Assembly (NCBI RefSeq): GCF_002847305.1
Contig: NZ_CP025408.1
Coordinates: forward strand, 248,001 to 312,000
DNA: 64,000 nt
Direction of reading: 5' to 3'
Source of the DNA: Paracoccus tegillarcae
GTDB taxonomy: Bacteria; Pseudomonadota; Alphaproteobacteria; Rhodobacterales; Rhodobacteraceae
In this document: in pieces, positions 1-64,000 of the stretch
Position numbering within the stretch: position 1 is the stretch's first letter
Layout: every line of letters starts with the position of its first letter
Program-made: the position numbers and the translations under genes
The notes under the pieces: model-generated
The model's database searches: none
The model's input: the letters and a program-made list of their open reading frames with translations, nothing else
What the model was told of the DNA's origin: nothing

Positions 1-1
1 G

Positions 2-661
2 GATAGCGGGCGCGATGATCGCCGCAACGACCGCCGCGACGGGGGCCGCGATGGGGGCGGGCGTGACCGCCGGCGCGATCAGGATCGCGGCAACGACGTG
101 ATCGGGATGGGCAATCATGTGCCCGAATTCCTGACCCAGAGCTTCCGCACCTCCGATCTGATGCCCGAGGGCATCGACGCCGAAACCGAAACAGCCGAGG
201 CACACTCCGATCAGGAGCCCGCCGAAAAGCCCAAGCGTTCGCGCCGCAAGAAAGCCGCGCCCAAGCCCGACGCCGAAACCGGCACCGAAACCGGCACCGA
301 GGCGCAGGCCGCAGACGCCAGCACGGCCGATACGGCAGCCGCACCCGAGGCAGACGCAGCAGCCGAAAAGCCCAAAAAGCCGACGCGCAGCCGCCGCAAG
401 TCCCCGGCAAAGAAAGACGCCGATACGGCAGAGGCTGGCGCAGATACGGCAGCAGCGCCCGAGGCGCAGGCAGAGGCCGACAAACCGGCAGAAAAGCCCA
501 AGCGCACGCGTCGCAAAAAGACCGACGCCGATGCGCAAGCCGCGGCACCGGCAGATCAGGCAGCAGCCGACAGCTCTGCCGAACCCGCGCCTGACGCACC
601 TGCCAAGCCGCGCCGGACGCGCCGCAAGAAAACCGACGAAAGCGCCTCCGACCAGGCATGA
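2..661 (+). CDS. C-terminal tail of probable DEAD-box RNA helicase (5' truncated)
   Basis: The frame is open from the left edge, so only the tail is seen. It begins with an Arg/Asp/Gly-rich stretch (RGG-like, nt 2-97), then a short block containing VIGMGNHVPEFLTQSF, then about 150 residues of low-complexity Ala/Glu/Asp sequence. Four basic islands of the type KPKRSRRKK (near nt 226, 376, 495 and 604) punctuate that sequence. Such Arg-rich plus Lys/Arg-island tails are usual on RhlE-like helicases and RNase E-type proteins and probably bind RNA. The helicase call rests on tail style and on my memory of similar Rhodobacteraceae tails, because no catalytic motif is inside the window. The stop codon lies 16 bases before the lnt start. 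Confidence 0.5.
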   Translation, partial: DSGRDDRRNDRRDGGRDGGGRDRRRDQDRGNDVIGMGNHVPEFLTQSFRTSDLMPEGIDAETETAEAHSDQEPAEKPKRSRRKKAAPKPDAETGTETGTEAQAADASTADTAAAPEADAAAEKPKKPTRSRRKSPAKKDADTAEAGADTAAAPEAQAEADKPAEKPKRTRRKKTDADAQAAAPADQAAADSSAEPAPDAPAKPRRTRRKKTDESASDQA

Positions 662-677
662 TCCGGGGCTTGCGGCC

Positions 678-2219
678 ATGATCCAGCCCAGCAAACCGCC
701 TCGTGTTCGCGCGCCGTGGCACCACCGCGTGGCTGCGACGCTTGTTCCGCTGGCACTGGGGGTGATGGCGGCGCTTGGGCTTGATCCTTACGGGGTCTGG
801 GCGGCAACGCCGGTGGCATTGGCCGTTTTGCTGTGGATACTGGCGCGCGCCCGCGACCGCCGGGTCGCCTTCTGGCAGGCCCTTGCCGCCGGTGCGGGCT
901 GGTTTGCGCTCAGCCTCAGCTGGATCGTCGAGCCGTTTCTGGTTCAACCCGAAATCTATGGCTGGATGGCGCCCTTCGCGCTGATCCTGATGGCCTTGGG
1001 CGGTGCGCTCTTCTGGGCCATCCCGGTCTGGGCTGCGTGGCGGATCGGCGGCGGCTGGCGCGGTCATGTCATCACCATCGCGGCGGCGCTGGTCCTGTCG
1101 GACTGGCTGCGCGGCTGGATTTTCACCGGCTTTCCCTGGGCGCTGATCGGCCATGTCTGGATCGGCACGCCCGTCGATCAAACCGCAGCATTTCTGGGCG
1201 CGCCGGGATTGTCGGCGCTGACCCTGCTGGCCGCCAGCCTGCCCGCGCTGCTGTGGCGCCCGCTTGAAAACCGCGCCGCCGGCTTTGCCCCCGGCACCAT
1301 CCTGTCGGTGCTGCTGATCGGCGCGGTCTGGGCCGGCGGCATGGCACGCCTGTCAAATCCCCTGCCCCCGGACCGCCCGACACAGTTGCGTGTGGTGCAG
1401 CCCAATGCCGAACAGCATCTGAAATGGGATCCGGACTGGGCGCAGGTGTTTTATCAGCGCCTGCTGGACCTGTCAGCCAGCCCCGGCCCGCGCGATCTGG
1501 TCATCTGGCCCGAAACGGCGGTAAACTTTCTCCTGAATGACGCGGGCGCGGTGCTGCCCGATATGGCCCGCGCCGCCGATGCGCCGCTGATCATGGGCAT
1601 CCAGCGTCTGGATGGCAGCCGCTTTTACAACAGCCTCGTCACGCTGGACCGCGCCGGTCAGGTGACAGGCCTCTATGACAAGTTCCACCTCGTGCCTTTT
1701 GGCGAATATATTCCCTGGGGCGACGCCATGGCCCGGTTCGGCATCTCGGCCTTTGCCGCCCAGCAGGGCAACGGCTATTCGCCCGGCCCCGGCCCGCAGG
1801 TCATGACGGTCGAGGGCACGGCACCCTTTCAGCCGCTGATCTGCTACGAGGCGATCTTTCCCCAGCACCTGCGCGGCCTCAACGAACGCCCCGGCTGGCT
1901 GCTGCAGATCACCAATGACAGTTGGTTCGGCCAGTTTTCGGGCCCTTATCAGCACCTGGCCCAGGCGCGGCTGCGCGCGGTGCAATCAGGGCTGCCGCTG
2001 GTGCGCGCGGCCAATACCGGCGTCTCTGCGGTGATCGGCGCGCGCGGCGGCCTGCGCGGCACGCTGGCCCTGGGCGAGACGGGCGTGATCGACGCCCCCC
2101 TGCCCGGCGCGCTGCCGCCCACACCGTGGCTGCGGTGGGGCGACTGGCCCATCGTCGCACTGATGATCGCGCTCTTGGCGGCCCGGCTGATGCTGGTTGC
2201 GCGCCGCAAGCGCGCCTGA
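678..2219 (+). CDS. lnt: Apolipoprotein N-acyltransferase
   Basis: This inner-membrane enzyme adds the third acyl chain to the N-terminal Cys of lipoproteins. The protein has 513 residues, the usual Lnt length. Its N-terminal half has several hydrophobic membrane segments and its C-terminal half is a nitrilase-like domain. The expected triad is visible: Glu279 in IWPETAVNF, Lys335 in YDKFHLVPFGEY and Cys389 in LICYEAIFP. The open frame extends upstream of 678, but that part is Arg-rich, antisense-like and overlaps the preceding gene, so ATG 678 is preferred. The ribosome site is weak, and translation may be coupled to the preceding gene 16 bases upstream. Confidence 0.93.
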   Translation: MIQPSKPPRVRAPWHHRVAATLVPLALGVMAALGLDPYGVWAATPVALAVLLWILARARDRRVAFWQALAAGAGWFALSLSWIVEPFLVQPEIYGWMAPFALILMALGGALFWAIPVWAAWRIGGGWRGHVITIAAALVLSDWLRGWIFTGFPWALIGHVWIGTPVDQTAAFLGAPGLSALTLLAASLPALLWRPLENRAAGFAPGTILSVLLIGAVWAGGMARLSNPLPPDRPTQLRVVQPNAEQHLKWDPDWAQVFYQRLLDLSASPGPRDLVIWPETAVNFLLNDAGAVLPDMARAADAPLIMGIQRLDGSRFYNSLVTLDRAGQVTGLYDKFHLVPFGEYIPWGDAMARFGISAFAAQQGNGYSPGPGPQVMTVEGTAPFQPLICYEAIFPQHLRGLNERPGWLLQITNDSWFGQFSGPYQHLAQARLRAVQSGLPLVRAANTGVSAVIGARGGLRGTLALGETGVIDAPLPGALPPTPWLRWGDWPIVALMIALLAARLMLVARRKRA

Positions 2220-2223
2220 CGTC

Positions 2224-2784
2224 CTAGCGGCAGTTATCGCCGATCACCAGGCTCCACCAGTTGCGCCCGTCGGCACCGCGGGTAATGCCGGCGCCGATCT
2301 CATCGCTCAGCTGACCCAGCAACTGCTCACGATGCGCATCCGAGCGCATGCCGGTCGCCACGGCCTCAAAGGCCGATCCCCCCAGCCACGCCATCTGGAT
2401 CACACCGCAGGTCGGATAATTCACCGAGCGCGCCCGATCGACGATGCTGGACCCGTTGGACCCGGCAACCTGCACCCGCCCGATCCGCGCCATGTCGCAG
2501 GAATTGCTTTGCGCGACGGTGTTCAGACGCGCATTCTCGGTCAGCAGCACCTTGCCCTCGGCCCCGCGCACGGCGTTCACCGCCTCGATCAGCGCATTGG
2601 CCTGAACATCGTCACGCACACAGGACCCGGCCAGCGTCTCGGCGGCAGGATCGGCGGGAATCCCGGTCTCGATCGGCGCCAGATCGCCGCCATCCAGCGT
2701 GATCGCGGTTGTATTGGTGCCGGGCTGGCAAGCCGCCAAAAGGCCGGCACAAGCTGTCAAAGCGGTCAGTCGAATGAAGGCCAT
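2224..2784 (-). CDS. CAP/SCP-domain lipoprotein
   Basis: The protein has 186 residues. It starts with a lipoprotein signal (MAFIRLTALTACAGLLAAC), with the lipobox Cys at about residue 19. A CAP-superfamily domain follows, with LNTVAQSNSCDMARIG, SAFEAVATGMRSDAHREQLL and a C-terminal NWWSLVIGDNC. The frame is open further upstream, but only ATG 2784 places the signal peptide at the N-terminus. Bacterial members of this family are secreted or envelope-anchored and their biochemical role is mostly unknown. It converges with lnt (4 bases between stop codons) and is divergent from guaA. Confidence 0.82.
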   Translation of the reverse strand: MAFIRLTALTACAGLLAACQPGTNTTAITLDGGDLAPIETGIPADPAAETLAGSCVRDDVQANALIEAVNAVRGAEGKVLLTENARLNTVAQSNSCDMARIGRVQVAGSNGSSIVDRARSVNYPTCGVIQMAWLGGSAFEAVATGMRSDAHREQLLGQLSDEIGAGITRGADGRNWWSLVIGDNCR

Positions 2785-2906
2785 CGGCGCGTTCCTTGCA
2801 CAGTGATCTGTTTCAATTGATAAAATCCAACGCCCCAAGGGCTTTCCGGGTTCCCTTGCTCCGCCTGCCCCTTGCACCGCCCTCAGGCGCCGCTTAAAGC
2901 GCATCC

Positions 2907-4460
2907 ATGACCCAGCATCAGCGCCTTCTCATCATCGATTTCGGCTCTCAGGTCACGCAGCTTATTGCGCGTCGCCTGCGCGAGTTGAACGTCTATTGCG
3001 AAATCCACCCCTATCAGAACGTGACCGACGCGTTCCTGCAGGACTTCGCGCCCAAAGCCGTCATCCTGTCCGGCGGCCCCGACAGCGTCACCCGCGAAGG
3101 ATCGCCCCGCGTCCCCGATAACCTGTGGGACATGGGCGTGCCGATCTTTGGCATCTGCTACGGTCAGCAGGTGATGATGCAGCAGCTTGGCGGTAACGTC
3201 GAAGCGGGCCATCACGCCGAATATGGCCGCGCTTTCGTCACCCCGGCGGCTGGTCACAGGAAAGACGGCATCTTTGCCGGACTGTCCGATCGCGAACAGG
3301 TCTGGATGAGCCATGGCGACCGCGTGACCGAACTGGCACCGGGGTTCGAGGTGATCGGCACCTCGCCCAACGCCCCCTTCGCGATCACCGCCGATGAATC
3401 GCGCGGTTTCTTTGCCGTGCAGTTCCACCCCGAGGTGCATCACACCCCGAATGGCAAGCTGATGCTGGAAAACTTTGTCCGCATGGCAGACCTGACCGGC
3501 GACTGGACCATGGCCGCCTACAAGGAAGAGGCGATCCGCAAGATCCGCGATCAGGTGGGCGACAAAAAGGTCATCTGCGGGCTGTCAGGCGGCGTGGATT
3601 CCTCCGTCGCGGCCGTTCTGATTCACGAGGCCATCGGCGACCAGCTGACCTGCGTCTTTGTCGATCACGGGTTGCTGCGCCTGAACGAAGCCGAAGAAGT
3701 CGTGACAATGTTCCGCGACAATTACAACATCCCGCTGATCCATGCCGACGAATCCGAGCTGTTCATCGGAGAGCTGGACGGCGTCAGCGACCCCGAGACC
3801 AAGCGCAAGATCATCGGCCGCCTGTTCATCGACGTGTTCCAGAAATACGCCAATGAAATCGACGGCGCCGAATTCCTGGCCCAGGGCACGCTCTATCCCG
3901 ACGTGATCGAATCCGTCAGCTTCTCTGGCGGCCCCTCGGTCACCATCAAATCGCACCACAATGTCGGCGGCTTGCCCGAAAAGATGGGCCTGAAACTGGT
4001 CGAACCCCTGCGCGAACTGTTCAAGGACGAGGTCCGCGCCCTTGGCCGCGAATTGGGCCTGCCCGACAGCTTCATCGGTCGCCACCCCTTCCCCGGCCCC
4101 GGCCTGGCCATCCGCTGCCCCGGCGAGATCACCCGCGAAAAGCTGGACATCCTGCGCAAGGCCGATGCCGTCTTCATCGACCAGATCCGCAAACACGGCC
4201 TTTACGACGATATCTGGCAAGCCTTCGTGGCCATCCTGCCCGTCCGCACCGTCGGCGTCATGGGCGACGGCCGCACCTATGACTTTGCCTGCGCCCTGCG
4301 CGCCGTCACCTCGGTCGATGGCATGACGGCGGATTATTACCCCTTCACCCACGATTTCCTGGGCGAAACCGCCACCCGCATCATCAACGAGGTCAAGGGC
4401 ATCAACCGCTGCACCTATGACATCACCTCAAAGCCTCCCGGCACGATTGAGTGGGAATAG
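2907..4460 (+). CDS. guaA: GMP synthase (glutamine-hydrolysing)
   Basis: This enzyme converts XMP to GMP, using ATP and ammonia from glutamine. The 517-residue protein shows the class I glutamine amidotransferase domain (Cys84 in FGICYGQQ; His174 and Glu176 in FHPEVHH). The N-type ATP pyrophosphatase domain has the P-loop SGGVDS at 227-232. The C-terminal dimerisation domain ends [11 protein letters not shown], as in the family. The length is normal. It stands alone, divergent from the CAP lipoprotein gene with about 120 bp between the starts. Confidence 0.98.
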
Positions 4461-4516
4461 GCCGGACCTGACGGAAAGCGATCAGCTTGCGCCAGCGGGC
4501 AGAATGCCGAGGCCTC

Positions 4517-5446
4517 TTACCCCCTCGCTGAATCGCTGGATGGATATGTTTTAACTTTGGTCGCGATTCTTTTGAATCTGTGTTCATTCCCGGTGCGAAA
4601 GTCTGGCAAGGCCTCGAATACGCCAACAAAGCGATATAGCGTCCTGTTTAATTCATCACGCGAGCGCGCCATTACGATGCGCGTATCGTAGGGTTCTTCG
4701 TAGACGTGTTCAGGGTTCTTGTTGATTTCAACGATTGTTTCACCGTCGTCCGAAAGTGAGTTGATCCAGTTTGGTTGCTCGTAAAGCTTTGGGAACCAGA
4801 CCATGCACTTACCTGGATGACCAATCGACTTTGCCACCTCAATCGGCAGATCCCATACGCCGCGCTGCCAGTGCCCCTTATTGTAGCCAAAGCAGTTCAA
4901 TGCATCTTTATGTGTCCTAAACGCGGCATGGGGGCCAATTTCGATGAACCCGGATTCCAAGTGCGGCGCTGCGGTAAAGCGCCGTTCGTAGTCCCATGGT
5001 CGAAAACGATTATCATCCACGGCGTTTTTCTTCCGCCGCCGAACAAGCTCAACAAAATTGTCGATACATTCATTGAACTTTTCTATTGTCACTTGGCTTG
5101 CTTTTATTCTTCGTTCTTCAAGCCCTGAAGCGCCTAATATATCAAAGCTGCGCTTGGCATCTTTGATCTTCGCTTGATCTACGTCGTAATGTCCTTCGTC
5201 GATTTCAAGATACAGCCCAAGCTGTGGAAAAAACAGGTCTACGAGATATAACTTGTCTTTTCCGCGACTGCATTGCTGACAAATGAACTCCAGGCCGGGA
5301 TCGTCAAGGCGATGATAGATCCGGTTGACCGCATAGTGCTCCCAACGCTTCTTTGATGTCTTTGAAAGTGACCTGAGTATGTAGTCAAATCGATTCACGA
5401 TTTGCTTTCCCCGCAATGAAATGTCCGACTTACAATACGAAGACAT
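4517..5446 (-). CDS. PvuRts1I/AbaSI-like modification-dependent endonuclease
   Basis: The protein has 309 residues. The N-terminal part (about 25-140) contains KTSKKRWEHYAVNRIYHRL, a QQC segment and YLVDLFFPQLGLYLEIDE. The acidic/His cluster (Asp70, Glu81, Asp83, Glu84, His86) fits a Vsr/PD-(D/E)XK-type nuclease core. The C-terminal part (about 150-300), with HAAFRTHKDALNCFGYNKG, VWFPKLYEQPNW and DGETIVEI, resembles the SRA-like domain of AbaSI/PvuRts1I enzymes. Those enzymes cut DNA carrying 5-hydroxymethyl- or glucosyl-hydroxymethyl-cytosine and need no partner methyltransferase. The gene is visibly AT-richer than its neighbours and lacks a modification partner, which suggests horizontal gain of an anti-phage gene. 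The assignment is from recalled motif similarity and has not been aligned. Confidence 0.72.
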   Translation of the reverse strand: MSSYCKSDISLRGKQIVNRFDYILRSLSKTSKKRWEHYAVNRIYHRLDDPGLEFICQQCSRGKDKLYLVDLFFPQLGLYLEIDEGHYDVDQAKIKDAKRSFDILGASGLEERRIKASQVTIEKFNECIDNFVELVRRRKKNAVDDNRFRPWDYERRFTAAPHLESGFIEIGPHAAFRTHKDALNCFGYNKGHWQRGVWDLPIEVAKSIGHPGKCMVWFPKLYEQPNWINSLSDDGETIVEINKNPEHVYEEPYDTRIVMARSRDELNRTLYRFVGVFEALPDFRTGNEHRFKRIATKVKTYPSSDSARG

Positions 5447-5528
5447 GCTTGTGATGAAAGAGGCCCGTCAGATGATCACTCGCAGTCTGTAGCAAAACCT
5501 GCTCCACCGCCCGCTGCCTGTGTACAGC

Positions 5529-5567
5529 CTGTGCACGCCCTGTGCCTCTTCTGTGCACGCCCTGTGC
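5529..5567. repeat. Two 17-bp direct repeats upstream of the DUF72 gene
   Basis: CTGTGCACGCCCTGTGC occurs perfectly at 5529-5545 and again at 5551-5567, a 22-bp period. Degenerate CTGTG/CCTGT units continue on both sides (from about 5517). They lie between the nuclease gene and the DUF72 gene. They could be regulatory or a scar of the island's insertion; no function is known. Confidence 0.6.
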
Positions 5568-5702
5568 AGCCTGAAACCCAGCATTTACTGGCCCGAACCA
5601 CATCGCCTCGCGCAACAGTTTCGCCACGCAACGCGCGCCCCTGTTGCGCGCCTGGGACTGCCCGACTACGCTCCGCGCAACACCATCCAAAAGAGGCGCA
5701 TC

Positions 5703-6434
5703 ATGATCCGCATCGGCATCGGCGGCTGGAACTTTCCGGAATGGCGCAAGGGTGTGTTCTATCCCGAGGGCCTGCCCCAGCGGCAAGAGCTTGAATTCGC
5801 CAGCCGCGCGCTGGGCAGCATCGAAATCAACGCCACATATTACCGCAGCCAAAAGCCGGAAAGCTTTCAGAAATGGCATGACGAAACCCCCGATGATTTC
5901 GCCTTCGCCGTCAAGGCCAGCCGCTTTGCCACCAACCGCCGCGTGCTGGCCGATGCGGGCGAAAGCGTCCAGCGTTTCCTGACCTCTGGCATCACCCGGC
6001 TTGGCCCAAAGCTGGGCCCGATCAACTGGCAATTCGCCGAAACCAAGCAATTCGACGCCGATGATTTCGCGGCCTTCCTGAACCTGCTGCCCGACAGTCA
6101 GGACGGCCAGCCCCTGCGCCACGCCATCGAGGCGCGGCACGAGACTTTCGCCGATCCCAAGGCCGCCGATCTCTGCCGCGACCGCAACATCGCGCTGATC
6201 CGTTCCATCGACAGCAAATTCCCCGATATCGACGCCGAAACCGCCGATTTCGCCTATGTCCGGCTGATGGGCACCACCGATATCGAAAGGGGCTATGACG
6301 ATGCAGCCCTTGACCGTCACGCGAGGGATGCCCGCCGCATGGCCGCTGGCCGCGATCTGTATCTCTATGTTATCTCTGGCGAAAAACACCGCAACCCGGC
6401 CTGCGCGCAGGCCCTGATGGAAAGACTGACATGA
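5703..6434 (+). CDS. DUF72 (YecE-like) family protein
   Basis: The 243-residue protein begins MIRIGIGGWNFPEWRKGVFYPEGL, the DUF72 opening. It continues with EINATYYRSQKPESFQKWHDETPDDFAFAVKASRF and an IEARHETF block, matching the TIM-barrel-like YecE family. ATG 5703 is preceded by AAGAGG at good spacing, while the upstream open frame is repeat-derived sequence. The biochemical role of DUF72 proteins is not established. The stop overlaps the next start (ATGA), so the two genes are probably co-translated. Confidence 0.87.
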   Translation: MIRIGIGGWNFPEWRKGVFYPEGLPQRQELEFASRALGSIEINATYYRSQKPESFQKWHDETPDDFAFAVKASRFATNRRVLADAGESVQRFLTSGITRLGPKLGPINWQFAETKQFDADDFAAFLNLLPDSQDGQPLRHAIEARHETFADPKAADLCRDRNIALIRSIDSKFPDIDAETADFAYVRLMGTTDIERGYDDAALDRHARDARRMAAGRDLYLYVISGEKHRNPACAQALMERLT

Positions 6435-7240
6435 GCTGCGCCTGCGGACACCATCACGCCCCTACCGCCTGCGACGACACAGGCGCCCCAATCGCGCTGA
6501 AACGCCCGATGATCGCACTGACCGGACGCCTGATCTGCGCCGATGCCGCCCAGATGATGACCGCGCTGGCACATCTGCCCGATCACACCACGCTAAGCCG
6601 CGCCGAGCCCGGAAACCTGCGCTTTGACCTGACGCAGGACGAGGACCCGTTGATCTGGCAGCTAACCGAGCTGTTCGCCGATGCCGACGCCTTCGCCGCC
6701 CATCAGGCGCGCAGCAGAGACAGCGCGTGGGGACAGGCGTCGACCGAGATCAAGCGCGATTTCACCAAGACAGAGGCCATGCCGCATCTGCGCCCCGAAA
6801 GCACCGCCGATCATGCCGCCATCCATGCGCTGACCGTCGCCGCCTTCGGTCAAACCGATGAGGCCGATCTGGTCGACGCCCTGCGCCGCGCCGGTGATCT
6901 GGATCTGTCGCTGGTCGCCAGCCAGGGCGGCACCGTCCTGGGCCATATCGCACTGTCGCCCATAGACGCACCTTTCCCTGCACTGGGATTGGCACCGCTG
7001 TCGGTTCATCCGGCCATGCAGCATCGCGGCATCGGCGCGGCACTGGTCACCGCCGCCATCGCGGCGCGCCCCGACCACGCGATCATCCTTTTGGGCGATC
7101 CGGCCTATTATGCGCGCTTTGGCTTTCAACCCGCCGATCTGCAATCGCCCTATGCCGGCCCCTATTTGCAGGCCACCGGCCCCGGCATCACAAAAGGCGC
7201 GGGCATCACTTTCGCGCCGGCTTTCGCCAGTCTGGGCTGA
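6431..7240 (+). CDS. Fusion of ABM-like monooxygenase domain and GNAT acetyltransferase
   Basis: The protein has 269 residues and two unlike domains. A Cys/His-rich N-terminus (MSCACGHHH) leads into residues of about 25-115 that look like a dimeric ferredoxin-fold ABM/quinol-monooxygenase domain (MIALTGRLICAD, EPGNLRFDLTQDEDPLIWQL, FAAHQARS). Residues of about 118-269 are a GNAT N-acetyltransferase of the YhbS type (LRPESTADHAAIHALTVAAFG; acetyl-CoA loop VHPAMQHRGIGAALV; YYARFGFQPA). Both halves are assigned by pattern only. It overlaps the DUF72 gene by 4 bases. The substrate is unknown. The N-terminal Cys/His cluster may bind a metal. Confidence 0.75.
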   Translation: MSCACGHHHAPTACDDTGAPIALKRPMIALTGRLICADAAQMMTALAHLPDHTTLSRAEPGNLRFDLTQDEDPLIWQLTELFADADAFAAHQARSRDSAWGQASTEIKRDFTKTEAMPHLRPESTADHAAIHALTVAAFGQTDEADLVDALRRAGDLDLSLVASQGGTVLGHIALSPIDAPFPALGLAPLSVHPAMQHRGIGAALVTAAIAARPDHAIILLGDPAYYARFGFQPADLQSPYAGPYLQATGPGITKGAGITFAPAFASLG

Positions 7241-7261
7241 CGGATTGGTCCCGGTCCGGAC

Positions 7262-8170
7262 CTATTCGGCAGGGACGTTCGGCGCGCGCAACCGTACCCG
7301 CTTGATCCGGCGCGGATCGGCATCGACAACCTCGAACTCGGCGCCCGAATCGTGGCCGATCACCTCGCCGCGCAAGGGAATGCGGCCGGTCATCATAAAG
7401 ATCAGCCCACCAAGCGTGTCGATCTCTTCGTCCTGATCATCGCTGCCAAGGCGCAAACCGGTTTCGGCCTCGACCTCATTCAGCGGCGCACGGGCCTGGA
7501 TCAGCCATTGGCCGGGCTTTTCCTCGACCCAGAGGCCGCCCTCGGCCTCGTCATGTTCGTCCTCGATCTCGCCGATCACCTGCTCGATCAGGTCCTCGAT
7601 CGTGACCAGCCCGTCCACGCCGCCATATTCGTCAATGACCAGCGCCATATGCATCCGTTTCTGCTGCATCTGCTGCAAAAGCACGCCGATGGGCATGGAT
7701 GGCGGCACATAAAGCAAAGGCCGCAGCATCGGGCGCAGGGTAAAGCGCCCGCCCTTGCCAAAGCCGTGTTTCAGCGTCAGATCCTTGAGGTGGATCAGGC
7801 CGACCGGACTGTCCAGCGTGCCGCGAAAGACCGGAATGCGGGAAAAACCGTGCTCGCGGAACATCTCGACCAGATCGTCCAGCGAGGTCGTGATCGGCGC
7901 CGCGACAATTTCGACCTTGGGAATGGCAACGTCATCGACACGCAAACGGCGCAGGTTGACCATACCCGGCGCGGGATGGGTCGTCGGGCGACCGTCTTCG
8001 CGCGTTTCCTCTTCGTCGGAACCCTCTTCCTCGCTGCCGAAAATATCGCCGAAAAAGCGCCCAAGGAACCCTCGGTTGCTGGGCAGATCGCGCCCATCCC
8101 CCCCCACGCCATCGGCCGTGCCGGCCGGCTCGTCGAGAGGGGGGGTGCTAGATCGGGGTTCGGAACTCAT
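7262..8170 (-). CDS. CBS-domain CorC/HlyC-family protein
   Basis: The 302-residue protein has an acidic, disordered N-terminus of about 65 residues. It carries two CBS domains (VAAPITTSLDDLVEMFREHGFSRIPVF; VDGLVTIEDLIEQVIGEIEDEHD) and a C-terminal CorC/HlyC transporter-associated domain (GDDQDEEIDTLGGLIFMMTGRIPLRGE, quoted in part). CorC homologues affect Mg2+/Co2+ efflux or membrane ion homeostasis; this one has no membrane segment. Its start overlaps the ybeY stop (ATGA) in the phoH-ybeY-corC order that is widely conserved, usually followed by lnt. Confidence 0.9.
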   Translation of the reverse strand: MSSEPRSSTPPLDEPAGTADGVGGDGRDLPSNRGFLGRFFGDIFGSEEEGSDEEETREDGRPTTHPAPGMVNLRRLRVDDVAIPKVEIVAAPITTSLDDLVEMFREHGFSRIPVFRGTLDSPVGLIHLKDLTLKHGFGKGGRFTLRPMLRPLLYVPPSMPIGVLLQQMQQKRMHMALVIDEYGGVDGLVTIEDLIEQVIGEIEDEHDEAEGGLWVEEKPGQWLIQARAPLNEVEAETGLRLGSDDQDEEIDTLGGLIFMMTGRIPLRGEVIGHDSGAEFEVVDADPRRIKRVRLRAPNVPAE

Positions 8171-8679
8171 GTCACTGTCTCTGTATAAGGGTCTGAAATA
8201 TCAAGGCCGGCAAGGATTGAACGCTCTGCCGCCTCCATGGTTTCGGCGTCGGGGTCATTTTCGTGATCATAGCCGGCCAGATGCAAAATCGCATGGACCA
8301 GCAGATGCGTCGCGTGATCGGCAAGGGGCTTGCCTTGCGCCTGCGCCTCGGCGGCGCAGGTATCGTATGAGATGGCGATATCACCCCACTCATCGCCGCC
8401 GGGCAGTTCGGGCCGCGCGCCCGGCGCGTGGGCACGGTGTTCGATAGCGGGCCAGCTCAACACATTGGTCGGGCGGGGCTTGCCACGGAAATCGGCATTC
8501 AGCGCGGCAATGCGTTCGTCATCACAGCCCATCACCACGATCTCGACCGGGTCCGCCTGCAGCCAGTTCAGGGTCGCACGCGTCGCGCGCTGTGCCAGTG
8601 CCGGCAATCCCGCGCTTTCCCATCTGTCATCCTCGATGACTGTTTCAACCGTTCCGCAATCTGCGACCGGATCAGCCAT
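8167..8679 (-). CDS. ybeY: Endoribonuclease/rRNA maturation factor YbeY
   Basis: This metal-dependent ribonuclease takes part in 16S rRNA 3' maturation and ribosome quality control. The 170-residue protein carries the signature HAILHLAGYDH with His129, His133 and His139 as Zn ligands, and GKPRPTNVLSWP in the family position. ATG 8679 overlaps the end of the upstream phoH-like gene by 8 bases. The frame extends upstream, but that part lies entirely inside phoH. Operon coupling with phoH and corC is the conserved arrangement. Confidence 0.95.
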   Translation of the reverse strand: MADPVADCGTVETVIEDDRWESAGLPALAQRATRATLNWLQADPVEIVVMGCDDERIAALNADFRGKPRPTNVLSWPAIEHRAHAPGARPELPGGDEWGDIAISYDTCAAEAQAQGKPLADHATHLLVHAILHLAGYDHENDPDAETMEAAERSILAGLDISDPYTETVT

Positions 8680-9745
8680 CGCCACGTCCCCGCCGGGGCG
8701 GATAGGTACCACGGATCGGTTCGCCCTCGCCACGGGCGAGTGCTGCCTCGGCCTCGCCATCATAGGCTTCGATGATCCGGGCGACCAACGGATGCCGGAC
8801 CACGTCCTTGGAGGTAAAGTAGCTGAAGCTAATGCCCTTGATATCGTTCAGGATATGCTCGGCATCCACCAGCCCGGAATGCACCCCGCGCGGCAGGTCG
8901 ATCTGAGTTCGGTCGCCGGTGATAACCATGCGAGAACCCTCGCCCAGGCGGGTCAGAAACATCTTCATCTGCATGGTCGTGGCGTTCTGCGCCTCGTCCA
9001 GCACCACAAAGGCGCTGGCCAGCGTGCGGCCACGCATAAAGGCCAGGGGCGCGATCTCGATGCGCTTTTCCTCGATCAGTTTCTGCATCTGCTTGCCGGG
9101 CAGAAAATCATTCAGCGCATCATAGAGCGGCTGCATGTAGGGATCGACTTTTTCCTTCATGTCGCCTGGCAGAAAGCCCAGACGTTCGCCCGCCTCGACG
9201 GCGGGACGCGACAGGATGATCTTGTCGACATGGCCGTTGATCAGCATGGTCACGCCGACGGCCACGGCCAGATAGGTCTTGCCGGTGCCTGCCGGGCCGA
9301 TCCCGAAAGCCAGCTCATTTTCGAACAGCGCCCGGACATAGGCCTTTTGCGCCTCGGTGCGCGGCTCGACCGATTTCTTGCGGGTGCGCAATTCGTAATT
9401 GCCAGCCTGGAACATCTCCAACTGATCGGTGGGCGCGGTTTCGGTGATCGTCTCAGGCCCCATGCGCAGCGCGGCATCGACCTCGCCCATCTCGACGGTG
9501 CGGCCTTGTTCCAGCCGTGCATACAACGCGCGCAAGACCTGCGCTGCCTCGGCCTGGGCATCGGGTGCGCCGACCACGGCCAGCAGGTTGCCCCGGCGCA
9601 GCACATGGACGCCCAATGCCTCTTCGATCCGCGCCAGATGCCGGTCATTGGCACCGCACAGATCAATCAGCAGACGGTTGTCGGGGAACTCCAGCAAGGT
9701 TTCGCTGGCGGCGGGGGAAACGGGGGGAGTGGGATTCAGACCCAA
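8672..9745 (-). CDS. PhoH-family ATPase
   Basis: This is a PhoH-like P-loop ATPase, probably an RNA helicase-like partner of YbeY. The Walker A box is GPAGTGKT, followed by KIILSRPAVEAGERLGFLPGD, Walker B VVLDEAQNATTMQMKMFLTR and the family motif SRMVITGDRTQIDLP. I chose TTG 9745 as start because AGGAG lies six bases upstream and the protein (357 aa) then begins near the usual family N-terminus. The open frame runs to 9868 without a comparable ribosome site. It is the first gene of phoH-ybeY-corC. Confidence 0.9.
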   Translation of the reverse strand: MGLNPTPPVSPAASETLLEFPDNRLLIDLCGANDRHLARIEEALGVHVLRRGNLLAVVGAPDAQAEAAQVLRALYARLEQGRTVEMGEVDAALRMGPETITETAPTDQLEMFQAGNYELRTRKKSVEPRTEAQKAYVRALFENELAFGIGPAGTGKTYLAVAVGVTMLINGHVDKIILSRPAVEAGERLGFLPGDMKEKVDPYMQPLYDALNDFLPGKQMQKLIEEKRIEIAPLAFMRGRTLASAFVVLDEAQNATTMQMKMFLTRLGEGSRMVITGDRTQIDLPRGVHSGLVDAEHILNDIKGISFSYFTSKDVVRHPLVARIIEAYDGEAEAALARGEGEPIRGTYPPRRGRGDG

Positions 9746-9886
9746 ATGCGACTCCTGAAACGGGCTTATGCATATATGGTGGCAAGCGCCGGCCGGTTTC
9801 GCAAGGGATTGCATAAAAATTGGCAAACGAATGTGACAGGATTTCGTCAATCCGCGGTTTATTGCCACACGGCCGCACAGAAAGCG

Positions 9887-10591
9887 TCACTCTGTGCCCA
9901 GAAATCCCCGCAGCGCCGCAGCCTGATCCATATCCGCGACCGGGCCATCCCAGGCAATGCGCCCCTCTTGCAACAGCGCCACCCTGTCGCCGATGGCGCG
10001 CACCGAGCTCATGTCATGGGTGATGGTGATCGCGGTCGCGCCCGTCTCATCGACGATGCCCCGGATAAGCGCGTTGATCCGGGCCGCGCGGATCGGGTCA
10101 AGTCCGGTGGTTGGCTCGTCGAAAAAGATCACCGCCGGGTCGTCAGCGATGGCGCGTGCCAGCCCGGCGCGTTTGCTCATCCCACCCGACAGCTCGGCCG
10201 GCATCAGATCGGCGGTCTCAGATCCAAGTCCCACGCGGGCCAGCTTGTCCAGCGCGATGGCGCGAGCCTCGGCATCGGGCATACGCTGGCGCAGACGAAA
10301 GGCGACATTTTGCCAGACCGACAGGCTGTCGAACAGTGCCGCGCCCTGAAACAACATGCCAAAGCTGGCCAGAAAATCGCGTCGCCGCGCGGCGGTCAGC
10401 GTCTGACCCCGCCACAAAACCTCGCCTGCGTCGGGCGTCTCCAGTCCAAGGATGCATTTCAGCAAAACCGATTTTCCGGTGCCGGACTGACCGATCACGC
10501 AGAGGCTTTCCCCCTGCCTGACGCCGATGCTGACGCCGTCCAACACAGGTTTCGTGCCAAAGGTTTTGACCAGTCCGCGCGTCTCGATCAT
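9887..10591 (-). CDS. mlaF: MlaF-type ABC transporter ATP-binding protein
   Basis: This is the ATPase of an Mla-type phospholipid/organic solvent resistance transporter. The 234-residue protein has Walker A GQSGTGKS (34-41), Q-loop MLFQGAALFDSLSVWQNVAF, signature LSGGMSKR (instead of LSGGQ), Walker B VIFFDEPTTGLDP and switch His in ITHDM. The LSGGM signature and the partner MlaE permease support the Mla assignment. The start overlaps the mlaE stop by one base. No MlaD (MCE) gene follows here. Confidence 0.88.
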   Translation of the reverse strand: MIETRGLVKTFGTKPVLDGVSIGVRQGESLCVIGQSGTGKSVLLKCILGLETPDAGEVLWRGQTLTAARRRDFLASFGMLFQGAALFDSLSVWQNVAFRLRQRMPDAEARAIALDKLARVGLGSETADLMPAELSGGMSKRAGLARAIADDPAVIFFDEPTTGLDPIRAARINALIRGIVDETGATAITITHDMSSVRAIGDRVALLQEGRIAWDGPVADMDQAAALRGFLGTE

Positions 10592-11352
10592 CAGAAGAAC
10601 ACCCCGGTCAGCAGAAAATTCGCCGCCAGAATGGCCACGGCGGCGGCCACCACAGCGGATTTAGTGGCCCGCCCCACGCCCGCCGCACCGCGACCAGAAC
10701 GCATTCCGAACCAGCATCCGCTGACCGTCACGATCAGCCCGAATGCCGCGCCCTTCAGCAGCCCCGAAACGATATCCCAGTTTTCCAGATAGGCCCCGCT
10801 GTTCGAGATGTAATCGGCCGAGGTAAACCCAAGCGACTGCGTCCCGACCAGCCAGCCGCCCATGATGCCCACGACATCACCCACTGCGACGAGTAAGGGC
10901 ACGGTCAACAGCCCGGCCCAGAGGCGCGGCGTCACCAGCCAGCGCATCGGGTCAGTGGACAGCGTGACCAGCGCGTCGATCTGTTCGGTGACCTTCATCG
11001 TGCCGATTTCGGCTGCGATGGAACTGGCCACGCGCGCGGCGACCATCAGCCCACCCAGCACCGGGCCAAGCTCGCGCACCATGCCAATGGCGACAATGGC
11101 GGGCACCACATCGCTGGCCTGAAACCGCGCCCCGCCCGAATGGATCTGCAACGCCAATGCAGCGCCGGTGAAAAGCGCCGTCAGCCCGACGACCGGCAGC
11201 GACAGCCAGCCGATCTGCAAAAGCTGCGCGGCAAAGGCGCGGCCATAAAAAGGCCGCAGCCCGAACAGACCGCGTATCGTGAACAGCGTCACCCCGCCGA
11301 TCCCGCGCGTCACCCGCAGCGCAGCGCGACCAATCAGACGGACAGGGTTCAC
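10591..11352 (-). CDS. mlaE: MlaE-type ABC transporter permease
   Basis: The 253-residue membrane protein of the MlaE/YrbE family carries the conserved TALFTGAALALQ, ELGPVLGGLMVAARVASSIAAEIGTMKVTEQIDAL and SGCWFGMRSGRGAAGVGRATKSAVV segments (quoted in parts). It probably forms the inner-membrane core moving phospholipids with the downstream MlaF-like ATPase. It begins at GTG 11352, overlapping the alr stop by four bases (GTGA), so alr-mlaE-mlaF form one transcription unit. Confidence 0.9.
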   Translation of the reverse strand: MNPVRLIGRAALRVTRGIGGVTLFTIRGLFGLRPFYGRAFAAQLLQIGWLSLPVVGLTALFTGAALALQIHSGGARFQASDVVPAIVAIGMVRELGPVLGGLMVAARVASSIAAEIGTMKVTEQIDALVTLSTDPMRWLVTPRLWAGLLTVPLLVAVGDVVGIMGGWLVGTQSLGFTSADYISNSGAYLENWDIVSGLLKGAAFGLIVTVSGCWFGMRSGRGAAGVGRATKSAVVAAAVAILAANFLLTGVFF

Positions 11353-12371
11353 AAATAGGTCCGTTCATAGCGGTGCCCAAGCGAGGTCAGGATCTCATAT
11401 CCAATGCTGCCAGCCAAGCCGGCCAGATCGTCGATCTTTTGCGCCGGGCAGATAATGTCCAGCGTCTCGGGCACTTGGGCCAGTGCGGTGACATCGGCAG
11501 TAATCAGGTCCATCGAAACGCGGCCAACGATGGGACAGGCAGTCCCCGCCGCGTAAAGGTTGGCCCCCTGCCCGGACATCGTGCGCAACAAGCCGTCCGC
11601 ATAACCCGCCGCCACCGTGGCGATCTGGCACGGCTTGTCGGCCGACCAGGTCGCCCCATAGCCCACGAACTCGCCGGCCTGAACATCACGGGTCTGGATC
11701 ACCGGCAAGGACAGGCGCACGACCGGCTGTGCCTCGGCAAAGGGTTGCCCGCCGTAAAGGCCGACACCGGGCCGGACCAGATCGAAATGATAGTCCGGCC
11801 CCAGCAAGATACCGCCCGTCGCCGCCAGCGAAAGCGGCACGTCGCAGCCAGCGGTCATCTGCTGGAAGGCCGCCAGTTGCATCGCATTTGCCGGGTGATC
11901 AGGTTCATCTGCGCAGGCCAGATGCGAAATGATCAGGGCGGGCTGGTCGGCCAGCGCCTCATCGCGGATGACGGCCCATTGCGCGGGCTCGATCCCAAGG
12001 CGGTTCATGCCGCTATCCAGCTGGATCGCAAAGGGCTGGCCCGGCCGCATTGTCCGGTCGCGGAAGAACTGGCGCGGACTGTTCAGCACCGGGATCACCC
12101 CGGTCAGTTCCGCACCCTCCATATGTCCCGACAGGATGAAAATGCGCGTGTCATCCGGCAGAAACGCCCGCAGCGTCTGCCCCTCGCTGGCCAGCGCAAC
12201 AAAAAAATCCCGCGCCCCGGCCTCATAAAGCGCGGGCACCACGCGCGGCGCACCCAGCCCATAAGCATCGGCCTTCACCACGGCTGCCGCACGCGCGCCT
12301 GGCGCCTTGCCCGCCAGCGCCCGGTAATTCGCCTGAACGGCACCAAGATCTATCTGCAAACCCATCTGCAT
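11349..12371 (-). CDS. alr: Alanine racemase
   Basis: This PLP enzyme interconverts L- and D-alanine for peptidoglycan. The 340-residue protein has Lys33 in VVKADAYGLG as PLP anchor, GMNRLGIE in the barrel and VSMDLITADVT near the C-terminus. ATG 12371 has AAGG a few bases upstream; ATG 12365 is an alternative, and a TTG at 12401 opens the frame further without good support. It is the first gene of alr-mlaE-mlaF. The upstream region is rearranged, so the native promoter context may be altered. Confidence 0.95.
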   Translation of the reverse strand: MQMGLQIDLGAVQANYRALAGKAPGARAAAVVKADAYGLGAPRVVPALYEAGARDFFVALASEGQTLRAFLPDDTRIFILSGHMEGAELTGVIPVLNSPRQFFRDRTMRPGQPFAIQLDSGMNRLGIEPAQWAVIRDEALADQPALIISHLACADEPDHPANAMQLAAFQQMTAGCDVPLSLAATGGILLGPDYHFDLVRPGVGLYGGQPFAEAQPVVRLSLPVIQTRDVQAGEFVGYGATWSADKPCQIATVAAGYADGLLRTMSGQGANLYAAGTACPIVGRVSMDLITADVTALAQVPETLDIICPAQKIDDLAGLAGSIGYEILTSLGHRYERTYL

Positions 12372-12415
12372 CGCCTTTTCGGATAAGCTGCTCGGCGTCA
12401 ACAGCCAGAGACACC

Positions 12416-12541
12416 TTGCGTGATCACTCGCTGTTCAAGCGTCTAACTGAACATCTCGGCGCCATCCAGCTTGTCAGTCAGGGTGGAGCTTACGAAAAAA
12501 ACGTGGCCAACGAAACGCGCGGTGTCGAACCCATGAAATAA
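12416..12541 (+). pseudogene. Possible gene relic (about 41 codons, C-terminal end)
   Basis: The frame is open from about 12383 to TAA 12539-12541. It encodes RDHSLFKRLTEHLGAIQLV and then SQGGAYEKNVANETRGVEPMK. It has the composition of a real protein end, but there is no clear start and no recognisable family. It lies between alr and a second relic, in a stretch whose upstream part seems lost. It is unrecognised and could also be chance. Confidence 0.25.
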
Positions 12542-12670
12542 TGACCATTGGGGAAGATATGAAGATTATATGTAATTGAAATTATTATGTAAATAGTTGA
12601 TTCTCACCCGCTTGAGCGGCCAGGTTGTCCATTAAACACGCAGTTCTTGTCCATCGATTTCTCAATGAAA

Positions 12671-12692
12671 AATGCCGCCCGAAGGCGGCATT
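12671..12692 (-). terminator. Rho-independent terminator (minus strand)
   Basis: A perfect 9-bp stem (AATGCCGCC / GGCGGCATT) with a 4-base loop is followed on the minus strand by TTTTTC. It would stop transcription coming from the truncated gene at 12749-12901 before it reaches alr. Confidence 0.75.
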
Positions 12693-12748
12693 GAACACTG
12701 GTAAGGATAAAGGTCGGAAGGGCGCCGAACTTGGCGGTGTAGTGTAGA

Positions 12749-12901
12749 ATCAACGCCGCGCTGGCTTGAGCCGTTTCGGGTGCCGGATGTGGTTGCGTTG
12801 AACCATCACACCGAGGATTTTGCGTTCGGTTGTCACGGGCTCGGTCGCAACAATATGTTTGCGAAGCACATCCCGGATCGGCCCACGATCATCATGATTG
12901 G
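12749..12901 (-). pseudogene. C-terminal remnant of an unrecognised gene cut by IS3
   Basis: The minus-strand frame is open from the left IS boundary to TGA at 12751-12749. It encodes 49 residues including DDRGPIRDVLRKHIVATEPV, TTERKILGVMVQRNHIRHPK and RLKPARR. A proper terminator follows, so this is the true end of a gene whose 5' part is missing. The other side of the IS holds hsdS sequence, so the two flanks do not belong to one gene. The family is not recognised. Confidence 0.5.
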
Positions 12902-12981
12902 TGAGCTACTCCCCGAAATTCGGACACTGACATAAGCTAGGATTTGCAGTCTGCTGATCTTCGACGAGAAGGAGATCAGAA

Positions 12982-13275
12982 ATGTCGAAACGCAAACAGC
13001 ACGCGCCTGAGTTCAAGGCGAGGGTCGCGCTGGAAGCCCTGAAGGGCGAGGAGACGGCGGCCGAGCTGGCGAGCCGGTTCGGGGTGCATCCCACGATGAT
13101 CCATCAATGGAAGCGAGCCCTGCTGGAAGGGGCCTCCGGCGTGTTCGAGCGCGGCGGTCGAAAGAAGCCCGAGATTGACGAGGAGCAGGTGAAGGAGCTT
13201 CACGCCAAGATCGGGGAGCTGGCGGTGGCCAACTCTTTTTTGGAACGAAAGCTGAAGCCCTGGGGCGGGAAGTGA
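12982..13275 (+). CDS. IS3-family transposase OrfA
   Basis: The 97-residue OrfA has an N-terminal helix-turn-helix (FKARVALEALKGEETAAELA then SRFGVHPTMIHQWKRALLEG) and a C-terminal leucine-zipper-like helix (VKELHAKIGELAVANSFLER). It binds the IS ends and, when fused to OrfB by frameshifting, makes the full transposase. It starts at ATG 12982 after GAAGGAG. It overlaps the GTG start of orfB by four bases. Confidence 0.92.
   Translation: MSKRKQHAPEFKARVALEALKGEETAAELASRFGVHPTMIHQWKRALLEGASGVFERGGRKKPEIDEEQVKELHAKIGELAVANSFLERKLKPWGGK
13236..13242 (+). other. Probable -1 programmed frameshift site in IS3
   Basis: The heptamer T_TTT_TTG lies in correct phase with orfA codons (TCT TTT TTG). A -1 slip here enters the orfB frame, which is open from this point through the orfB start. 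That would make an OrfAB fusion, the active transposase in IS3 elements. Confidence 0.6.
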
Positions 13276-14135
13276 GGCGCGGCATGATCGAGCCGGACTA
13301 TCCCCAGCTGTCCATCGGTCAGCAGTGCAAACTGCTCTCGATCGCGCGCTCGTCCTATTACTACGAGCCCAAGGGAGAAACCGAACAGAACCTCGGCCTG
13401 ATGCGGCAGATCGACGAGCAATTCCTTGAGACCCCGTTCTTCGGCGTCCGGCAGATGACCTGGCACCTGCGCAATGAGGGGCATCTCGTGAACGAGAAGC
13501 GGATACGCCGGCTAATGCGCCTCATGGGCTTGATGCCGATCTACCAGAAGCCCAATACCAGCAGGCCGGCGAAAGGGCACAAGACCTATCCCTACCTGCT
13601 GAAAGGGCTGCGTGTGGAACGCCCGAACCAGGTCTGGTGCTCGGATATAACCTATCTGCCCATGCGGCGCGGCTTCCTATACCTCGTCGCAATCATGGAC
13701 TGGCACACTCGAAAGGTCCTGTCCTGGCGGATCTCGAACACGCTGGAGGCCGACTTCTGTGTCGAGGCGCTGAACGAGGCCATCCACAAATTTGGCCCGC
13801 CCGAGATAATGAATACTGATCAAGGATCTCAGTTCACGTCCTTCGCTTGGACGGATCGGCTCCGCCGGTCGGGCGTGCGGATCTCGATGGATCGGAAAGG
13901 CCGTTTCCTGGACAACATCTTCATCGAGAGGCTGTGGCGCACCCTGAAATACGAGTGCGTCTACCTGCATGCCTGGGATACAGGATCAGAGACCAAGGCG
14001 GCCATCCGGAAATGGATGACCTTCTACAACCACCAGCGCCCGCACTCGGCCCTCGGCGGCAAGCCTCCGGCGCTGGTCTACTGGAAGAGAAATGATATCA
14101 ACCAACCCGATCAGCAGGTGCAACGAGTAGCTTAA
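13272..14135 (+). CDS. IS3-family transposase OrfB (DDE catalytic part)
   Basis: The 287-residue integrase-like catalytic domain has an HTH_21-type N-terminal part (FFGVRQMTWHLRNEGHLVNE). An rve core follows with the first Asp in VWCSDITYLP, the second in NTDQGSQFTS and the Glu in FIERLWRTLKYE, then the family ending FYNHQRPHSALGG. It is probably made mainly as a -1 frameshift fusion with OrfA. The GTG at 13272 could allow separate expression. It appears intact, so the IS may still be active. Confidence 0.93.
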   Translation: MRRGMIEPDYPQLSIGQQCKLLSIARSSYYYEPKGETEQNLGLMRQIDEQFLETPFFGVRQMTWHLRNEGHLVNEKRIRRLMRLMGLMPIYQKPNTSRPAKGHKTYPYLLKGLRVERPNQVWCSDITYLPMRRGFLYLVAIMDWHTRKVLSWRISNTLEADFCVEALNEAIHKFGPPEIMNTDQGSQFTSFAWTDRLRRSGVRISMDRKGRFLDNIFIERLWRTLKYECVYLHAWDTGSETKAAIRKWMTFYNHQRPHSALGGKPPALVYWKRNDINQPDQQVQRVA

Positions 14136-14174
14136 TCTACGCCAGATCCTGTCCAAGAGATGGGGAGTAGCTCA

Positions 14175-15091
14175 AAGCGACCCATAGCGAAGTATTATGA
14201 GGCCAAAACGCTTCTTCAATATAGTGAACTTTTCCAATTGTCCCAGAGCGTCCTGTCACGACACCTGGCCCATTGGTCCGGGCCTCGTTGTGGTGCTTCA
14301 AAATACCATTTGAGTAAACAATTGGGACTGAACCCGGTTCAATTTTTTCGTTTGGCAGATCAAACCCACGCTGTAGTGGGGCAACGTCCGACAGTGCCTT
14401 CTCCTCCCAATCCGGGAAGGGTTGGCCGTCGTCGCGGGTGAAGCGGAGGGTTTGGGCGAAAGGCTGTTGCATCAGGCCGTATTTGAACGCCTCCAGCCCG
14501 CCCTTCTTGCGCTGCAAACCCGCCAGCTTGGCATCCACCACCCCCAAAAACGCTGCGATTTTTGTTTGTTCGGGGAGGGAGGGAGGGAAGAAACAAATGC
14601 GTGGAAAGAATAGTCTTGTTCGACGTGTGACGAACAGTTGAACCAGTAGCCGTTTCGCGTATTCGCAGCAAGAAAGCCGCCGTCTGCATAAATTGTAGAA
14701 TGAGGTCTTTGCGAGCAAGCGACTCTTCTACTTCGATCTGTGCAATACGTTGATTCAATAGAACAGGCTCATCGTCTTTAGTTAGAAGAAGGGGACGCCC
14801 GAGCAATTCGCAACTTGGATTTAGGTCCGTCAGAAGGACAAGCAGGTCGCCAGACTTGCATTGAAATTTTTTGTCCACTTTTTCAGTGGTTCGCTTGCAG
14901 AAAGCTGCTGCGAATTTACCCCTTCCATTCTTGCTGAAATTCTTTGGAATGACGAGTAGGCTACCTTCGTCACAAAAAAGTTCACTCGAAAATGCATAAC
15001 CGGACTGTAATTGCGCGACAGACGAGAACCTTGATCCAACCCACTCCCCCTCAAACCCCGGAAACCGCAGGGCTGGCACCACCCCGCTCAT
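14175..15091 (-). pseudogene. hsdS: Type I restriction specificity subunit HsdS, frameshifted and IS-truncated
   Basis: ATG 15091 overlaps the hsdM stop (ATGA). The first frame encodes VPALRFPGFEGEW and a first target-recognition domain up to ILSTHLFLPSLP. The conserved LPEQTKIAAFLGVVDAKLAG and the second domain (QPFPDWEEKALSDVAPLQRG to AFWPHNTSLWV) continue in another frame. The shift is inside a GGGA tetranucleotide run at 14573-14588. The gene is then cut at 14174 by the IS3 element, and its 3' end is not found across the IS. Specificity is therefore lost unless slippage restores the frame, and even then the C-terminus is missing. Confidence 0.88.
14573..14588. repeat. (GGGA)4 tetranucleotide tract in hsdS
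   Basis: Four tandem GGGA units (CCCT on the coding strand) coincide with the hsdS frame change. Removing one unit would give coding Leu-Pro-Ser-Leu-Pro-Glu-Gln and rejoin the two halves. Such tracts slip during replication and cause phase variation in some type I hsdS genes. Confidence 0.75.
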
Positions 15092-16641
15092 ACCGGGGAC
15101 TCCAGACCCAGCTCAGCGCAAAATGCGCGCAGTTGGGCGTCGATGTCGGCCATTTCCGCCTCAACCCCGCGCAGGTCTGCCGTCACGGCGGCCAGATCAA
15201 TCGCCTTCGCCGCCTCAAACGTCTCGACATAGCGCGGGATGTTCAGGTTATGGTCATTTCCGGCAATCTCCTCCCGGCTGGCCGCGTGCGAAAACCGCGC
15301 CACCACCGCGCGCGACCGGTAAGCGCTGACGATCTGGTCAATATCGCCTTCGCGCAGATAGTTCTGGTTCTTGGCCTTCTCGAAACAGCCGGATGCATCG
15401 ACGAACAGCACATCCTCCGTCTCGCGGCATTTCTTGAACACCATCAGGCAGGTGGGAATGGAGGTGCCGTAAAAGATATTTGCGGGCAGGCCGATCACCG
15501 CATCCAGCCAGTTCTTTTCGCGTATGATGAATTCGCGGATCGCCCCCTCGGCCCCGCCCCGGAACAGCGCGCCGTGGGGCAGCACCACGGCCATGGTGCC
15601 ATTGTCATCCAGATGCGCCAGCATGTGCTGTACAAAGGCGAAATCGGCCTTGGACGCCGGGGCCAGCCGCCCGTATTGCGCAAAGCGGTCATCCGACAGC
15701 ATCACCGGGCGCGCGGCCCATTTGGCCGAAAACGGCGGGTTGGCCACGATGGCCTCGAACAGCATCCCCTCATGCTGGGGGTGTTCCAGCGTATCCTCCT
15801 GCCGCAGGTTGAAATTGCGGTAGCTGACCCCGTGCAGGATCATGTTCATCCGCGCAAGGTTATAGGTGGTGCGGTTCATTTCCTGACCGAAGAAGTCATC
15901 GACCTGACCCACCTCACGCGCGACGCGCAACAGCAGCGACCCGGACCCGCAGGTCGGATCATAGACCGACCGCAGCCGCGATTTGCCGGTGGTGACGATG
16001 CGCGCCAGAATGGTGGAGACCTCTTGCGGGGTATAGAACTCGCCCGCCTTTTTGCCGGCGCCCGATGCGAACTGGCCGATCAGGTATTCATAGGCATCGC
16101 CCAGAATATCGCTGTCGGCATCGTCCAGCGCGAAGTCGATGGCATCAAGGTGGGTCAGCACGCGTGAGATCAGATCGTTCTTGGCCTCTTCGGCGCGGCC
16201 CAGCTTGGTCGAAGACAGGTCAAGGTCTTCGAACAGATGGTCGAAATCTTCCTCGGATTCGGTGCCCATCGTGGAGCGTTCGATATTGTTCAGGATGGTC
16301 TGCAATTCGCCCAGGATGAACTGCCCTTCGGCACCCCGGCGGGCGACGGCGGTGAAAAGCTCGGACGGGCGCAGGAAATACCCCAGCGCCTCCAGCGCGG
16401 CATCGCGGACTGCATCCAGAACGGCATCGCCATGCGGCTGGCCCTCGGCAATGTCCGTATAGGCCACGCCATCCTCGGCCAGAATCCGGTCGGCATAGAG
16501 GTTCATGCGTTCCGACAGGTATTTGTAGAAGATGAACCCCAGAATATAGTCGCGAAACTCATCCGCGCCCATCTTGCCCCGCAGGGTATTGGCGATGTCC
16601 CAGAGCTTTTGCTCCAGCTTCTTTTTCTGCTCGTCAGTCAT
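15088..16641 (-). CDS. hsdM: Type I restriction-modification methyltransferase subunit HsdM
   Basis: The 517-residue N6-adenine methyltransferase subunit has an N-terminal HsdM_N helical domain (DEQKKKLEQKLWDIANTLRG then ADEFRDYILGFIFYKYLSER). Its SAM motif I is YDPTCGSGSLLLRVA and its catalytic motif IV is VANPPFSAKW. The start is taken at ATG 16641 because the family begins near there; the frame runs open to 16701. It looks intact, but its HsdS partner is broken and no hsdR lies within the window, so the system should be non-functional or depend on subunits elsewhere. Confidence 0.95.
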   Translation of the reverse strand: MTDEQKKKLEQKLWDIANTLRGKMGADEFRDYILGFIFYKYLSERMNLYADRILAEDGVAYTDIAEGQPHGDAVLDAVRDAALEALGYFLRPSELFTAVARRGAEGQFILGELQTILNNIERSTMGTESEEDFDHLFEDLDLSSTKLGRAEEAKNDLISRVLTHLDAIDFALDDADSDILGDAYEYLIGQFASGAGKKAGEFYTPQEVSTILARIVTTGKSRLRSVYDPTCGSGSLLLRVAREVGQVDDFFGQEMNRTTYNLARMNMILHGVSYRNFNLRQEDTLEHPQHEGMLFEAIVANPPFSAKWAARPVMLSDDRFAQYGRLAPASKADFAFVQHMLAHLDDNGTMAVVLPHGALFRGGAEGAIREFIIREKNWLDAVIGLPANIFYGTSIPTCLMVFKKCRETEDVLFVDASGCFEKAKNQNYLREGDIDQIVSAYRSRAVVARFSHAASREEIAGNDHNLNIPRYVETFEAAKAIDLAAVTADLRGVEAEMADIDAQLRAFCAELGLESPV

Positions 16642-16946
16642 CTGGGCGCGCCGGGGTAAAATACGGATAATGCTCGGAAAACCGGCCCGCGCTTGGGTCA
16701 TGCGGTATTCTTAGGCAGTGGGGGCGGGCATGACAACGCAGGGCGCGCGGATTTATGTGGAAAAGGTGGGGGGAAGGATTGGGCAGGTGATTGGCATGCC
16801 TGCATCAACCGTCAGCCTAAAGTCCGACGGGGCCGCATGGCGCAAGAGTCAAACAACGCGCTTACTTGTATCGTCACGATGAACAGCAGGTGAACATCGA
16901 GCATTGCAGCACCGTGTGTATGGGGGCCGTTCCTGCGCATGCTTTG
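16642..16946. other. Intergenic region upstream of hsdM
   Basis: These 305 bases separate hsdM from the 3' end of the AAA+ ATPase gene. They must contain the hsdM promoter. I see no convincing gene, hairpin terminator or repeat in them. Confidence 0.4.
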
Positions 16947-18047
16947 TCAGTGCAGTCGGACGCCAATTGCCTGAAGCTGCGCAGCCCTTTCGATCATCCG
17001 CACCACAGTCCGAAGGCTCAAGTTGAACTGATCATGGCGTTCGATGGCTTCAATAACCGCCTCGATTGAAACCTCGTCCAGAGCCTTTCTTTGTCCTTCG
17101 CGTCGGGCGAAGCCGACCAGTTCGGCGGTAGTGATTTCCTGCAGCCGGATCGGGGGGCAGCGGCTTAGAAGCGGTTCCAGCAAGCTGGCCGCGTTGTTCG
17201 ATGTCATCACCCAGTTTACATAGCTCATATCAAATTTGACTTCGAAATAGGGGCAAGACCAGCCTGCAGCGCTAAGCGGCTCCAGCAAGGGAAGCAGCGC
17301 ATCGGTCAAGCTATAGGCTTCGCCCCTCTTCGATTCCGCTCGCCCGCTCTTTTCCACTTCATCACCCACCACGACGGGGTTACCGACCCGCGTCGCAAGG
17401 ATGGTGTTGAGCAAGCGGCCGGGATTTGAATTCCCCCAGTTGAGCTACGACCCGACGAGGCCAAAGGACGCGTTCTCCACGGTTGCTTCATAGGCGATGG
17501 TTGGCACTTTGATCAGGTTGGCCAGCGTGCGGGCCCAGGCACTTTTGCCAATGCCCGGCAGGCTGTCCAACAGCATTAGGGGCAGGCGCAGGCCGATATC
17601 GCCATCTCGTGCGGAGAGGCGCATACCGTGCCAGACGGCTTCGGTAGCCGGACCCATCCATGGAAATTCGGCGTGGAGAGCCGCCGCAAGTTCATCGGCC
17701 TGATGTTCGGTCTCGATCTGCACCAGACGAACGCCTCCGCGCAATGCCTCCAGCTTCTTCAGGTCATCGGGTTTCAAATGCGATAGCCCGCTGCCTTGTG
17801 AAAAGCGGTCGCTTATCTTGGTGGCGCGGCGCTCGATTTTGCGACTTTCCTCAGGGTCGGGGCGGAGAGGATCCTTTTGGTTCAGCCAGTCCAGATCGTT
17901 TTTGGCCGCCGCCTCAATCAGAGCAGCAGTTTGCTGCTGTCGGGCCGCAAGAAGCTTGCGACGATGTGCAAGGAGGCGTGCGGTGATCTGCGCCCTTGAA
18001 CGCGCGGGGTCCGGAAGGCGTGCTTGGATGAAACGGAACGGTGGCAT
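16947..18047 (-). pseudogene. Lon-like AAA+ ATPase gene with in-frame amber stop
   Basis: Two minus-strand open stretches in the same frame (18047-17445 and 17444-16947) read as one AAA+ protein of about 366 codons. The Walker A-like box is DSLPGIGKSAWARTLA, followed by YEATVENASFGLVGS, then TAG (17447-17445), then LNWGNSNPGRLLNTILATRV, Walker B-like PVVVGDEVEKSG, a sensor-type MTSNNAASLLEPLLSRCP and an arginine-rich lid. Family members read GSQ at the stop position, so one C-to-T change (CAG to TAG) explains it. ATG 18047 has AGGA upstream. It could be a pseudogene or make a truncated 200-residue product with no Walker B. Confidence 0.7.
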
Positions 18048-18530
18048 GGCATGTCCTGTGGCGGTTGATGCGGCGAGGCCGCGCTGCACCCTATCCCCGT
18101 GGAAAGGGCGCAGAAAAAAGGAAAGGACCGGGCCTGCAGGGCCCCTTGTTCAGTGCGAACAAGGCCGGCGTGATGGGGGAGGATTGAGGGCTGGCGATGC
18201 TGACGTCAACCGGGGGAGGCGGGCCACGCGGCCGGTTCAGCCGTTGTTGTTCTGCTCAACGCGACTTCCCATAATACGTTGATTCAAAAACTGAATTCAG
18301 AATTCGAACTTCTGGGTGGACAGCAACCATGTGTGAAAATGGTCAAAACCCCCCCAAATTGGACATTATTTCCTGTGTCCGACAAAACGCGCGGCAGGCA
18401 AGCTCGATTGATTTAGCTTATTTGCATTTTGCACAACGTCACCCCGGCATAGTTTGCAAATTTTCCCGATTTTTCTTTTCTCTGCGGTGCGGCAGGCGTA
18501 GTTTCGCGCAACTTCACCGGGAGGCTTCGC
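18048..18530. other. Long intergenic region between the AAA+ gene and pccB
   Basis: These 483 bases become AT-rich towards pccB. They contain the pccB promoter region and the TTTGCA-type motifs listed separately. No open frame here looks coding. This marks the junction between the degraded defence region and the core propionate genes. Confidence 0.5.
18421..18460 (+). promoter_or_regulatory. Candidate ScfR/PccR-type operator upstream of pccB
   Basis: TTTGCATTTTGCACAA (18421-18436) and TTTGCAAA (18453-18460) lie 70-110 bases before the pccB start. The ScfR-family regulator PccR of Rhodobacter sphaeroides is reported to bind TTTGCAAA-type repeats upstream of pccB. The match is partial and no pccR gene is in this window. 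Confidence 0.4.
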
Positions 18531-20063
<1,533 letters not shown>

Positions 20064-20119
20064 AAACACCGTAACGGGTTGAAACATGTCGCTTTTGCAC
20101 GAATCCGTGAATGATGCAG

Positions 20120-20175
20120 CGCCGCCACAGGGCGGCGGACATCTGCCTGTTGCCGATACGGTCCGCTGTATCGGC
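20120..20175 (+). other. Two adjacent hairpins downstream of pccB
   Basis: A 7-bp stem (20120-20137, loop ACAG) and an 8-bp stem GCCGATAC/GTATCGGC (20152-20175) follow pccB in its 3' region. Neither has a clear T-run, so they may stabilise or process the mRNA rather than terminate it. Confidence 0.4.
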
Positions 20176-20276
20176 GCTGTTCTCACGGCTATCATGAGGC
20201 GTCCGGCGCATGAAGATGCCGGTATCAACGTGAGCAGTCGGGCCGCTTTCGGTCCGCAAAACAGGAGCATCAATTC

Positions 20277-20417
20277 ATGGCCAAGAAAATTGCCTTCGCC
20301 CTTATCCTGGTTGGCGTCGTCGCCGCCTGCCAACCGCAGCAACCCGACGTCGTTGTCACCGACCCGATGGTGCCGGTCTCGCAAGAGCCCGTCTATCAGG
20401 GCAAATACGGCAACTGA
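20277..20417 (+). CDS. Small lipoprotein (46 aa)
   Basis: The frame MAKKIAFALILVGVVAAC carries a clear lipoprotein signal (lipobox VAAC, Cys18), followed by a short, Pro/Gln/Val-rich mature part (QPQQPDVVVTDPMVPVSQEP) ending GKYGN. ACAGGAGCATCAATTC places an AGGAG ribosome site eight bases before ATG 20277. The mature protein is too short for an enzyme. Its role is unknown. It sits between pccB and pccA with other small genes. Confidence 0.75.
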   Translation: MAKKIAFALILVGVVAACQPQQPDVVVTDPMVPVSQEPVYQGKYGN

Positions 20418-20498
20418 CCTTGCCTCGCGCGGGGGGCCTGATCGCCGCCCGCGCATTCTGCCGGCCCTGCGTCTGATCCAGTCAACAGGGGGCCTGGC

Positions 20499-20906
20499 AT
20501 GATAAAGCACCGCAATTTCCCGTCGCGCCTGCCGGGCACGAACTTTCAGTTCACCATTCGCCGCGCGGTGGACAAAAAAGGCGCCACGCCAATCATCAAG
20601 CGCGAGCGTTTCCGCCATCGCAAACCCGCTGACCGTCGCGCCGACGAGGGCTTTCTGGCTGCCTTGATCGAGCATTTCGGCGAAGAGCCGTTCGAGCGCG
20701 GCAATCTGGATGCCGGTCGCCTGTCCTGGCTGATCGACCGCGAGGTATTGGCGATCGGTGATCTGGATCCGGTCGATTACGAGCAGATGCTCAGGGTTGA
20801 CCTTGCGGCGGCGCAGGCGTCTTTTCCCCTGATCTTTCAAGGCGAAGAGGCCGAAGAGAATTGGTCAGAGGACACGGATGAAAAAGATCAATGGGGCAGC
20901 CGCTGA
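20499..20906 (+). CDS. Hypothetical basic/acidic protein (135 aa)
   Basis: No family is recognised. The N-terminal half is basic (MIKHRNFPSRLPGTNF, then KRERFRHRKPADRR) and the C-terminal half is acidic (EEAEENWSEDTDEKDQWG). There is no signal peptide or membrane segment. Codon use matches the neighbours, the frame is complete, and it lies in the same direction between pccB and pccA, so it is probably real. Confidence 0.6.
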   Translation: MIKHRNFPSRLPGTNFQFTIRRAVDKKGATPIIKRERFRHRKPADRRADEGFLAALIEHFGEEPFERGNLDAGRLSWLIDREVLAIGDLDPVDYEQMLRVDLAAAQASFPLIFQGEEAEENWSEDTDEKDQWGSR

Positions 20907-21033
20907 TGCGCGATTTGCCGCTTATCGCGTTTCTGTCACAGCGTTGTCAGTTTGACGCCGCAGTCCGGCATGGCATAGTCCCGTGTTATACAGCAACGAC
21001 CCGCAACAGGGTCCTAAATACAGGCAAGACCAC

Positions 21034-21273
21034 ATGCAGACCAAGACCTTCTTCCGCCTCTCGGGCGCCGTCCTCGTCGCAGCAGCCCTGTCGGCTTGCG
21101 CACCTGGCTACCAGACCGGCCTGTCGGCCGATACGCAGCGTGCCGCCGGTGGCGCCGTTGCCGGTGCTGTTGTTGCCAAGGCACTTGACGAAGACATCGC
21201 AACCGGCGCGGCGCTCGGTGCGGCTGCTGGCGCGCTGTGCGACGACGCACGCGTCTGCCAGACGGGCTACTGA
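21034..21273 (+). CDS. Small glycine-zipper-like lipoprotein (79 aa)
   Basis: ATG 21034 gives a lipoprotein signal MQTKTFFRLSGAVLVAAALS with lipobox LSAC. An Ala/Gly-rich hydrophobic repeat follows (RAAGGAVAGAVVAKAL, IATGAALGAAAGALCDDARV), ending CQTGY. Two Cys near the C-terminus (ALCDDARVCQ) could pair. The next gene ends with the same AAAGALCDD-R-CQ block, so the two are tandem paralogues. The location is probably the periplasmic face of a membrane. The function is unknown. Confidence 0.72.
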   Translation: MQTKTFFRLSGAVLVAAALSACAPGYQTGLSADTQRAAGGAVAGAVVAKALDEDIATGAALGAAAGALCDDARVCQTGY

Positions 21274-21390
21274 TCTACGAAACCGTGAAGCCCCCGCGGC
21301 GGAACGACAGACCGTCGCGCGGGTTTCGCTCTGGACAGGACAGGGCGCCCCGCGCGCTGAGTGTTCGGAAAATGACAAAGGATATGATCC

Positions 21391-21615
21391 ATGCGTAAAT
21401 CCGCCACGTTCGCTTCAATTGCGGCTTTGGGCTTCGCCGTCGCTGGCTGCACCCAGGGCATCAACCCGACCGACACCGACCGTGCCATCATCGGCGCAGC
21501 CGTCGGTGCGACCGCAGCCCATGTCGGTGATCGCGAAGAAAGCGACTACTACAAGGCCGCTGCTGCCGGCGCCGCTGCTGGCGCGCTGTGCGACGACGTT
21601 CGCCTGTGCCAGTAA
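21391..21615 (+). CDS. Small glycine-zipper-like lipoprotein, paralogue (74 aa)
   Basis: The signal MRKSATFASIAALGFAVAGC (lipobox VAGC) leads to a short mature part with IIGAAVGATAAHVGD and AAAAGAAAGALCDDVRLCQ at the C-terminus. The CDD-R-CQ ending is shared with the preceding small lipoprotein, implying tandem duplication. GACAAAGGATATGATCC provides an AAAGGA ribosome site. It lies 109 bases before pccA. The function is unknown. Confidence 0.72.
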   Translation: MRKSATFASIAALGFAVAGCTQGINPTDTDRAIIGAAVGATAAHVGDREESDYYKAAAAGAAAGALCDDVRLCQ

Positions 21616-21724
21616 CACGCAGCTGACCCTGCGCGGCCCTTTCGCCGCCGCAGCAAGCTTCATCAACGCCGTTCCCGCCACCTGCGGGGACGGCGTTTCT
21701 CGTTTTCAGCCTCGGGGATAGCCC

Positions 21725-23769
<2,045 letters not shown>

Positions 23770-23773
<4 letters not shown>

Positions 23774-24195
23774 GGACAAAGGGCCAAACCTGTCTGGTCG
23801 GGGCAGCGTCCCTTCTGGGGGGCTTAGGCGGCTATTTTGCCATGGGCGTGGCGAATGCGATCGTTTGGCACCCGCCGGTTGTCCGCACCTTTCCTGCAGG
23901 GCTTACGGGTTGGCCGGTGTGGTGGCCCAGTGCCCCCGGCCGGTTCCTCGCCTGGAACCAGCCCATCTGGGGCGCCGCTGGCGCGCTGGCCTATGCGCTG
24001 GTCTGGCGCGGTCTGGGCGGCCCGATCCGGTGGTCAAGGGTCGTCGTCCTCTGGGCCGGAATGGTGTCAGCGATCATCCTTTTGGGCCTGATGGTGCGCG
24101 ACGGCTTGATCGGCTTCGGCCATGCGACCGCCGCCGCGTTCTGGCTTTACGGGCTGATCGGACTGTTTTCGGTCCGTGACTGGGTTATTCGATGA
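23770..24195 (+). CDS. Hypothetical four-helix membrane protein
   Basis: The 141-residue protein has about four hydrophobic segments (LVGAASLLGGLGGYFAMGVA; IWGAAGALAYALVW; VVVLWAGMVSAIILLGLMV; AAAFWLYGLIGLFSV). It overlaps the pccA stop by four bases, so it is probably co-translated with pccA. No family is recognised and no catalytic motif is visible. Confidence 0.65.
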
Positions 24196-24214
24196 AAGGG
24201 CGAGGGATTTAGGT

Positions 24215-24862
24215 TTGGACTGGCAGACGCTGATATCGAACGAACGGGTCGTTGCGTCCTTTGTCACCGCCATTGTCGGCGGTGGGGTGGTGGCTGCTGG
24301 TTGGTTCTGGACCCATGCCCTGTCGCGGCGGCGCGACAAGTTGCTGCGCAGCGAACGTATCAACGACATCCAGCGGGCCCTGCTGGCTGAAATTCGGGCG
24401 CATGTCGTGGCGCTTGAGGCGCAGCGCGATACCGGCGGGTTGCAAAGCCTGACCATGATTTCGGATAAGGATTATCTGCCCATCCTGCCGCATGACGCCA
24501 ATGACCGCATCTTTCGCGCCATCGTGGAAGAGGTTCACATGCTGCCCGAATGGGCCATTGATCCGGTCGTGCGCTATTACCGGCTATTGGCCGTGCGTGC
24601 GGCGCTGGCACAGGACATCCGCAGCAATGCGAGGGATTATCCCCGGCGCGCGGCAGAGATGTTTCAGGACTATATCGCCCTGAACGAGGAAACGCTGGAA
24701 ACCGGTCTGGATGCGGTCGAGGTGCTGACGGCCAGCCTTCATGGCGGACGCCAGGAGGTCGAGGCGATGCTGGTGCGCCGGCAGCGCGATATGGCCGGGG
24801 ATCTGGTGGCGGCGGCGCCGCGCGCGCCTAATACGCGATCTTCGGACCCGAGAGACCTGTGA
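24215..24862 (+). CDS. Hypothetical single-span membrane protein
   Basis: No family is recognised. One N-terminal membrane segment (VASFVTAIVGGGVVAAGWFW) is followed by a basic stop-transfer (SRRRDKLLRSER) and an all-alpha cytoplasmic domain of about 170 residues. TTG 24215 has GAGGGATTTAGG upstream and is preferred. GTG 24176 is the longest option (228 aa) but overlaps the previous gene and lacks a ribosome site. Confidence 0.6.
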   Translation: MDWQTLISNERVVASFVTAIVGGGVVAAGWFWTHALSRRRDKLLRSERINDIQRALLAEIRAHVVALEAQRDTGGLQSLTMISDKDYLPILPHDANDRIFRAIVEEVHMLPEWAIDPVVRYYRLLAVRAALAQDIRSNARDYPRRAAEMFQDYIALNEETLETGLDAVEVLTASLHGGRQEVEAMLVRRQRDMAGDLVAAAPRAPNTRSSDPRDL

Positions 24863-25064
24863 TGGGCGTCAATCCGATGGCAGCGGTAATTTCATTGGCA
24901 CTGCGCCGCCGCACAGGCTTGGGCAGCGGCTGCACCGCATCCGATGGCTTGCGGCGCTCGCGGACATCACGCGTCGCGCCTGACCGTTCATTCTGTGGGC
25001 TACGTTTGTCGGCTGCCGAATTTGCCATTGCGAAGTCCTCTGTCACGGCGAATTCATCCGCCAT
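24828..25064 (-). CDS. Hypothetical small protein (78 aa)
   Basis: This minus-strand frame starts at ATG 25064 (MADEFAVTEDFAMANSAADK). It is polar and probably disordered, with a Pro/Arg-rich middle and the end NEITAAIGLTPITGLSGPKI. The last 35 bases overlap the convergent membrane-protein gene. The ribosome site is weak. Codon composition supports coding, but this is not certain. Confidence 0.42.
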   Translation of the reverse strand: MADEFAVTEDFAMANSAADKRSPQNERSGATRDVRERRKPSDAVQPLPKPVRRRSANEITAAIGLTPITGLSGPKIAY

Positions 25065-25134
25065 AAAAGATAATATAAGCCAGCAGCGACCAATCCACAA
25101 CATTTTGTGCAAGGCGCAAACTGTGTGCAGGACC

Positions 25135-25659
25135 TCAGGGCGCAATGCCCGCGCGGCCGATCTCTTGCCGGCGCAGCGGGAATTTGTCGATGGCCCGGCT
25201 GATCTCTCGCACGCTCCACGGGAAGGGCTTGCGCAGTTTGACCTGCCCGTCCTTGTCCATCAGCACCAACGAAAAACCGCGCGGGTGCAATGTGTTACGC
25301 CAGACAGTTTCAGCCGCAGGATCGGTGTCGGTGATGACCACCACATCCCGCTCGATCAGCATGGTCGGATCACGCTCAAAAGCCTGCATTTGCTCTACAA
25401 AGGCCGGATCCTGGGGCGTGTCAGCGAAAACCACCATCGGTCGCTGTTGCCACAGGAACTGATCCGGCTCCGTCTCGGCGGCGGACAGAACCGTCAACTC
25501 GAACTCGACCTCGGCGGGTGCCTCGGGTTCGACCGCGACAGGCTCGACCGGCGCTTGGGCGACGGGCGGCAGATCGGCCGCCGCCTCGGGCGGCCCACCG
25601 GATTCACCGGGCCCCATCGCGGCCACCAGCATCACAAACAAAACGGGTCTCAGATTCAT
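25135..25659 (-). CDS. DUF4174-domain exported protein
   Basis: The 174-residue protein has a signal peptide (MNLRPVLFVMLVAAMGPGES), a Pro/Ala/Glu-rich linker and a C-terminal DUF4174 domain: WQQRPMVVFADTPQDPAFVE, ERDVVVITDTDP, HPRGFSLVLMDKDGQVKLRK and PWSVREISRAIDKFPLR. DUF4174 is thioredoxin-like in outline but lacks a CXXC here. ATG 25659 is preceded by AAGAGG. It lies between the pcc genes and the mutase gene and is transcribed oppositely. The role is unknown. Confidence 0.78.
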   Translation of the reverse strand: MNLRPVLFVMLVAAMGPGESGGPPEAAADLPPVAQAPVEPVAVEPEAPAEVEFELTVLSAAETEPDQFLWQQRPMVVFADTPQDPAFVEQMQAFERDPTMLIERDVVVITDTDPAAETVWRNTLHPRGFSLVLMDKDGQVKLRKPFPWSVREISRAIDKFPLRRQEIGRAGIAP

Positions 25660-25718
25660 CGGCACCTCTTCCTATTGGAATATAGGGTGAATACGCCGCT
25701 GCGAAAGGACAGAACGCT

Positions 25719-27863
25719 ATGACTGACCAAACAAAACCGGCATTGGACGACTGGCGCAAGCTGGCGGAGAAGGAATTAAAGGGCAAACAGCTCGAGAGCC
25801 TGAACTGGGAAACGCTGGAGGGGATCACCGTCAAGCCCCTCTACACCGCAACAGATACCGACAATTTGCAGCATATGGGCACCCTGCCCGGCCTTGCGCC
25901 CTTCACGCGCGGGCCCCGCGCCACAATGTATGCGGGCCGGCCCTGGACCATCCGCCAATATGCAGGCTTTTCGACGGCCGAGGAATCCAACGCCTTCTAT
26001 CGCCGCAATCTGGCCGCCGGTCAGCAGGGCGTGTCGGTGGCCTTCGATCTGGCAACGCATCGCGGCTATGACAGCGATCATCCGCGCGTCGAGGGCGATG
26101 TCGGCAAGGCCGGTGTGGCCATCGATTCTGTTGAGGATATGAAGATCCTCTTTGACGGCATCCCGCTGGACAAGGTCAGCGTGTCTATGACCATGAACGG
26201 CGCGGTGATCCCGATTCTGGCCAGCTTCATCGTCGCGGGCGAAGAACAGGGCCATGACCGATCCGTCCTGTCGGGCACCATTCAGAACGACATTCTGAAG
26301 GAATTCATGGTCCGCAACACCTATGTCTATCCGCCCGAACCCTCGATGCGGATCATCAGCGACATCATCGAATATACCAGCACCGAGATGCCGCGTTTCA
26401 ACTCGATCTCGATCTCCGGCTATCACATGCAGGAAGCCGGCGCGAATCTGGTGCAGGAACTGGCCTATACACTGGCCGACGGGCGCGAATATGTCCGCGC
26501 GGCCATCGCGGCGGGCATGGATGTCGACGCCTTTGCCGGGCGGCTGTCGTTCTTTTTCGCCATCGGCATGAACTTCTTCATGGAAATCGCCAAGCTGCGC
26601 GCCGCGCGGCTGTTATGGCACAAGATCATGACCGAATTCGGCGCGCAAAAGCAGTCATCGCTGATGCTGCGAACGCATTGCCAGACATCGGGCGTCAGCC
26701 TGCAGGAACAGGACCCCTATAACAACGTCGTCCGCACTTCCTATGAAGCAATGTCGGCGGCCCTTGGCGGCACGCAATCGCTGCATACCAACGCGCTGGA
26801 CGAGGCCATCGCCCTGCCCACCGATTTCTCGGCCCGGATCGCGCGGAATACCCAGCTGATCCTGCAAGAGGAAACAGGCATCACCAATGTCGTCGATCCG
26901 CTGGCGGGATCTTACTACATCGAAAGCCTGACCGCCGAACTGGCCGAAAAAGCCTGGGAGTTGATCGACGAAGTCGAAGAACTGGGCGGCATGACCAAGG
27001 CCGTCGCAACGGGCATGCCCAAGCTGCGGATCGAAGAAACCGCCGCGCGCCGTCAGGCGATGATCGACCGTGGGCAAGAGGTCGTGGTCGGCGTCAACAA
27101 ATACCGCAAGGAAAAAGAGGATCCGATCGACATTCTGGATGTCGACAATATCAAGGTCCGCGACAGTCAGATTGCCCGGCTGGAAAAAATCCGCGCCACC
27201 CGCGATCAGGATGCCTGCGACGCGGCGCTTGCCGAAATGACCCGCCGCGCCGAAGAGGGCGGCAACCTGCTGGAGGCTGCGGTCGAGGCCGCCCGCGCCC
27301 GTGCATCAGTCGGAGAAATCAGTATGGCCATGGAAAAAGTATTCGGCCGCCACCGCGCCGAGGTCAAAACACTGGCAGGCGTCTATGGCGCCGCCTATGA
27401 GGGCGACGAAGGCTTTGCAGCCATTCAGCGCGACGTCGAAAAATTCGCCGAGGAAGAGGGCCGCCGCCCGCGTATGCTGGTGGTGAAGATGGGTCAGGAC
27501 GGCCATGACCGGGGTGCCAAGGTCATCGCGACCGCCTTTGCCGATATCGGCTTTGACGTCGATGTCGGCCCGCTGTTCCAGAACCCGGATGAGGCCGCGC
27601 AGGACGCCGTGGACAACGACGTGCATGTCGTCGGCATCTCGTCTCAGGCTGCAGGCCACAAGACTCTGGCCCCGAAACTGATCGAGGCGCTGAAAGCCCA
27701 GGGCGCGGGCGAAATTCTTGTCATCTGCGGCGGCGTCATCCCGCAGCAGGATTACGAGTTCCTCAAAAAGGCGGGCGTCAAGGCGATCTTCGGGCCGGGC
27801 ACCAATATCCCCGCCGCTGCCGCCGATATCCTGCAACTGATCCGCAAGGCCCGTACAGCCTAG
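25719..27863 (+). CDS. scpA: Methylmalonyl-CoA mutase (single-chain, B12-dependent)
   Basis: This enzyme converts (R)-methylmalonyl-CoA to succinyl-CoA and completes propionyl-CoA assimilation with PccAB. The 714-residue protein has the N-terminal mutase barrel ([58 protein letters not shown]) and the C-terminal cobalamin-binding domain with His596 in [13 protein letters not shown]. The length matches the homodimeric bacterial enzyme. GAAAGGACAG lies upstream. No epimerase or MeaB gene is adjacent in this window. Confidence 0.96.
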
Positions 27864-27987
27864 CGCCTGACGACGATCGGCCTTGCCCCAACGTACTGAG
27901 TTTCATCGGTGCAAAATAACCCTGGGGGCGAGGGCCGATCAGGCCAAGGGGCAGACAACCCCCCTTTCCGCAGCTACAAGATGAACC

Positions 27988-28518
27988 ATGAGCCTGCCAC
28001 GCGCACCTGATCGACTTTCTGATGACATGGCTCAGGCCATCGGCCACGCCGTATCCGCCTTTGGCTTTCTGGAAGAGGCGCTGAAACGCGCGATATTCTC
28101 GCTGACCCGGCAGAGGTTGGGCGAGGATGTGTCTGAAAAGGCCATGCAGAAATGGCTGCGCCGGATGGAAGATATCGCCGATGACAGCCTTGGCACGCTG
28201 ATCGACAGCTTTATCGCCGCCCTGCGGCAGGCGGGGATAGACGAACGCCATGTCCTGTCAGACGCACTGACCAAGATCCGGATCCAGCGCAACCTGCTGT
28301 GCCACGCCTCATGGCGACCGGGCGAACAGCCCGGTTACTGGCACCCGACCTTTATCAACACGCGCGGCGAATCCTATCCCGATGACATGAACCCCGCCGA
28401 TGTGATGGCTGTTCATGCCGCAACCCTTGGCACCGCGCGGCGCGTCGTCAGCATCATGCGCGCCACAGGGATCGAGGGCGAATGGGTCGGTTGGGACGAG
28501 GAAGAGGTCAATGGCTAA
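27988..28518 (+). CDS. Hypothetical helical protein with possible HEPN-type motif
   Basis: The 176-residue, mostly alpha-helical protein has no signal peptide. The segment TKIRIQRNLLCHASWRPGEQ contains RNLLCH, an R-X4-H pattern like the active-site motif of HEPN ribonucleases, preceded by helices as in HEPN folds. It overlaps the next gene by eight bases. The family is otherwise unrecognised. The HEPN idea is an inference from one short motif. Confidence 0.6.
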   Translation: MSLPRAPDRLSDDMAQAIGHAVSAFGFLEEALKRAIFSLTRQRLGEDVSEKAMQKWLRRMEDIADDSLGTLIDSFIAALRQAGIDERHVLSDALTKIRIQRNLLCHASWRPGEQPGYWHPTFINTRGESYPDDMNPADVMAVHAATLGTARRVVSIMRATGIEGEWVGWDEEEVNG

Positions 28519-28972
28519 GCAGTCCAGGGAATGGCCGATCACGCTGGATTATCCGCAGATCTGGCTGCCGGTTTTCGCACTGGCGATCTGGTTGATCGGG
28601 CGCGTCCTGCCATCTGGCGCTGATCTTTTCGTCGCCCTTGGCTGGTTGTTGGTACTGGCAGCATTGGCGCTGATGGTCTGGTCGGCGCAGCATTTTCGCC
28701 TTGCGCGCACCTCGATCAATCCGCATGGGCAGCCCGATGCGCTGATCACCGGCGGGCCTTTCCGGTTTTCGCGCAACCCGATCTATCTGGCCGACGCGAT
28801 GATCCTGATCGGCTTTTGTCTGGCCTGGCGGGCGCTGCCTACGCTGATCCTGATCCCTGTTTTCGTCTGGCTGATCAACCGCCGCTATATCGTGAAAGAA
28901 GAGGCGCGGCTGACCGCGGCCTTCCCCGAAACCTATCCGGCCTACACCCAACGCGTGCGCCGCTGGCTGTGA
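28511..28972 (+). CDS. Isoprenylcysteine carboxyl methyltransferase-like membrane protein
   Basis: The 153-residue integral membrane protein has about four hydrophobic segments and the ICMT/PEMT-like C-terminal signature GGPFRFSRNPIYLADAMILI and EEARLTAAFPETYPAYTQRV. The Arg-Asn-Pro-x-Tyr and Glu-Glu patterns bind SAM in this family. It probably methylates a membrane-associated substrate, which is not predictable. The start is ATG 28511, overlapping the previous gene. Confidence 0.82.
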   Translation: MAKQSREWPITLDYPQIWLPVFALAIWLIGRVLPSGADLFVALGWLLVLAALALMVWSAQHFRLARTSINPHGQPDALITGGPFRFSRNPIYLADAMILIGFCLAWRALPTLILIPVFVWLINRRYIVKEEARLTAAFPETYPAYTQRVRRWL

Positions 28973-29044
28973 CGCTGCTTTCCCGCGTTGCAACGCAGGC
29001 CGGTCCGCGCTAACACCCCGGCGATACAGAACCTGAGGGACATC

Positions 29045-30334
29045 ATGTCAGCCCCCCTTCGCCTTGGCATTGCCGGGCTCGGCACTGTCGGGACCGGAGT
29101 GGTCAAGATCGTGCAGAAACATGTCGAACTGCTGGCCGCGCGATCGGGCCGGCCTGTGACGATCACGGCCGTCTCGGCCCGCGACCAGATGAAGAACCGC
29201 GATGCCGACCTGTCGGGCTTCGACTGGGAAGCCGATCCGATGGTGCTGGCCTGTCGCGACGATGTGGATGTCTATGTCGAGTTGATCGGCGGTGACGAGG
29301 GCATCGCCAAGGACAGCATCGAGGCGGCTTTGCGTGCCGGCAAGGATGTGGTGACCGCGAACAAGGCGCTGGTGGCCATCCACGGACAAGAGCTGGCCGT
29401 GCTGGCCGAAAGCCTGGGCCGTGTGATCCGTTTCGAGGCGGCGGTGGCCGGCGGCATCCCGATCATCAAGACAATGACGGAATCGCTGGCTGGCAACGGC
29501 ATCACCCGCGTGATGGGCGTGATGAACGGCACCTGCAACTATATCCTGACGCGGATGGAAAGCGCCGGCCTGCCCTATGAGACGGTGTTCGAAGAGGCGC
29601 GTCAATTGGGCTATCTCGAGGCCGACCCGACGCTGGATGTGGGCGGGATCGACGCCAGCCACAAGCTGGCCATCCTGTCCTCTATCGCCTTTGGCACCAA
29701 GGTCGATTTCGATGCGGTCGAGATCGAAGGGATCGAGCGCGTCAGCATCGACGATATCAACCGCGCCGCCGATATGGGCTACAAGATCAAGCTGCTGGGC
29801 GTGACGCAGATGACCGGGCGCGGCCTTGAACAGCGCATGTCGCCCTGTCTTGTTCCCGCCGACAGCCCCCTAGGGCAGTTGCAGGGCGGCACCAATATGG
29901 TTGTCGTCGAGGGTGATTCCGTAGGCCAGATCGTGCTGCGCGGCGCTGGCGCCGGCGAGGGCCCCACCGCCAGCGCCGTGATGTCGGATATCGTCGAAAT
30001 CGCACGCGGCGTCCGCCTGCCGGTCTTTGGCCAGCCGGCCTCTGGCCTGCGCAATGCGCAGCCCGCCCGCACTGCCGTGCCTGCTGCCTATTACATCCGC
30101 ATGGAATTGCAGGACAAGCCCGGCGCGCTGGCCAAGGTCGCCTCGATCCTGGGTGATGCCGGCATCTCGATTGACCGGATGCGGCAATACGGCCATGGCG
30201 AGGATGATCGGGTGCCGGTTCTGATCGTCACGCACAGGACCACGCCCGACGCGATTGATCACGCCATCGAACTGCTGCCCCGGACCGGCGTTCTGGCCGG
30301 TGAGCCGGTCGAGTTACGGATCGAAGACCTCTAG
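29045..30334 (+). CDS. hom: Homoserine dehydrogenase
   Basis: This enzyme reduces aspartate semialdehyde to homoserine for Thr/Met synthesis. The 429-residue protein has the nucleotide-binding GIAGLGTVGTGVV, the catalytic region with NGTCNYILTRM and YLEADPTLDVGGIDASHKLA, and a C-terminal ACT domain (ALAKVASILGDAGISIDRMR). GAGGGACATC precedes ATG 29045. The TAG stop at 30332-30334 is part of the CTAG target duplicated by the IS downstream, so the reading frame is untouched. Confidence 0.97.
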   Translation: MSAPLRLGIAGLGTVGTGVVKIVQKHVELLAARSGRPVTITAVSARDQMKNRDADLSGFDWEADPMVLACRDDVDVYVELIGGDEGIAKDSIEAALRAGKDVVTANKALVAIHGQELAVLAESLGRVIRFEAAVAGGIPIIKTMTESLAGNGITRVMGVMNGTCNYILTRMESAGLPYETVFEEARQLGYLEADPTLDVGGIDASHKLAILSSIAFGTKVDFDAVEIEGIERVSIDDINRAADMGYKIKLLGVTQMTGRGLEQRMSPCLVPADSPLGQLQGGTNMVVVEGDSVGQIVLRGAGAGEGPTASAVMSDIVEIARGVRLPVFGQPASGLRNAQPARTAVPAAYYIRMELQDKPGALAKVASILGDAGISIDRMRQYGHGEDDRVPVLIVTHRTTPDAIDHAIELLPRTGVLAGEPVELRIEDL

Positions 30335-31701
30335 CAGGGTGCTGAAATAGTCACTTCTGGACAACGATTTGAGAACATGATTCCTGCTCCGCAGGAGATC
30401 GGTGGGGGTCAAGATGCGCGGGACAGATGAAACGAGCGGGGCGCTGTTCAGCTACGTCGATCTTGAGGATCGCATTCCCGCCAGCCATCCGCTGCGCAAG
30501 ATCCGGCAAGTGGTCAACGATGCTCTGGCCAGCCTCGACGGCGAGTTTGCCCCGCTCTATGCCGATTTTGGCCGCCCTTCGATTGCACCCGAGCGGCTGA
30601 TCCGGGCCAGCCTGATCCAGATCCTGTTCTCTGTGCGATCCGAGCGGCAGTTGATGGAGCAGATGCAATACAACCTGATGTTTCGCTGGTTCGTCGGCCT
30701 GGGCATCGACGACCCGGTTTGGGTCGCAACGGTGTTCACCAAAAACCGGGACCGGCTGCTGACGACCGACATGTCGCGCAAGGTGATGGCAGCGATCTTG
30801 GCGCACCGCGAGGTGGCGTCGCTGTTATCGGATGAGCATTTCTCGGTCGATGGGACATTGATCAAGGCTTGGGCGTCGATGAAAAGTTTCCAACCGAAGG
30901 CGGAGGACACGCCACCCGACGATGAGGGGCCGGATGATCCGCCAGCGCCCTCCATCGACCCCGACAATCAGCCCACCCAATCCGAACCCGAGACCGAACC
31001 GATGCCCCGCTCCAATCACCGCAACCGTAACGCCGAGGCCGACTTCAAGGGCGAGAAGCGTTCGAACGCCACCCACGCTTCGACCACGGACCCGGAGGCA
31101 CGGCTCTACAAGAAATCGCCCGGCACCGGCGCGACACTGTGCTTCATGGGTCATGCGCTGATGGAGAACCGGCACGGTCTGGTTGTTCAGGGCGACTTGA
31201 CGCAGGCTGACGGCCATGCCGAACGGCGTGCCGCCTTGGACATGGTGCATCGCCACTCCCCCGGATCGACCCGGCAGCTGACACTTGGGGCGGACAAGGG
31301 GTATGACGCTGCCGAGTTCGTCTCTGACCTCCGGAAGGCCTGCGTCACTCCGCACGTCGCGCAGAAATCGCGATATTCAGCGATCGATGGGCGCACGACC
31401 CGACATCAGGGCTACGCATTGTCGATCAAGCACCGAAAGCGGATTGAGGAAGCCTTCGGCTGGGCCAAGACCGTCGGCGACATGGCGCAAACCGTCTACC
31501 GCGGCGTCGAACGGGTGCGATCCCGCTTTATTCTGACGATGGCGGCCAATAACCTGGCCCGACTGCCCAGATTGCTGGGGGCATGAAGCGGAAGGCGACT
31601 GCATGGGGGTCGAAAATCTCGGACCCTTGTTGACGAGCGAAGTGCGCATTCAACCCATCGGCAGAACAACGTTCCCAAGCGTCGACTAATTCAGCGGCCT
31701 G
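30335..31701 (+). mobile_element. IS5/IS1182-like insertion sequence with CTAG target duplication (1367 bp)
   Basis: Imperfect 18-bp terminal inverted repeats start CAGGGTGCTGAAATAGTC (30335-30352) and, inverted, CAGGCCGCTGAATTAGTC (31684-31701), with 15 of 18 bases matching. The flanks are CTAG at 30331-30334 and CTAG at 31702-31705, a 4-bp palindromic target duplication. It holds one complete transposase gene. Intact ends, a matching duplication and an undamaged transposase indicate a recent, possibly active insertion. Confidence 0.93.
30402..31586 (+). CDS. IS5/IS1182-like DDE transposase
   Basis: The 394-residue transposase has an N-terminal DUF772-type domain (YVDLEDRIPASHPLRKIRQV; LIRASLIQILFSVRSERQLM). 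A DDE core follows with Asp in HFSVDGTLIKAWAS, Asp in LGADKGYDAAEF and Glu in RIEEAFGWAKTV. A Pro/Asp/Glu-rich linker of about 60 residues sits between the first catalytic Asp and the rest. GTG 30402 follows AGGAG; ATG 30414 is an alternative. The frame is complete. Confidence 0.93.
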   Translation: MGVKMRGTDETSGALFSYVDLEDRIPASHPLRKIRQVVNDALASLDGEFAPLYADFGRPSIAPERLIRASLIQILFSVRSERQLMEQMQYNLMFRWFVGLGIDDPVWVATVFTKNRDRLLTTDMSRKVMAAILAHREVASLLSDEHFSVDGTLIKAWASMKSFQPKAEDTPPDDEGPDDPPAPSIDPDNQPTQSEPETEPMPRSNHRNRNAEADFKGEKRSNATHASTTDPEARLYKKSPGTGATLCFMGHALMENRHGLVVQGDLTQADGHAERRAALDMVHRHSPGSTRQLTLGADKGYDAAEFVSDLRKACVTPHVAQKSRYSAIDGRTTRHQGYALSIKHRKRIEEAFGWAKTVGDMAQTVYRGVERVRSRFILTMAANNLARLPRLLGA

Positions 31702-31910
31702 CTAGAGGCACCGACAAGCCGGCCGCTTCGCGGGCGCAATGCCAAGGCCGGGCCGGACCATATGCCCGCCAGAACGCGCCCACCAAAAAACAGGCCCATC
31801 CCGGACCCTTCGCGCAACGAATGGGTCGGGTCGCGCGTTGATGATGGACAAAACCTGATCTCGCACTAAACTTCGGGTTGAATGTTGGTCAAGCCGGAGG
31901 AAGCCAGACC

Positions 31911-32369
31911 ATGATTACACTCACAATCAACGGCAAAGACGTCAGCTGGGATCTTGACCCGGAAACGCCCCTTCTCTGGGCGCTGCGCGATCAAGAGCAC
32001 CTGACGGGAACGAAATTCGGCTGCGGTATCGCGCAATGCGGTGCCTGCACGGTCATGCTGAACGGCATGCCCCGGCGATCCTGTGTGACGCCGATCAGCA
32101 CACTGGAAGGCGCCGACGTCACCACCATCGAGGGCATGGAAGGCGCCGAGTTCGACGCCGTTCAGCAGGCTTGGCAGGGACTGGATGTGCCACAATGCGG
32201 TTGGTGCCAGTCGGGCCAGATCATGTCGGCCACCGGGCTTTTGCAGTTCAACGCCGCGCCGAGTGACGATGACATCGACAATGTCATGGCCGGCAATGTG
32301 TGCCGCTGTGCCACCTATGTGCGCATTCGGCAGGCGATCCATGATGCCGCCAAGACGCTGGAGGGCTGA
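31911..32369 (+). CDS. Molybdenum hydroxylase 2Fe-2S subunit (isoquinoline 1-oxidoreductase alpha-like)
   Basis: The 152-residue electron-transfer subunit has an N-terminal plant-type [2Fe-2S] ferredoxin fold with GTKFGCGIAQCGACTVMLNG, and a C-terminal helical domain with the second cluster ligands in CGWCQSGQIMSATG and NVCRCATYVRIRQAI. It lacks a signal peptide, consistent with co-export by the Tat signal of the partner. GGAGGAAGCCAGACC gives a strong ribosome site before ATG 31911. It is the first gene of a three-gene unit. Confidence 0.93.
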   Translation: MITLTINGKDVSWDLDPETPLLWALRDQEHLTGTKFGCGIAQCGACTVMLNGMPRRSCVTPISTLEGADVTTIEGMEGAEFDAVQQAWQGLDVPQCGWCQSGQIMSATGLLQFNAAPSDDDIDNVMAGNVCRCATYVRIRQAIHDAAKTLEG

Positions 32370-32372
32370 GCC

Positions 32373-34517
32373 ATGACAATCCAGACAACACGCCGCGGAT
32401 TTCTGGCCGCAGCCGGTGGCTTTATCGTTGCGCTGACCTTGCCGGTGCGCGGGGCAAAGGCGCAGGCCGCTGCACCACAAATGCTGCCGCCCAATGCCTA
32501 TGTCCATATTGGCGAGGACGATCTTGTCACCGTGATGGTGCGCAATATCGAGTTTGGCCAGGGTCCGATGACCGGGATGGCCACGCTGGTTGCCGAAGAA
32601 CTGGACGCCGACTGGTCGCAGATGCGCGCCGAAAGCGCCCCGGCGGATCCGGTCTATGCCAACCCGCTGATGGGGATGCAGGGAACCGGAGGCTCGACCG
32701 CGCTTGCCAGTTCCTACATGCAGATGCGGCAGGTCGGCGCAACCATGCGTCACATGCTGGTCGCTGCGGCGGCCGCCGAATGGGGCGTGCCAGCCGACGA
32801 AATCACGGTCGAAAAGGGTCGCATCAAGCATGGCTCGGGACAAGAGGCAGGCTTTGGCGCCTTTGCCACCGCCGCCGCACAGACCGAGCCGCCGACCGAA
32901 GCGCCGGCGCTGAAAGATCCCGCCGATTTCATCCTGATCGGCACCGATCTGCGCAAGCCCGATACCAGCGGCAAGACCGACGGCACCGCCATGTTCGGGC
33001 TGGATCGCTATATCGAGGGGATGCAGACCGTGGTGATCGCGCGCCCCAATGTGATTGGCGCCACCGTCGCATCGTTTGATGATGCCGCTGCACTGGCGGT
33101 CTCGGGCGTGCAGGCGGTCCGTCAGCTACCCGTTGGTGTGGCCGTCTATGCCGACAACACATTCGCCGCGCTGAAGGGCCGTGATGCGTTGACCGTCGAA
33201 TGGGATATGGCCAATGCCGAAACCCGTGACAGCGCGCAGATCCATGCCGATTTCACCGCCGCCGCGCAGGAAACGGGTCTGGACGCCGAGGTCGAAGGCG
33301 ATCTGAGCGTGCTGGACGGCGAGGGCCTGACCATGGTCGAGGCGGAATACAGTTTTCCCTTCCTTGCGCATGCCCCGATGGAACCCCTGAACGGGGTGAT
33401 CGAGCTGAAGGATGGCAAGGCAACCGCGTGGTACGGCGCGCAGTTTCCGGGCGGCGAACAGCCTGCGATGGCGCAGGTTTTGGAGCTGCCAGCCGAGGAT
33501 GTCGTGCTGAACGTCACGCTGGCTGGCGGATCGTTCGGGCGTCGGGCGCAACCCTCGATGCATATGGCGGCGGAACTGGCCATGGTGGCCAAGGCCGCGG
33601 GCGATGGTGCCTATAAGGTCGTGTGGACGCGCGAGGACGACATTCGCGGCGCCTATTATCGCCCCAAGGCCCTGCACCGGTTCCGGGCCGGGCTGGACGC
33701 GGACGGGCAGATCGTCGGTTGGGAAAACATCATTGCAACGCCGTCGATCATCCGCGGCACCTTCTTCGAAGAAATGATGATGGGCAATGGCCTTGATACG
33801 ACCTCATTCGAGGGTGCCAATGAACTGCCCTATGATCTGGGTGCGCGGCGTATTGGCTGGGTCGAAACCACGGTAAAGATCCCGCTGCTTTGGTGGCGTT
33901 CGGTGGGTTCAAGCCATACGGCCAGCGCGGTCGAGGGCTTTATGGACGAGGTCTTGCTGCAAGCCGGGCGCGATCCGGTTCAGGGCAGACTTGATATGCT
34001 GAAAGAGGGCGAAGACCGTCCCCGCGCGGTGATCGAGAAGGTGGCCGAAATGGCCGGATGGCCGGATGGCGCCGCCGAAGGTCGCGCCCTGGGATTTGCC
34101 TATGCCAAGAGCTTTGGCACCTTCGTGGCGCAGGTGGCCGAGGTCGAGGATCGCAACGGCTTTCCACATGTGACGCGGGTCTGGTGCGCGGTCGATTGCG
34201 GCGTCGCCGTCAATCCGAACGTGATCCGCGCACAGGTCGAAGGCGGCATTGGCTATGGCCTGTGTGCGGCGCTGTTCGATGAGATCACACTTGGCGAAGG
34301 TGGTGCGGTGCAGCAAAGCAACTTCGACAATTATCGCATGTTGCGCATTGCCGAAATGCCGGCAGTCGAGGTCGAGATCATCGCATCGGACGCCGATCCT
34401 ACAGGCATCGGCGAACCGGGCGTGCCGCCGATCGCGCCTGCGGTCATGAACGCATGGCGCAAGCTGACCGGGCAAACCGTACGCGAGTTGCCCTTTACCC
34501 GCAGCCTGAACAGCTGA
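32373..34517 (+). CDS. Molybdopterin-binding aldehyde/N-heterocycle hydroxylase large subunit
   Basis: The 714-residue protein belongs to the xanthine oxidase family, isoquinoline 1-oxidoreductase beta type. A Tat signal is visible ([17 protein letters not shown], cleaved after AKA), so the complex is probably periplasmic. Molybdopterin-binding segments include [40 protein letters not shown] and [20 protein letters not shown]. The likely catalytic Glu is Glu681 in GIGEPGVPP. The substrate (aldehyde or N-heterocycle) cannot be told. It starts three bases after the small subunit and passes electrons to it and then to the cytochrome next door. Confidence 0.92.
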
Positions 34518-34534
34518 TCGGAAAGGAAATGACG

Positions 34535-35137
34535 ATGAAACGCATCACGCTGATCGCGGCGGCCTTTCTGACGCTGCCCGCCCTGCCCGCACTGGCACAG
34601 GACGAGTTGCGGGGCCCTGACGCATTCACCGATATCACCGACGAGGCCGCACGTTCTGCCGCCTTGTTCGAGGAAATGGGCAAGGTCATCACGCATCCAC
34701 GCTGCCTCAACTGTCACCCCGTCACGGGGGGACCGACGCAGGGCGAGGACATGCATCCGCACAGCCCGCCGATGGTGCGCGGGGCCGCTGATTTCGGTCC
34801 CGACGGGATGAACTGCACCACCTGTCACGGGTCCGAGAACGTCGCCTATACAACCAGCCCCGGCTCGATCCCCGGGCATCAGCCGTGGCAATTGGCCCCC
34901 GAAAGCATGGGCTGGGTCGGGCTGTCGCTCGGCCAGATCTGCGAGCAGATCAAGGATCCCGAACGCAATGGCGGCCGCGACCTTGAAGAGATCCACGAAC
35001 ACCACGCCACCGACGGTCTGGTCGGATGGGGCTGGGAACCGGGCGAGGGCCGCGCGTCGGCACCCGGCTCGCAAGAGGTGTTTGGCCAGTTGACCCGCGC
35101 CTGGATCGACACAGGGGCCGCCTGCCCGGGCGCCTGA
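34535..35137 (+). CDS. Diheme cytochrome c subunit of the molybdenum hydroxylase
   Basis: The 200-residue periplasmic protein has signal [20 protein letters not shown] (cleavage ALA-Q). It has two covalent heme motifs, CLNCH (57-61) and CTTCH (94-98). AAAGGAAATG lies upstream of ATG 34535; ATG 34529 is too close to the ribosome site. The position directly after the hydroxylase subunits indicates it is their electron acceptor, passing electrons to the respiratory chain. It differs from the three-heme cytochrome subunit of acetic acid bacterial aldehyde dehydrogenases in having only two motifs. Confidence 0.9.
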
Positions 35138-35160
35138 CCTTCTGCTGATTGGCGGCAAAA

Positions 35161-35200
35161 ATGGAAATGCCCCGCAGATTGCTCTGCGGGGCATTTCCAT
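35161..35200. terminator. Strong bidirectional terminator hairpin
   Basis: A perfect 18-bp stem (ATGGAAATGCCCCGCAGA, loop TTGC, then its exact complement at 35183-35200) sits between the convergent cytochrome and betaine-ATPase genes. It lies 24 bases from each stop, so it probably terminates both. Confidence 0.88.
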
Positions 35201-35224
35201 GTCGGGTCAAGGGATCGGATCGTG

Positions 35225-36289
35225 TCAGGCGCTTAGCGCCTCTGGTTCCTGATCGTCGCTTTCATCCGGGGCGATCATCTCGGCCACGGTCTTGGACAAG
35301 GTGATGACGCCCTGTTGCTGACCATTCTCGTCCAGCACATTGGCGCGATTGGTCCCGGCATCGGTCATGGCGCGGGCCGCCTCTTCCAGCAGGGTCGAGT
35401 TGGGCAGGCTGACCGGCGTTTCCGCGTGCTGGCCCTTGCGCATGACCTGACGCACGCTGATCACATTGCCGCGCCGCACATCGCGCACAAAGCTGCTGAT
35501 ATAGTCATCTGCAGGGCGCAGCACGATTTCCTCGCCCGTGCCTTTCTGGATGATCTTGCCGTCGCGCAGGATCGCAATCTGATCGCCAAGGCGCAGCGCC
35601 TCGTCCAGGTCATGGGTGATGAAAACGATGGTCTTGCGCAACTCTTGCTGCAGATCCAGCAGCACGCTTTGCATGTCGGTGCGGATCAGCGGATCCAGCG
35701 CGGAAAACGCCTCGTCCATCAACAGGATCTCGGCGTCATTGGTCAGCGCACGCGCCAGGCCGACGCGTTGCTGCATCCCGCCCGACAGTTGATTGGGATA
35801 GCTGCCTTCAAAGCCATCCAGACCCACGCGGCTGATCCAGCGGCGTCCGCGCTCTTCGGCCTCTTTGGCGCTGATGCCACGGACGCTCAGCCCGTAGACG
35901 GTGTTTTCCAGCACGGTCCGGTGTGGAAACAGCGCAAACTTCTGGAACACCATCGCGGTCTTGCGACGACGAAATTCGCGCAATTCGTTTTGCGACATCT
36001 GCACGATGTCATCCCCGTCAAAGATCACCTTGCCGGCCGTCGGATCGATCAGCCGGTTGATGTGACGGATCAGGGTGGACTTGCCAGACCCTGACAGCCC
36101 CATCACCACCTGAATTTGCCCCGCCGGGATGGTCAGGTTGATATCGTCGAGGCCAAGCACATGGTCGTGACGTGCCTTCAACTCATCCTTGGTCATGCCG
36201 GCTTTTACATCTGCGACATAGTCGGCGCCGTTGGGGCCGAAGATCTTGTACAGATCGCGGATCTCGATGTCGTGAATGGCATCAGCCAT
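35225..36289 (-). CDS. Betaine/choline-type ABC transporter ATPase (ProV/ChoV-like)
   Basis: The 354-residue ATPase of the ProV/OpuAA class has Walker A GLSGSGKST, signature LSGGMQQRVGLARAL, Walker B ILLMDEAFSALDP and the family-specific extra N-terminal helix (FGPNGADYVADVKAGMTKDE). The C-terminal region of about 80 residues is CBS-like, often the ionic-strength sensor in this class. The start overlaps the permease stop by eight bases. The substrate is a quaternary amine such as glycine betaine, choline or carnitine. Confidence 0.93.
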   Translation of the reverse strand: MADAIHDIEIRDLYKIFGPNGADYVADVKAGMTKDELKARHDHVLGLDDINLTIPAGQIQVVMGLSGSGKSTLIRHINRLIDPTAGKVIFDGDDIVQMSQNELREFRRRKTAMVFQKFALFPHRTVLENTVYGLSVRGISAKEAEERGRRWISRVGLDGFEGSYPNQLSGGMQQRVGLARALTNDAEILLMDEAFSALDPLIRTDMQSVLLDLQQELRKTIVFITHDLDEALRLGDQIAILRDGKIIQKGTGEEIVLRPADDYISSFVRDVRRGNVISVRQVMRKGQHAETPVSLPNSTLLEEAARAMTDAGTNRANVLDENGQQQGVITLSKTVAEMIAPDESDDQEPEALSA

Positions 36290-37166
36290 GGATCACCTCC
36301 AGGTGTTTCTGCAACCGCTTGCCATATGCCTGGGTCGAACGGTCGAAGATGATGGCGATGGCCACGATGGCCAGTCCGTTCATCACGCCAAGGGTGAAAT
36401 ACTGGTTGTTGATTGCCTGCAGCACCGGCTGGCCCAGCCCGCGCACGCCGATCATCGAGGCGACGACGACCATCGCAAGGCTCATCATGATGGTCTGGTT
36501 CACGCCCGCCATGATCGTCGGCAAGGCGAGTGGCAATTGTACGTCCTTCAGTTTCTGACGCGGGTTCGATCCAAAGGCCTCTGCCGCCTCAAGCACATCG
36601 GCGGGCACCTGGCGGATCCCCAGATTGGTCAAGCGGATGACCGGCGGGATGGCATAGATAACGACCGCGATCACGCCGGGCACCTTGCCCAGACCAAAGA
36701 TCATCACGACCGGGATCAGATAGACGAAGCTCGGCATCGTCTGCATCATGTCGAGGATCGGCGTGATGATCGCATTTGCGCGTTTCGAGCGCGCCATCAG
36801 AATGCCGATCGGAATGCCAAAGACCACCGCGATCAGCGTACAGACCGCGACCATGGCGATGGTCCGCATGGTGTCTTCCCACATGCCGAAAAAGCCGATC
36901 AGCAGCAGCGCGATCACGGTGCCCGTGACGATCTTCCAACTGCGGCTGAGGCCCCAGACGATCAGCGCCAACCCGGCCATGACCAGAATCCACGGGCTTT
37001 CGATCAATAGGTCTTCGATAAAGACCAGCAGCACCTGAATGGGATGGAATAATCGTTCCAGCCCCTCGCCGTAAGCGCGGGTAAAGTCGCGAAACGCGGT
37101 GTCGATGGCGATGCGCATATCACGCAACTCACCCCGACTCATGGCTGGAAACTCTACGAAATCCAT
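36282..37166 (-). CDS. Betaine/choline-type ABC transporter permease (ProW/ChoW-like)
   Basis: The 294-residue inner-membrane permease has about six hydrophobic segments and the conserved coupling region IVLGLGKVPGVIAVVIYAIP-type sequence (here MIFGLGKVPGVIAVVIYAIP) and EAAEAFGSNPRQKLKDVQLP. The last contains the EAA loop that contacts the ATPase. It follows the binding-protein gene by 70 bases, which include a stem-loop. Confidence 0.93.
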   Translation of the reverse strand: MDFVEFPAMSRGELRDMRIAIDTAFRDFTRAYGEGLERLFHPIQVLLVFIEDLLIESPWILVMAGLALIVWGLSRSWKIVTGTVIALLLIGFFGMWEDTMRTIAMVAVCTLIAVVFGIPIGILMARSKRANAIITPILDMMQTMPSFVYLIPVVMIFGLGKVPGVIAVVIYAIPPVIRLTNLGIRQVPADVLEAAEAFGSNPRQKLKDVQLPLALPTIMAGVNQTIMMSLAMVVVASMIGVRGLGQPVLQAINNQYFTLGVMNGLAIVAIAIIFDRSTQAYGKRLQKHLEVIHG

Positions 37167-37194
37167 CTTGCCTCGATCTGTTGGTATACACGTC

Positions 37195-37223
37195 GCTTTG
37201 GGGCGTCATGCACGCCCCAAAGC
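37195..37223 (-). other. Intercistronic stem-loop between binding protein and permease genes
   Basis: A perfect 12-bp stem (GCTTTGGGGCGT / ACGCCCCAAAGC, 5-base loop) follows the binding-protein stop by 14 bases with no T-run. Such hairpins commonly protect the binding-protein mRNA from 3' decay so that it is made in excess of the permease. Confidence 0.7.
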
Positions 37224-37236
37224 CTTGAACCCTGCC

Positions 37237-38232
37237 TTAAAGCGCGTCCTGCACCTTGGCGGCGACGTCCTCGGGCAGCCAAGCCTGCCAGACATCCGGG
37301 AAGGTCTCGAAGAAGTAATAGGCGCCATCTTCGTTGGTTGCCTGATTGTCACCCATCCAGGCCAGAATGCTGTTCACCGTGTCATTCGACCAGGCGCGAG
37401 CCTGCAAATAGTCCATGGTGATCGCATTCTCGCTCGAGAATTCCTTGGTCACGGCGGTAAACACGTCCGAGCGCGGCCATTCGTTCAGCGTAGGCTCTGG
37501 GCAATCCTGCACAACGGTACAGTTGTCCCATTCTTCCCGCTCATGTTCGACGCCCAGCTCCAGCATGGTCATGTCGAACTTGCCCAGGATGGCAGTCGGA
37601 GCCCAGTAATAGCCGAGCCAGCCTTCCTCACGATTAAAGGCGCGCGCGATCGAGCCGTCCAGACCGGCGGCAGAGCCGGAATCGACCAGTTCAAAGCCTT
37701 TTTCCTCGGCCCCGATTGCGCGGTACTGGTTGGCTGTGATGATCTGGCATGCCCAACCCGACGGGCAGTTGAAGAATGCGCCCTTGCTCTGATCCTCGGC
37801 ACCCGGGAATAGCTCGGGATGGGCCAGCGCGTCCTCGATGGTCACGATGCCATGCTCTTCCGCCAATGCGGTCGGCACCCAAAAGCCCTCGACCCCACCA
37901 TCGGTCAGAATTTCCGAGGCGATGACGATGCGGTCCTCTGCCACGGCGGCATCAAGCGGTATCTTGACGGCATTGACCCACAATTCCGGCGCAAGATCGG
38001 GTTCGCCCTTTTCGTTCATCGACGTGAACGTCGGCACCGTATCGCCATTGACCAGCGACACATCGCAATCATAGCCCTCTTCCAGGATGATCTTGTCGAC
38101 CCAGGCCGCAAGTCCGGCAGAGGCCCAATTCATCTCGGCAATGGATACATCGCCACAGCTTTCCTGAGCGAATGCGGCGGGCGCAGCAAAAGTCAGGCCC
38201 AGAAGAGCCAGCGCAATTTTTGGGGATGTCAT
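37237..38232 (-). CDS. Betaine/choline-type periplasmic substrate-binding protein
   Basis: The 331-residue protein has a signal peptide (MTSPKIALALLGLTFAAPAAFA, cleaved before QES, quoted in part) and the OpuAC/ProX type fold. It has several Trp and Tyr residues suited to bind a quaternary amine (AEMNWASAGLAAWVDK, FNCPSGWACQ, EEGWLGYYWAP). ATG 38232 follows GGAAGGAAATCC. It is the first gene of the three-gene importer. The specificity is not resolved, although the neighbouring BKACE locus makes carnitine or betaine plausible. Confidence 0.92.
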   Translation of the reverse strand: MTSPKIALALLGLTFAAPAAFAQESCGDVSIAEMNWASAGLAAWVDKIILEEGYDCDVSLVNGDTVPTFTSMNEKGEPDLAPELWVNAVKIPLDAAVAEDRIVIASEILTDGGVEGFWVPTALAEEHGIVTIEDALAHPELFPGAEDQSKGAFFNCPSGWACQIITANQYRAIGAEEKGFELVDSGSAAGLDGSIARAFNREEGWLGYYWAPTAILGKFDMTMLELGVEHEREEWDNCTVVQDCPEPTLNEWPRSDVFTAVTKEFSSENAITMDYLQARAWSNDTVNSILAWMGDNQATNEDGAYYFFETFPDVWQAWLPEDVAAKVQDAL

Positions 38233-38547
38233 GGATTTCCTTCCGTTTCTTCGGTCATCGGTGGGGTCGGATAACCCCTCGATACCCGCCTGGGCGGCGG
38301 CCATCAGCATCGTTGCTGCCCGTGGTTTTAAAGTATGCTCGGCAATTTGTCACATCTTAAGCCCCAAATTATCCTAAATTTACCTGACCTCAATTGAATT
38401 GGGTTTAATTTTTTCTTTTATTTACAATTGGAAACCACAATCATCTGCAGAACGTGCATATGTGTTTAAAGGGGTCAAAACCCCGCAAAAACCTTCCTGT
38501 CGGATGATGGCACCTGCGCGCGATCAACCGCAGCGAGGGGCATTCGG
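38233..38547. other. AT-rich intergenic region upstream of the betaine importer
   Basis: These 315 bases contain an AT-rich tract (about 38340-38440) with a CAATT-G-AATTG dyad at 38391-38401. That is a likely promoter/operator zone for the importer. A weak hairpin (38471-38484) lies nearer the BKACE stop. No gene is seen. Confidence 0.5.
38471..38484 (-). terminator. Weak hairpin after the BKACE gene
   Basis: A 5-bp stem GGGGT/ACCCC with a 4-base loop, followed on the minus strand by TTTAAA, lies 64 bases beyond the BKACE stop. It may be a weak terminator before the importer operon. Confidence 0.35.
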
Positions 38548-39480
38548 TCAAAAGGCCACCTTGTCTGCACCCTTCAGCGACAGGATCTCTCGCGCCTCAT
38601 CCGGGCTTGCCACCTCCAGTCCCAGCCCCTCGATGATCTGACGGGCCAACCGCACCTGCTGGGCGTTGCTTTCGGCCAACTTGCCCGGTCCAGCCCAGAG
38701 CGAGTCCTCCAAACCCACGCGCACATGCCCGCCCATGGCGGCCGACATGGCGGCGATGGGCATCTGGTTCTTGCCAGCGCCAAGCACCGACCAGCGATAC
38801 TGATCGCCAAACAGTCGATCCGCGGTGCGCCGCATATGCATGACATCCTCGGGATGGGCGCCGATCCCGCCCATCAGGCCGAACACGGTCTGGATGAACA
38901 ATGGCCCCTTGACCAGTCCGGCATCAAAGAAGTGTTTCAGATTATAGAGATGCGAGCTGTCATAGCATTCGAATTCGAACCGCGTACCATTGGCGCGGAG
39001 CGTCGTCAGAATATGCTCGACATCGCCAAAGGTGTTGCGAAAGACGATATCCTTGTTGCCCAGATAGTCACGCTCCCATTGGTGCTGCAATTGCGCGTCG
39101 AACCGGCCCAGCATCGGGAACAGTCCGAAATTCATCGTGCCCATGTTCAGCGATGCCACCTCGGGTTTCCAGGTGGCGGCGGGTCGGATGCGTTGCTCGA
39201 TGGTCATGGTCGGCGCGCCGCCGGTGGTGATGTTCACGACGCAATCGCTGCGCTGCTTGATCACCTGCAGAAAGGGTTTGAAGGCCTCGGGCGTCTGGTC
39301 GGGTCGACCGTCCTTGGGGTCGCGGGCATGCAGATGGATGATCGCCGCGCCAGCCTCGGCTGCGCCTATGGCTGCATCGGCAATCTGGTCGGCGGTCACC
39401 GGCAGATGCGGCGACATCGACGGTGTGTGGATCGCACCCGTCACGGCACAGGTAATGATGGTCTTGCGTGTGCTGGCCAT
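38548..39480 (-). CDS. Beta-keto acid cleavage enzyme (BKACE, DUF849)
   Basis: The 310-residue TIM-barrel Zn enzyme opens with TIITCAVTGAIHTPSMSPHL. It has the metal-binding HLHARDPKDGRP, the SLNMGTMNFGLFP strand and the substrate region RWSVLGAGKNQMPIAAMSAA and VRVGLEDSLW. BKACEs condense a beta-keto acid with acetyl-CoA to give acetoacetate and a new CoA ester; known substrates include 3-keto-5-aminohexanoate and dehydrocarnitine. The adjoining dehydrogenase could supply the keto acid by oxidising a 3-hydroxy acid such as carnitine. The exact substrate is not known. Confidence 0.9.
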   Translation of the reverse strand: MASTRKTIITCAVTGAIHTPSMSPHLPVTADQIADAAIGAAEAGAAIIHLHARDPKDGRPDQTPEAFKPFLQVIKQRSDCVVNITTGGAPTMTIEQRIRPAATWKPEVASLNMGTMNFGLFPMLGRFDAQLQHQWERDYLGNKDIVFRNTFGDVEHILTTLRANGTRFEFECYDSSHLYNLKHFFDAGLVKGPLFIQTVFGLMGGIGAHPEDVMHMRRTADRLFGDQYRWSVLGAGKNQMPIAAMSAAMGGHVRVGLEDSLWAGPGKLAESNAQQVRLARQIIEGLGLEVASPDEAREILSLKGADKVAF

Positions 39481-39482
39481 AT

Positions 39483-40403
39483 CTACAGTCCTTTCGTGGT
39501 GGCAGCGTCGCGGCTGCGCAGATAACGGTCCAGCGCCGCCAGTTCACCGTCGCGCCACGCACTGAGGGCCGCGACCTGATCGGGCGGCGGAAAGGCGGCG
39601 GCAATCTTGTCCCCGGCCGCTTTCGTGAACGCCTCGCCCCGCGCGCTGTCATCGGTCAGGCCCGACAGCATGGGGCCATAGCGGTCGATATAGTCGCCCA
39701 CCCCGGCCGGCGCGTTCAGATAAATCGTGGCCAGCGGCCCCAGAAACGACCACCGCCGCGCCAGCCCGTGGCGGATGGTGTCATCCAGCCCCTCGACGCT
39801 GACAATGCCCTGATCGACCAGCGATAGCGCCTCGGCCAGCAGCACCGCCTGCAAGCGGTTGAGCACAAATCCATCGACCTCGCGCGTCAGTCGGACTGGC
39901 ACCTGCGCCACATCACGCATCAGTTGCTCGGCCCGGTCCATCACGGTCGGATCGGTATCGGGTGAGGGGCACAGTTCGACAACCGGCACCACATGGGGCG
40001 GGTTCACCGGATGGGCGACCAGAATGCGCCCGCGCCCGACCAGCCCTGCCGCAAAACGCGAGGCGGTCAGGGCGGAACTGGAAGAGGCAAGGATGGTGTC
40101 GCGCGCCGCCAGACTGTCCATCTCGGCGAACAGCGCCTGCTTGGCGTCCAGCCGTTCGGGGCCGTTTTCCTGCGCATAATCTGCAGATTGCAACGCGTCG
40201 GCCAGCGTTTCGCAGACGGTGACGCGCTCAACGGCCTCGGGCGGCATATCGCCCGCAGCCAGCGTCTGTGCGATGGCATCGGGCAAGGCGGCGCGCACTG
40301 CGGCGTCAGGGTCCCAGGCCCGGACCTGCAGTCCCGCGCGGGCAAAGACGACAGCCCATGACCGGCCGATCAGTCCGGCCCCGATGATGGCGATGGTTGT
40401 CAT
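39483..40403 (-). CDS. 3-hydroxyacyl-CoA dehydrogenase-family oxidoreductase (possible 3-hydroxy acid/carnitine dehydrogenase)
   Basis: The 306-residue protein has an NAD-binding Rossmann fold (TTIAIIGAGLIGRSWAVVFA), SSSALTASRFAAG, the catalytic His region ILVAHPVNPPHVVPVVEL and C-terminal helices (VDGFVLNRLQAVLLAEALSL). The family covers hydroxybutyryl-CoA, L-gulonate and L-carnitine dehydrogenases. It sits two bases upstream of the BKACE gene, so the pair probably oxidises a 3-hydroxy acid and cleaves the keto product. That pairing is known in L-carnitine degradation, but this protein has not been tested. Confidence 0.85.
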   Translation of the reverse strand: MTTIAIIGAGLIGRSWAVVFARAGLQVRAWDPDAAVRAALPDAIAQTLAAGDMPPEAVERVTVCETLADALQSADYAQENGPERLDAKQALFAEMDSLAARDTILASSSSALTASRFAAGLVGRGRILVAHPVNPPHVVPVVELCPSPDTDPTVMDRAEQLMRDVAQVPVRLTREVDGFVLNRLQAVLLAEALSLVDQGIVSVEGLDDTIRHGLARRWSFLGPLATIYLNAPAGVGDYIDRYGPMLSGLTDDSARGEAFTKAAGDKIAAAFPPPDQVAALSAWRDGELAALDRYLRSRDAATTKGL

Positions 40404-40504
40404 GGTCCCCCCGTGGCGCGGTTGCTGGCCTCATCGAACACCCGTCCGCATTCCGGCGCAAGTGCCCGTTCCCCGAAACCGCGCCCGCCGACGCGCATGA
40501 AAAA

Positions 40505-40531
40505 GGGGGCCGCCCGGATATGGCGGCCCCC
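40505..40531 (-). terminator. Rho-independent terminator after tctA
   Basis: A perfect 10-bp GC stem (GGGGGCCGCC / GGCGGCCCCC, 7-base loop) is followed on the minus strand by TTTTTC. It ends the TTT transporter transcript 26 bases after tctA and separates it from the dehydrogenase-BKACE pair. Confidence 0.88.
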
Positions 40532-40556
40532 TGTCTGCGATCCGGCGGTGCCGGGA

Positions 40557-42095
40557 TCAATCGATGATCGCGCCCTGTTCGTCCTCGCGTTTGTGCATCG
40601 AGGCCTTGACGCGCCGACCGATGATAACGGGCAGCAGAAAGCCAATGATGGCGATGGTCCACAGCGTGAGGGCCAGCGGGCTGCTGAACAGCGTCCACCA
40701 GTTGCCATTGTCGATCTCGACCGCGCGCCGCAGGTTGTTCTCCATCGTGTTGCCCAACAGCGTGCCAAGGATCACCGGCACCAGCGGCACATCCAGCTTG
40801 CGCAGAACCCAACCCATGACGCCAAAGCCGATCATCACCAGCAGATCAAAGCTGGAACCGGAAATGCCGTAGATACCGACAAAACTGACCATCGCCACAA
40901 TCGGCATCAGGATGCGCGAGGGAACCATCAGCAGGCGGGTGAACAGACCGACCATCGGGATGTTCATGGCCAGCAGCATGAAGTTGGCGATGAACAGCGC
41001 CGCGATCAGGCCCCAGACGACATCGGGATTGTTGGCAAAGAGCAGCGGGCCCGGCGTGATGTTCAGTGACAGCAGCACCGCCAGCAGAACCGCCGTCGTG
41101 CCCGAGCCCGGAACGCCAAGGGCCAGCATCGGCACCAGGGCACCACCGGCGGCGGCGTTGTTGCCGGCCTCGGGGGCGGCGACGCCACGCGGATCGCCCT
41201 TGCCAAAGGTGCCCTCTTTGTCGACCAGGCGCTTTTCCATCGAATAAGAGATGAAAGAGCCAAGCGAGGCCCCCGCACCGGGCAGCACACCCGCCAGAAA
41301 GCCCAGAAACGAGGTCCGCAGCATCGTCGGCGTGCATTGCTTGATCATCGACAACGGCGGCGTCAGCCGGCCGATCTTGAGCTTTTTGGCCGTTGCCTCC
41401 GAACCGCCGCGGTGGTGTTCCAGAAAGATGAACACCTCCGACAGCGCGAACAACCCGACGATGGCGACAAGGAAATCCAGACCGTCATAAAGGTGCACCT
41501 CGCCAAAGGTGAAACGCGGCACGCCGGTCTGGGTATCGACCCCGATGGTCGCCAGCCCAAGGCCAAGCGCCGCCGCAAAGGCCGATTTCGCCTGATTGGT
41601 CGAGCTGACCCCGCCGAGTGTCATGAAGGCCAGCGCGAAGAGGGCGAAATATTCAGCCGGTCCGAACAGCAGCGCAATCTTGACCAGTTGCGGCGCCAGC
41701 AGGATCAGCCCCCAGGTGGCCAGGAAAGCGCCCACGAATGAGGCGATGCCAGACAGCGACAGTGCCTCGCCCGCCATGCCCTTCTGTGCCATCGGATAGC
41801 CGTCCAGACAGGTCATCATCGCGGGCTCGTCACCCGGAATATTCAGCAGAATGGATGATATCCGCCCGCCATACATGGCCCCGTAATAGACCGAGGTCAG
41901 CAGGATCAGCGCCGGCGTTGCCGCCAGACCCATGGTAAAGGCCAGCGGGATCAGGATGGCCACGCCATTGGACGGACCAAGGCCCGGCAGCGCGCCCATG
42001 ATGGTTCCCAGAAAGCAGCCCAGCAACGCAAGGCCGAGGTTCTGCCAGGTCAGCGCGATGGCAAAGCCGTCGCCCAGTGATGAAAGAGTTTCCAT
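40557..42095 (-). CDS. tctA: Tripartite tricarboxylate transporter large membrane subunit TctA
   Basis: The 512-residue protein has about 11-12 hydrophobic segments. It carries the conserved TctA stretches FLGTIMGALPGLGPSNGVAI, GGRISSILLNIPGDEPAMMT and GFLAGVLPGAGASLGSFISY. It forms the secondary-transport channel with TctB, using substrate delivered by TctC. It starts nine bases after tctB. The C-terminus ends in a charged cytoplasmic tail. Confidence 0.95.
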   Translation of the reverse strand: METLSSLGDGFAIALTWQNLGLALLGCFLGTIMGALPGLGPSNGVAILIPLAFTMGLAATPALILLTSVYYGAMYGGRISSILLNIPGDEPAMMTCLDGYPMAQKGMAGEALSLSGIASFVGAFLATWGLILLAPQLVKIALLFGPAEYFALFALAFMTLGGVSSTNQAKSAFAAALGLGLATIGVDTQTGVPRFTFGEVHLYDGLDFLVAIVGLFALSEVFIFLEHHRGGSEATAKKLKIGRLTPPLSMIKQCTPTMLRTSFLGFLAGVLPGAGASLGSFISYSMEKRLVDKEGTFGKGDPRGVAAPEAGNNAAAGGALVPMLALGVPGSGTTAVLLAVLLSLNITPGPLLFANNPDVVWGLIAALFIANFMLLAMNIPMVGLFTRLLMVPSRILMPIVAMVSFVGIYGISGSSFDLLVMIGFGVMGWVLRKLDVPLVPVILGTLLGNTMENNLRRAVEIDNGNWWTLFSSPLALTLWTIAIIGFLLPVIIGRRVKASMHKREDEQGAIID

Positions 42096-42104
42096 GATCG
42101 CACC

Positions 42105-42536
42105 CTAAAAGCCCAACGGGCCGCGGGCCAGCGACAGCCCCAGCACAAGATGGAAAATGACATAGATGCCGACCGAGGTTCCGACGCCGACCAGCACCGC
42201 CTCGAGCGGGCGCGACCCCAGACGCCAGGCCAGATAACCCGCCGCAAAGGCCGTCGAGATGACAAAGCCCACCACCGGCAGCAGCTCGGCGTAAAGGACC
42301 ATCACCAGAACCGCGGCCGCGATTTCGGCCAGACGGCCAAGCGGCGGCCAGACCGGTTCGGGGTCGGGGCGCAGGGCGATCACCGCCGAGGACACGCCAA
42401 GAACGGTCGCAATGATCAGGGGAAAGGCCTTCGGGCCCACCACATCAGACAGGAAGCTTTCCTCGATGGCGAACGCGGCCATCACAAATCCGATTGCGAG
42501 CAGGATCCCGAACAGGCCAAATATGCGGTCAGTCAT
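42105..42536 (-). CDS. tctB: Tripartite tricarboxylate transporter small membrane subunit TctB
   Basis: The 143-residue protein has four hydrophobic segments and the usual TctB outline (IFGLFGILLAIGFVMAAFAI; VVGPKAFPLIIATVLG; AAAVLVMVLYAELLPVVGFV). GAAGGA lies seven bases before ATG 42536. It probably couples TctA to TctC. It is located between tctC and tctA, as usual. Confidence 0.9.
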   Translation of the reverse strand: MTDRIFGLFGILLAIGFVMAAFAIEESFLSDVVGPKAFPLIIATVLGVSSAVIALRPDPEPVWPPLGRLAEIAAAVLVMVLYAELLPVVGFVISTAFAAGYLAWRLGSRPLEAVLVGVGTSVGIYVIFHLVLGLSLARGPLGF

Positions 42537-42632
42537 GACACATTCCTTCGACATGTTGATGAATGAAGATCAGGGCCGCCACATGGGCGGCCACTGAGGG
42601 GTGCCGGACCTGCGCCCGACACCTGTTGGGCA

Positions 42633-43622
42633 TTACTTGATGATGCCGATCTCGCGAGAGATGTCCTGGATCTGGGTCACGGAATCCGCAACGAATTGCT
42701 GGAATTCCTCGCCTTGCAGGTCAAGCGGCGCGATGCCGTTGACTGCCATGACCTCTTTCCACTCATCCGAGGCGTAAAGCTCGGCGATCTTGGCGACCCA
42801 GGCATCATAGGCTTCGTCCGACATGCCGCCGGGCCCGTAAAAGCCGCGCCAGTTCGCACCGACTGCCTCGACGCCCTGCTCGCGTGCCGTGGGGAATTCG
42901 GCGAATTCACCCTCAAGGCGCTCGGGCGCAAGAACGGCGACCACCCGGATATCACCCGATTCGACAAAGCCCTTGGCTTCCGAGATGTCACCGGTAAAGG
43001 CCTGGACCGAACCCGCCAGGAGCTGGGTCACAGCCTCGCCACCACCATCAAAGGCGATGTATTTGACCGTGCGCACGTCCTCGATGCCATAGGCATTGGC
43101 CGCGATCAGCACCTTGAGGTGATCCCAGCCACCCACAGCCGAACCGCCGGCAACCGACACGCTGGTCGGGTCGCTCTTGATCTGATCCAGCAACTCGGGC
43201 AGCGTCTGCACTTCGCTGTCGGCCGCAACCGCGATCACGCCGTAATCGGCGCCGATCGAGGCAATCCAGCGGACCTGGTCCATCGTGTTGCCCGGAAATG
43301 CGCCCTGCGCCAGACGGGTCGATGTGGCTGACGATGCGGCCACGATCAGATCGTTGGAATCATTGCGTTTGTTGACCACCTCGGCATAGGCCACGCCACC
43401 GCCGCCACCGGCGAGGTTGACGACCTGCATGGTCTTGTCGATCAGCCCCAGATCCTGCAACGACTTGCCCACCTGACGGCAGGTAAAGTCCCAGCCACCG
43501 CCGGGATTGGCCGGGGCGATGCATTCGGGGTTCTCGACCGAGTAATCCTGTGCGCTGGCGCCAAAGGCCGAAGCACCCAGAATGGCAACCGCGATCAGGC
43601 TGCGTGTTTTGGTAAAGATCAT
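42633..43622 (-). CDS. tctC: Tripartite tricarboxylate transporter periplasmic binding protein TctC
   Basis: The 329-residue protein has a signal peptide (IFTKTRSLIAVAILGASAFG, cleavage ASA-Q). It has the BugT/TctC fold with CIAPANPGGGWDFTCRQVGK, VNLAGGGGGVAYAEVVNK and VAGGSAVGGWDHLKVLIAAN; the last two loops bind the carboxylate of the ligand. AGGAGGAAACAG precedes ATG 43622. It is divergent from tctD, with 178 bases between the starts. Confidence 0.93.
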   Translation of the reverse strand: MIFTKTRSLIAVAILGASAFGASAQDYSVENPECIAPANPGGGWDFTCRQVGKSLQDLGLIDKTMQVVNLAGGGGGVAYAEVVNKRNDSNDLIVAASSATSTRLAQGAFPGNTMDQVRWIASIGADYGVIAVAADSEVQTLPELLDQIKSDPTSVSVAGGSAVGGWDHLKVLIAANAYGIEDVRTVKYIAFDGGGEAVTQLLAGSVQAFTGDISEAKGFVESGDIRVVAVLAPERLEGEFAEFPTAREQGVEAVGANWRGFYGPGGMSDEAYDAWVAKIAELYASDEWKEVMAVNGIAPLDLQGEEFQQFVADSVTQIQDISREIGIIK

Positions 43623-43749
43623 CTGTTTCCTCCTCATCATCGGCAAGGCGCGTTTGTTCCCTGGCCATGCCGCTATTGGGCCCCCACTGTCAGGCGACGC
43701 CATGCGCCGTCCCTTGTTGCGAGCTGTAAAAAAGGCATAACGGGTAATC

Positions 43750-43780
43750 CTGTCACGAAACTGTCCCACCTGTCCGTGAC
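43750..43780. promoter_or_regulatory. Candidate TctD operator between tctC and tctD
   Basis: CTGTC occurs at 43750, 43761 and 43770 (spacings 11 and 9), framed by inverted arms GTCACG (43752-43757) and CGTGAC (43775-43780). Helically phased direct repeats are typical of OmpR-type regulators. The site lies 20-50 bases before tctD and could control both directions. Confidence 0.45.
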
Positions 43781-43800
43781 CAAAAAAGGAGCATGCGGTC

Positions 43801-44472
43801 ATGCGCGTCCTGATCGTCGAAGATACCGTCGACCTGGCCGAGGCGGTGATCGCGAGACTGTCTCAGTCAGGCATGGTTTGCGATCATGCCGACCGGATCG
43901 ACGCGGCCGAGGATTTTCACGCGGTGCAGCGCTATGATGCCATCGTGCTGGACATCAACCTGCCCGATGGCTCGGGTCTGCAATTCCTGCGCAACATCCG
44001 CGCGGCGGGCGAACGCACACCGGTGCTGATGCTGACGGCGCTGGCCTCGGTCGATGATCGGGTCAAGGCGCTGGATCTGGGGGCCGACGATTATCTGGGC
44101 AAACCCTTCGATCAGCGCGAATTAGAGGCGCGGCTGAGGGCGCTGGTGCGGCGCGATGCCGATCAGAAAAGCGACCGTGTGGAACTGGGAAAGCTGTGTT
44201 TTTTCCCATCGGACCAAAGCGCCACGGTCGATGGCCGCCAGTTGAACCTGACCAGGCGAGAGGCCGCGCTGCTGGGCGTGCTGCTGCGTCATCAGGGGCA
44301 ATATCTCAACAAGACCTGGCTTTACGATTCGCTTTATGGCTTTGATGATGCCGATGTCGGCATCAACGCGATCGAGTTGTATATCGGGCGGCTGCGTAAA
44401 AAGTTGACCGGCAGTGGCGCCGCGATCGCAACCCAACGTGGCATCGGTTATCGGTTGGGGCTGGATGACTGA
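43801..44472 (+). CDS. tctD: OmpR-family response regulator TctD
   Basis: The 223-residue protein has an N-terminal receiver domain with the acidic pair at residues 7-8, phosphoacceptor Asp51 in AIVLDINLPDGSG, LMLTALASVDDRVKALDLGA and Lys in GKPFDQRELEAR. The C-terminal winged-helix Trans_reg_C domain includes GINAIELYIGRLRKKL. It controls the divergent TTT transporter genes by analogy with TctD of Salmonella. GGAG precedes ATG 43801. It overlaps tctE by eight bases. Confidence 0.93.
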   Translation: MRVLIVEDTVDLAEAVIARLSQSGMVCDHADRIDAAEDFHAVQRYDAIVLDINLPDGSGLQFLRNIRAAGERTPVLMLTALASVDDRVKALDLGADDYLGKPFDQRELEARLRALVRRDADQKSDRVELGKLCFFPSDQSATVDGRQLNLTRREAALLGVLLRHQGQYLNKTWLYDSLYGFDDADVGINAIELYIGRLRKKLTGSGAAIATQRGIGYRLGLDD

Positions 44473-45868
44473 ACGGGGGCGCCCACCGCTAAGCCTGGCT
44501 GGGCGTGTCCTGCGTGCCGTCTTGCTGATCCTCTTGGCGGGCGGGGTGATGGTGGCGGCGGCGACCTGGTTCAACGGTCGCCAAGCCGCGCGGCAGGCCT
44601 ATGACCGCATCCTTCTGGGCGCGGCCAGCGACATTGCCGAATCGATCACCATTCAGGACGGCGCGCCGATGGTCGATCTGCCGGTATCGGCCTTTCAGCT
44701 ACTGGCGCAGGCACCCGACGACCGTATCCTCTACAATGTCATCGGCCCGGGTGGCACATTCATCACCGGGTTCGATCAGTTGCCCGACACCGCCAAGCCA
44801 ACCGAGGGCACCGGCGTTCTGCCCGTCTTTTACGACGCGCTTTTGCAGGATGAACCGGCCCGCTTTATCCAGATCAAGCGCCGCTTTGCCGAGCGTGACT
44901 ATTCCGGCGACGTCGCCATCACCGTCGGGCAGACTTTGCGCGCGCGCAAGGCAATGGCGCTGAGCCTGATGTTCGATGCGCTGGTGCCCGCGCTGCTGTC
45001 CGGGCTGTTGTTGCTGGTCATGGCCTGGTTCGTCACCCGCTCGGCCCTGCGCCCGCTCGAGGCGCTGTCGGATGGGCTGGCTCTGCGCGATCCCAATGAT
45101 CTGACGCCGATGCCGACAGACGGCCTGCCGCGCGAATTGCAACTGATGCTGGGCGCGATGAACCGCTTCATGGGCCGGCTGGACCGACAGATCGCGGCGA
45201 TGCGCAACCTGATCTCTGACACCGCGCATCAGCTGCGCACCCCTGTGGCCGCGATCCGGGCGCAGGCGGAGGCCGTTGTCGAACAGCCCGAACAAAGCCT
45301 GCAGCGCCGCGAGTTGGACCGTCTGCTGGCCCGATCTCGGTCACTTGGCACGCTGCTGGATCAGCTGTTGTCTCGGGCGCTGGTAATCCATCGCACCGAC
45401 AGCGCCCCACGCCTGCCGCTGGATCTGCGCGAGGTGGCGCTGGATATCGTCGAGCGACGCGACCATGAATTGCTGTCCCCCGGCGCTGAGTTGCAACTGG
45501 TCATCGGCGAGCAGCCGGTGATGGTGCAGGCCGACAGCTTTTCCGTCACCGAGGCCGCGAAAAATCTGCTGAGCAACGCCCTGAAACATGGTCAGTCGCC
45601 GGTGCAGATCGGGGCCGAGCAGCACGGCGCGCATGCGATGCTGTGGGTCCAGGATGCCGGACCCGGACCCGCCCCACACCTTGTTCAGCGGCTTGGCGGG
45701 CGGTTCGAACGCAGTGCAACCTCGCCCGAGGACAGCGCCGGCCTGGGCCTGTCCATCGTCAAGGCGGTTGCCTCTGCGCTTGGCGGGCAACTGGATCTTG
45801 AACACCGCGACGACGGCTTTCGCATCCAGATGGTGCTGCCCGCCGCGACCGATGATGAGGGCACATGA
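44465..45868 (+). CDS. tctE: Sensor histidine kinase TctE
   Basis: The 467-residue kinase has membrane segments at about 16-35 and 167-190 enclosing a periplasmic sensor domain of about 130 residues. A HAMP-like linker (ALRPLEALSDGL) follows, then the H-box with His255 in SDTAHQLRTPVAAIRAQAEA, N-box AAKNLLSNALKHG and G-boxes VQDAGPGP and AGLGLSIVKA. It presumably senses the carboxylate or its binding protein and phosphorylates TctD. It overlaps the following binding-protein gene (ATGA). Confidence 0.93.
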   Translation: MTERGRPPLSLAGRVLRAVLLILLAGGVMVAAATWFNGRQAARQAYDRILLGAASDIAESITIQDGAPMVDLPVSAFQLLAQAPDDRILYNVIGPGGTFITGFDQLPDTAKPTEGTGVLPVFYDALLQDEPARFIQIKRRFAERDYSGDVAITVGQTLRARKAMALSLMFDALVPALLSGLLLLVMAWFVTRSALRPLEALSDGLALRDPNDLTPMPTDGLPRELQLMLGAMNRFMGRLDRQIAAMRNLISDTAHQLRTPVAAIRAQAEAVVEQPEQSLQRRELDRLLARSRSLGTLLDQLLSRALVIHRTDSAPRLPLDLREVALDIVERRDHELLSPGAELQLVIGEQPVMVQADSFSVTEAAKNLLSNALKHGQSPVQIGAEQHGAHAMLWVQDAGPGPAPHLVQRLGGRFERSATSPEDSAGLGLSIVKAVASALGGQLDLEHRDDGFRIQMVLPAATDDEGT

Positions 45869-46908
45869 ACCGGCTGTTGCAAATCACCCTGCTGGGCCTG
45901 GCCCTGCTGGTCGCGCACCCCGCGCTGGCACAAGAAGATGTGGCCACATTCGGCGATGGCCGGACGCAGATCAAACTGCATTCAACGACGGATATCGGCA
46001 TCGTCGCGCCGGTGATGCAGGATTTCGTCAGCGCCAACCCCGACCTGTCGATCCGCTATGAACAATGGGGATCGAACGATCTTTTTGCCAACAGCGGCGA
46101 CGCTTGTGAGGGCAGACGCGAACCAGCCGATGCGGTCTGGTCATCGGCGGTGCAGCAAATGGTCTGGTTGGTCAACGCCGCTTGCGCACATGCCTATCAC
46201 AGCAGCCTGACCACCGCCCTTCCGCCCGAACGACGCTGGCGCGACGAGGTCTGGGGCATCACCGAAGAGCCGGCCGTCATCATCTATAACAAGCGCGCCA
46301 TCAGCGGCGATGACGTGCCGCGCAGTCGCTTTGACCTGCTCGACATGATGCGCGCGCGGCCCGAATTTCTTGGCGGGCGGATCGCCACCTATGACATCGA
46401 CGAATCCGGTCTGGGCTATCTTTTCGCGCATATAGACAGCCTCGAGGCCACGAGTTTTGGTGCAATGATCGAAAGCTTTGCCCGCGTCGGTGCCGTCGCC
46501 ACCTGCTGCTCGAACGAAATCATCGACGCGGTTGCCGAGGGGCGATTTCTGCTGGCCTATAATGTGCTTGGCTCTTACGTCTCGCAGGAGTTGGACCCGG
46601 ATGTTGGCGTCGTCTTGCCCGAGGACTACACGCTGATCCTGTCGCGCGCCTACATGATCCCCAAAGGTGCGGCGCAGACAGCCGGTGCCGAGCGGCTGCT
46701 GGATTTTCTGCTGTCAGCCACCGCGCAAGAGGGCCTGTCGCGCGCCGGTTTGACGATGATAAGCGATCGTGAGCAGATCGGCCTTTTGCCAAGTGCGCGG
46801 CGGTTGATCGCGCTGTCGCCCGCGCTGTTGGTGGCGCTGGACCGGCACCGGCGCGCGGATCTGTTCACCTATTGGCAGGACGCCTTTGACAGCGACCGCG
46901 CTGACTGA
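45865..46908 (+). CDS. Extracellular solute-binding protein co-transcribed with tctDE
   Basis: The 347-residue protein has a signal peptide (NRLLQITLLGLALLVAHPAL, cleavage ALA-Q) and a Fe3+/spermidine-type ABC binding fold (LHSTTDIGIVAPVMQDFVSA; WGITEEPAVIIYNKRAISGD; AYMIPKGAAQTAGAERLLDF). No ABC permease or ATPase is nearby. Its start overlaps tctE, so it probably presents ligand to the TctE sensor domain instead of a transporter. Three Cys in the mature part (CATCC-type CC pair and an upstream Cys) are unusual for this fold. Confidence 0.85.
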   Translation: MNRLLQITLLGLALLVAHPALAQEDVATFGDGRTQIKLHSTTDIGIVAPVMQDFVSANPDLSIRYEQWGSNDLFANSGDACEGRREPADAVWSSAVQQMVWLVNAACAHAYHSSLTTALPPERRWRDEVWGITEEPAVIIYNKRAISGDDVPRSRFDLLDMMRARPEFLGGRIATYDIDESGLGYLFAHIDSLEATSFGAMIESFARVGAVATCCSNEIIDAVAEGRFLLAYNVLGSYVSQELDPDVGVVLPEDYTLILSRAYMIPKGAAQTAGAERLLDFLLSATAQEGLSRAGLTMISDREQIGLLPSARRLIALSPALLVALDRHRRADLFTYWQDAFDSDRAD

Positions 46909-46933
46909 GCGCGCCCTCCGACCTCGCCCTCTG

Positions 46934-46950
46934 AATGAAGCTCAGCTTCA
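46934..46950 (+). promoter_or_regulatory. LysR-type operator upstream of the split transketolase genes
   Basis: TGAAGCT-C-AGCTTCA (46936-46950) is a perfect 7-bp dyad, itself framed by TGAAT/ATTCA. The 14-mer AATGAAGCTCAGCT (46934-46947) recurs exactly on the opposite strand just upstream of the lysR gene (50662-50675). That strongly suggests a shared regulator site. Confidence 0.75.
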
Positions 46951-47029
46951 CTATTCATAAAGTCATGATGATTTTATGATCGCCACCCAGCAGGCATGTT
47001 GCGCCCCAGCAAGACCCAAGGAGGAGCAC

Positions 47030-47881
47030 ATGCCACAAGGCGCAACCGCGACCATGTCCAATGTTTCACTGGACCGGCGCGCATGGAATATCCGGCGCAA
47101 GGCGCTGTTGATGGGCGAGGTTCAGGGGCAAGGCTATATCGGGCAGGCGCTTGGCGTCGCCGATGTGCTGGCCGTGTCCTATTTTCATGCGCTGAACCAC
47201 CGACCCGGAGATCCCGAATGGCAAGGCCGGGACCGTTTTCTGCTGTCCATCGGCCACTACGCGATCGCGCTTTATGCGGCCCTGATGGAGGCCGGCATTC
47301 TGCCCGAGGAAGAACTGGAAACCTATGGCATGGATGACAGCCGGATGCCGATGTCCGGCATGGCCGCCTATACGCCGGGGATGGAAATCACCGGCGGCAG
47401 CCTTGGCCACGGGCTGGGCATTGGCGTCGGCATGGCGCTTGGGCTGCGGCAGAAGGGCTCGGACGCCTTTGTCTACAACCTGATGTCTGACGGCGAGTTG
47501 GGCGAAGGATCGACCTGGGAGGCCGCGATGAGTGCGGCGCATCACGACCTGTCGAACCTGATCTGCATCGTCGATTTCAACGATCAGCAAGCAGACGGCC
47601 CCTCGACCAAGATGCTGTGTTCCGAACCGCTTGACGCAAAATGGGAGGCCTTTGGCTGGTACGTCCAGCGCGTCGACGGCAATGACATACCCGCGCTGGT
47701 CGCCGCTTTCGACCGCGCCCGCACGCTGAGCGAAAAACAGCCGCGCGTCATCATCTGCGACACCCGCATGTGCAAGGGCGTGCCGTTTCTGGAGGACCGC
47801 GAAATCACCCATTTCGTCCGCGTTGAGCCCGAGGAATGGGCCAAGGCACTGGATGTTCTGGAACAGGGGAAACCGCAATGA
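47030..47881 (+). CDS. Transketolase N-terminal (TPP-binding) subunit
   Basis: The 283-residue protein matches the N-terminal half of transketolase: LSIGHYAIALYAALMEAGIL, GGSLGHGLGIGVGMALG and the TPP/metal motif DGELGEGSTWEAAMSAAHHD with NLICIVDFNDQQADG. AAGGAGGAGCAC before ATG 47030 is a near-ideal ribosome site. The C-terminal half is the next gene, overlapping by four bases. Split transketolases act in pathways for unusual sugars (for example apiose or sulfosugar routes); this substrate is unknown. Confidence 0.92.
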   Translation: MPQGATATMSNVSLDRRAWNIRRKALLMGEVQGQGYIGQALGVADVLAVSYFHALNHRPGDPEWQGRDRFLLSIGHYAIALYAALMEAGILPEEELETYGMDDSRMPMSGMAAYTPGMEITGGSLGHGLGIGVGMALGLRQKGSDAFVYNLMSDGELGEGSTWEAAMSAAHHDLSNLICIVDFNDQQADGPSTKMLCSEPLDAKWEAFGWYVQRVDGNDIPALVAAFDRARTLSEKQPRVIICDTRMCKGVPFLEDREITHFVRVEPEEWAKALDVLEQGKPQ

Positions 47882-48915
47882 CCGCCAACTCGCTTGCCCG
47901 CAAATATGAGGCCCGCCGCGTCATCCCCAAGGATCAGCGCGTGGCAACCTCGGCCATGATCGCCTCGCTTGCAGCCGAAGGCTATGACACCGTCGATGCG
48001 CCCTTTGGTCATGCGCTGGTGGATCTGGCCAAGGACCGTCCCGAAATCGTCGGGCTGACCGCAGATCTGTCGAAATACACCGACCTGCACGTCTTTGCCA
48101 AAGCCTGCCCCGACCGTTTTTTCCAGATGGGCATGGCCGAACAGGTGATGCTTTCGGCTGCCGCCGGCCTCGCGCGTGAGGGGTTCATCCCGTTCGCCAC
48201 AACCTATGCCGTCTTTGCCTCGCGGCGTGCCTATGACTTCATCTGCATGGCCATCGCCGAGGAAAACCTGCCGGTCAAGATCGTCTGCGCCCTGCCCGGC
48301 CTGACCACCGGCTACGGCCCCAGCCACCAGGCCTTCGAGGATCTCGCGATCTTTCGCGGCCTGCCCAACCTGACCATCATCGACCCCTGCGATGCCGTCG
48401 ATATCGCGCAGATGGTGCCCGCCATGGCCGATCATCCCGGCCCCGTTTATGCGCGGCTTTTGCGCGGCAAGGTGCCCAGTGTCATCGACCGCTATCGCCC
48501 TGACTACAAGTTCCAGATCGGCAAGGCCGCGTTGTTGCGCGACGGGCGCGACGTGCTGGTCGTCTCGACCGGGCTGATGACCATGCGCGCGCTTGATGCC
48601 GCCGAAAAGCTGGCCGCTGACGGTGTGGATGTGGCGGTGCTGCATTGTCCCACGGTCAAGCCACTGGATCGCGAGGCGATCCTTGCCGAGGCGCGGAAAT
48701 CGGGCCGGCTGGTCGTGACCGCCGAAAACCACACCGTGATCGGCGGTCTTGGCGAAGCCGTGGCAGGCATCCTGATGCGTGAGCGGGTTCATCCCGATTT
48801 CCGCATGATCGGCCTGCCCGACGAGTTTCTGGAAGCCGGCGCCCTGCCGACGCTGCACGAGATGTACGGCATCTCGGTCGATGCCGTGGCCGCACAAATC
48901 AAGGGCTGGCTGTAA
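47878..48915 (+). CDS. Transketolase C-terminal (pyrimidine-binding) subunit
   Basis: The 345-residue protein carries the Transket_pyr domain (FFQMGMAEQVMLSAAAGLAR with the catalytic Glu, FIPFATTYAVFASRRAYDFI, GLTTGYGPSHQAFEDLAIFR) and the C-terminal domain (VLHCPTVKPLDREAIL). It completes the transketolase with the preceding gene; ATG 47878 overlaps its stop. It is followed by an SDR dehydrogenase gene 18 bases downstream. Confidence 0.92.
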   Translation: MTANSLARKYEARRVIPKDQRVATSAMIASLAAEGYDTVDAPFGHALVDLAKDRPEIVGLTADLSKYTDLHVFAKACPDRFFQMGMAEQVMLSAAAGLAREGFIPFATTYAVFASRRAYDFICMAIAEENLPVKIVCALPGLTTGYGPSHQAFEDLAIFRGLPNLTIIDPCDAVDIAQMVPAMADHPGPVYARLLRGKVPSVIDRYRPDYKFQIGKAALLRDGRDVLVVSTGLMTMRALDAAEKLAADGVDVAVLHCPTVKPLDREAILAEARKSGRLVVTAENHTVIGGLGEAVAGILMRERVHPDFRMIGLPDEFLEAGALPTLHEMYGISVDAVAAQIKGWL

Positions 48916-48933
48916 AGCCCGAGGGAGGAAAAG

Positions 48934-49686
48934 ATGGGACTACTGGACGGACGCTATGCCGCCATCACAGGGGCGGCCGGTCCGCGCGGTCTGGGTCGCG
49001 CCATGGCGCAGATTTTTGCGGACCATGGCGCAACGATCGCCGTGCTGGACCTGGACGTGCAGCAGGCGCAGGCGGTCGCGGCGGAACTGGGGCCGGATCA
49101 TGTCGGGCTTGCCTGCGATGTGACCGACAAGGCAGCCTGCGATGCGGCCATGTCCGAGTTGATCGGGCGTTGGGGCCGGATCGACATTCTGGTCAACAAT
49201 GCCGGCATTACCCAGCCACTGAAACTCATGCAGATCGAGGCGCAGAATTACGATGCGGTGCTGGATGTGAACCTGCGGGGGACGCTGTACGCCAGCCAGG
49301 CCGTCATTCCGCAGATGCGCCAGCAGAATTCGGGCGCGATCGTGAACATCTCGTCGGTATCGGCGCAGCGTGGCGGTGGCATCTTTGGCGGGCCGCATTA
49401 CTCGGCGGCCAAGGCTGGCATTCTGGGGCTGACCAAGGCGATGGCACGCGAATTGGCGCCTGACGGGATCCGGGTAAACGCGATCTGCCCCGGCTTTATC
49501 GGCACTGACATCACAGCGGGAAAGCTGACGCCCGAGATGAAGGAACAGATCATTGCCGGCATCCCCATGGGTCGCGTGGGCGATGCGCGCGATGTGGCGG
49601 GATGCGCACTGTTTCTGGCCTCTGACCTCTCAGCCTATGTCACCGGCTCCGAGGTCGATGTGAACGGCGGTTCGCTTATTCACTGA
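48934..49686 (+). CDS. SDR-family NAD(P)-dependent dehydrogenase
   Basis: The 250-residue short-chain dehydrogenase has cofactor motif TGAAGPRGLGRAMAQIF (a variant of TGxxxGxG), NNAG at VNNAGITQP, and the catalytic Ser-Tyr-Lys in ISSVSAQ and HYSAAKAGILGLTKAMAREL. The end ASDLSAYVTGSEVDVNGGSL is typical. It probably oxidises a hydroxyl of the sugar or polyol used by the split transketolase. GGGAGGAAAAG precedes ATG 48934. Its 3' end overlaps lysR by 11 bases. Confidence 0.9.
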   Translation: MGLLDGRYAAITGAAGPRGLGRAMAQIFADHGATIAVLDLDVQQAQAVAAELGPDHVGLACDVTDKAACDAAMSELIGRWGRIDILVNNAGITQPLKLMQIEAQNYDAVLDVNLRGTLYASQAVIPQMRQQNSGAIVNISSVSAQRGGGIFGGPHYSAAKAGILGLTKAMARELAPDGIRVNAICPGFIGTDITAGKLTPEMKEQIIAGIPMGRVGDARDVAGCALFLASDLSAYVTGSEVDVNGGSLIH

Positions 49687-50650
49687 ACGCGCCATCATCG
49701 AGGCGCGCCTGCGCCTTCAACCCCAGATCCTGCATCAGCGAGGCGGCCTGCTTTTGAAAGCCGGCGGCCTCGTCCCTGATCCAGTCAAAGAACAACCGCA
49801 CCACGCGCCGATTGGTGTGGCGCGGCGGGCAGACGAGCCAATAGGCCGGAAAGCGGACGGTGCCCAAACGGGCGTCCAACGGCACCAGCCGTCCGGCCTT
49901 CAGATCGTCATGGGCCAGCGTCACCGAATCCATCGCCAGCCCCATGCCGTCACGTGCCAGCTGCAGTGACATCTGCGACCGATCCAGCCCGGTACGCGTG
50001 CTGCCCGACGGCCGGGCGATGTCTCGCTCGGTCATCCACAGATCCCACGGGTGCTGGCCCTTCACATTGTCGATAAGACGCGCGCGGGAGATCTGCTCCA
50101 AGGGGTCAGCAGATAGCCCGCGCAACCAATCGCGATAGGCCGGACTGCAAAGCGGCAGGACGTGATCCTCAAGGATCGGTTCGACATACAGACCCGACCA
50201 GTCGCCGGCCCCATAGCGCAGATCGAAATCCACCGCCTCGGTCTGAAAATCCGACAGGTCGGTGGTGGCGTCGATCCGCGTATCCCAACCGTCATGCTGC
50301 GTCAGGAATTGCGATAACCTCGGCGCCAGCCAGATCTGTCCAAAGCTGGGGCTGACGCGCAGGATCAACTGGCGCTGTTCACGCTGGCGCAGGATCGTGG
50401 CACGCGCGTCGCGCAACGCGTGAAAAGCCTGCGTCGCGGCGCGGTACAGCCGCTCGCCATCCATGGTCAGGATCAGCCGCCGCCCTTCGCGCCGGAACAG
50501 CTTGACGCCGAATTGCTGCTCGATGGCGCGCACCTGCTGACTGACCGCAGAAGGCGACACGCCCAGTTCGGCGGCCGCCTTGGCGACTTGACCCAAGCGG
50601 GCCACAGCCTCGAAATAGGCCATCGAATTCAGGTTTAGGTCGTTGATCAT
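49676..50650 (-). CDS. LysR-family regulator (GcvA-like)
   Basis: The 324-residue regulator has an N-terminal winged HTH (LGQVAKAAAELGVSPSAVSQ then QVRAIEQQFGVKLFRREG) and a C-terminal periplasmic-binding-like effector domain (LRVSPSFGQIWLAPRLSQFL). It is divergent from dctPQM and convergent with the SDR gene. The shared 14-bp operator starts 12 bases upstream of its start codon and again before the transketolase genes. This points to autoregulation plus control of both flanking operons. Confidence 0.92.
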   Translation of the reverse strand: MINDLNLNSMAYFEAVARLGQVAKAAAELGVSPSAVSQQVRAIEQQFGVKLFRREGRRLILTMDGERLYRAATQAFHALRDARATILRQREQRQLILRVSPSFGQIWLAPRLSQFLTQHDGWDTRIDATTDLSDFQTEAVDFDLRYGAGDWSGLYVEPILEDHVLPLCSPAYRDWLRGLSADPLEQISRARLIDNVKGQHPWDLWMTERDIARPSGSTRTGLDRSQMSLQLARDGMGLAMDSVTLAHDDLKAGRLVPLDARLGTVRFPAYWLVCPPRHTNRRVVRLFFDWIRDEAAGFQKQAASLMQDLGLKAQARLDDGAFSE

Positions 50651-50661
50651 GTCAAAAGATT

Positions 50662-50675
50662 AGCTGAGCTTCATT
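50662..50675 (-). promoter_or_regulatory. LysR-type operator in the lysR-dctP intergenic region
   Basis: On the minus strand this reads AATGAAGCTCAGCT, identical to 46934-46947. It contains the AGCT-N-AGCT dyad core. It is placed to act on lysR itself and on dctPQM, 114 bases away. Confidence 0.75.
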
Positions 50676-50788
50676 AATGATTAAGCAATATTGCTGTTTT
50701 TTCAAGGCTGCGGGTGGAATTCTGTTCGCAGGTGATGGCCGCCCTGGTGGAGAAGCGCAGCCATCCTGACAATTGAGGAGGAAAGAAT

Positions 50789-51754
50789 ATGAAAACCCTG
50801 TTCGCAGGAGCCCTGACCGCATTTGCCCTTTTGGCGGGCGGCGTCTCGGCCGAGGTGCTGAAGATGGCGCATAACGCCGCACCCGGAAATCCCAAGGATC
50901 TGGCCTCGCAACGCTTTGCCGAACTGGTCGAGGAAAAGACCGAAGGGCGGATCACCGTCGATGTCGGCGGATCGGCCCAATATGGCGACGATGTCGAGGC
51001 GCTGACGCAGATGCGGCTTGGCACGCTTGCTCTGGCCGCAAATTCGCAGGGCTCGACCTCTGGCGTGGTCGAGGAATTTGCCGTGATCGGCCTGCCCTTC
51101 CTGTTCAGCGACCTGTCGCAGGCCTGGGAGGTTCTGGACGGCGAGGTCGGGCAAAAGCTGGACGAAGCCGCACAGGCGCAGGGTCTTAAGGTTCTGGCCT
51201 TTTGGGATAACGGCATCCGCCAGATCTCGAACAACACGCGCCCGATCACCACGACCGCCGATCTCGAGGGGCTGAAAATCCGCACTCCGCCCGATCCCAT
51301 GACGCTGGAAATCTTTGAAACACTGGGGGCCAACCCGACTCCGATGGCTTTTTCGGAACTGTATGTCGCATTGCAGCAAGGCGTCGTTGACGGGCAGGAA
51401 AACCCGCTGATGAACATCGAAAGTTCTAAACTCTACGAGGTGCAGAAATATATCAGCCTGACCGGGCACAAATACGAAAGCACCCCGGTTCTGGTTTCCA
51501 GGATGATCTGGGACGGGCTGGAAGCCGCGGATCAGCAGGCCCTGCTGGATGCCGCAGCCGAAGCCGGAGAGTATAACCGCGAACTGTCGCAGAAATCAGA
51601 TGCCGAACTGCGCCCCAAGCTGGAAGAGGCCGGCGTGACCTTCAACGAGGTCGACACCGCCCCCTTCATCGAGGCCACAGCCGGTATCACCGCGGAATGG
51701 CGCGAAAAGTATCCCGATCTGGTGGATACGCTGATGAGCGCGACCGGTCGCTGA
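50789..51754 (+). CDS. dctP: TRAP transporter periplasmic binding protein DctP
   Basis: The 321-residue protein has a signal peptide (MKTLFAGALTAFALLAGGVS, cleavage near VSA-E). It has the DctP fold with KMAHNAAPGNPKDLASQRFA, LEGLKIRTPPDPMTLEIFET (its Arg contacts the ligand carboxylate in this family) and LYVALQQGVVDGQENPLMNI. GAGGAGGAAAGAAT precedes ATG 50789. The expected ligand is a carboxylate or sugar acid. Confidence 0.94.
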   Translation: MKTLFAGALTAFALLAGGVSAEVLKMAHNAAPGNPKDLASQRFAELVEEKTEGRITVDVGGSAQYGDDVEALTQMRLGTLALAANSQGSTSGVVEEFAVIGLPFLFSDLSQAWEVLDGEVGQKLDEAAQAQGLKVLAFWDNGIRQISNNTRPITTTADLEGLKIRTPPDPMTLEIFETLGANPTPMAFSELYVALQQGVVDGQENPLMNIESSKLYEVQKYISLTGHKYESTPVLVSRMIWDGLEAADQQALLDAAAEAGEYNRELSQKSDAELRPKLEEAGVTFNEVDTAPFIEATAGITAEWREKYPDLVDTLMSATGR

Positions 51755-51758
51755 TCCG

Positions 51759-52304
51759 ATGTCGCAAGAGCAGATGACACAACCGGGGGGCGGCGCGCGC
51801 GCCGCCCTGATGATCGACCGGCTGCTGACCGCCATGTCCACGCTGGCCATCCTGCTGACCCTTGGCGGGCTGTTCCTGTCGATGATGGCCGAAGTCGTCA
51901 TCCGCTATGCGACCCGGTCCAGCCTGGGCTGGCCGAATGAAATGCCGGCCCTGCTGTTTCCCTGGCTGACCATGGCAGGCGCGGTGCTGGCGGCACAATA
52001 TGGTCGCCACATCGCCGTGCAACTGTTGGCGCAAAGCCTGCCTGCGGGCGCCGCGCGGCTGCTGATGGCAGCGGGTGCGGTGCTGGCCGCCTGCACCTTT
52101 GGCTTTCTGACCTGGCACGGGATGAAGGTAATGAAGATCACCGGCGGCGAGGTCTATCCGGTCACCGGCCTGACCGCCAACATCCCCTATGCGGCGTTGA
52201 TCGCGGGCTTTGTCGGGCTGGCCCTGACCGCGCTGACCACCCTGCCGCTGATCTTTCGCGCCGAAGATCCCGTTTTTGCACGCAACATCGCCGAGGAACA
52301 CTGA
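51759..52304 (+). CDS. dctQ: TRAP transporter small membrane subunit DctQ
   Basis: The 181-residue protein has four hydrophobic segments (LTAMSTLAILLTLGGLFLSM; WPNEMPALLFPWLTMAGAVL; AARLLMAAGAVLAACTFGFL; ALIAGFVGLALTALTTLPLI). The conserved W-NE-P pattern of DctQ is present. It starts four bases after dctP and overlaps dctM by one base. Confidence 0.9.
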   Translation: MSQEQMTQPGGGARAALMIDRLLTAMSTLAILLTLGGLFLSMMAEVVIRYATRSSLGWPNEMPALLFPWLTMAGAVLAAQYGRHIAVQLLAQSLPAGAARLLMAAGAVLAACTFGFLTWHGMKVMKITGGEVYPVTGLTANIPYAALIAGFVGLALTALTTLPLIFRAEDPVFARNIAEEH

Positions 52305-53560
52305 TGGCCATCCTGATGACGCTGACCTTCTTTGTGCTGATGTTCGCATCGGTGCCCGTGGCCTATGCGCTGATCATCGGGGGCAGCGTGGCGGTGCTGT
52401 CAACCGGCATGGCACAGGCCCCCCTGGTGATCGTGAAACTGTTCACACCCACCCAAAGCTATCCGCTGCTGGCCATCCCGTTTTTTATCCTCGCGGGCAG
52501 CCTGATGATGTCAGGCTCGCTTGGCAAAAGGCTGGTCGGCTTTGCCGCCGCGCTGGTCGGGCGCTATCCGGGTGGGCTGGGTCAGGTGTCGGTGGTCGGC
52601 TCGACTGTCTTCGGCGGCGTCTCGGGCTCGGCCGTGGCAGAGGCCTCGGCGCTTGGCTCTATGCTGATCCCCTGGCAAAAACGCGAGGGCTATCCGCCGG
52701 CCTTCGCTGCCGCCATCACGGCCTCGTCCTCGGTCATTGCCGGGCTGATCCCACCATCCATTCCACTGATCATCTATGCCACTGTGTCGAACACCTCGAT
52801 CGCGGCTCTCTTTATCGCGGGCATTCTTCCGGGGCTGCTGCTGGCGGTGGGGCTGATGGCGGTCTGCTATCTGTCCGCCAAACGACGCGGATTTCCGGTG
52901 ATCAGCCGCGAACAGGCGGGGCAGATCAGGGACAATCTGTGGGGCGCACTGCCTGCATTGGCGATGCCGGTCTTTATCCTCGTGCTGCTGCGCGCGGGCA
53001 TCGCCACCCCGACCGAGGTCAGCGTCGTCGCCGTGGCCTATGCGCTGGTCATCAGCACGCTGCTTTATCGTGACATGAGCTTCGCGCGCCTGATCGCCGC
53101 GCTAAAGGAAACCGGCGTCGCAACCGGCGTGGTGATGATGGTCATCATGGGGTCCAACCTTGTGGGCTATGTGCTGACGGTCGAGCGTATCCCCGACACG
53201 GTCGCGCAATGGGCCATTGACACTTTGGGCTCGCCTGCACTGATACTTCTTGTGATGAACCTGCTATTGCTGGTGATCGGAATGTTTCTGGACCTTCCTG
53301 CCGCGATCCTTTTGCTGGGCCCGACTCTGGTGGGCCTTGGTCAGGCCATCGGTATTGATCCAGTGCAGCTTGGCATCATCGTCGCGGTCAACCTGTCGAT
53401 CGGATTGTTCACACCGCCCATAGGAACGACGCTGTTCATATCATCCTCGATCGCGCGCCAGCCCATCGGCGCCGTGGTCAGGGAACTGTGGCCATTCTAT
53501 CTGGTCGCCATTACCGTGCTGATGCTGTTCACCTTCATACCCCAACTGACGATCTACTGA
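52304..53560 (+). CDS. dctM: TRAP transporter large membrane subunit DctM
   Basis: The 418-residue protein has about 12 hydrophobic segments and the DctM signatures YPLLAIPFFILAGSLMMSG, GGVSGSAVAEASALGSMLIP and PPSIPLIIYA; the end region contains GLFTPPIGTTLFISSSIA. It is the Na+-dependent transport channel for the DctP ligand. Confidence 0.95.
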   Translation: MAILMTLTFFVLMFASVPVAYALIIGGSVAVLSTGMAQAPLVIVKLFTPTQSYPLLAIPFFILAGSLMMSGSLGKRLVGFAAALVGRYPGGLGQVSVVGSTVFGGVSGSAVAEASALGSMLIPWQKREGYPPAFAAAITASSSVIAGLIPPSIPLIIYATVSNTSIAALFIAGILPGLLLAVGLMAVCYLSAKRRGFPVISREQAGQIRDNLWGALPALAMPVFILVLLRAGIATPTEVSVVAVAYALVISTLLYRDMSFARLIAALKETGVATGVVMMVIMGSNLVGYVLTVERIPDTVAQWAIDTLGSPALILLVMNLLLLVIGMFLDLPAAILLLGPTLVGLGQAIGIDPVQLGIIVAVNLSIGLFTPPIGTTLFISSSIARQPIGAVVRELWPFYLVAITVLMLFTFIPQLTIY

Positions 53561-53571
53561 GGAGCAAGGCG

Positions 53572-54468
53572 ATGACGGAAAAGGCAAGGATCGGCTTCGT
53601 GGGGCTGGGCTCGATGGGTCTGCCGATGGCCTGCAATCTGGCCGCCGCCGGCTACGCGGTCAGCGGCCATGACATCCGGGCCGAGCCGATGGCCACGCTG
53701 CGCGCAGATGGCGGAACCGAGGCAAAGACCGCATTGGATGCGGCGCAGGGTGCCGATCTGCTGATCCTGATGGTGGTCAATGCCGCGCAGGCGCGTCAGG
53801 TGCTGCTTGATCAGGGCGCCGCCGCCGCGATGGCCGAGGGCGGCGTGATCGCGTTGATGTCCACCTGCGCCCCCGGCGAGGTCGAGGCCCTTGCAAGCGC
53901 CGTCGCCGAAACGGGCCGCATGCTGGTGGATGCGCCGGTCTCGGGCGGCGTGGTGGGTGCCGAGGCGGGGTCGCTGTCGATCATGGTGTCCGGCGCACCG
54001 GACGCGGTTGAGAGTATGCGTCCCGTTTTCGATATACTGGGCGCAAACATCTATATCGTCGGTGAAAACCCGGGTCAGGGCGCTGTGGCCAAGGCGGTGA
54101 ACCAGTTGATGTGCGGCGTTCATATCGCCACCGCCGCCGAGGCGCTGTCGCTGGCCGAGCAATTGGGGCTGGATCGGCAGGTGATGCTGGAGATCGTGTC
54201 GGGCTCGGCTGCATCCAGCTGGATGCTCAGGGATCGTGGCCCGCGCATGATCGAGCAGCCGGGCGCGGTGACAAGTGCCGTCGATATCTTTGTCAAGGAT
54301 CTGGGCATCGTCGCCCAGACAGGGCGCGACGCAAGGGTGCCCCTGCCACTGGCGGCAGCGGCGTTGCAGATGTTTCTGGCCGCATCCGTGGCCGGCGATG
54401 GTCCGCTGGATGACAGCCAGGTCATCCGCGCCTATCGCCGCCTGACGGGACGCCCCGAAACCGGCTAG
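53572..54468 (+). CDS. 3-hydroxyisobutyrate dehydrogenase-family oxidoreductase (LtnD-like)
   Basis: The 298-residue protein has an N-terminal Rossmann motif (IGFVGLGSMGLPMACNLAAA), substrate-binding DAPVSGGVVGAEAGSLSIMV and the catalytic Lys in GQGAVAKAVNQLM. The family includes tartronate semialdehyde reductase and L-threonate dehydrogenase (LtnD). It follows dctM by 11 bases with GAGGAGC upstream, so the TRAP substrate is probably a hydroxy acid oxidised by this enzyme. No LtnBIK kinase or decarboxylase genes accompany it here. Confidence 0.88.
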   Translation: MTEKARIGFVGLGSMGLPMACNLAAAGYAVSGHDIRAEPMATLRADGGTEAKTALDAAQGADLLILMVVNAAQARQVLLDQGAAAAMAEGGVIALMSTCAPGEVEALASAVAETGRMLVDAPVSGGVVGAEAGSLSIMVSGAPDAVESMRPVFDILGANIYIVGENPGQGAVAKAVNQLMCGVHIATAAEALSLAEQLGLDRQVMLEIVSGSAASSWMLRDRGPRMIEQPGAVTSAVDIFVKDLGIVAQTGRDARVPLPLAAAALQMFLAASVAGDGPLDDSQVIRAYRRLTGRPETG

Positions 54469-54482
54469 GCGCAGGATGGCGC

Positions 54483-55520
54483 TCAGGACGCAGCGAAGGG
54501 GCGGCCCAGATAACCCGACAGGAAGGCCGCCAGCGAAGTCGTCAGATCGGGTGACAGATAACCGCCCTCTTGCACCAGCACCGTGGGCAGACCCGCCTGC
54601 GCGATCATCCGCCCGGCCCGGTGAAAGCCATCAAAGCTGATCTTCATCCCCAACAGCGGGTCGTTTTCATGCGCGTCCAGCCCCAGTGACAGAACCAGCG
54701 CGTCGGGTGCGAAGTCCTCGATCCGCGCCAACCCGTCCGCGATGGCCGCGCACCAGTCGTCATCCGTGGTCGCACGCGACAGCGGCAGGTTGAGGTTGAA
54801 ACTCTCGCCCCTGCCGCGCCCGATCTCATCCGCATAGCCCGTAAAAAAGGGATAGTAATCCTCGGTCGCGGCATGAACCGAGACGATCAGCACGTCGTCG
54901 CGCTCGTAAAAGATATCCTGCGTGCCATTGCCGTGATGAACGTCGATATCCAGCACAGCAACGTTGCCGTACCGCTGGCGCAGCGCCTCGACCGCGATGG
55001 CCGAATTGTTCAGCAGGCAATGCCCCGCCGCCACCTCTGCCGCCGTGTGATGACCCGGTGGGCGGCATAGCGCATAGGCAGCATCCTCGCCCCCCAGAAC
55101 GGCCAGCGCCGCAGAGTGGGCGGTTGCCGCCGCAGCCAGCGCCGCCTGCCAGCTGTGCTGCCCGATGGGGGCCGACGTATCGCTGCAATGCCAGCCCGCG
55201 CGCGCGACGATATGGCCGGGATAGGTCTTTTCAGCGTTCATGGGATGGGTGTTGGGCACCACCTCGGGGCCGGCACCGGGCAGTTTTTGCCAATCCTCCC
55301 ACGCGGTTTCGACGAAATCCAGAAACCGCTCGCTGTGAACGCGCAGCAGGGCCTCGCGCGGGATCGTGCCCGGTTCTTCGGTGGTCAGACCCAGTTGCGC
55401 CAGCCCCTGCAACAGCAGATGCGCGCGTTCGGCCTGTTCGGCATTGCGGACCACAGTCCCGGCGGTCAGCCGAAAGATCGGATCATGCAGTTCGGTCGCG
55501 GCAGCGTAAAAGCACTTCAT
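54483..55520 (-). CDS. Histone deacetylase-family amidohydrolase (acetylpolyamine-type)
   Basis: The 345-residue Zn-dependent deacetylase has the His pair in ALCRPPGHHTA, metal ligands in AVLDIDVHHGNGTQDIFYER and the second Asp in SLGLDAHENDPLLGMKIS, with VQEGGYL near the C-terminus. Bacterial relatives remove acetyl groups from polyamines or small amines. ATG 55520 is supported by the family start MKCFYAAATELHDP; the frame extends upstream without similarity. It is convergent with the LtnD-like gene. Confidence 0.92.
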   Translation of the reverse strand: MKCFYAAATELHDPIFRLTAGTVVRNAEQAERAHLLLQGLAQLGLTTEEPGTIPREALLRVHSERFLDFVETAWEDWQKLPGAGPEVVPNTHPMNAEKTYPGHIVARAGWHCSDTSAPIGQHSWQAALAAAATAHSAALAVLGGEDAAYALCRPPGHHTAAEVAAGHCLLNNSAIAVEALRQRYGNVAVLDIDVHHGNGTQDIFYERDDVLIVSVHAATEDYYPFFTGYADEIGRGRGESFNLNLPLSRATTDDDWCAAIADGLARIEDFAPDALVLSLGLDAHENDPLLGMKISFDGFHRAGRMIAQAGLPTVLVQEGGYLSPDLTTSLAAFLSGYLGRPFAAS

Positions 55521-55706
55521 GGCTGTCTGTCTTCCCTGTTGGAAACGGCAAAGATGGGCGCCGCAACTGCTGCGGCGAACGCATCCCTGATCCCGCCCCG
55601 CTTTACCCTGATGCAGATTAAATGCCCAACTGAGGATTGTCGAAGCCTGATCTGGCCGGCCGCCGCCCAACCCTTGCCTCAACGGACCGGGCAAGGGTCG
55701 AGCTGA

Positions 55707-56351
55707 CTACAGATAGCGGGCGCGTATGTCGTTGATGCACCGCTGTCGCGAAGATCGCGCAACCTCGTGTGGGGCGAAATCCGATGCGACGAGGTCCAGC
55801 ATTGCCACGGCCTCGGCCAGCAGGGCTTGGTCCTGCTCGGTCAATGTCTCTGCCGGCGGCGCGGTCAGAGCCTCGATAAACATGACGCCTGCCTGTTTCA
55901 GAAAGATCGTCTCGGGCTGGCCATCACGGGTGCAGACACCATAGACGCCATCCAGAAAATTCCCCCATGTCGCGTCGGCATGCGCGCGGTCAAAGGCATC
56001 GGGCACATTCGGCGCCGCCCGAATGAGCCGCTGTCCAAGCCGCCCGTTCAGAAAGGCACTGCGCGCCGCATCATACCGGGCGGTGAATACTGCGCGCGCA
56101 GCCGTTTCATCGGCGATCCCCAGCCGTTCGATCTGCTCCAGCCAGCGCAGATGGCCCTTGAGATGGAACCGGCAGGGCCGCTGTTCGTCATGCGTCGCGA
56201 CAAAGGAACGTACGCTCAGGGTGACATCCAGCCGGTAAGAGGCATCGGGACAAAGCCGCCCGGCGATATGCGAGCGCAACCCCGCAGAAGACAGGCCGGC
56301 CTGCTGCGCAAAATCCGGCTGATCCAGGAAATGAGTATAGAGATAAGTCAT
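55707..56351 (-). CDS. DUF6058-like hypothetical protein
   Basis: The 214-residue soluble protein begins MTYLYTHFLDQPDFAQQAGL and contains YRLDVTLSVRSFVATHDE, a YDAARSAFLNGR helix and WGNFLDGVYGVCTRDGQPET. This outline fits DUF6058, a family seen in natural-product contexts but without known activity. GCAGGG lies nine bases before ATG 56351; ATG 56357 is an alternative. It follows the ndh-like gene by about 70 bases. Confidence 0.65.
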   Translation of the reverse strand: MTYLYTHFLDQPDFAQQAGLSSAGLRSHIAGRLCPDASYRLDVTLSVRSFVATHDEQRPCRFHLKGHLRWLEQIERLGIADETAARAVFTARYDAARSAFLNGRLGQRLIRAAPNVPDAFDRAHADATWGNFLDGVYGVCTRDGQPETIFLKQAGVMFIEALTAPPAETLTEQDQALLAEAVAMLDLVASDFAPHEVARSSRQRCINDIRARYL

Positions 56352-56422
56352 CAACATGGCCCTGCTTAGCAGCAGCGGATTGATCGATGCTTCGTCGCGG
56401 ATCGAATTGTTTGCAGCAGCCC

Positions 56423-57691
56423 CTAGCGCCGCTCGCTGTTGTCGCCCTGCGTGATCAGACGGGCTGAATTCTGCCCGGTCACAAAGCTCCACAGCCAACT
56501 GAGCGCGACGGCCAGGCGAGAGCGGGTTCCGATCAGGAAATAGATATGGGCAATGCCCCAGGCCCACCAGGCGGGCCAGCCCCTGAGCCGCCATTTCTTG
56601 TACTCGATCACCGCCGAATTGCGTCCGATCGTGGCCAGATTGCCCATCGAGCGATAGCGGAACGGATCGGGGGCTTCGGCCCCTGTCAACCGCGCCCGGA
56701 TCACCCGCGCAGCATATTGCCCCTGCTGCTTGGCCGCGGGTGCGATGCCGGGCACCATCTGGCCGTCGCTTTCGACATGGGCGGTATCGCCCAGCACGAA
56801 GATATCGGGGTGGCCGTCAACCGTCAGCGCAGGCGTCACCATCACGCGCCCGGCGCGGTCGGCCTCGGCGTCCAGCCATTCGGCAGCGGGCGAAGCCTGC
56901 ACGCCGGCGGCCCAGATGACGGTTCTGGCCGGAATGAAATCATCGCCAACGGTGATTCCCTGCGCCGTGATCTGGGTGACAGGCGTGCCGGTCAGGATCT
57001 GGACCCCGCCCTTCTTTTCCAGCGCGTCGGCCGCATATTGCGACAGCTCCGGATCAAAGGCTGCCAGAATACGCGGGCCGGCCTCGACCAGCAGGATGCG
57101 GGCGCGATGCGTGTCGATCTGGCGGAATTCCCTGGGCAGGATCCGATGGGCCAGTTCGGCGATGATGCCGACAAGTTCGACGCCGGTCGGCCCGGCACCG
57201 ATCACCGCAAATGTCAGCTCTGCCGCGCGTTCATCGGGATCGGTCGTGGTTTCCGCGCGTTCAAAGGCCAGCAGGATACGGCGGCGAATGGTCGTCGCGT
57301 CCTCCAGCGTCTTCAGTCCGGGCGCGTGTTCGGCCCATTCGTCATGGCCGAAATAGGCGTGACGCGCACCGGTGGCGATGACCAGCGTATCATAGGAAAT
57401 CGCACTGCCGTCCTCTAGCCGGACCTCGCGCGCGGTGGCATCGACTCCGATGACCGTCCCCAGCAGCGTGGTCACATCATCGCGGTCGCGAAACAGGCGT
57501 CGGATCGGCCAGGCGATTTCAGAGGTCGCCAGCAGCGTGGTCGCGACCTGATAGAGCAGGGGCTGGAACAGATGGTGGTTGCGCTGATCGATCAGGGTGA
57601 TGCGAACGCCCGCCCCTTTCAGATCCTTGATGAATTGCAGCCCGGCAAAGCCTGCCCCGACCACGACGATGTGCCGCCCGTTTTCATCCAT
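56423..57691 (-). CDS. ndh: Type II NADH dehydrogenase / FAD-dependent oxidoreductase
   Basis: The 422-residue flavoprotein has an N-terminal FAD motif IVVVGAGFAGLQ, HHLFQPLLYQVATTLL (the conserved quinone-side sequence), NADH motif FAVIGAGPTGVELVG, FVLGDTAHV near the FAD phosphates and a C-terminal membrane-associating region (KKWRLRGWPAWWAWGIAHIY). It oxidises NADH to quinone without pumping protons. GAGG lies before ATG 57691. Confidence 0.9.
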   Translation of the reverse strand: MDENGRHIVVVGAGFAGLQFIKDLKGAGVRITLIDQRNHHLFQPLLYQVATTLLATSEIAWPIRRLFRDRDDVTTLLGTVIGVDATAREVRLEDGSAISYDTLVIATGARHAYFGHDEWAEHAPGLKTLEDATTIRRRILLAFERAETTTDPDERAAELTFAVIGAGPTGVELVGIIAELAHRILPREFRQIDTHRARILLVEAGPRILAAFDPELSQYAADALEKKGGVQILTGTPVTQITAQGITVGDDFIPARTVIWAAGVQASPAAEWLDAEADRAGRVMVTPALTVDGHPDIFVLGDTAHVESDGQMVPGIAPAAKQQGQYAARVIRARLTGAEAPDPFRYRSMGNLATIGRNSAVIEYKKWRLRGWPAWWAWGIAHIYFLIGTRSRLAVALSWLWSFVTGQNSARLITQGDNSERR

Positions 57692-57795
57692 TGCCCCGAC
57701 CTCAACCAGATACACAGTCGCGGTTTCAGTTTGTGGCAAAGCGGCGCGAAGTAAAAGGGCAAGGCCGTCGCCTGGAGGATCCCCAAAAAGCAAAT

Positions 57796-57819
57796 CGGCC
57801 CCGCATCGCTGCGGGGCCG
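57796..57819 (-). terminator. Rho-independent terminator after ctaD
   Basis: A perfect 10-bp stem (CGGCCCCGCA / TGCGGGGCCG, 4-base loop) is followed on the minus strand by ATTTGCTTTTTGG. It lies 25 bases after the ctaD stop. Confidence 0.85.
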
Positions 57820-57844
57820 GTTCATTCAGATCACGCAGGCCCGA

Positions 57845-59620
<1,776 letters not shown>

Positions 59621-59631
59621 CTAAAAGAGAA

Positions 59632-59666
59632 CGCCCCCGCCAAAAATAACACATTCGGCGAGGGCG
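59632..59666 (-). terminator. Probable terminator after cycA
   Basis: A 10-bp stem with one mismatch (CGCCCCCGCC / GGCGAGGGCG, 15-base loop) is followed on the minus strand by TTCTCTTTT. It lies 40 bases after the cycA stop and separates it from ctaD. Confidence 0.65.
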
Positions 59667-59706
59667 ATATCAATTTTGGCAGCGACGCATTGTCGCACCA
59701 GACCGG

Positions 59707-60177
59707 TTAGTTCGACGCCGCCGGGGCATCTGCGTCTGCTGCATCCGCCGAATCGCCCGCGGGTGCATCGGGCGAGACCGAGACCAGATAGGCGACCAGA
59801 TCTTCTTGGGCCTTGCGCATCTTGAAGGTCATCTTGGTCTTGCCATCGCCGCCATTGGCGTCGATCCAGGCCTGCGGGTCGGTCACGTACTCCGTCAGGT
59901 GAGCCTCGTCCCAGACCATGTCCGGGTTTGCCGCGGCAACCGAAGCAATGCCGTCACCGTAGGAAAACCCCTCCAGCGATGCGACATTCCGGCCAACGAC
60001 ATTCCACAGGTTCGGGCCAACGCCGCCACCTTTGACGATATCGGTGCCATCAGCGTCCTGGATCATGTGGCAGGCCTTGCATTTGCGAAATTCCTTTTCG
60101 CCATTGGCGACATCCTGCGCGATGGTGGGGGTCACGACCGAAAAAATGGCCGCGACACTGAAAACTGCAAGTTTCAT
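59707..60177 (-). CDS. cycA: Cytochrome c550
   Basis: The 156-residue periplasmic class I cytochrome c has signal MKLAVFSVAAIFSVVTPTIA. The heme is attached at CKACH (33-37) in NGEKEFRKCKACHMIQDADG. GGVGPNLWNVVGR follows, with the distal Met in KTKMTFKM, and there is an acidic Ala/Asp-rich C-terminal tail. Sequence layout and tail match Paracoccus cytochrome c550, the soluble electron carrier from the bc1 complex to aa3 oxidase and denitrification enzymes. The neighbouring ctaD supports this. Confidence 0.94.
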   Translation of the reverse strand: MKLAVFSVAAIFSVVTPTIAQDVANGEKEFRKCKACHMIQDADGTDIVKGGGVGPNLWNVVGRNVASLEGFSYGDGIASVAAANPDMVWDEAHLTEYVTDPQAWIDANGGDGKTKMTFKMRKAQEDLVAYLVSVSPDAPAGDSADAADADAPAASN

Positions 60178-60442
60178 TGCTCTTCCTCACTTCAGCATCA
60201 AAGCTCGTATCCGCCTTGTTATACGGCGATCGAAACCGCCCTGCAAACTGGCCTAAGGTCGCAAACACCAAGAGGTGATGAAAAATCTGCCGCCAAAGCG
60301 CCGACGAACAGGACATTAGTCCTGAAACAATAATGTAGCCCGGCGCAACAAAGCTGGGTTTGCAAGGGCCCATACCTAAGGCTTAGGTTCTCGTTATCGA
60401 ACGGCAGTCCGCGAGCCGACGACCTCTGCAAAGGAGCTTGAA

Positions 60443-60646
60443 ATGCATGATAAAGCACCTCCTGTCATGCCTTTCCAAGTGTCCTGGCGTTGTCACCCTG
60501 GGGGGGGATATCAGACGACCGCTGAAAACCTGGGTTCGCTCGATTGCGCAAACCGCCGTTTGATCACGGCCCTGACCCAAAACAGGGCCGTGACACATGG
60601 GGAATATTTAGAGGCACGTCTTTCGCGTTTCGAACCATTCCCTTAG
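60443..60646 (+). CDS. Possible small protein (67 aa) or sRNA unit
   Basis: AAAGGAG sits seven bases before ATG 60443. The frame encodes MHDKAPPVMPFQVSWRCHPG, then TTAENLGSLDCANRRLITAL, ending EYLEARLSRFEPFP. It has no recognised family, no signal peptide and two Cys. It also contains the 60564-60593 stem-loop, and the transcript ends at the 60696-60721 terminator. It may be a small protein, or the region may act as a regulatory RNA. Confidence 0.35.
   Translation: MHDKAPPVMPFQVSWRCHPGGGYQTTAENLGSLDCANRRLITALTQNRAVTHGEYLEARLSRFEPFP
60564..60593 (+). other. Perfect 11-bp stem-loop inside the 60.4-60.7 kb transcript
   Basis: TCACGGCCCTG and its exact complement CAGGGCCGTGA flank an 8-base loop ACCCAAAA. 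No T-run follows, so it is not a terminator. It may be a structural element of an sRNA or a translational pause within the small frame. Confidence 0.6.
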
Positions 60647-60695
60647 GGCGGCCGCAGTCTGGGAAGCGACACCCAGTCTTGCGGCCTTTACTTAG

Positions 60696-60738
60696 CGAGG
60701 GTGTCGCGCCTGACACCCTCGTGCTTTTTCATTTTTTG
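60696..60738 (+). terminator. Strong rho-independent terminator (plus strand)
   Basis: A perfect 10-bp stem (CGAGGGTGTC / GACACCCTCG, loop GCGCCT) is followed by TGCTTTTTCATTTTTT. It ends a plus-strand transcript that begins before 60443 and stops just ahead of the HTH gene. Confidence 0.9.
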
Positions 60739-60744
60739 CATTTA

Positions 60745-61623
60745 ATGGTAGAGTCTGACATTCAAACTTTTGATTTCATCTCAAAAGAACGATTGGGCCC
60801 AATCCCCATGTCCGTTCTGCTCGTATTTGGTTCGAACCTAAGAAAACTGACGGCACTGCGCGGCTCGCAAACAGCCGTGGCAAACGACTTGGACATCAGC
60901 CGGGTCCAGTTCCAGCGATATCTGCGGTCGGAATCCTTCCCAAAACCCAATATGCTGAAGCGGATCTGTGACTATTTCGGCGTGGATGCTCGGATCCTGA
61001 CCGATCCGCTTAGCGAAGAACAGCTGCAATTGGCAAAAGCCGGCCAGTATGAGGCCAAGATTCCCGCAGCCGGCACCACCGTCATGCAGCAAGCCATTTC
61101 ATACTGCGCAATCGACCAGAATTATTTCGAGCCAAGCCAGGAACTCCGCGACGGGATCTATTCGGCGTGGCGGGGGTCCTATTCACGTCCGGGCTGCGCC
61201 GTGCGCCAGATGGTGCAGATCAAGACCCTTGGCCTGGCACGCGTGGTCAACGGCTTTGATCCGCGCGAACTGTACCCTGAACACATGAAGGTCACGGGCC
61301 GAATGCGGGAATTTCGCGGTGTCGTCCTGCGCCCCGAGGTGGGTTTTGTGATCCTGTACTTCCATGCGGACCCGTCGCGTTATGTTTCGATGGAACATCT
61401 GGAACATGTTATGGTCGGTCACACGCCCGCACTTGCAGGCACCATATTTCTTGGCCGTGGCGCGCATGCGAAACAACGGCGGATGGCACGCACCTTTATG
61501 TCACGACTGCCCGATGATTGGTCTGTGGTGATGCAGGTCGCGCGCAGGCCGATGTTTGTGGACATGGCCGATGTGCCGGCCTCGGTCCTGCCCTTCATCG
61601 AGCCGTCGCCCGAAACATTCTAG
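60745..61623 (+). CDS. HTH (XRE-like) DNA-binding regulator
   Basis: The 292-residue protein has an N-terminal helix-turn-helix: FGSNLRKLTALRGSQTAVAN then DLDISRVQFQRYLRSESFPK and MLKRICDYFGVDARIL. A C-terminal region of about 190 residues has no recognised family (RGVVLRPEVGFVILYFHADP; FLGRGAHAKQRRMARTFMSR). Starting at ATG 60745 puts the start seven bases after a terminator, so ATG 60808 (271 aa, MSVLLVFGSNLRKL) may be the true start. The regulon is unknown. Confidence 0.75.
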   Translation: MVESDIQTFDFISKERLGPIPMSVLLVFGSNLRKLTALRGSQTAVANDLDISRVQFQRYLRSESFPKPNMLKRICDYFGVDARILTDPLSEEQLQLAKAGQYEAKIPAAGTTVMQQAISYCAIDQNYFEPSQELRDGIYSAWRGSYSRPGCAVRQMVQIKTLGLARVVNGFDPRELYPEHMKVTGRMREFRGVVLRPEVGFVILYFHADPSRYVSMEHLEHVMVGHTPALAGTIFLGRGAHAKQRRMARTFMSRLPDDWSVVMQVARRPMFVDMADVPASVLPFIEPSPETF

Positions 61624-61652
61624 CCGCCGCAGGCCTAAGCCACTGCACAGGC

Positions 61653-62312
61653 CTAAGCCGCGCCAAACACCTGATCAAAACTGCGGCTCAGGGCCAGGTC
61701 CAGATCGCCCATCCCGACCGGCAGACCCAGATCGACAAGGCTGGTCACGCCGTGACCGCTGATGCCGCAGGGCACGATGCCCCCGTAATGTGACAGATCC
61801 GGTTCGACATTGATGGAAATGCCGTGAAAGCTGACCCAACGGCGCAGCTTGACCCCGATGGCTGCAATCTTGTCCTCGCGCGGGGAGCCATCGAACAGGG
61901 GCGGCTTTTCAGGTCGCGCGACCCATACGCCCACCCTGCCCTCGCGCACCTCGCCCCTGACGCCAAATTCGGCCAGCGAGGCGATCACCCAAGCTTCCAT
62001 CTTCTGCACAAAGACCCGCACATCGCGTCCGCGCCGGTTCAGGTCCAGCATGACATAGACAACCCGCTGTCCCGGCCCGTGATAGGTATATTGCCCGCCC
62101 CGACCGACCTGATGCACCGGAAACCGCGCCTGCAACAGATCGGCGGGTTTGGCGCTGGTGCCGGCAGTATACAGCGGCGGGTGTTCGACCAGCCAGATCA
62201 GCTCATCCGCCTCGCCCGCGTGAATGGCGGCGACGCGCGCCTCCATCGTGGCAAGGGCATCGTCATAATCGGTCAGGCCGGGCGCTGTGATCCATTCGGG
62301 CATGGCAATCAT
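61653..62312 (-). CDS. lipB: Octanoyl-ACP:protein N-octanoyltransferase
   Basis: This enzyme moves octanoyl from ACP to lipoyl domains, the first step of lipoate synthesis. The 219-residue protein has [12 protein letters not shown] (71-82), Lys155 in [17 protein letters not shown] and the catalytic Cys182 in [20 protein letters not shown] lies six bases before ATG 62312. The open frame continues upstream, antisense-free but overlapping soxR in another frame, and is not needed. soxR ends 29 bases upstream. Confidence 0.95.
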
Positions 62313-62340
62313 GTGGCACCACCTGCGTTCAGGCGCAAGT

Positions 62341-62790
62341 TCAGTCACCCAGCAGATAGCGCGGTCCCGGCCCATCGGCGGCGGAGCGGTCATCGGGGTT
62401 ATACAGCGGGCAGGTATCCAGCGACAGGCAGCCGCAGCGGATGCAGCCATCCAGCCGCTCGCGCATGCGTTGCAGATCGGCAATGCGGGCGTCGATCTTG
62501 ACGCGGAAATCGTCGGAAATCCGTTCCCAATCACGGCGGTTCGGCGCGCGATGCGGCGGCAGGTCGGCCAGATGGCTCGCGATCTCGGCCAGCGCAAACC
62601 CCATATTCTGCGCCGCGATCACGAAAGACAGCCTGCGAATATCCGACCGCGCATAACGCCGATGCCCACCCGCATTGCGCACGGGCGCCAGAATGCCATG
62701 CGATTCGTAAAACCGGATCGCGGACACCGCCAGACCGGTCCGCTGTGACAGATCGCCGATGGTCAGACCCTGAGCAGGAAGTGTGGCCAT
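62341..62790 (-). CDS. soxR: Redox-sensitive transcriptional activator SoxR
   Basis: The 149-residue MerR-family protein has N-terminal DNA-binding [20 protein letters not shown] and [20 protein letters not shown], a dimerisation helix, and the [2Fe-2S] ligands Cys116, Cys119, Cys121 and Cys127 in [12 protein letters not shown]. It senses redox-cycling compounds. The divergent VOC gene and a SoxR box between them suggest that gene is a target. No soxS is expected in this group. Confidence 0.95.
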
Positions 62791-62802
62791 TTTTTCCCTT
62801 GA

Positions 62803-62820
62803 TCTAAAGCTAACTTGAGA
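62803..62820. promoter_or_regulatory. SoxR box between soxR and the VOC gene
   Basis: TCTAAAGCTAACTTGAGA is an 18-bp dyad (14 of 18 bases self-complementary) close to the SoxR operator CCTCAAGTTAACTTGAGG. It lies 13 bases upstream of soxR and 58 bases upstream of the divergent glyoxalase-like gene. Confidence 0.75.
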
Positions 62821-62877
62821 AATTACACATGGATTCGCGGCACAAGTCCAGCCGCCAATTTTTACGAGGATCTCAAG

Positions 62878-63255
62878 ATGACCCGACTGGAACATGTGAA
62901 CGTGACCGTTGCCGACCCCGACGCCACCGCGAAACTGCTCTGCGATCTCTTCGGCTGGCATGTCCGCTGGTCCGGCGAGGCAATGCAGAACGGGCGCACC
63001 GTGCATGTCGGCAGCGATGACAGTTATGTCGCGCTGTTTTCCCATGGCGACGATCAGGCAGGGCCGATTGACAGCTACCGCACCCGCGCCGGGCTGAACC
63101 ACATCGCCGTGGTGGTCGACGATCTGGCCGCGACCGAGGCGCGGGTCGTCAGGGCGGGCTACGTGCCGGGCAAACATGCCGACTACGAACCGGGCCACAG
63201 GTTTTACTTTACCGAGGAAAACGGCGTCGAGATCGAGGTGGTCAACTATGACTGA
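62878..63255 (+). CDS. VOC-family (glyoxalase/bleomycin-resistance-like) protein
   Basis: The 125-residue protein has paired beta-alpha-beta-beta-beta modules: TRLEHVNVTVADPDATAKLL with a His ligand, then GLNHIAVVVDDLAATEARVV, and FYFTEENGVEIEVVNYD with the C-terminal Glu ligand. The expected activity is a metal-dependent lyase, dioxygenase or drug binder. Divergence from soxR over a SoxR box suggests induction by redox-active compounds. It overlaps the next small gene by eight bases. Confidence 0.88.
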   Translation: MTRLEHVNVTVADPDATAKLLCDLFGWHVRWSGEAMQNGRTVHVGSDDSYVALFSHGDDQAGPIDSYRTRAGLNHIAVVVDDLAATEARVVRAGYVPGKHADYEPGHRFYFTEENGVEIEVVNYD

Positions 63256-63448
63256 TCTTGGATTTTCGCGCCGGCGGTGGGCAGGCCCACGGTTCCGCAT
63301 CAACGCCCTTGCCGCGCGGCTGGCCAAGCCGCCGCGCGGCAAACTCGCGCCGTTGCCGACCAACCTGCATCTGCGCCGCGACATCGGTTTGCCGGCAGAA
63401 AGGTATGAGCCCACCGATCGCAGTCAGCTCAGATTTCCGGGCTTCTGA
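63248..63448 (+). CDS. Small basic hypothetical protein (66 aa)
   Basis: ATG 63248 overlaps the VOC stop by eight bases, suggesting coupled translation. The product is very basic (MTDLGFSRRRWAGPRFRINA, LAKPPRGKLAPLPTNLHLRR) and ends with DIGLPAERYEPTDRSQLRFP. The RRDIGL element resembles the end of DUF1127-type small proteins, but the match is short. The function is unknown. Confidence 0.5.
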   Translation: MTDLGFSRRRWAGPRFRINALAARLAKPPRGKLAPLPTNLHLRRDIGLPAERYEPTDRSQLRFPGF

Positions 63449-63524
63449 TCCGCCCGTCGGTTGAACTTTCGACGCGGCACCCACATTTCGCATTGCCAAG
63501 CGCAGACAAAAAACAGGACCGATC

Positions 63525-64000
63525 ATGACCACCGAATACACCCCGCCCAAGGTCTGGACATGGGACAGCAAGAATGGCGGCGAGTTCGCCAGCATCAACC
63601 GCCCCATCGCCGGCCCCACGCATGACAAGGACCTGCCGGTCGGCAAGCACCCGCTGCAGCTTTATTCGCTGGCCACACCCAACGGCCAGAAGGTCACGAT
63701 CCTGCTGGAGGAGCTGCTGGCCCTTGGCAAGGACGCCGAATATGACGCCTGGCTGATCAAGATCGGCGATGGTGATCAGTTCGGCAGCGGCTTTGTCGAT
63801 GTGAACCCGAACTCGAAAATTCCAGCGCTGATGGATCATTCCGTCAATCCGCCGCAGCGTGTCTTCGAATCCGGCTCGATCCTGCTGTATCTGGCCGAGA
63901 AATTCGGGGCTTTCCTGCCCACCGATCCCGGCGCGCGGACCGAGGCGCTGAACTGGCTGTTCTGGCAGATGGGCGCTGGCCCCTATCTGGGCGGCGGTTT
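63525..64000 (+). CDS. yghU: Glutathione-dependent disulfide-bond oxidoreductase YghU (3' truncated)
   Basis: The first 158 residues are present and the gene runs off the right edge. After a short N-terminal extension (EYTPPKVWTWDSKNGGEFAS) comes the thioredoxin-like GST domain: HPLQLYSLATPNGQKVTILL, DVNPNSKIPALMDH and FESGSILLYLAEKFGAFLPT. The TPNGQKV loop replaces the usual catalytic Tyr/Ser region in YghU/YfcG enzymes. AGGACC precedes ATG 63525. It may share oxidative-stress control with soxR nearby. Confidence 0.92.
   Translation, partial: MTTEYTPPKVWTWDSKNGGEFASINRPIAGPTHDKDLPVGKHPLQLYSLATPNGQKVTILLEELLALGKDAEYDAWLIKIGDGDQFGSGFVDVNPNSKIPALMDHSVNPPQRVFESGSILLYLAEKFGAFLPTDPGARTEALNWLFWQMGAGPYLGGG

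Follow-up and report, generated by a model that had tools for sequence, protein, structure and literature searches.

A gene standing alone in the 64,000-nucleotide stretch of Paracoccus tegillarcae DNA analysed here (the window) encodes a protein of the PvuRts1I/AbaSI family, and the new element is a tyrosine that replaces His74 of PvuRts1I, a residue otherwise invariant in the aligned homologs having a residue there. The gene probably represents a horizontally acquired Type IV restriction enzyme of the PvuRts1I family, and this copy is probably impaired. The copy belongs to the family in sequence and fold, keeps the acidic active-site residues and the pocket residues given below, is sporadically present and sits in a slot that contains no other plausible gene.

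Gene extent and genomic context

An uninterrupted frame of 309 codons occupies positions 4517-5446 on the minus strand, and the earlier note had taken its whole length as the gene. The open frame is real, but the ATG at 5446 is too far upstream to serve as the start and the GTG at 5398 is likelier, because residue 2 of PvuRts1I aligns with residue 18 of the frame, the database copy of this protein (P0001) is 293 aa long, and GGGGAAAG ends 6 bases ahead of this GTG. The gene thus most likely extends over 4517-5398 (Table 1), and a ribosome-binding site ahead of the GTG is probable, the bases upstream of it being GGGGAAAGCAAATC. Among 28 homologs, most start within a few residues of the PvuRts1I-aligned point and several extend further at the N-terminus. 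Residues are counted here from the GTG start; owing to alignment gaps, the PvuRts1I number is higher by 3 from about residue 48 and by 4 from about residue 173.

Table 1. Coordinates of the nuclease gene, its domains and motif, and the flanking features in the window.
Feature	Position	Strand	Remarks
Likely PvuRts1I-family endonuclease gene	4517..5398	-	GTG start, 293 codons and stop
N-terminal nuclease domain, residues 1-140	4979..5398	-	PF21598; model fit; PvuRts1I domain border of PMC4027163, unadjusted for gap
C-terminal SRA-like domain with base pocket, residues 141-293	4517..4978	-	PF18491; conserved-column counts
Active-site motif EIDEGHY, residues 65-71 (PvuRts1I EIDEAHH, 68-74)	5186..5206	-	Tyr codon 5186-5188
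guaA	2907-4460		One flank of the nuclease gene; name as in the earlier note
DUF72-type gene	frame 5520-6434, ATG at 5703		Other flank of the nuclease gene; name as in the earlier note
Direct repeats with 11-base period	5518..5567	+	Flanking, judged outside the gene

The slot between guaA and the DUF72 gene has one long frame, and the remaining frames of at least 80 codons that overlap it are all antisense; it holds no second plausible gene, and the orphan position proposed earlier for the nuclease is well supported. The gene content of the slot after guaA varies among genomes. A guaA search of 125 genomes returned 30 loci, one of them the window's own. Among the other 29, four (L008, L013, L014, L015) have a match to the DUF72 gene no more than about 1.5 kb away, in six (L017, L027-L030, L033) the match is to the gene after it, and 19 are without a match downstream of guaA, contig ends truncating two of the latter (L024, L026); frames at 10 of the 29 loci were read by eye. 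No clean empty site was found among these 29 loci, no flanking direct repeats fit as integration ends were seen in 4300-5760, and no tRNA gene was found in the window.

Family membership and domain architecture

The protein matches PvuRts1I over the full length (4oq2, E 2.6e-97; 4oky, E 4.5e-97); its match to AbaSI is weaker (4par, E 4.5e-46). Two Pfam models scored above the cut-off, PF21598 PvuRts1I-like_N at 21-116 and PF18491 SRA at 163-300 (numbering of the 309-codon frame), and PADLOC returned mREase_II (3.7e-99). In addition, the structural model superposes on PvuRts1I over both domains at about 52% identity. NCBIfam gave no match when searched with the nuclease protein, and PHROGs gave only two, with E 0.08 and none better. 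An N-terminal PvuRts1I-like PD-(D/E)XK domain is thus fused to a C-terminal SRA domain in a protein with full-length similarity to characterised members, and we consider family membership, taken alone, virtually certain. The earlier note had proposed this two-domain layout, which Pfam, PADLOC, the full-length alignment and the model fit support well. Of the checks it had suggested, the profile search found both PvuRts1I-like_N and SRA; the structure comparison found both the nuclease and the SRA cores, and a plain Vsr protein or a structure without these cores, named there as the contrary outcome, did not appear.

A Vsr mismatch-repair endonuclease might be suspected from the JGI label of several homologs (very-short-patch-repair endonuclease) and from the resemblance of the PvuRts1I nuclease domain to Vsr (PMC4157451). 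However, Vsr models are absent from the Pfam results, which consist of PvuRts1I-like_N and SRA, and from NCBIfam, an SRA domain is fused to the nuclease, and PvuRts1I is matched full length in both sequence and structure; this reading was rejected as exceedingly improbable.

Tyrosine at the position of His74

His74 of PvuRts1I is described as absolutely conserved in PMC4157451, and at this position the window protein departs from the family by having Tyr. Counts for the column were drawn from two protein searches, covering the best 120 of 146 and the best 120 of 643 matches. Among the matches listed, the 139 aligned homologs have His in 135, Tyr in one (the window protein) and a gap in three; in the 120 homologs listed, window protein included, the corresponding counts are 116, one and three; and in 78 non-redundant sequences (<85% identity) among the matches listed, they are 76, one and one. 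A separate scan of 28 homolog loci was left out of these counts because its search pattern partly selected for His at 74. Tyr74 is a point departure in a protein with the architecture and similarity of the family, and it bears on activity, not on descent.

The surrounding active site is preserved. Glu20, Asp57, Glu68 and Glu71 (PvuRts1I numbering) are all kept, and the same holds for every PvuRts1I residue listed as active-site or mutation-tested except His74, with the pocket residue Arg208 differing too. In PvuRts1I, activity was lost or fell strongly when Glu20 or Asp57 was changed and was lost with a change at Glu71, a change at Lys17 left residual activity at most, and Glu68 was untestable there (PMC4027163). 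Several mutants in the motif that contains His74 were inactive except Asp70Ala, according to an account whose text does not name the residues mutated (PMC4157451). The same report describes residues 71-76 of PvuRts1I as invisible in the crystal without DNA. Position 73 is variable across the family; the window protein retains His73 next to Tyr74, and homologs in which 73 is Gln or Tyr retain His74.

Private changes at columns that are otherwise at least 98.5% conserved are found, one or more per protein, in 19 of 73 non-redundant members, so that one such change is no rarity. The weight of Tyr74 lies in its place in the active-site motif. The window protein has no further private change at such strongly conserved columns, and its frame is full length.

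These observations also bear on whether this copy might retain all or nearly all of the activity of a PvuRts1I-type enzyme and defend against phages with 5-hydroxymethylcytosine (5hmC) or glucosyl-5hmC, with Tyr74 tolerated, His73 perhaps substituting for the lost histidine, or the tyrosine being a sequencing error. The uninterrupted full-length frame, the probable ribosome-binding site, the retention of the remaining active-site and mutation-tested pocket residues and the lack of further private changes at strongly conserved columns would all suit an active enzyme, and against impairment there also stand the retained His73 and the frequency of private changes in the family. However, His74 is otherwise invariant, motif mutants are mostly inactive in the account of PMC4157451, and His74 is retained even where homologs have Gln or Tyr at 73. 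Because of Tyr74, we place full or near-full activity below impairment and consider it rather unlikely. Descent from an enzyme cutting DNA with 5hmC or its glucosylated form is what the sequence suggests, and cutting by this copy is doubtful.

Base-recognition pocket and proposed mechanism

In the SRA-like domain, Trp201, Pro203, Trp211, Asn213 and Glu224 correspond to the PvuRts1I pocket residues Trp205, Pro207, Trp215, Asn217 and Glu228 and are kept. Two pocket residues differ from PvuRts1I: Arg208 is Lys in the window protein, as in 53 of the 120 homologs listed, and Ala212 is Gln, as in 42 of the 120. In PvuRts1I, Trp215Ala and Glu228Ala lost activity and the effect of Arg208Ala was mild (PMC4027163). 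Ala212Asn is reported to have reduced the preference of PvuRts1I for 5hmC, and the 5hmC selectivity of the window protein, with Gln at this position, may therefore also differ from that of PvuRts1I.

An intact pocket beside a single altered active-site residue could also point to a changed chemistry, in which hydroxymethylated cytosine would still be bound while the protein acted as a nickase, or as a binding-only block or sensor, hindering phage without double-strand cutting. We regard this as highly improbable, as there is no sign of selection for such a role and Tyr74 occurs in one sequence with no sharers among the 139 aligned.

The preferred reading remains an impaired copy of a once active enzyme. 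In the family papers (PMC4027163, PMC4157451, PMC3874153), the SRA domain is thought to recognise 5hmC or glucosyl-5hmC, and the nuclease cuts one strand 11-13 bases off and the second strand 9-10 bases off, so that 3' ends of 2 bases result; Mg2+ is required, PvuRts1I is dimeric, and the best substrate has one marked cytosine on each strand, the two spaced by about 22 bases. Base flipping is given as not directly observed in PMC4027163. By analogy with the family, the substrate, cut position, dimer and anti-phage role of the window protein would be the same. The gene would form a modification-dependent (Type IV) system by itself, gained by horizontal transfer, and by descent its product would be a dimer that reads 5hmC or glucosyl-5hmC through the SRA-like pocket, probably flipping the base, while the Mg2+-dependent PD-(D/E)XK domains would cleave both strands about 11-13 bases off with 2-base 3' overhangs. 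Host DNA would lack the mark, and a partner methylase would thus be unnecessary. The loss of the otherwise invariant His74 to Tyr would lower or abolish cutting by this copy.

Distribution and origin

The nuclease gene has a GC content of 0.48 and a GC3 of 0.53, whereas 36 other, hand-picked ORFs of the window have medians of 0.62 and 0.77, which bears out the AT-richer DNA reported earlier. Among 125 genomes of the genus it was found in one, that of the window, and in three of 295 genomes drawn across the family, the window's own included; the other two carriers are a frameshifted Sedimentitalea copy (G288, the same as L044) and a 38% relative (G260). Relatives, all below 60% identity, occur in 49 plasmid records, of which 27 are from Providencia and 40 from Providencia, Moellerella or Proteus. 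Ten phage records carry a distant relative. Six records of Streptococcus suis phages (H31-H36) have a homolog at 31% whose annotation is hypothetical protein, so that family members are phage-borne there. On a viral contig (L036:1-15401), a 58% homolog is likely cargo, and its neighbours resemble, by eye, a P4-type primase gene, an integrase gene and a group of glycosyltransferase genes.

Where the organism is named, the nearest relatives belong to the Rhodobacterales, and the gene may therefore have circulated there. The Sedimentitalea homolog (L044) shows 66-70% identity in two pieces and stands alone among unrelated genes (by eye); those of Yoonia (L038) and Sulfitobacter (L039) show 60%, the former adjoining a transposase-like ORF (by eye). 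All three have His at position 74, unlike the window protein. Among the 28 homolog loci scanned, two copies are split by a frameshift, L044:8001-8859 (uncultured Sedimentitalea) and L046:8001-8874 (Proteus penneri ATCC 33519), and one (L065) is cut by a contig end. Both breaks fall shortly past the active-site motif, and assembly error is possible. Frequent decay of the family would be too strong a conclusion; in L051 the stop marks where the gene naturally ends.

Flanking repeats

The short direct repeats reported earlier on one side of the gene are real and consist of three 17-base copies. The repeat unit CTGTGYACRSC has 51 matches in this genome (G000) versus three for the reversed control pattern, and these cluster at 21 places, 17 of them with at least two matches and a commonest spacing of 11. 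Of 61 genomes of the genus (own included), 23 have matches spanning two units, and none of the 61 has a match to the reversed pattern. Since the repeats are dispersed in the genome and the same kind of cluster precedes the DUF72 gene of a genome that lacks the nuclease (G383, locus L013), we rejected them as part of the nuclease gene; they belong to the host lineage. The 11-base period resembles a helical turn, and we would guess at an array of protein-binding sites.

Phage targets and other loci in the window

A query with T4 dCMP hydroxymethylase matched 1121 phage records, thymidylate synthases included, and no alphaproteobacterial phage was among the ten organism names tallied, with 36 further names beyond these and 60 of the 1121 rows listed. 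A literature search at search-result level brought up no account of a Paracoccus phage with hydroxymethylcytosine; the single paper matched on genus, phage and modified base together was a review.

The window also contains a degraded type I restriction locus at 12950-16701, where hsdM (PF02384, PF12161) lies beside an hsdS-like gene (by eye). The latter is broken over two frames (14360-15091 and 14137-14718) and has an IS3-family element at its end; no hsdR was recognised at this locus. An IS element nearby has family-level matches in Rhodobacterales, with nine of 39 records from Paracoccus, which agrees with the genus given in the earlier note. By eye, two frames on the minus strand, 16947-17414 and 17445-18089, resemble fragments of a single disrupted gene for an ATPase or Lon-like protease.

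Comparison with known systems

Family and mechanism are already known whichever reading holds, and Tyr74 more likely lowers than raises the importance of this gene. If active, it would add one more PvuRts1I-type enzyme, from Rhodobacterales instead of enterobacterial plasmids, and would hint that phages with hydroxymethylated cytosine infect Rhodobacterales. If inactive, it would serve as a naturally occurring experiment on what His74 does, a residue within a stretch unseen in one DNA-free crystal (PMC4157451).

First, PvuRts1I (4oq2, 4oky) shares with the window protein the same two domains, an equal length of 293 residues, a full-length alignment and the catalytic and pocket residues save His74, Arg208 and Ala212; the gene differs in being chromosomal in the window's genome. 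Second, AbaSI (4par) is a more distant relative and has His where the window protein has Tyr. Third, Vsr endonucleases have a related nuclease fold (PMC4157451), whereas the window protein matches no Vsr model and carries a fused SRA domain.
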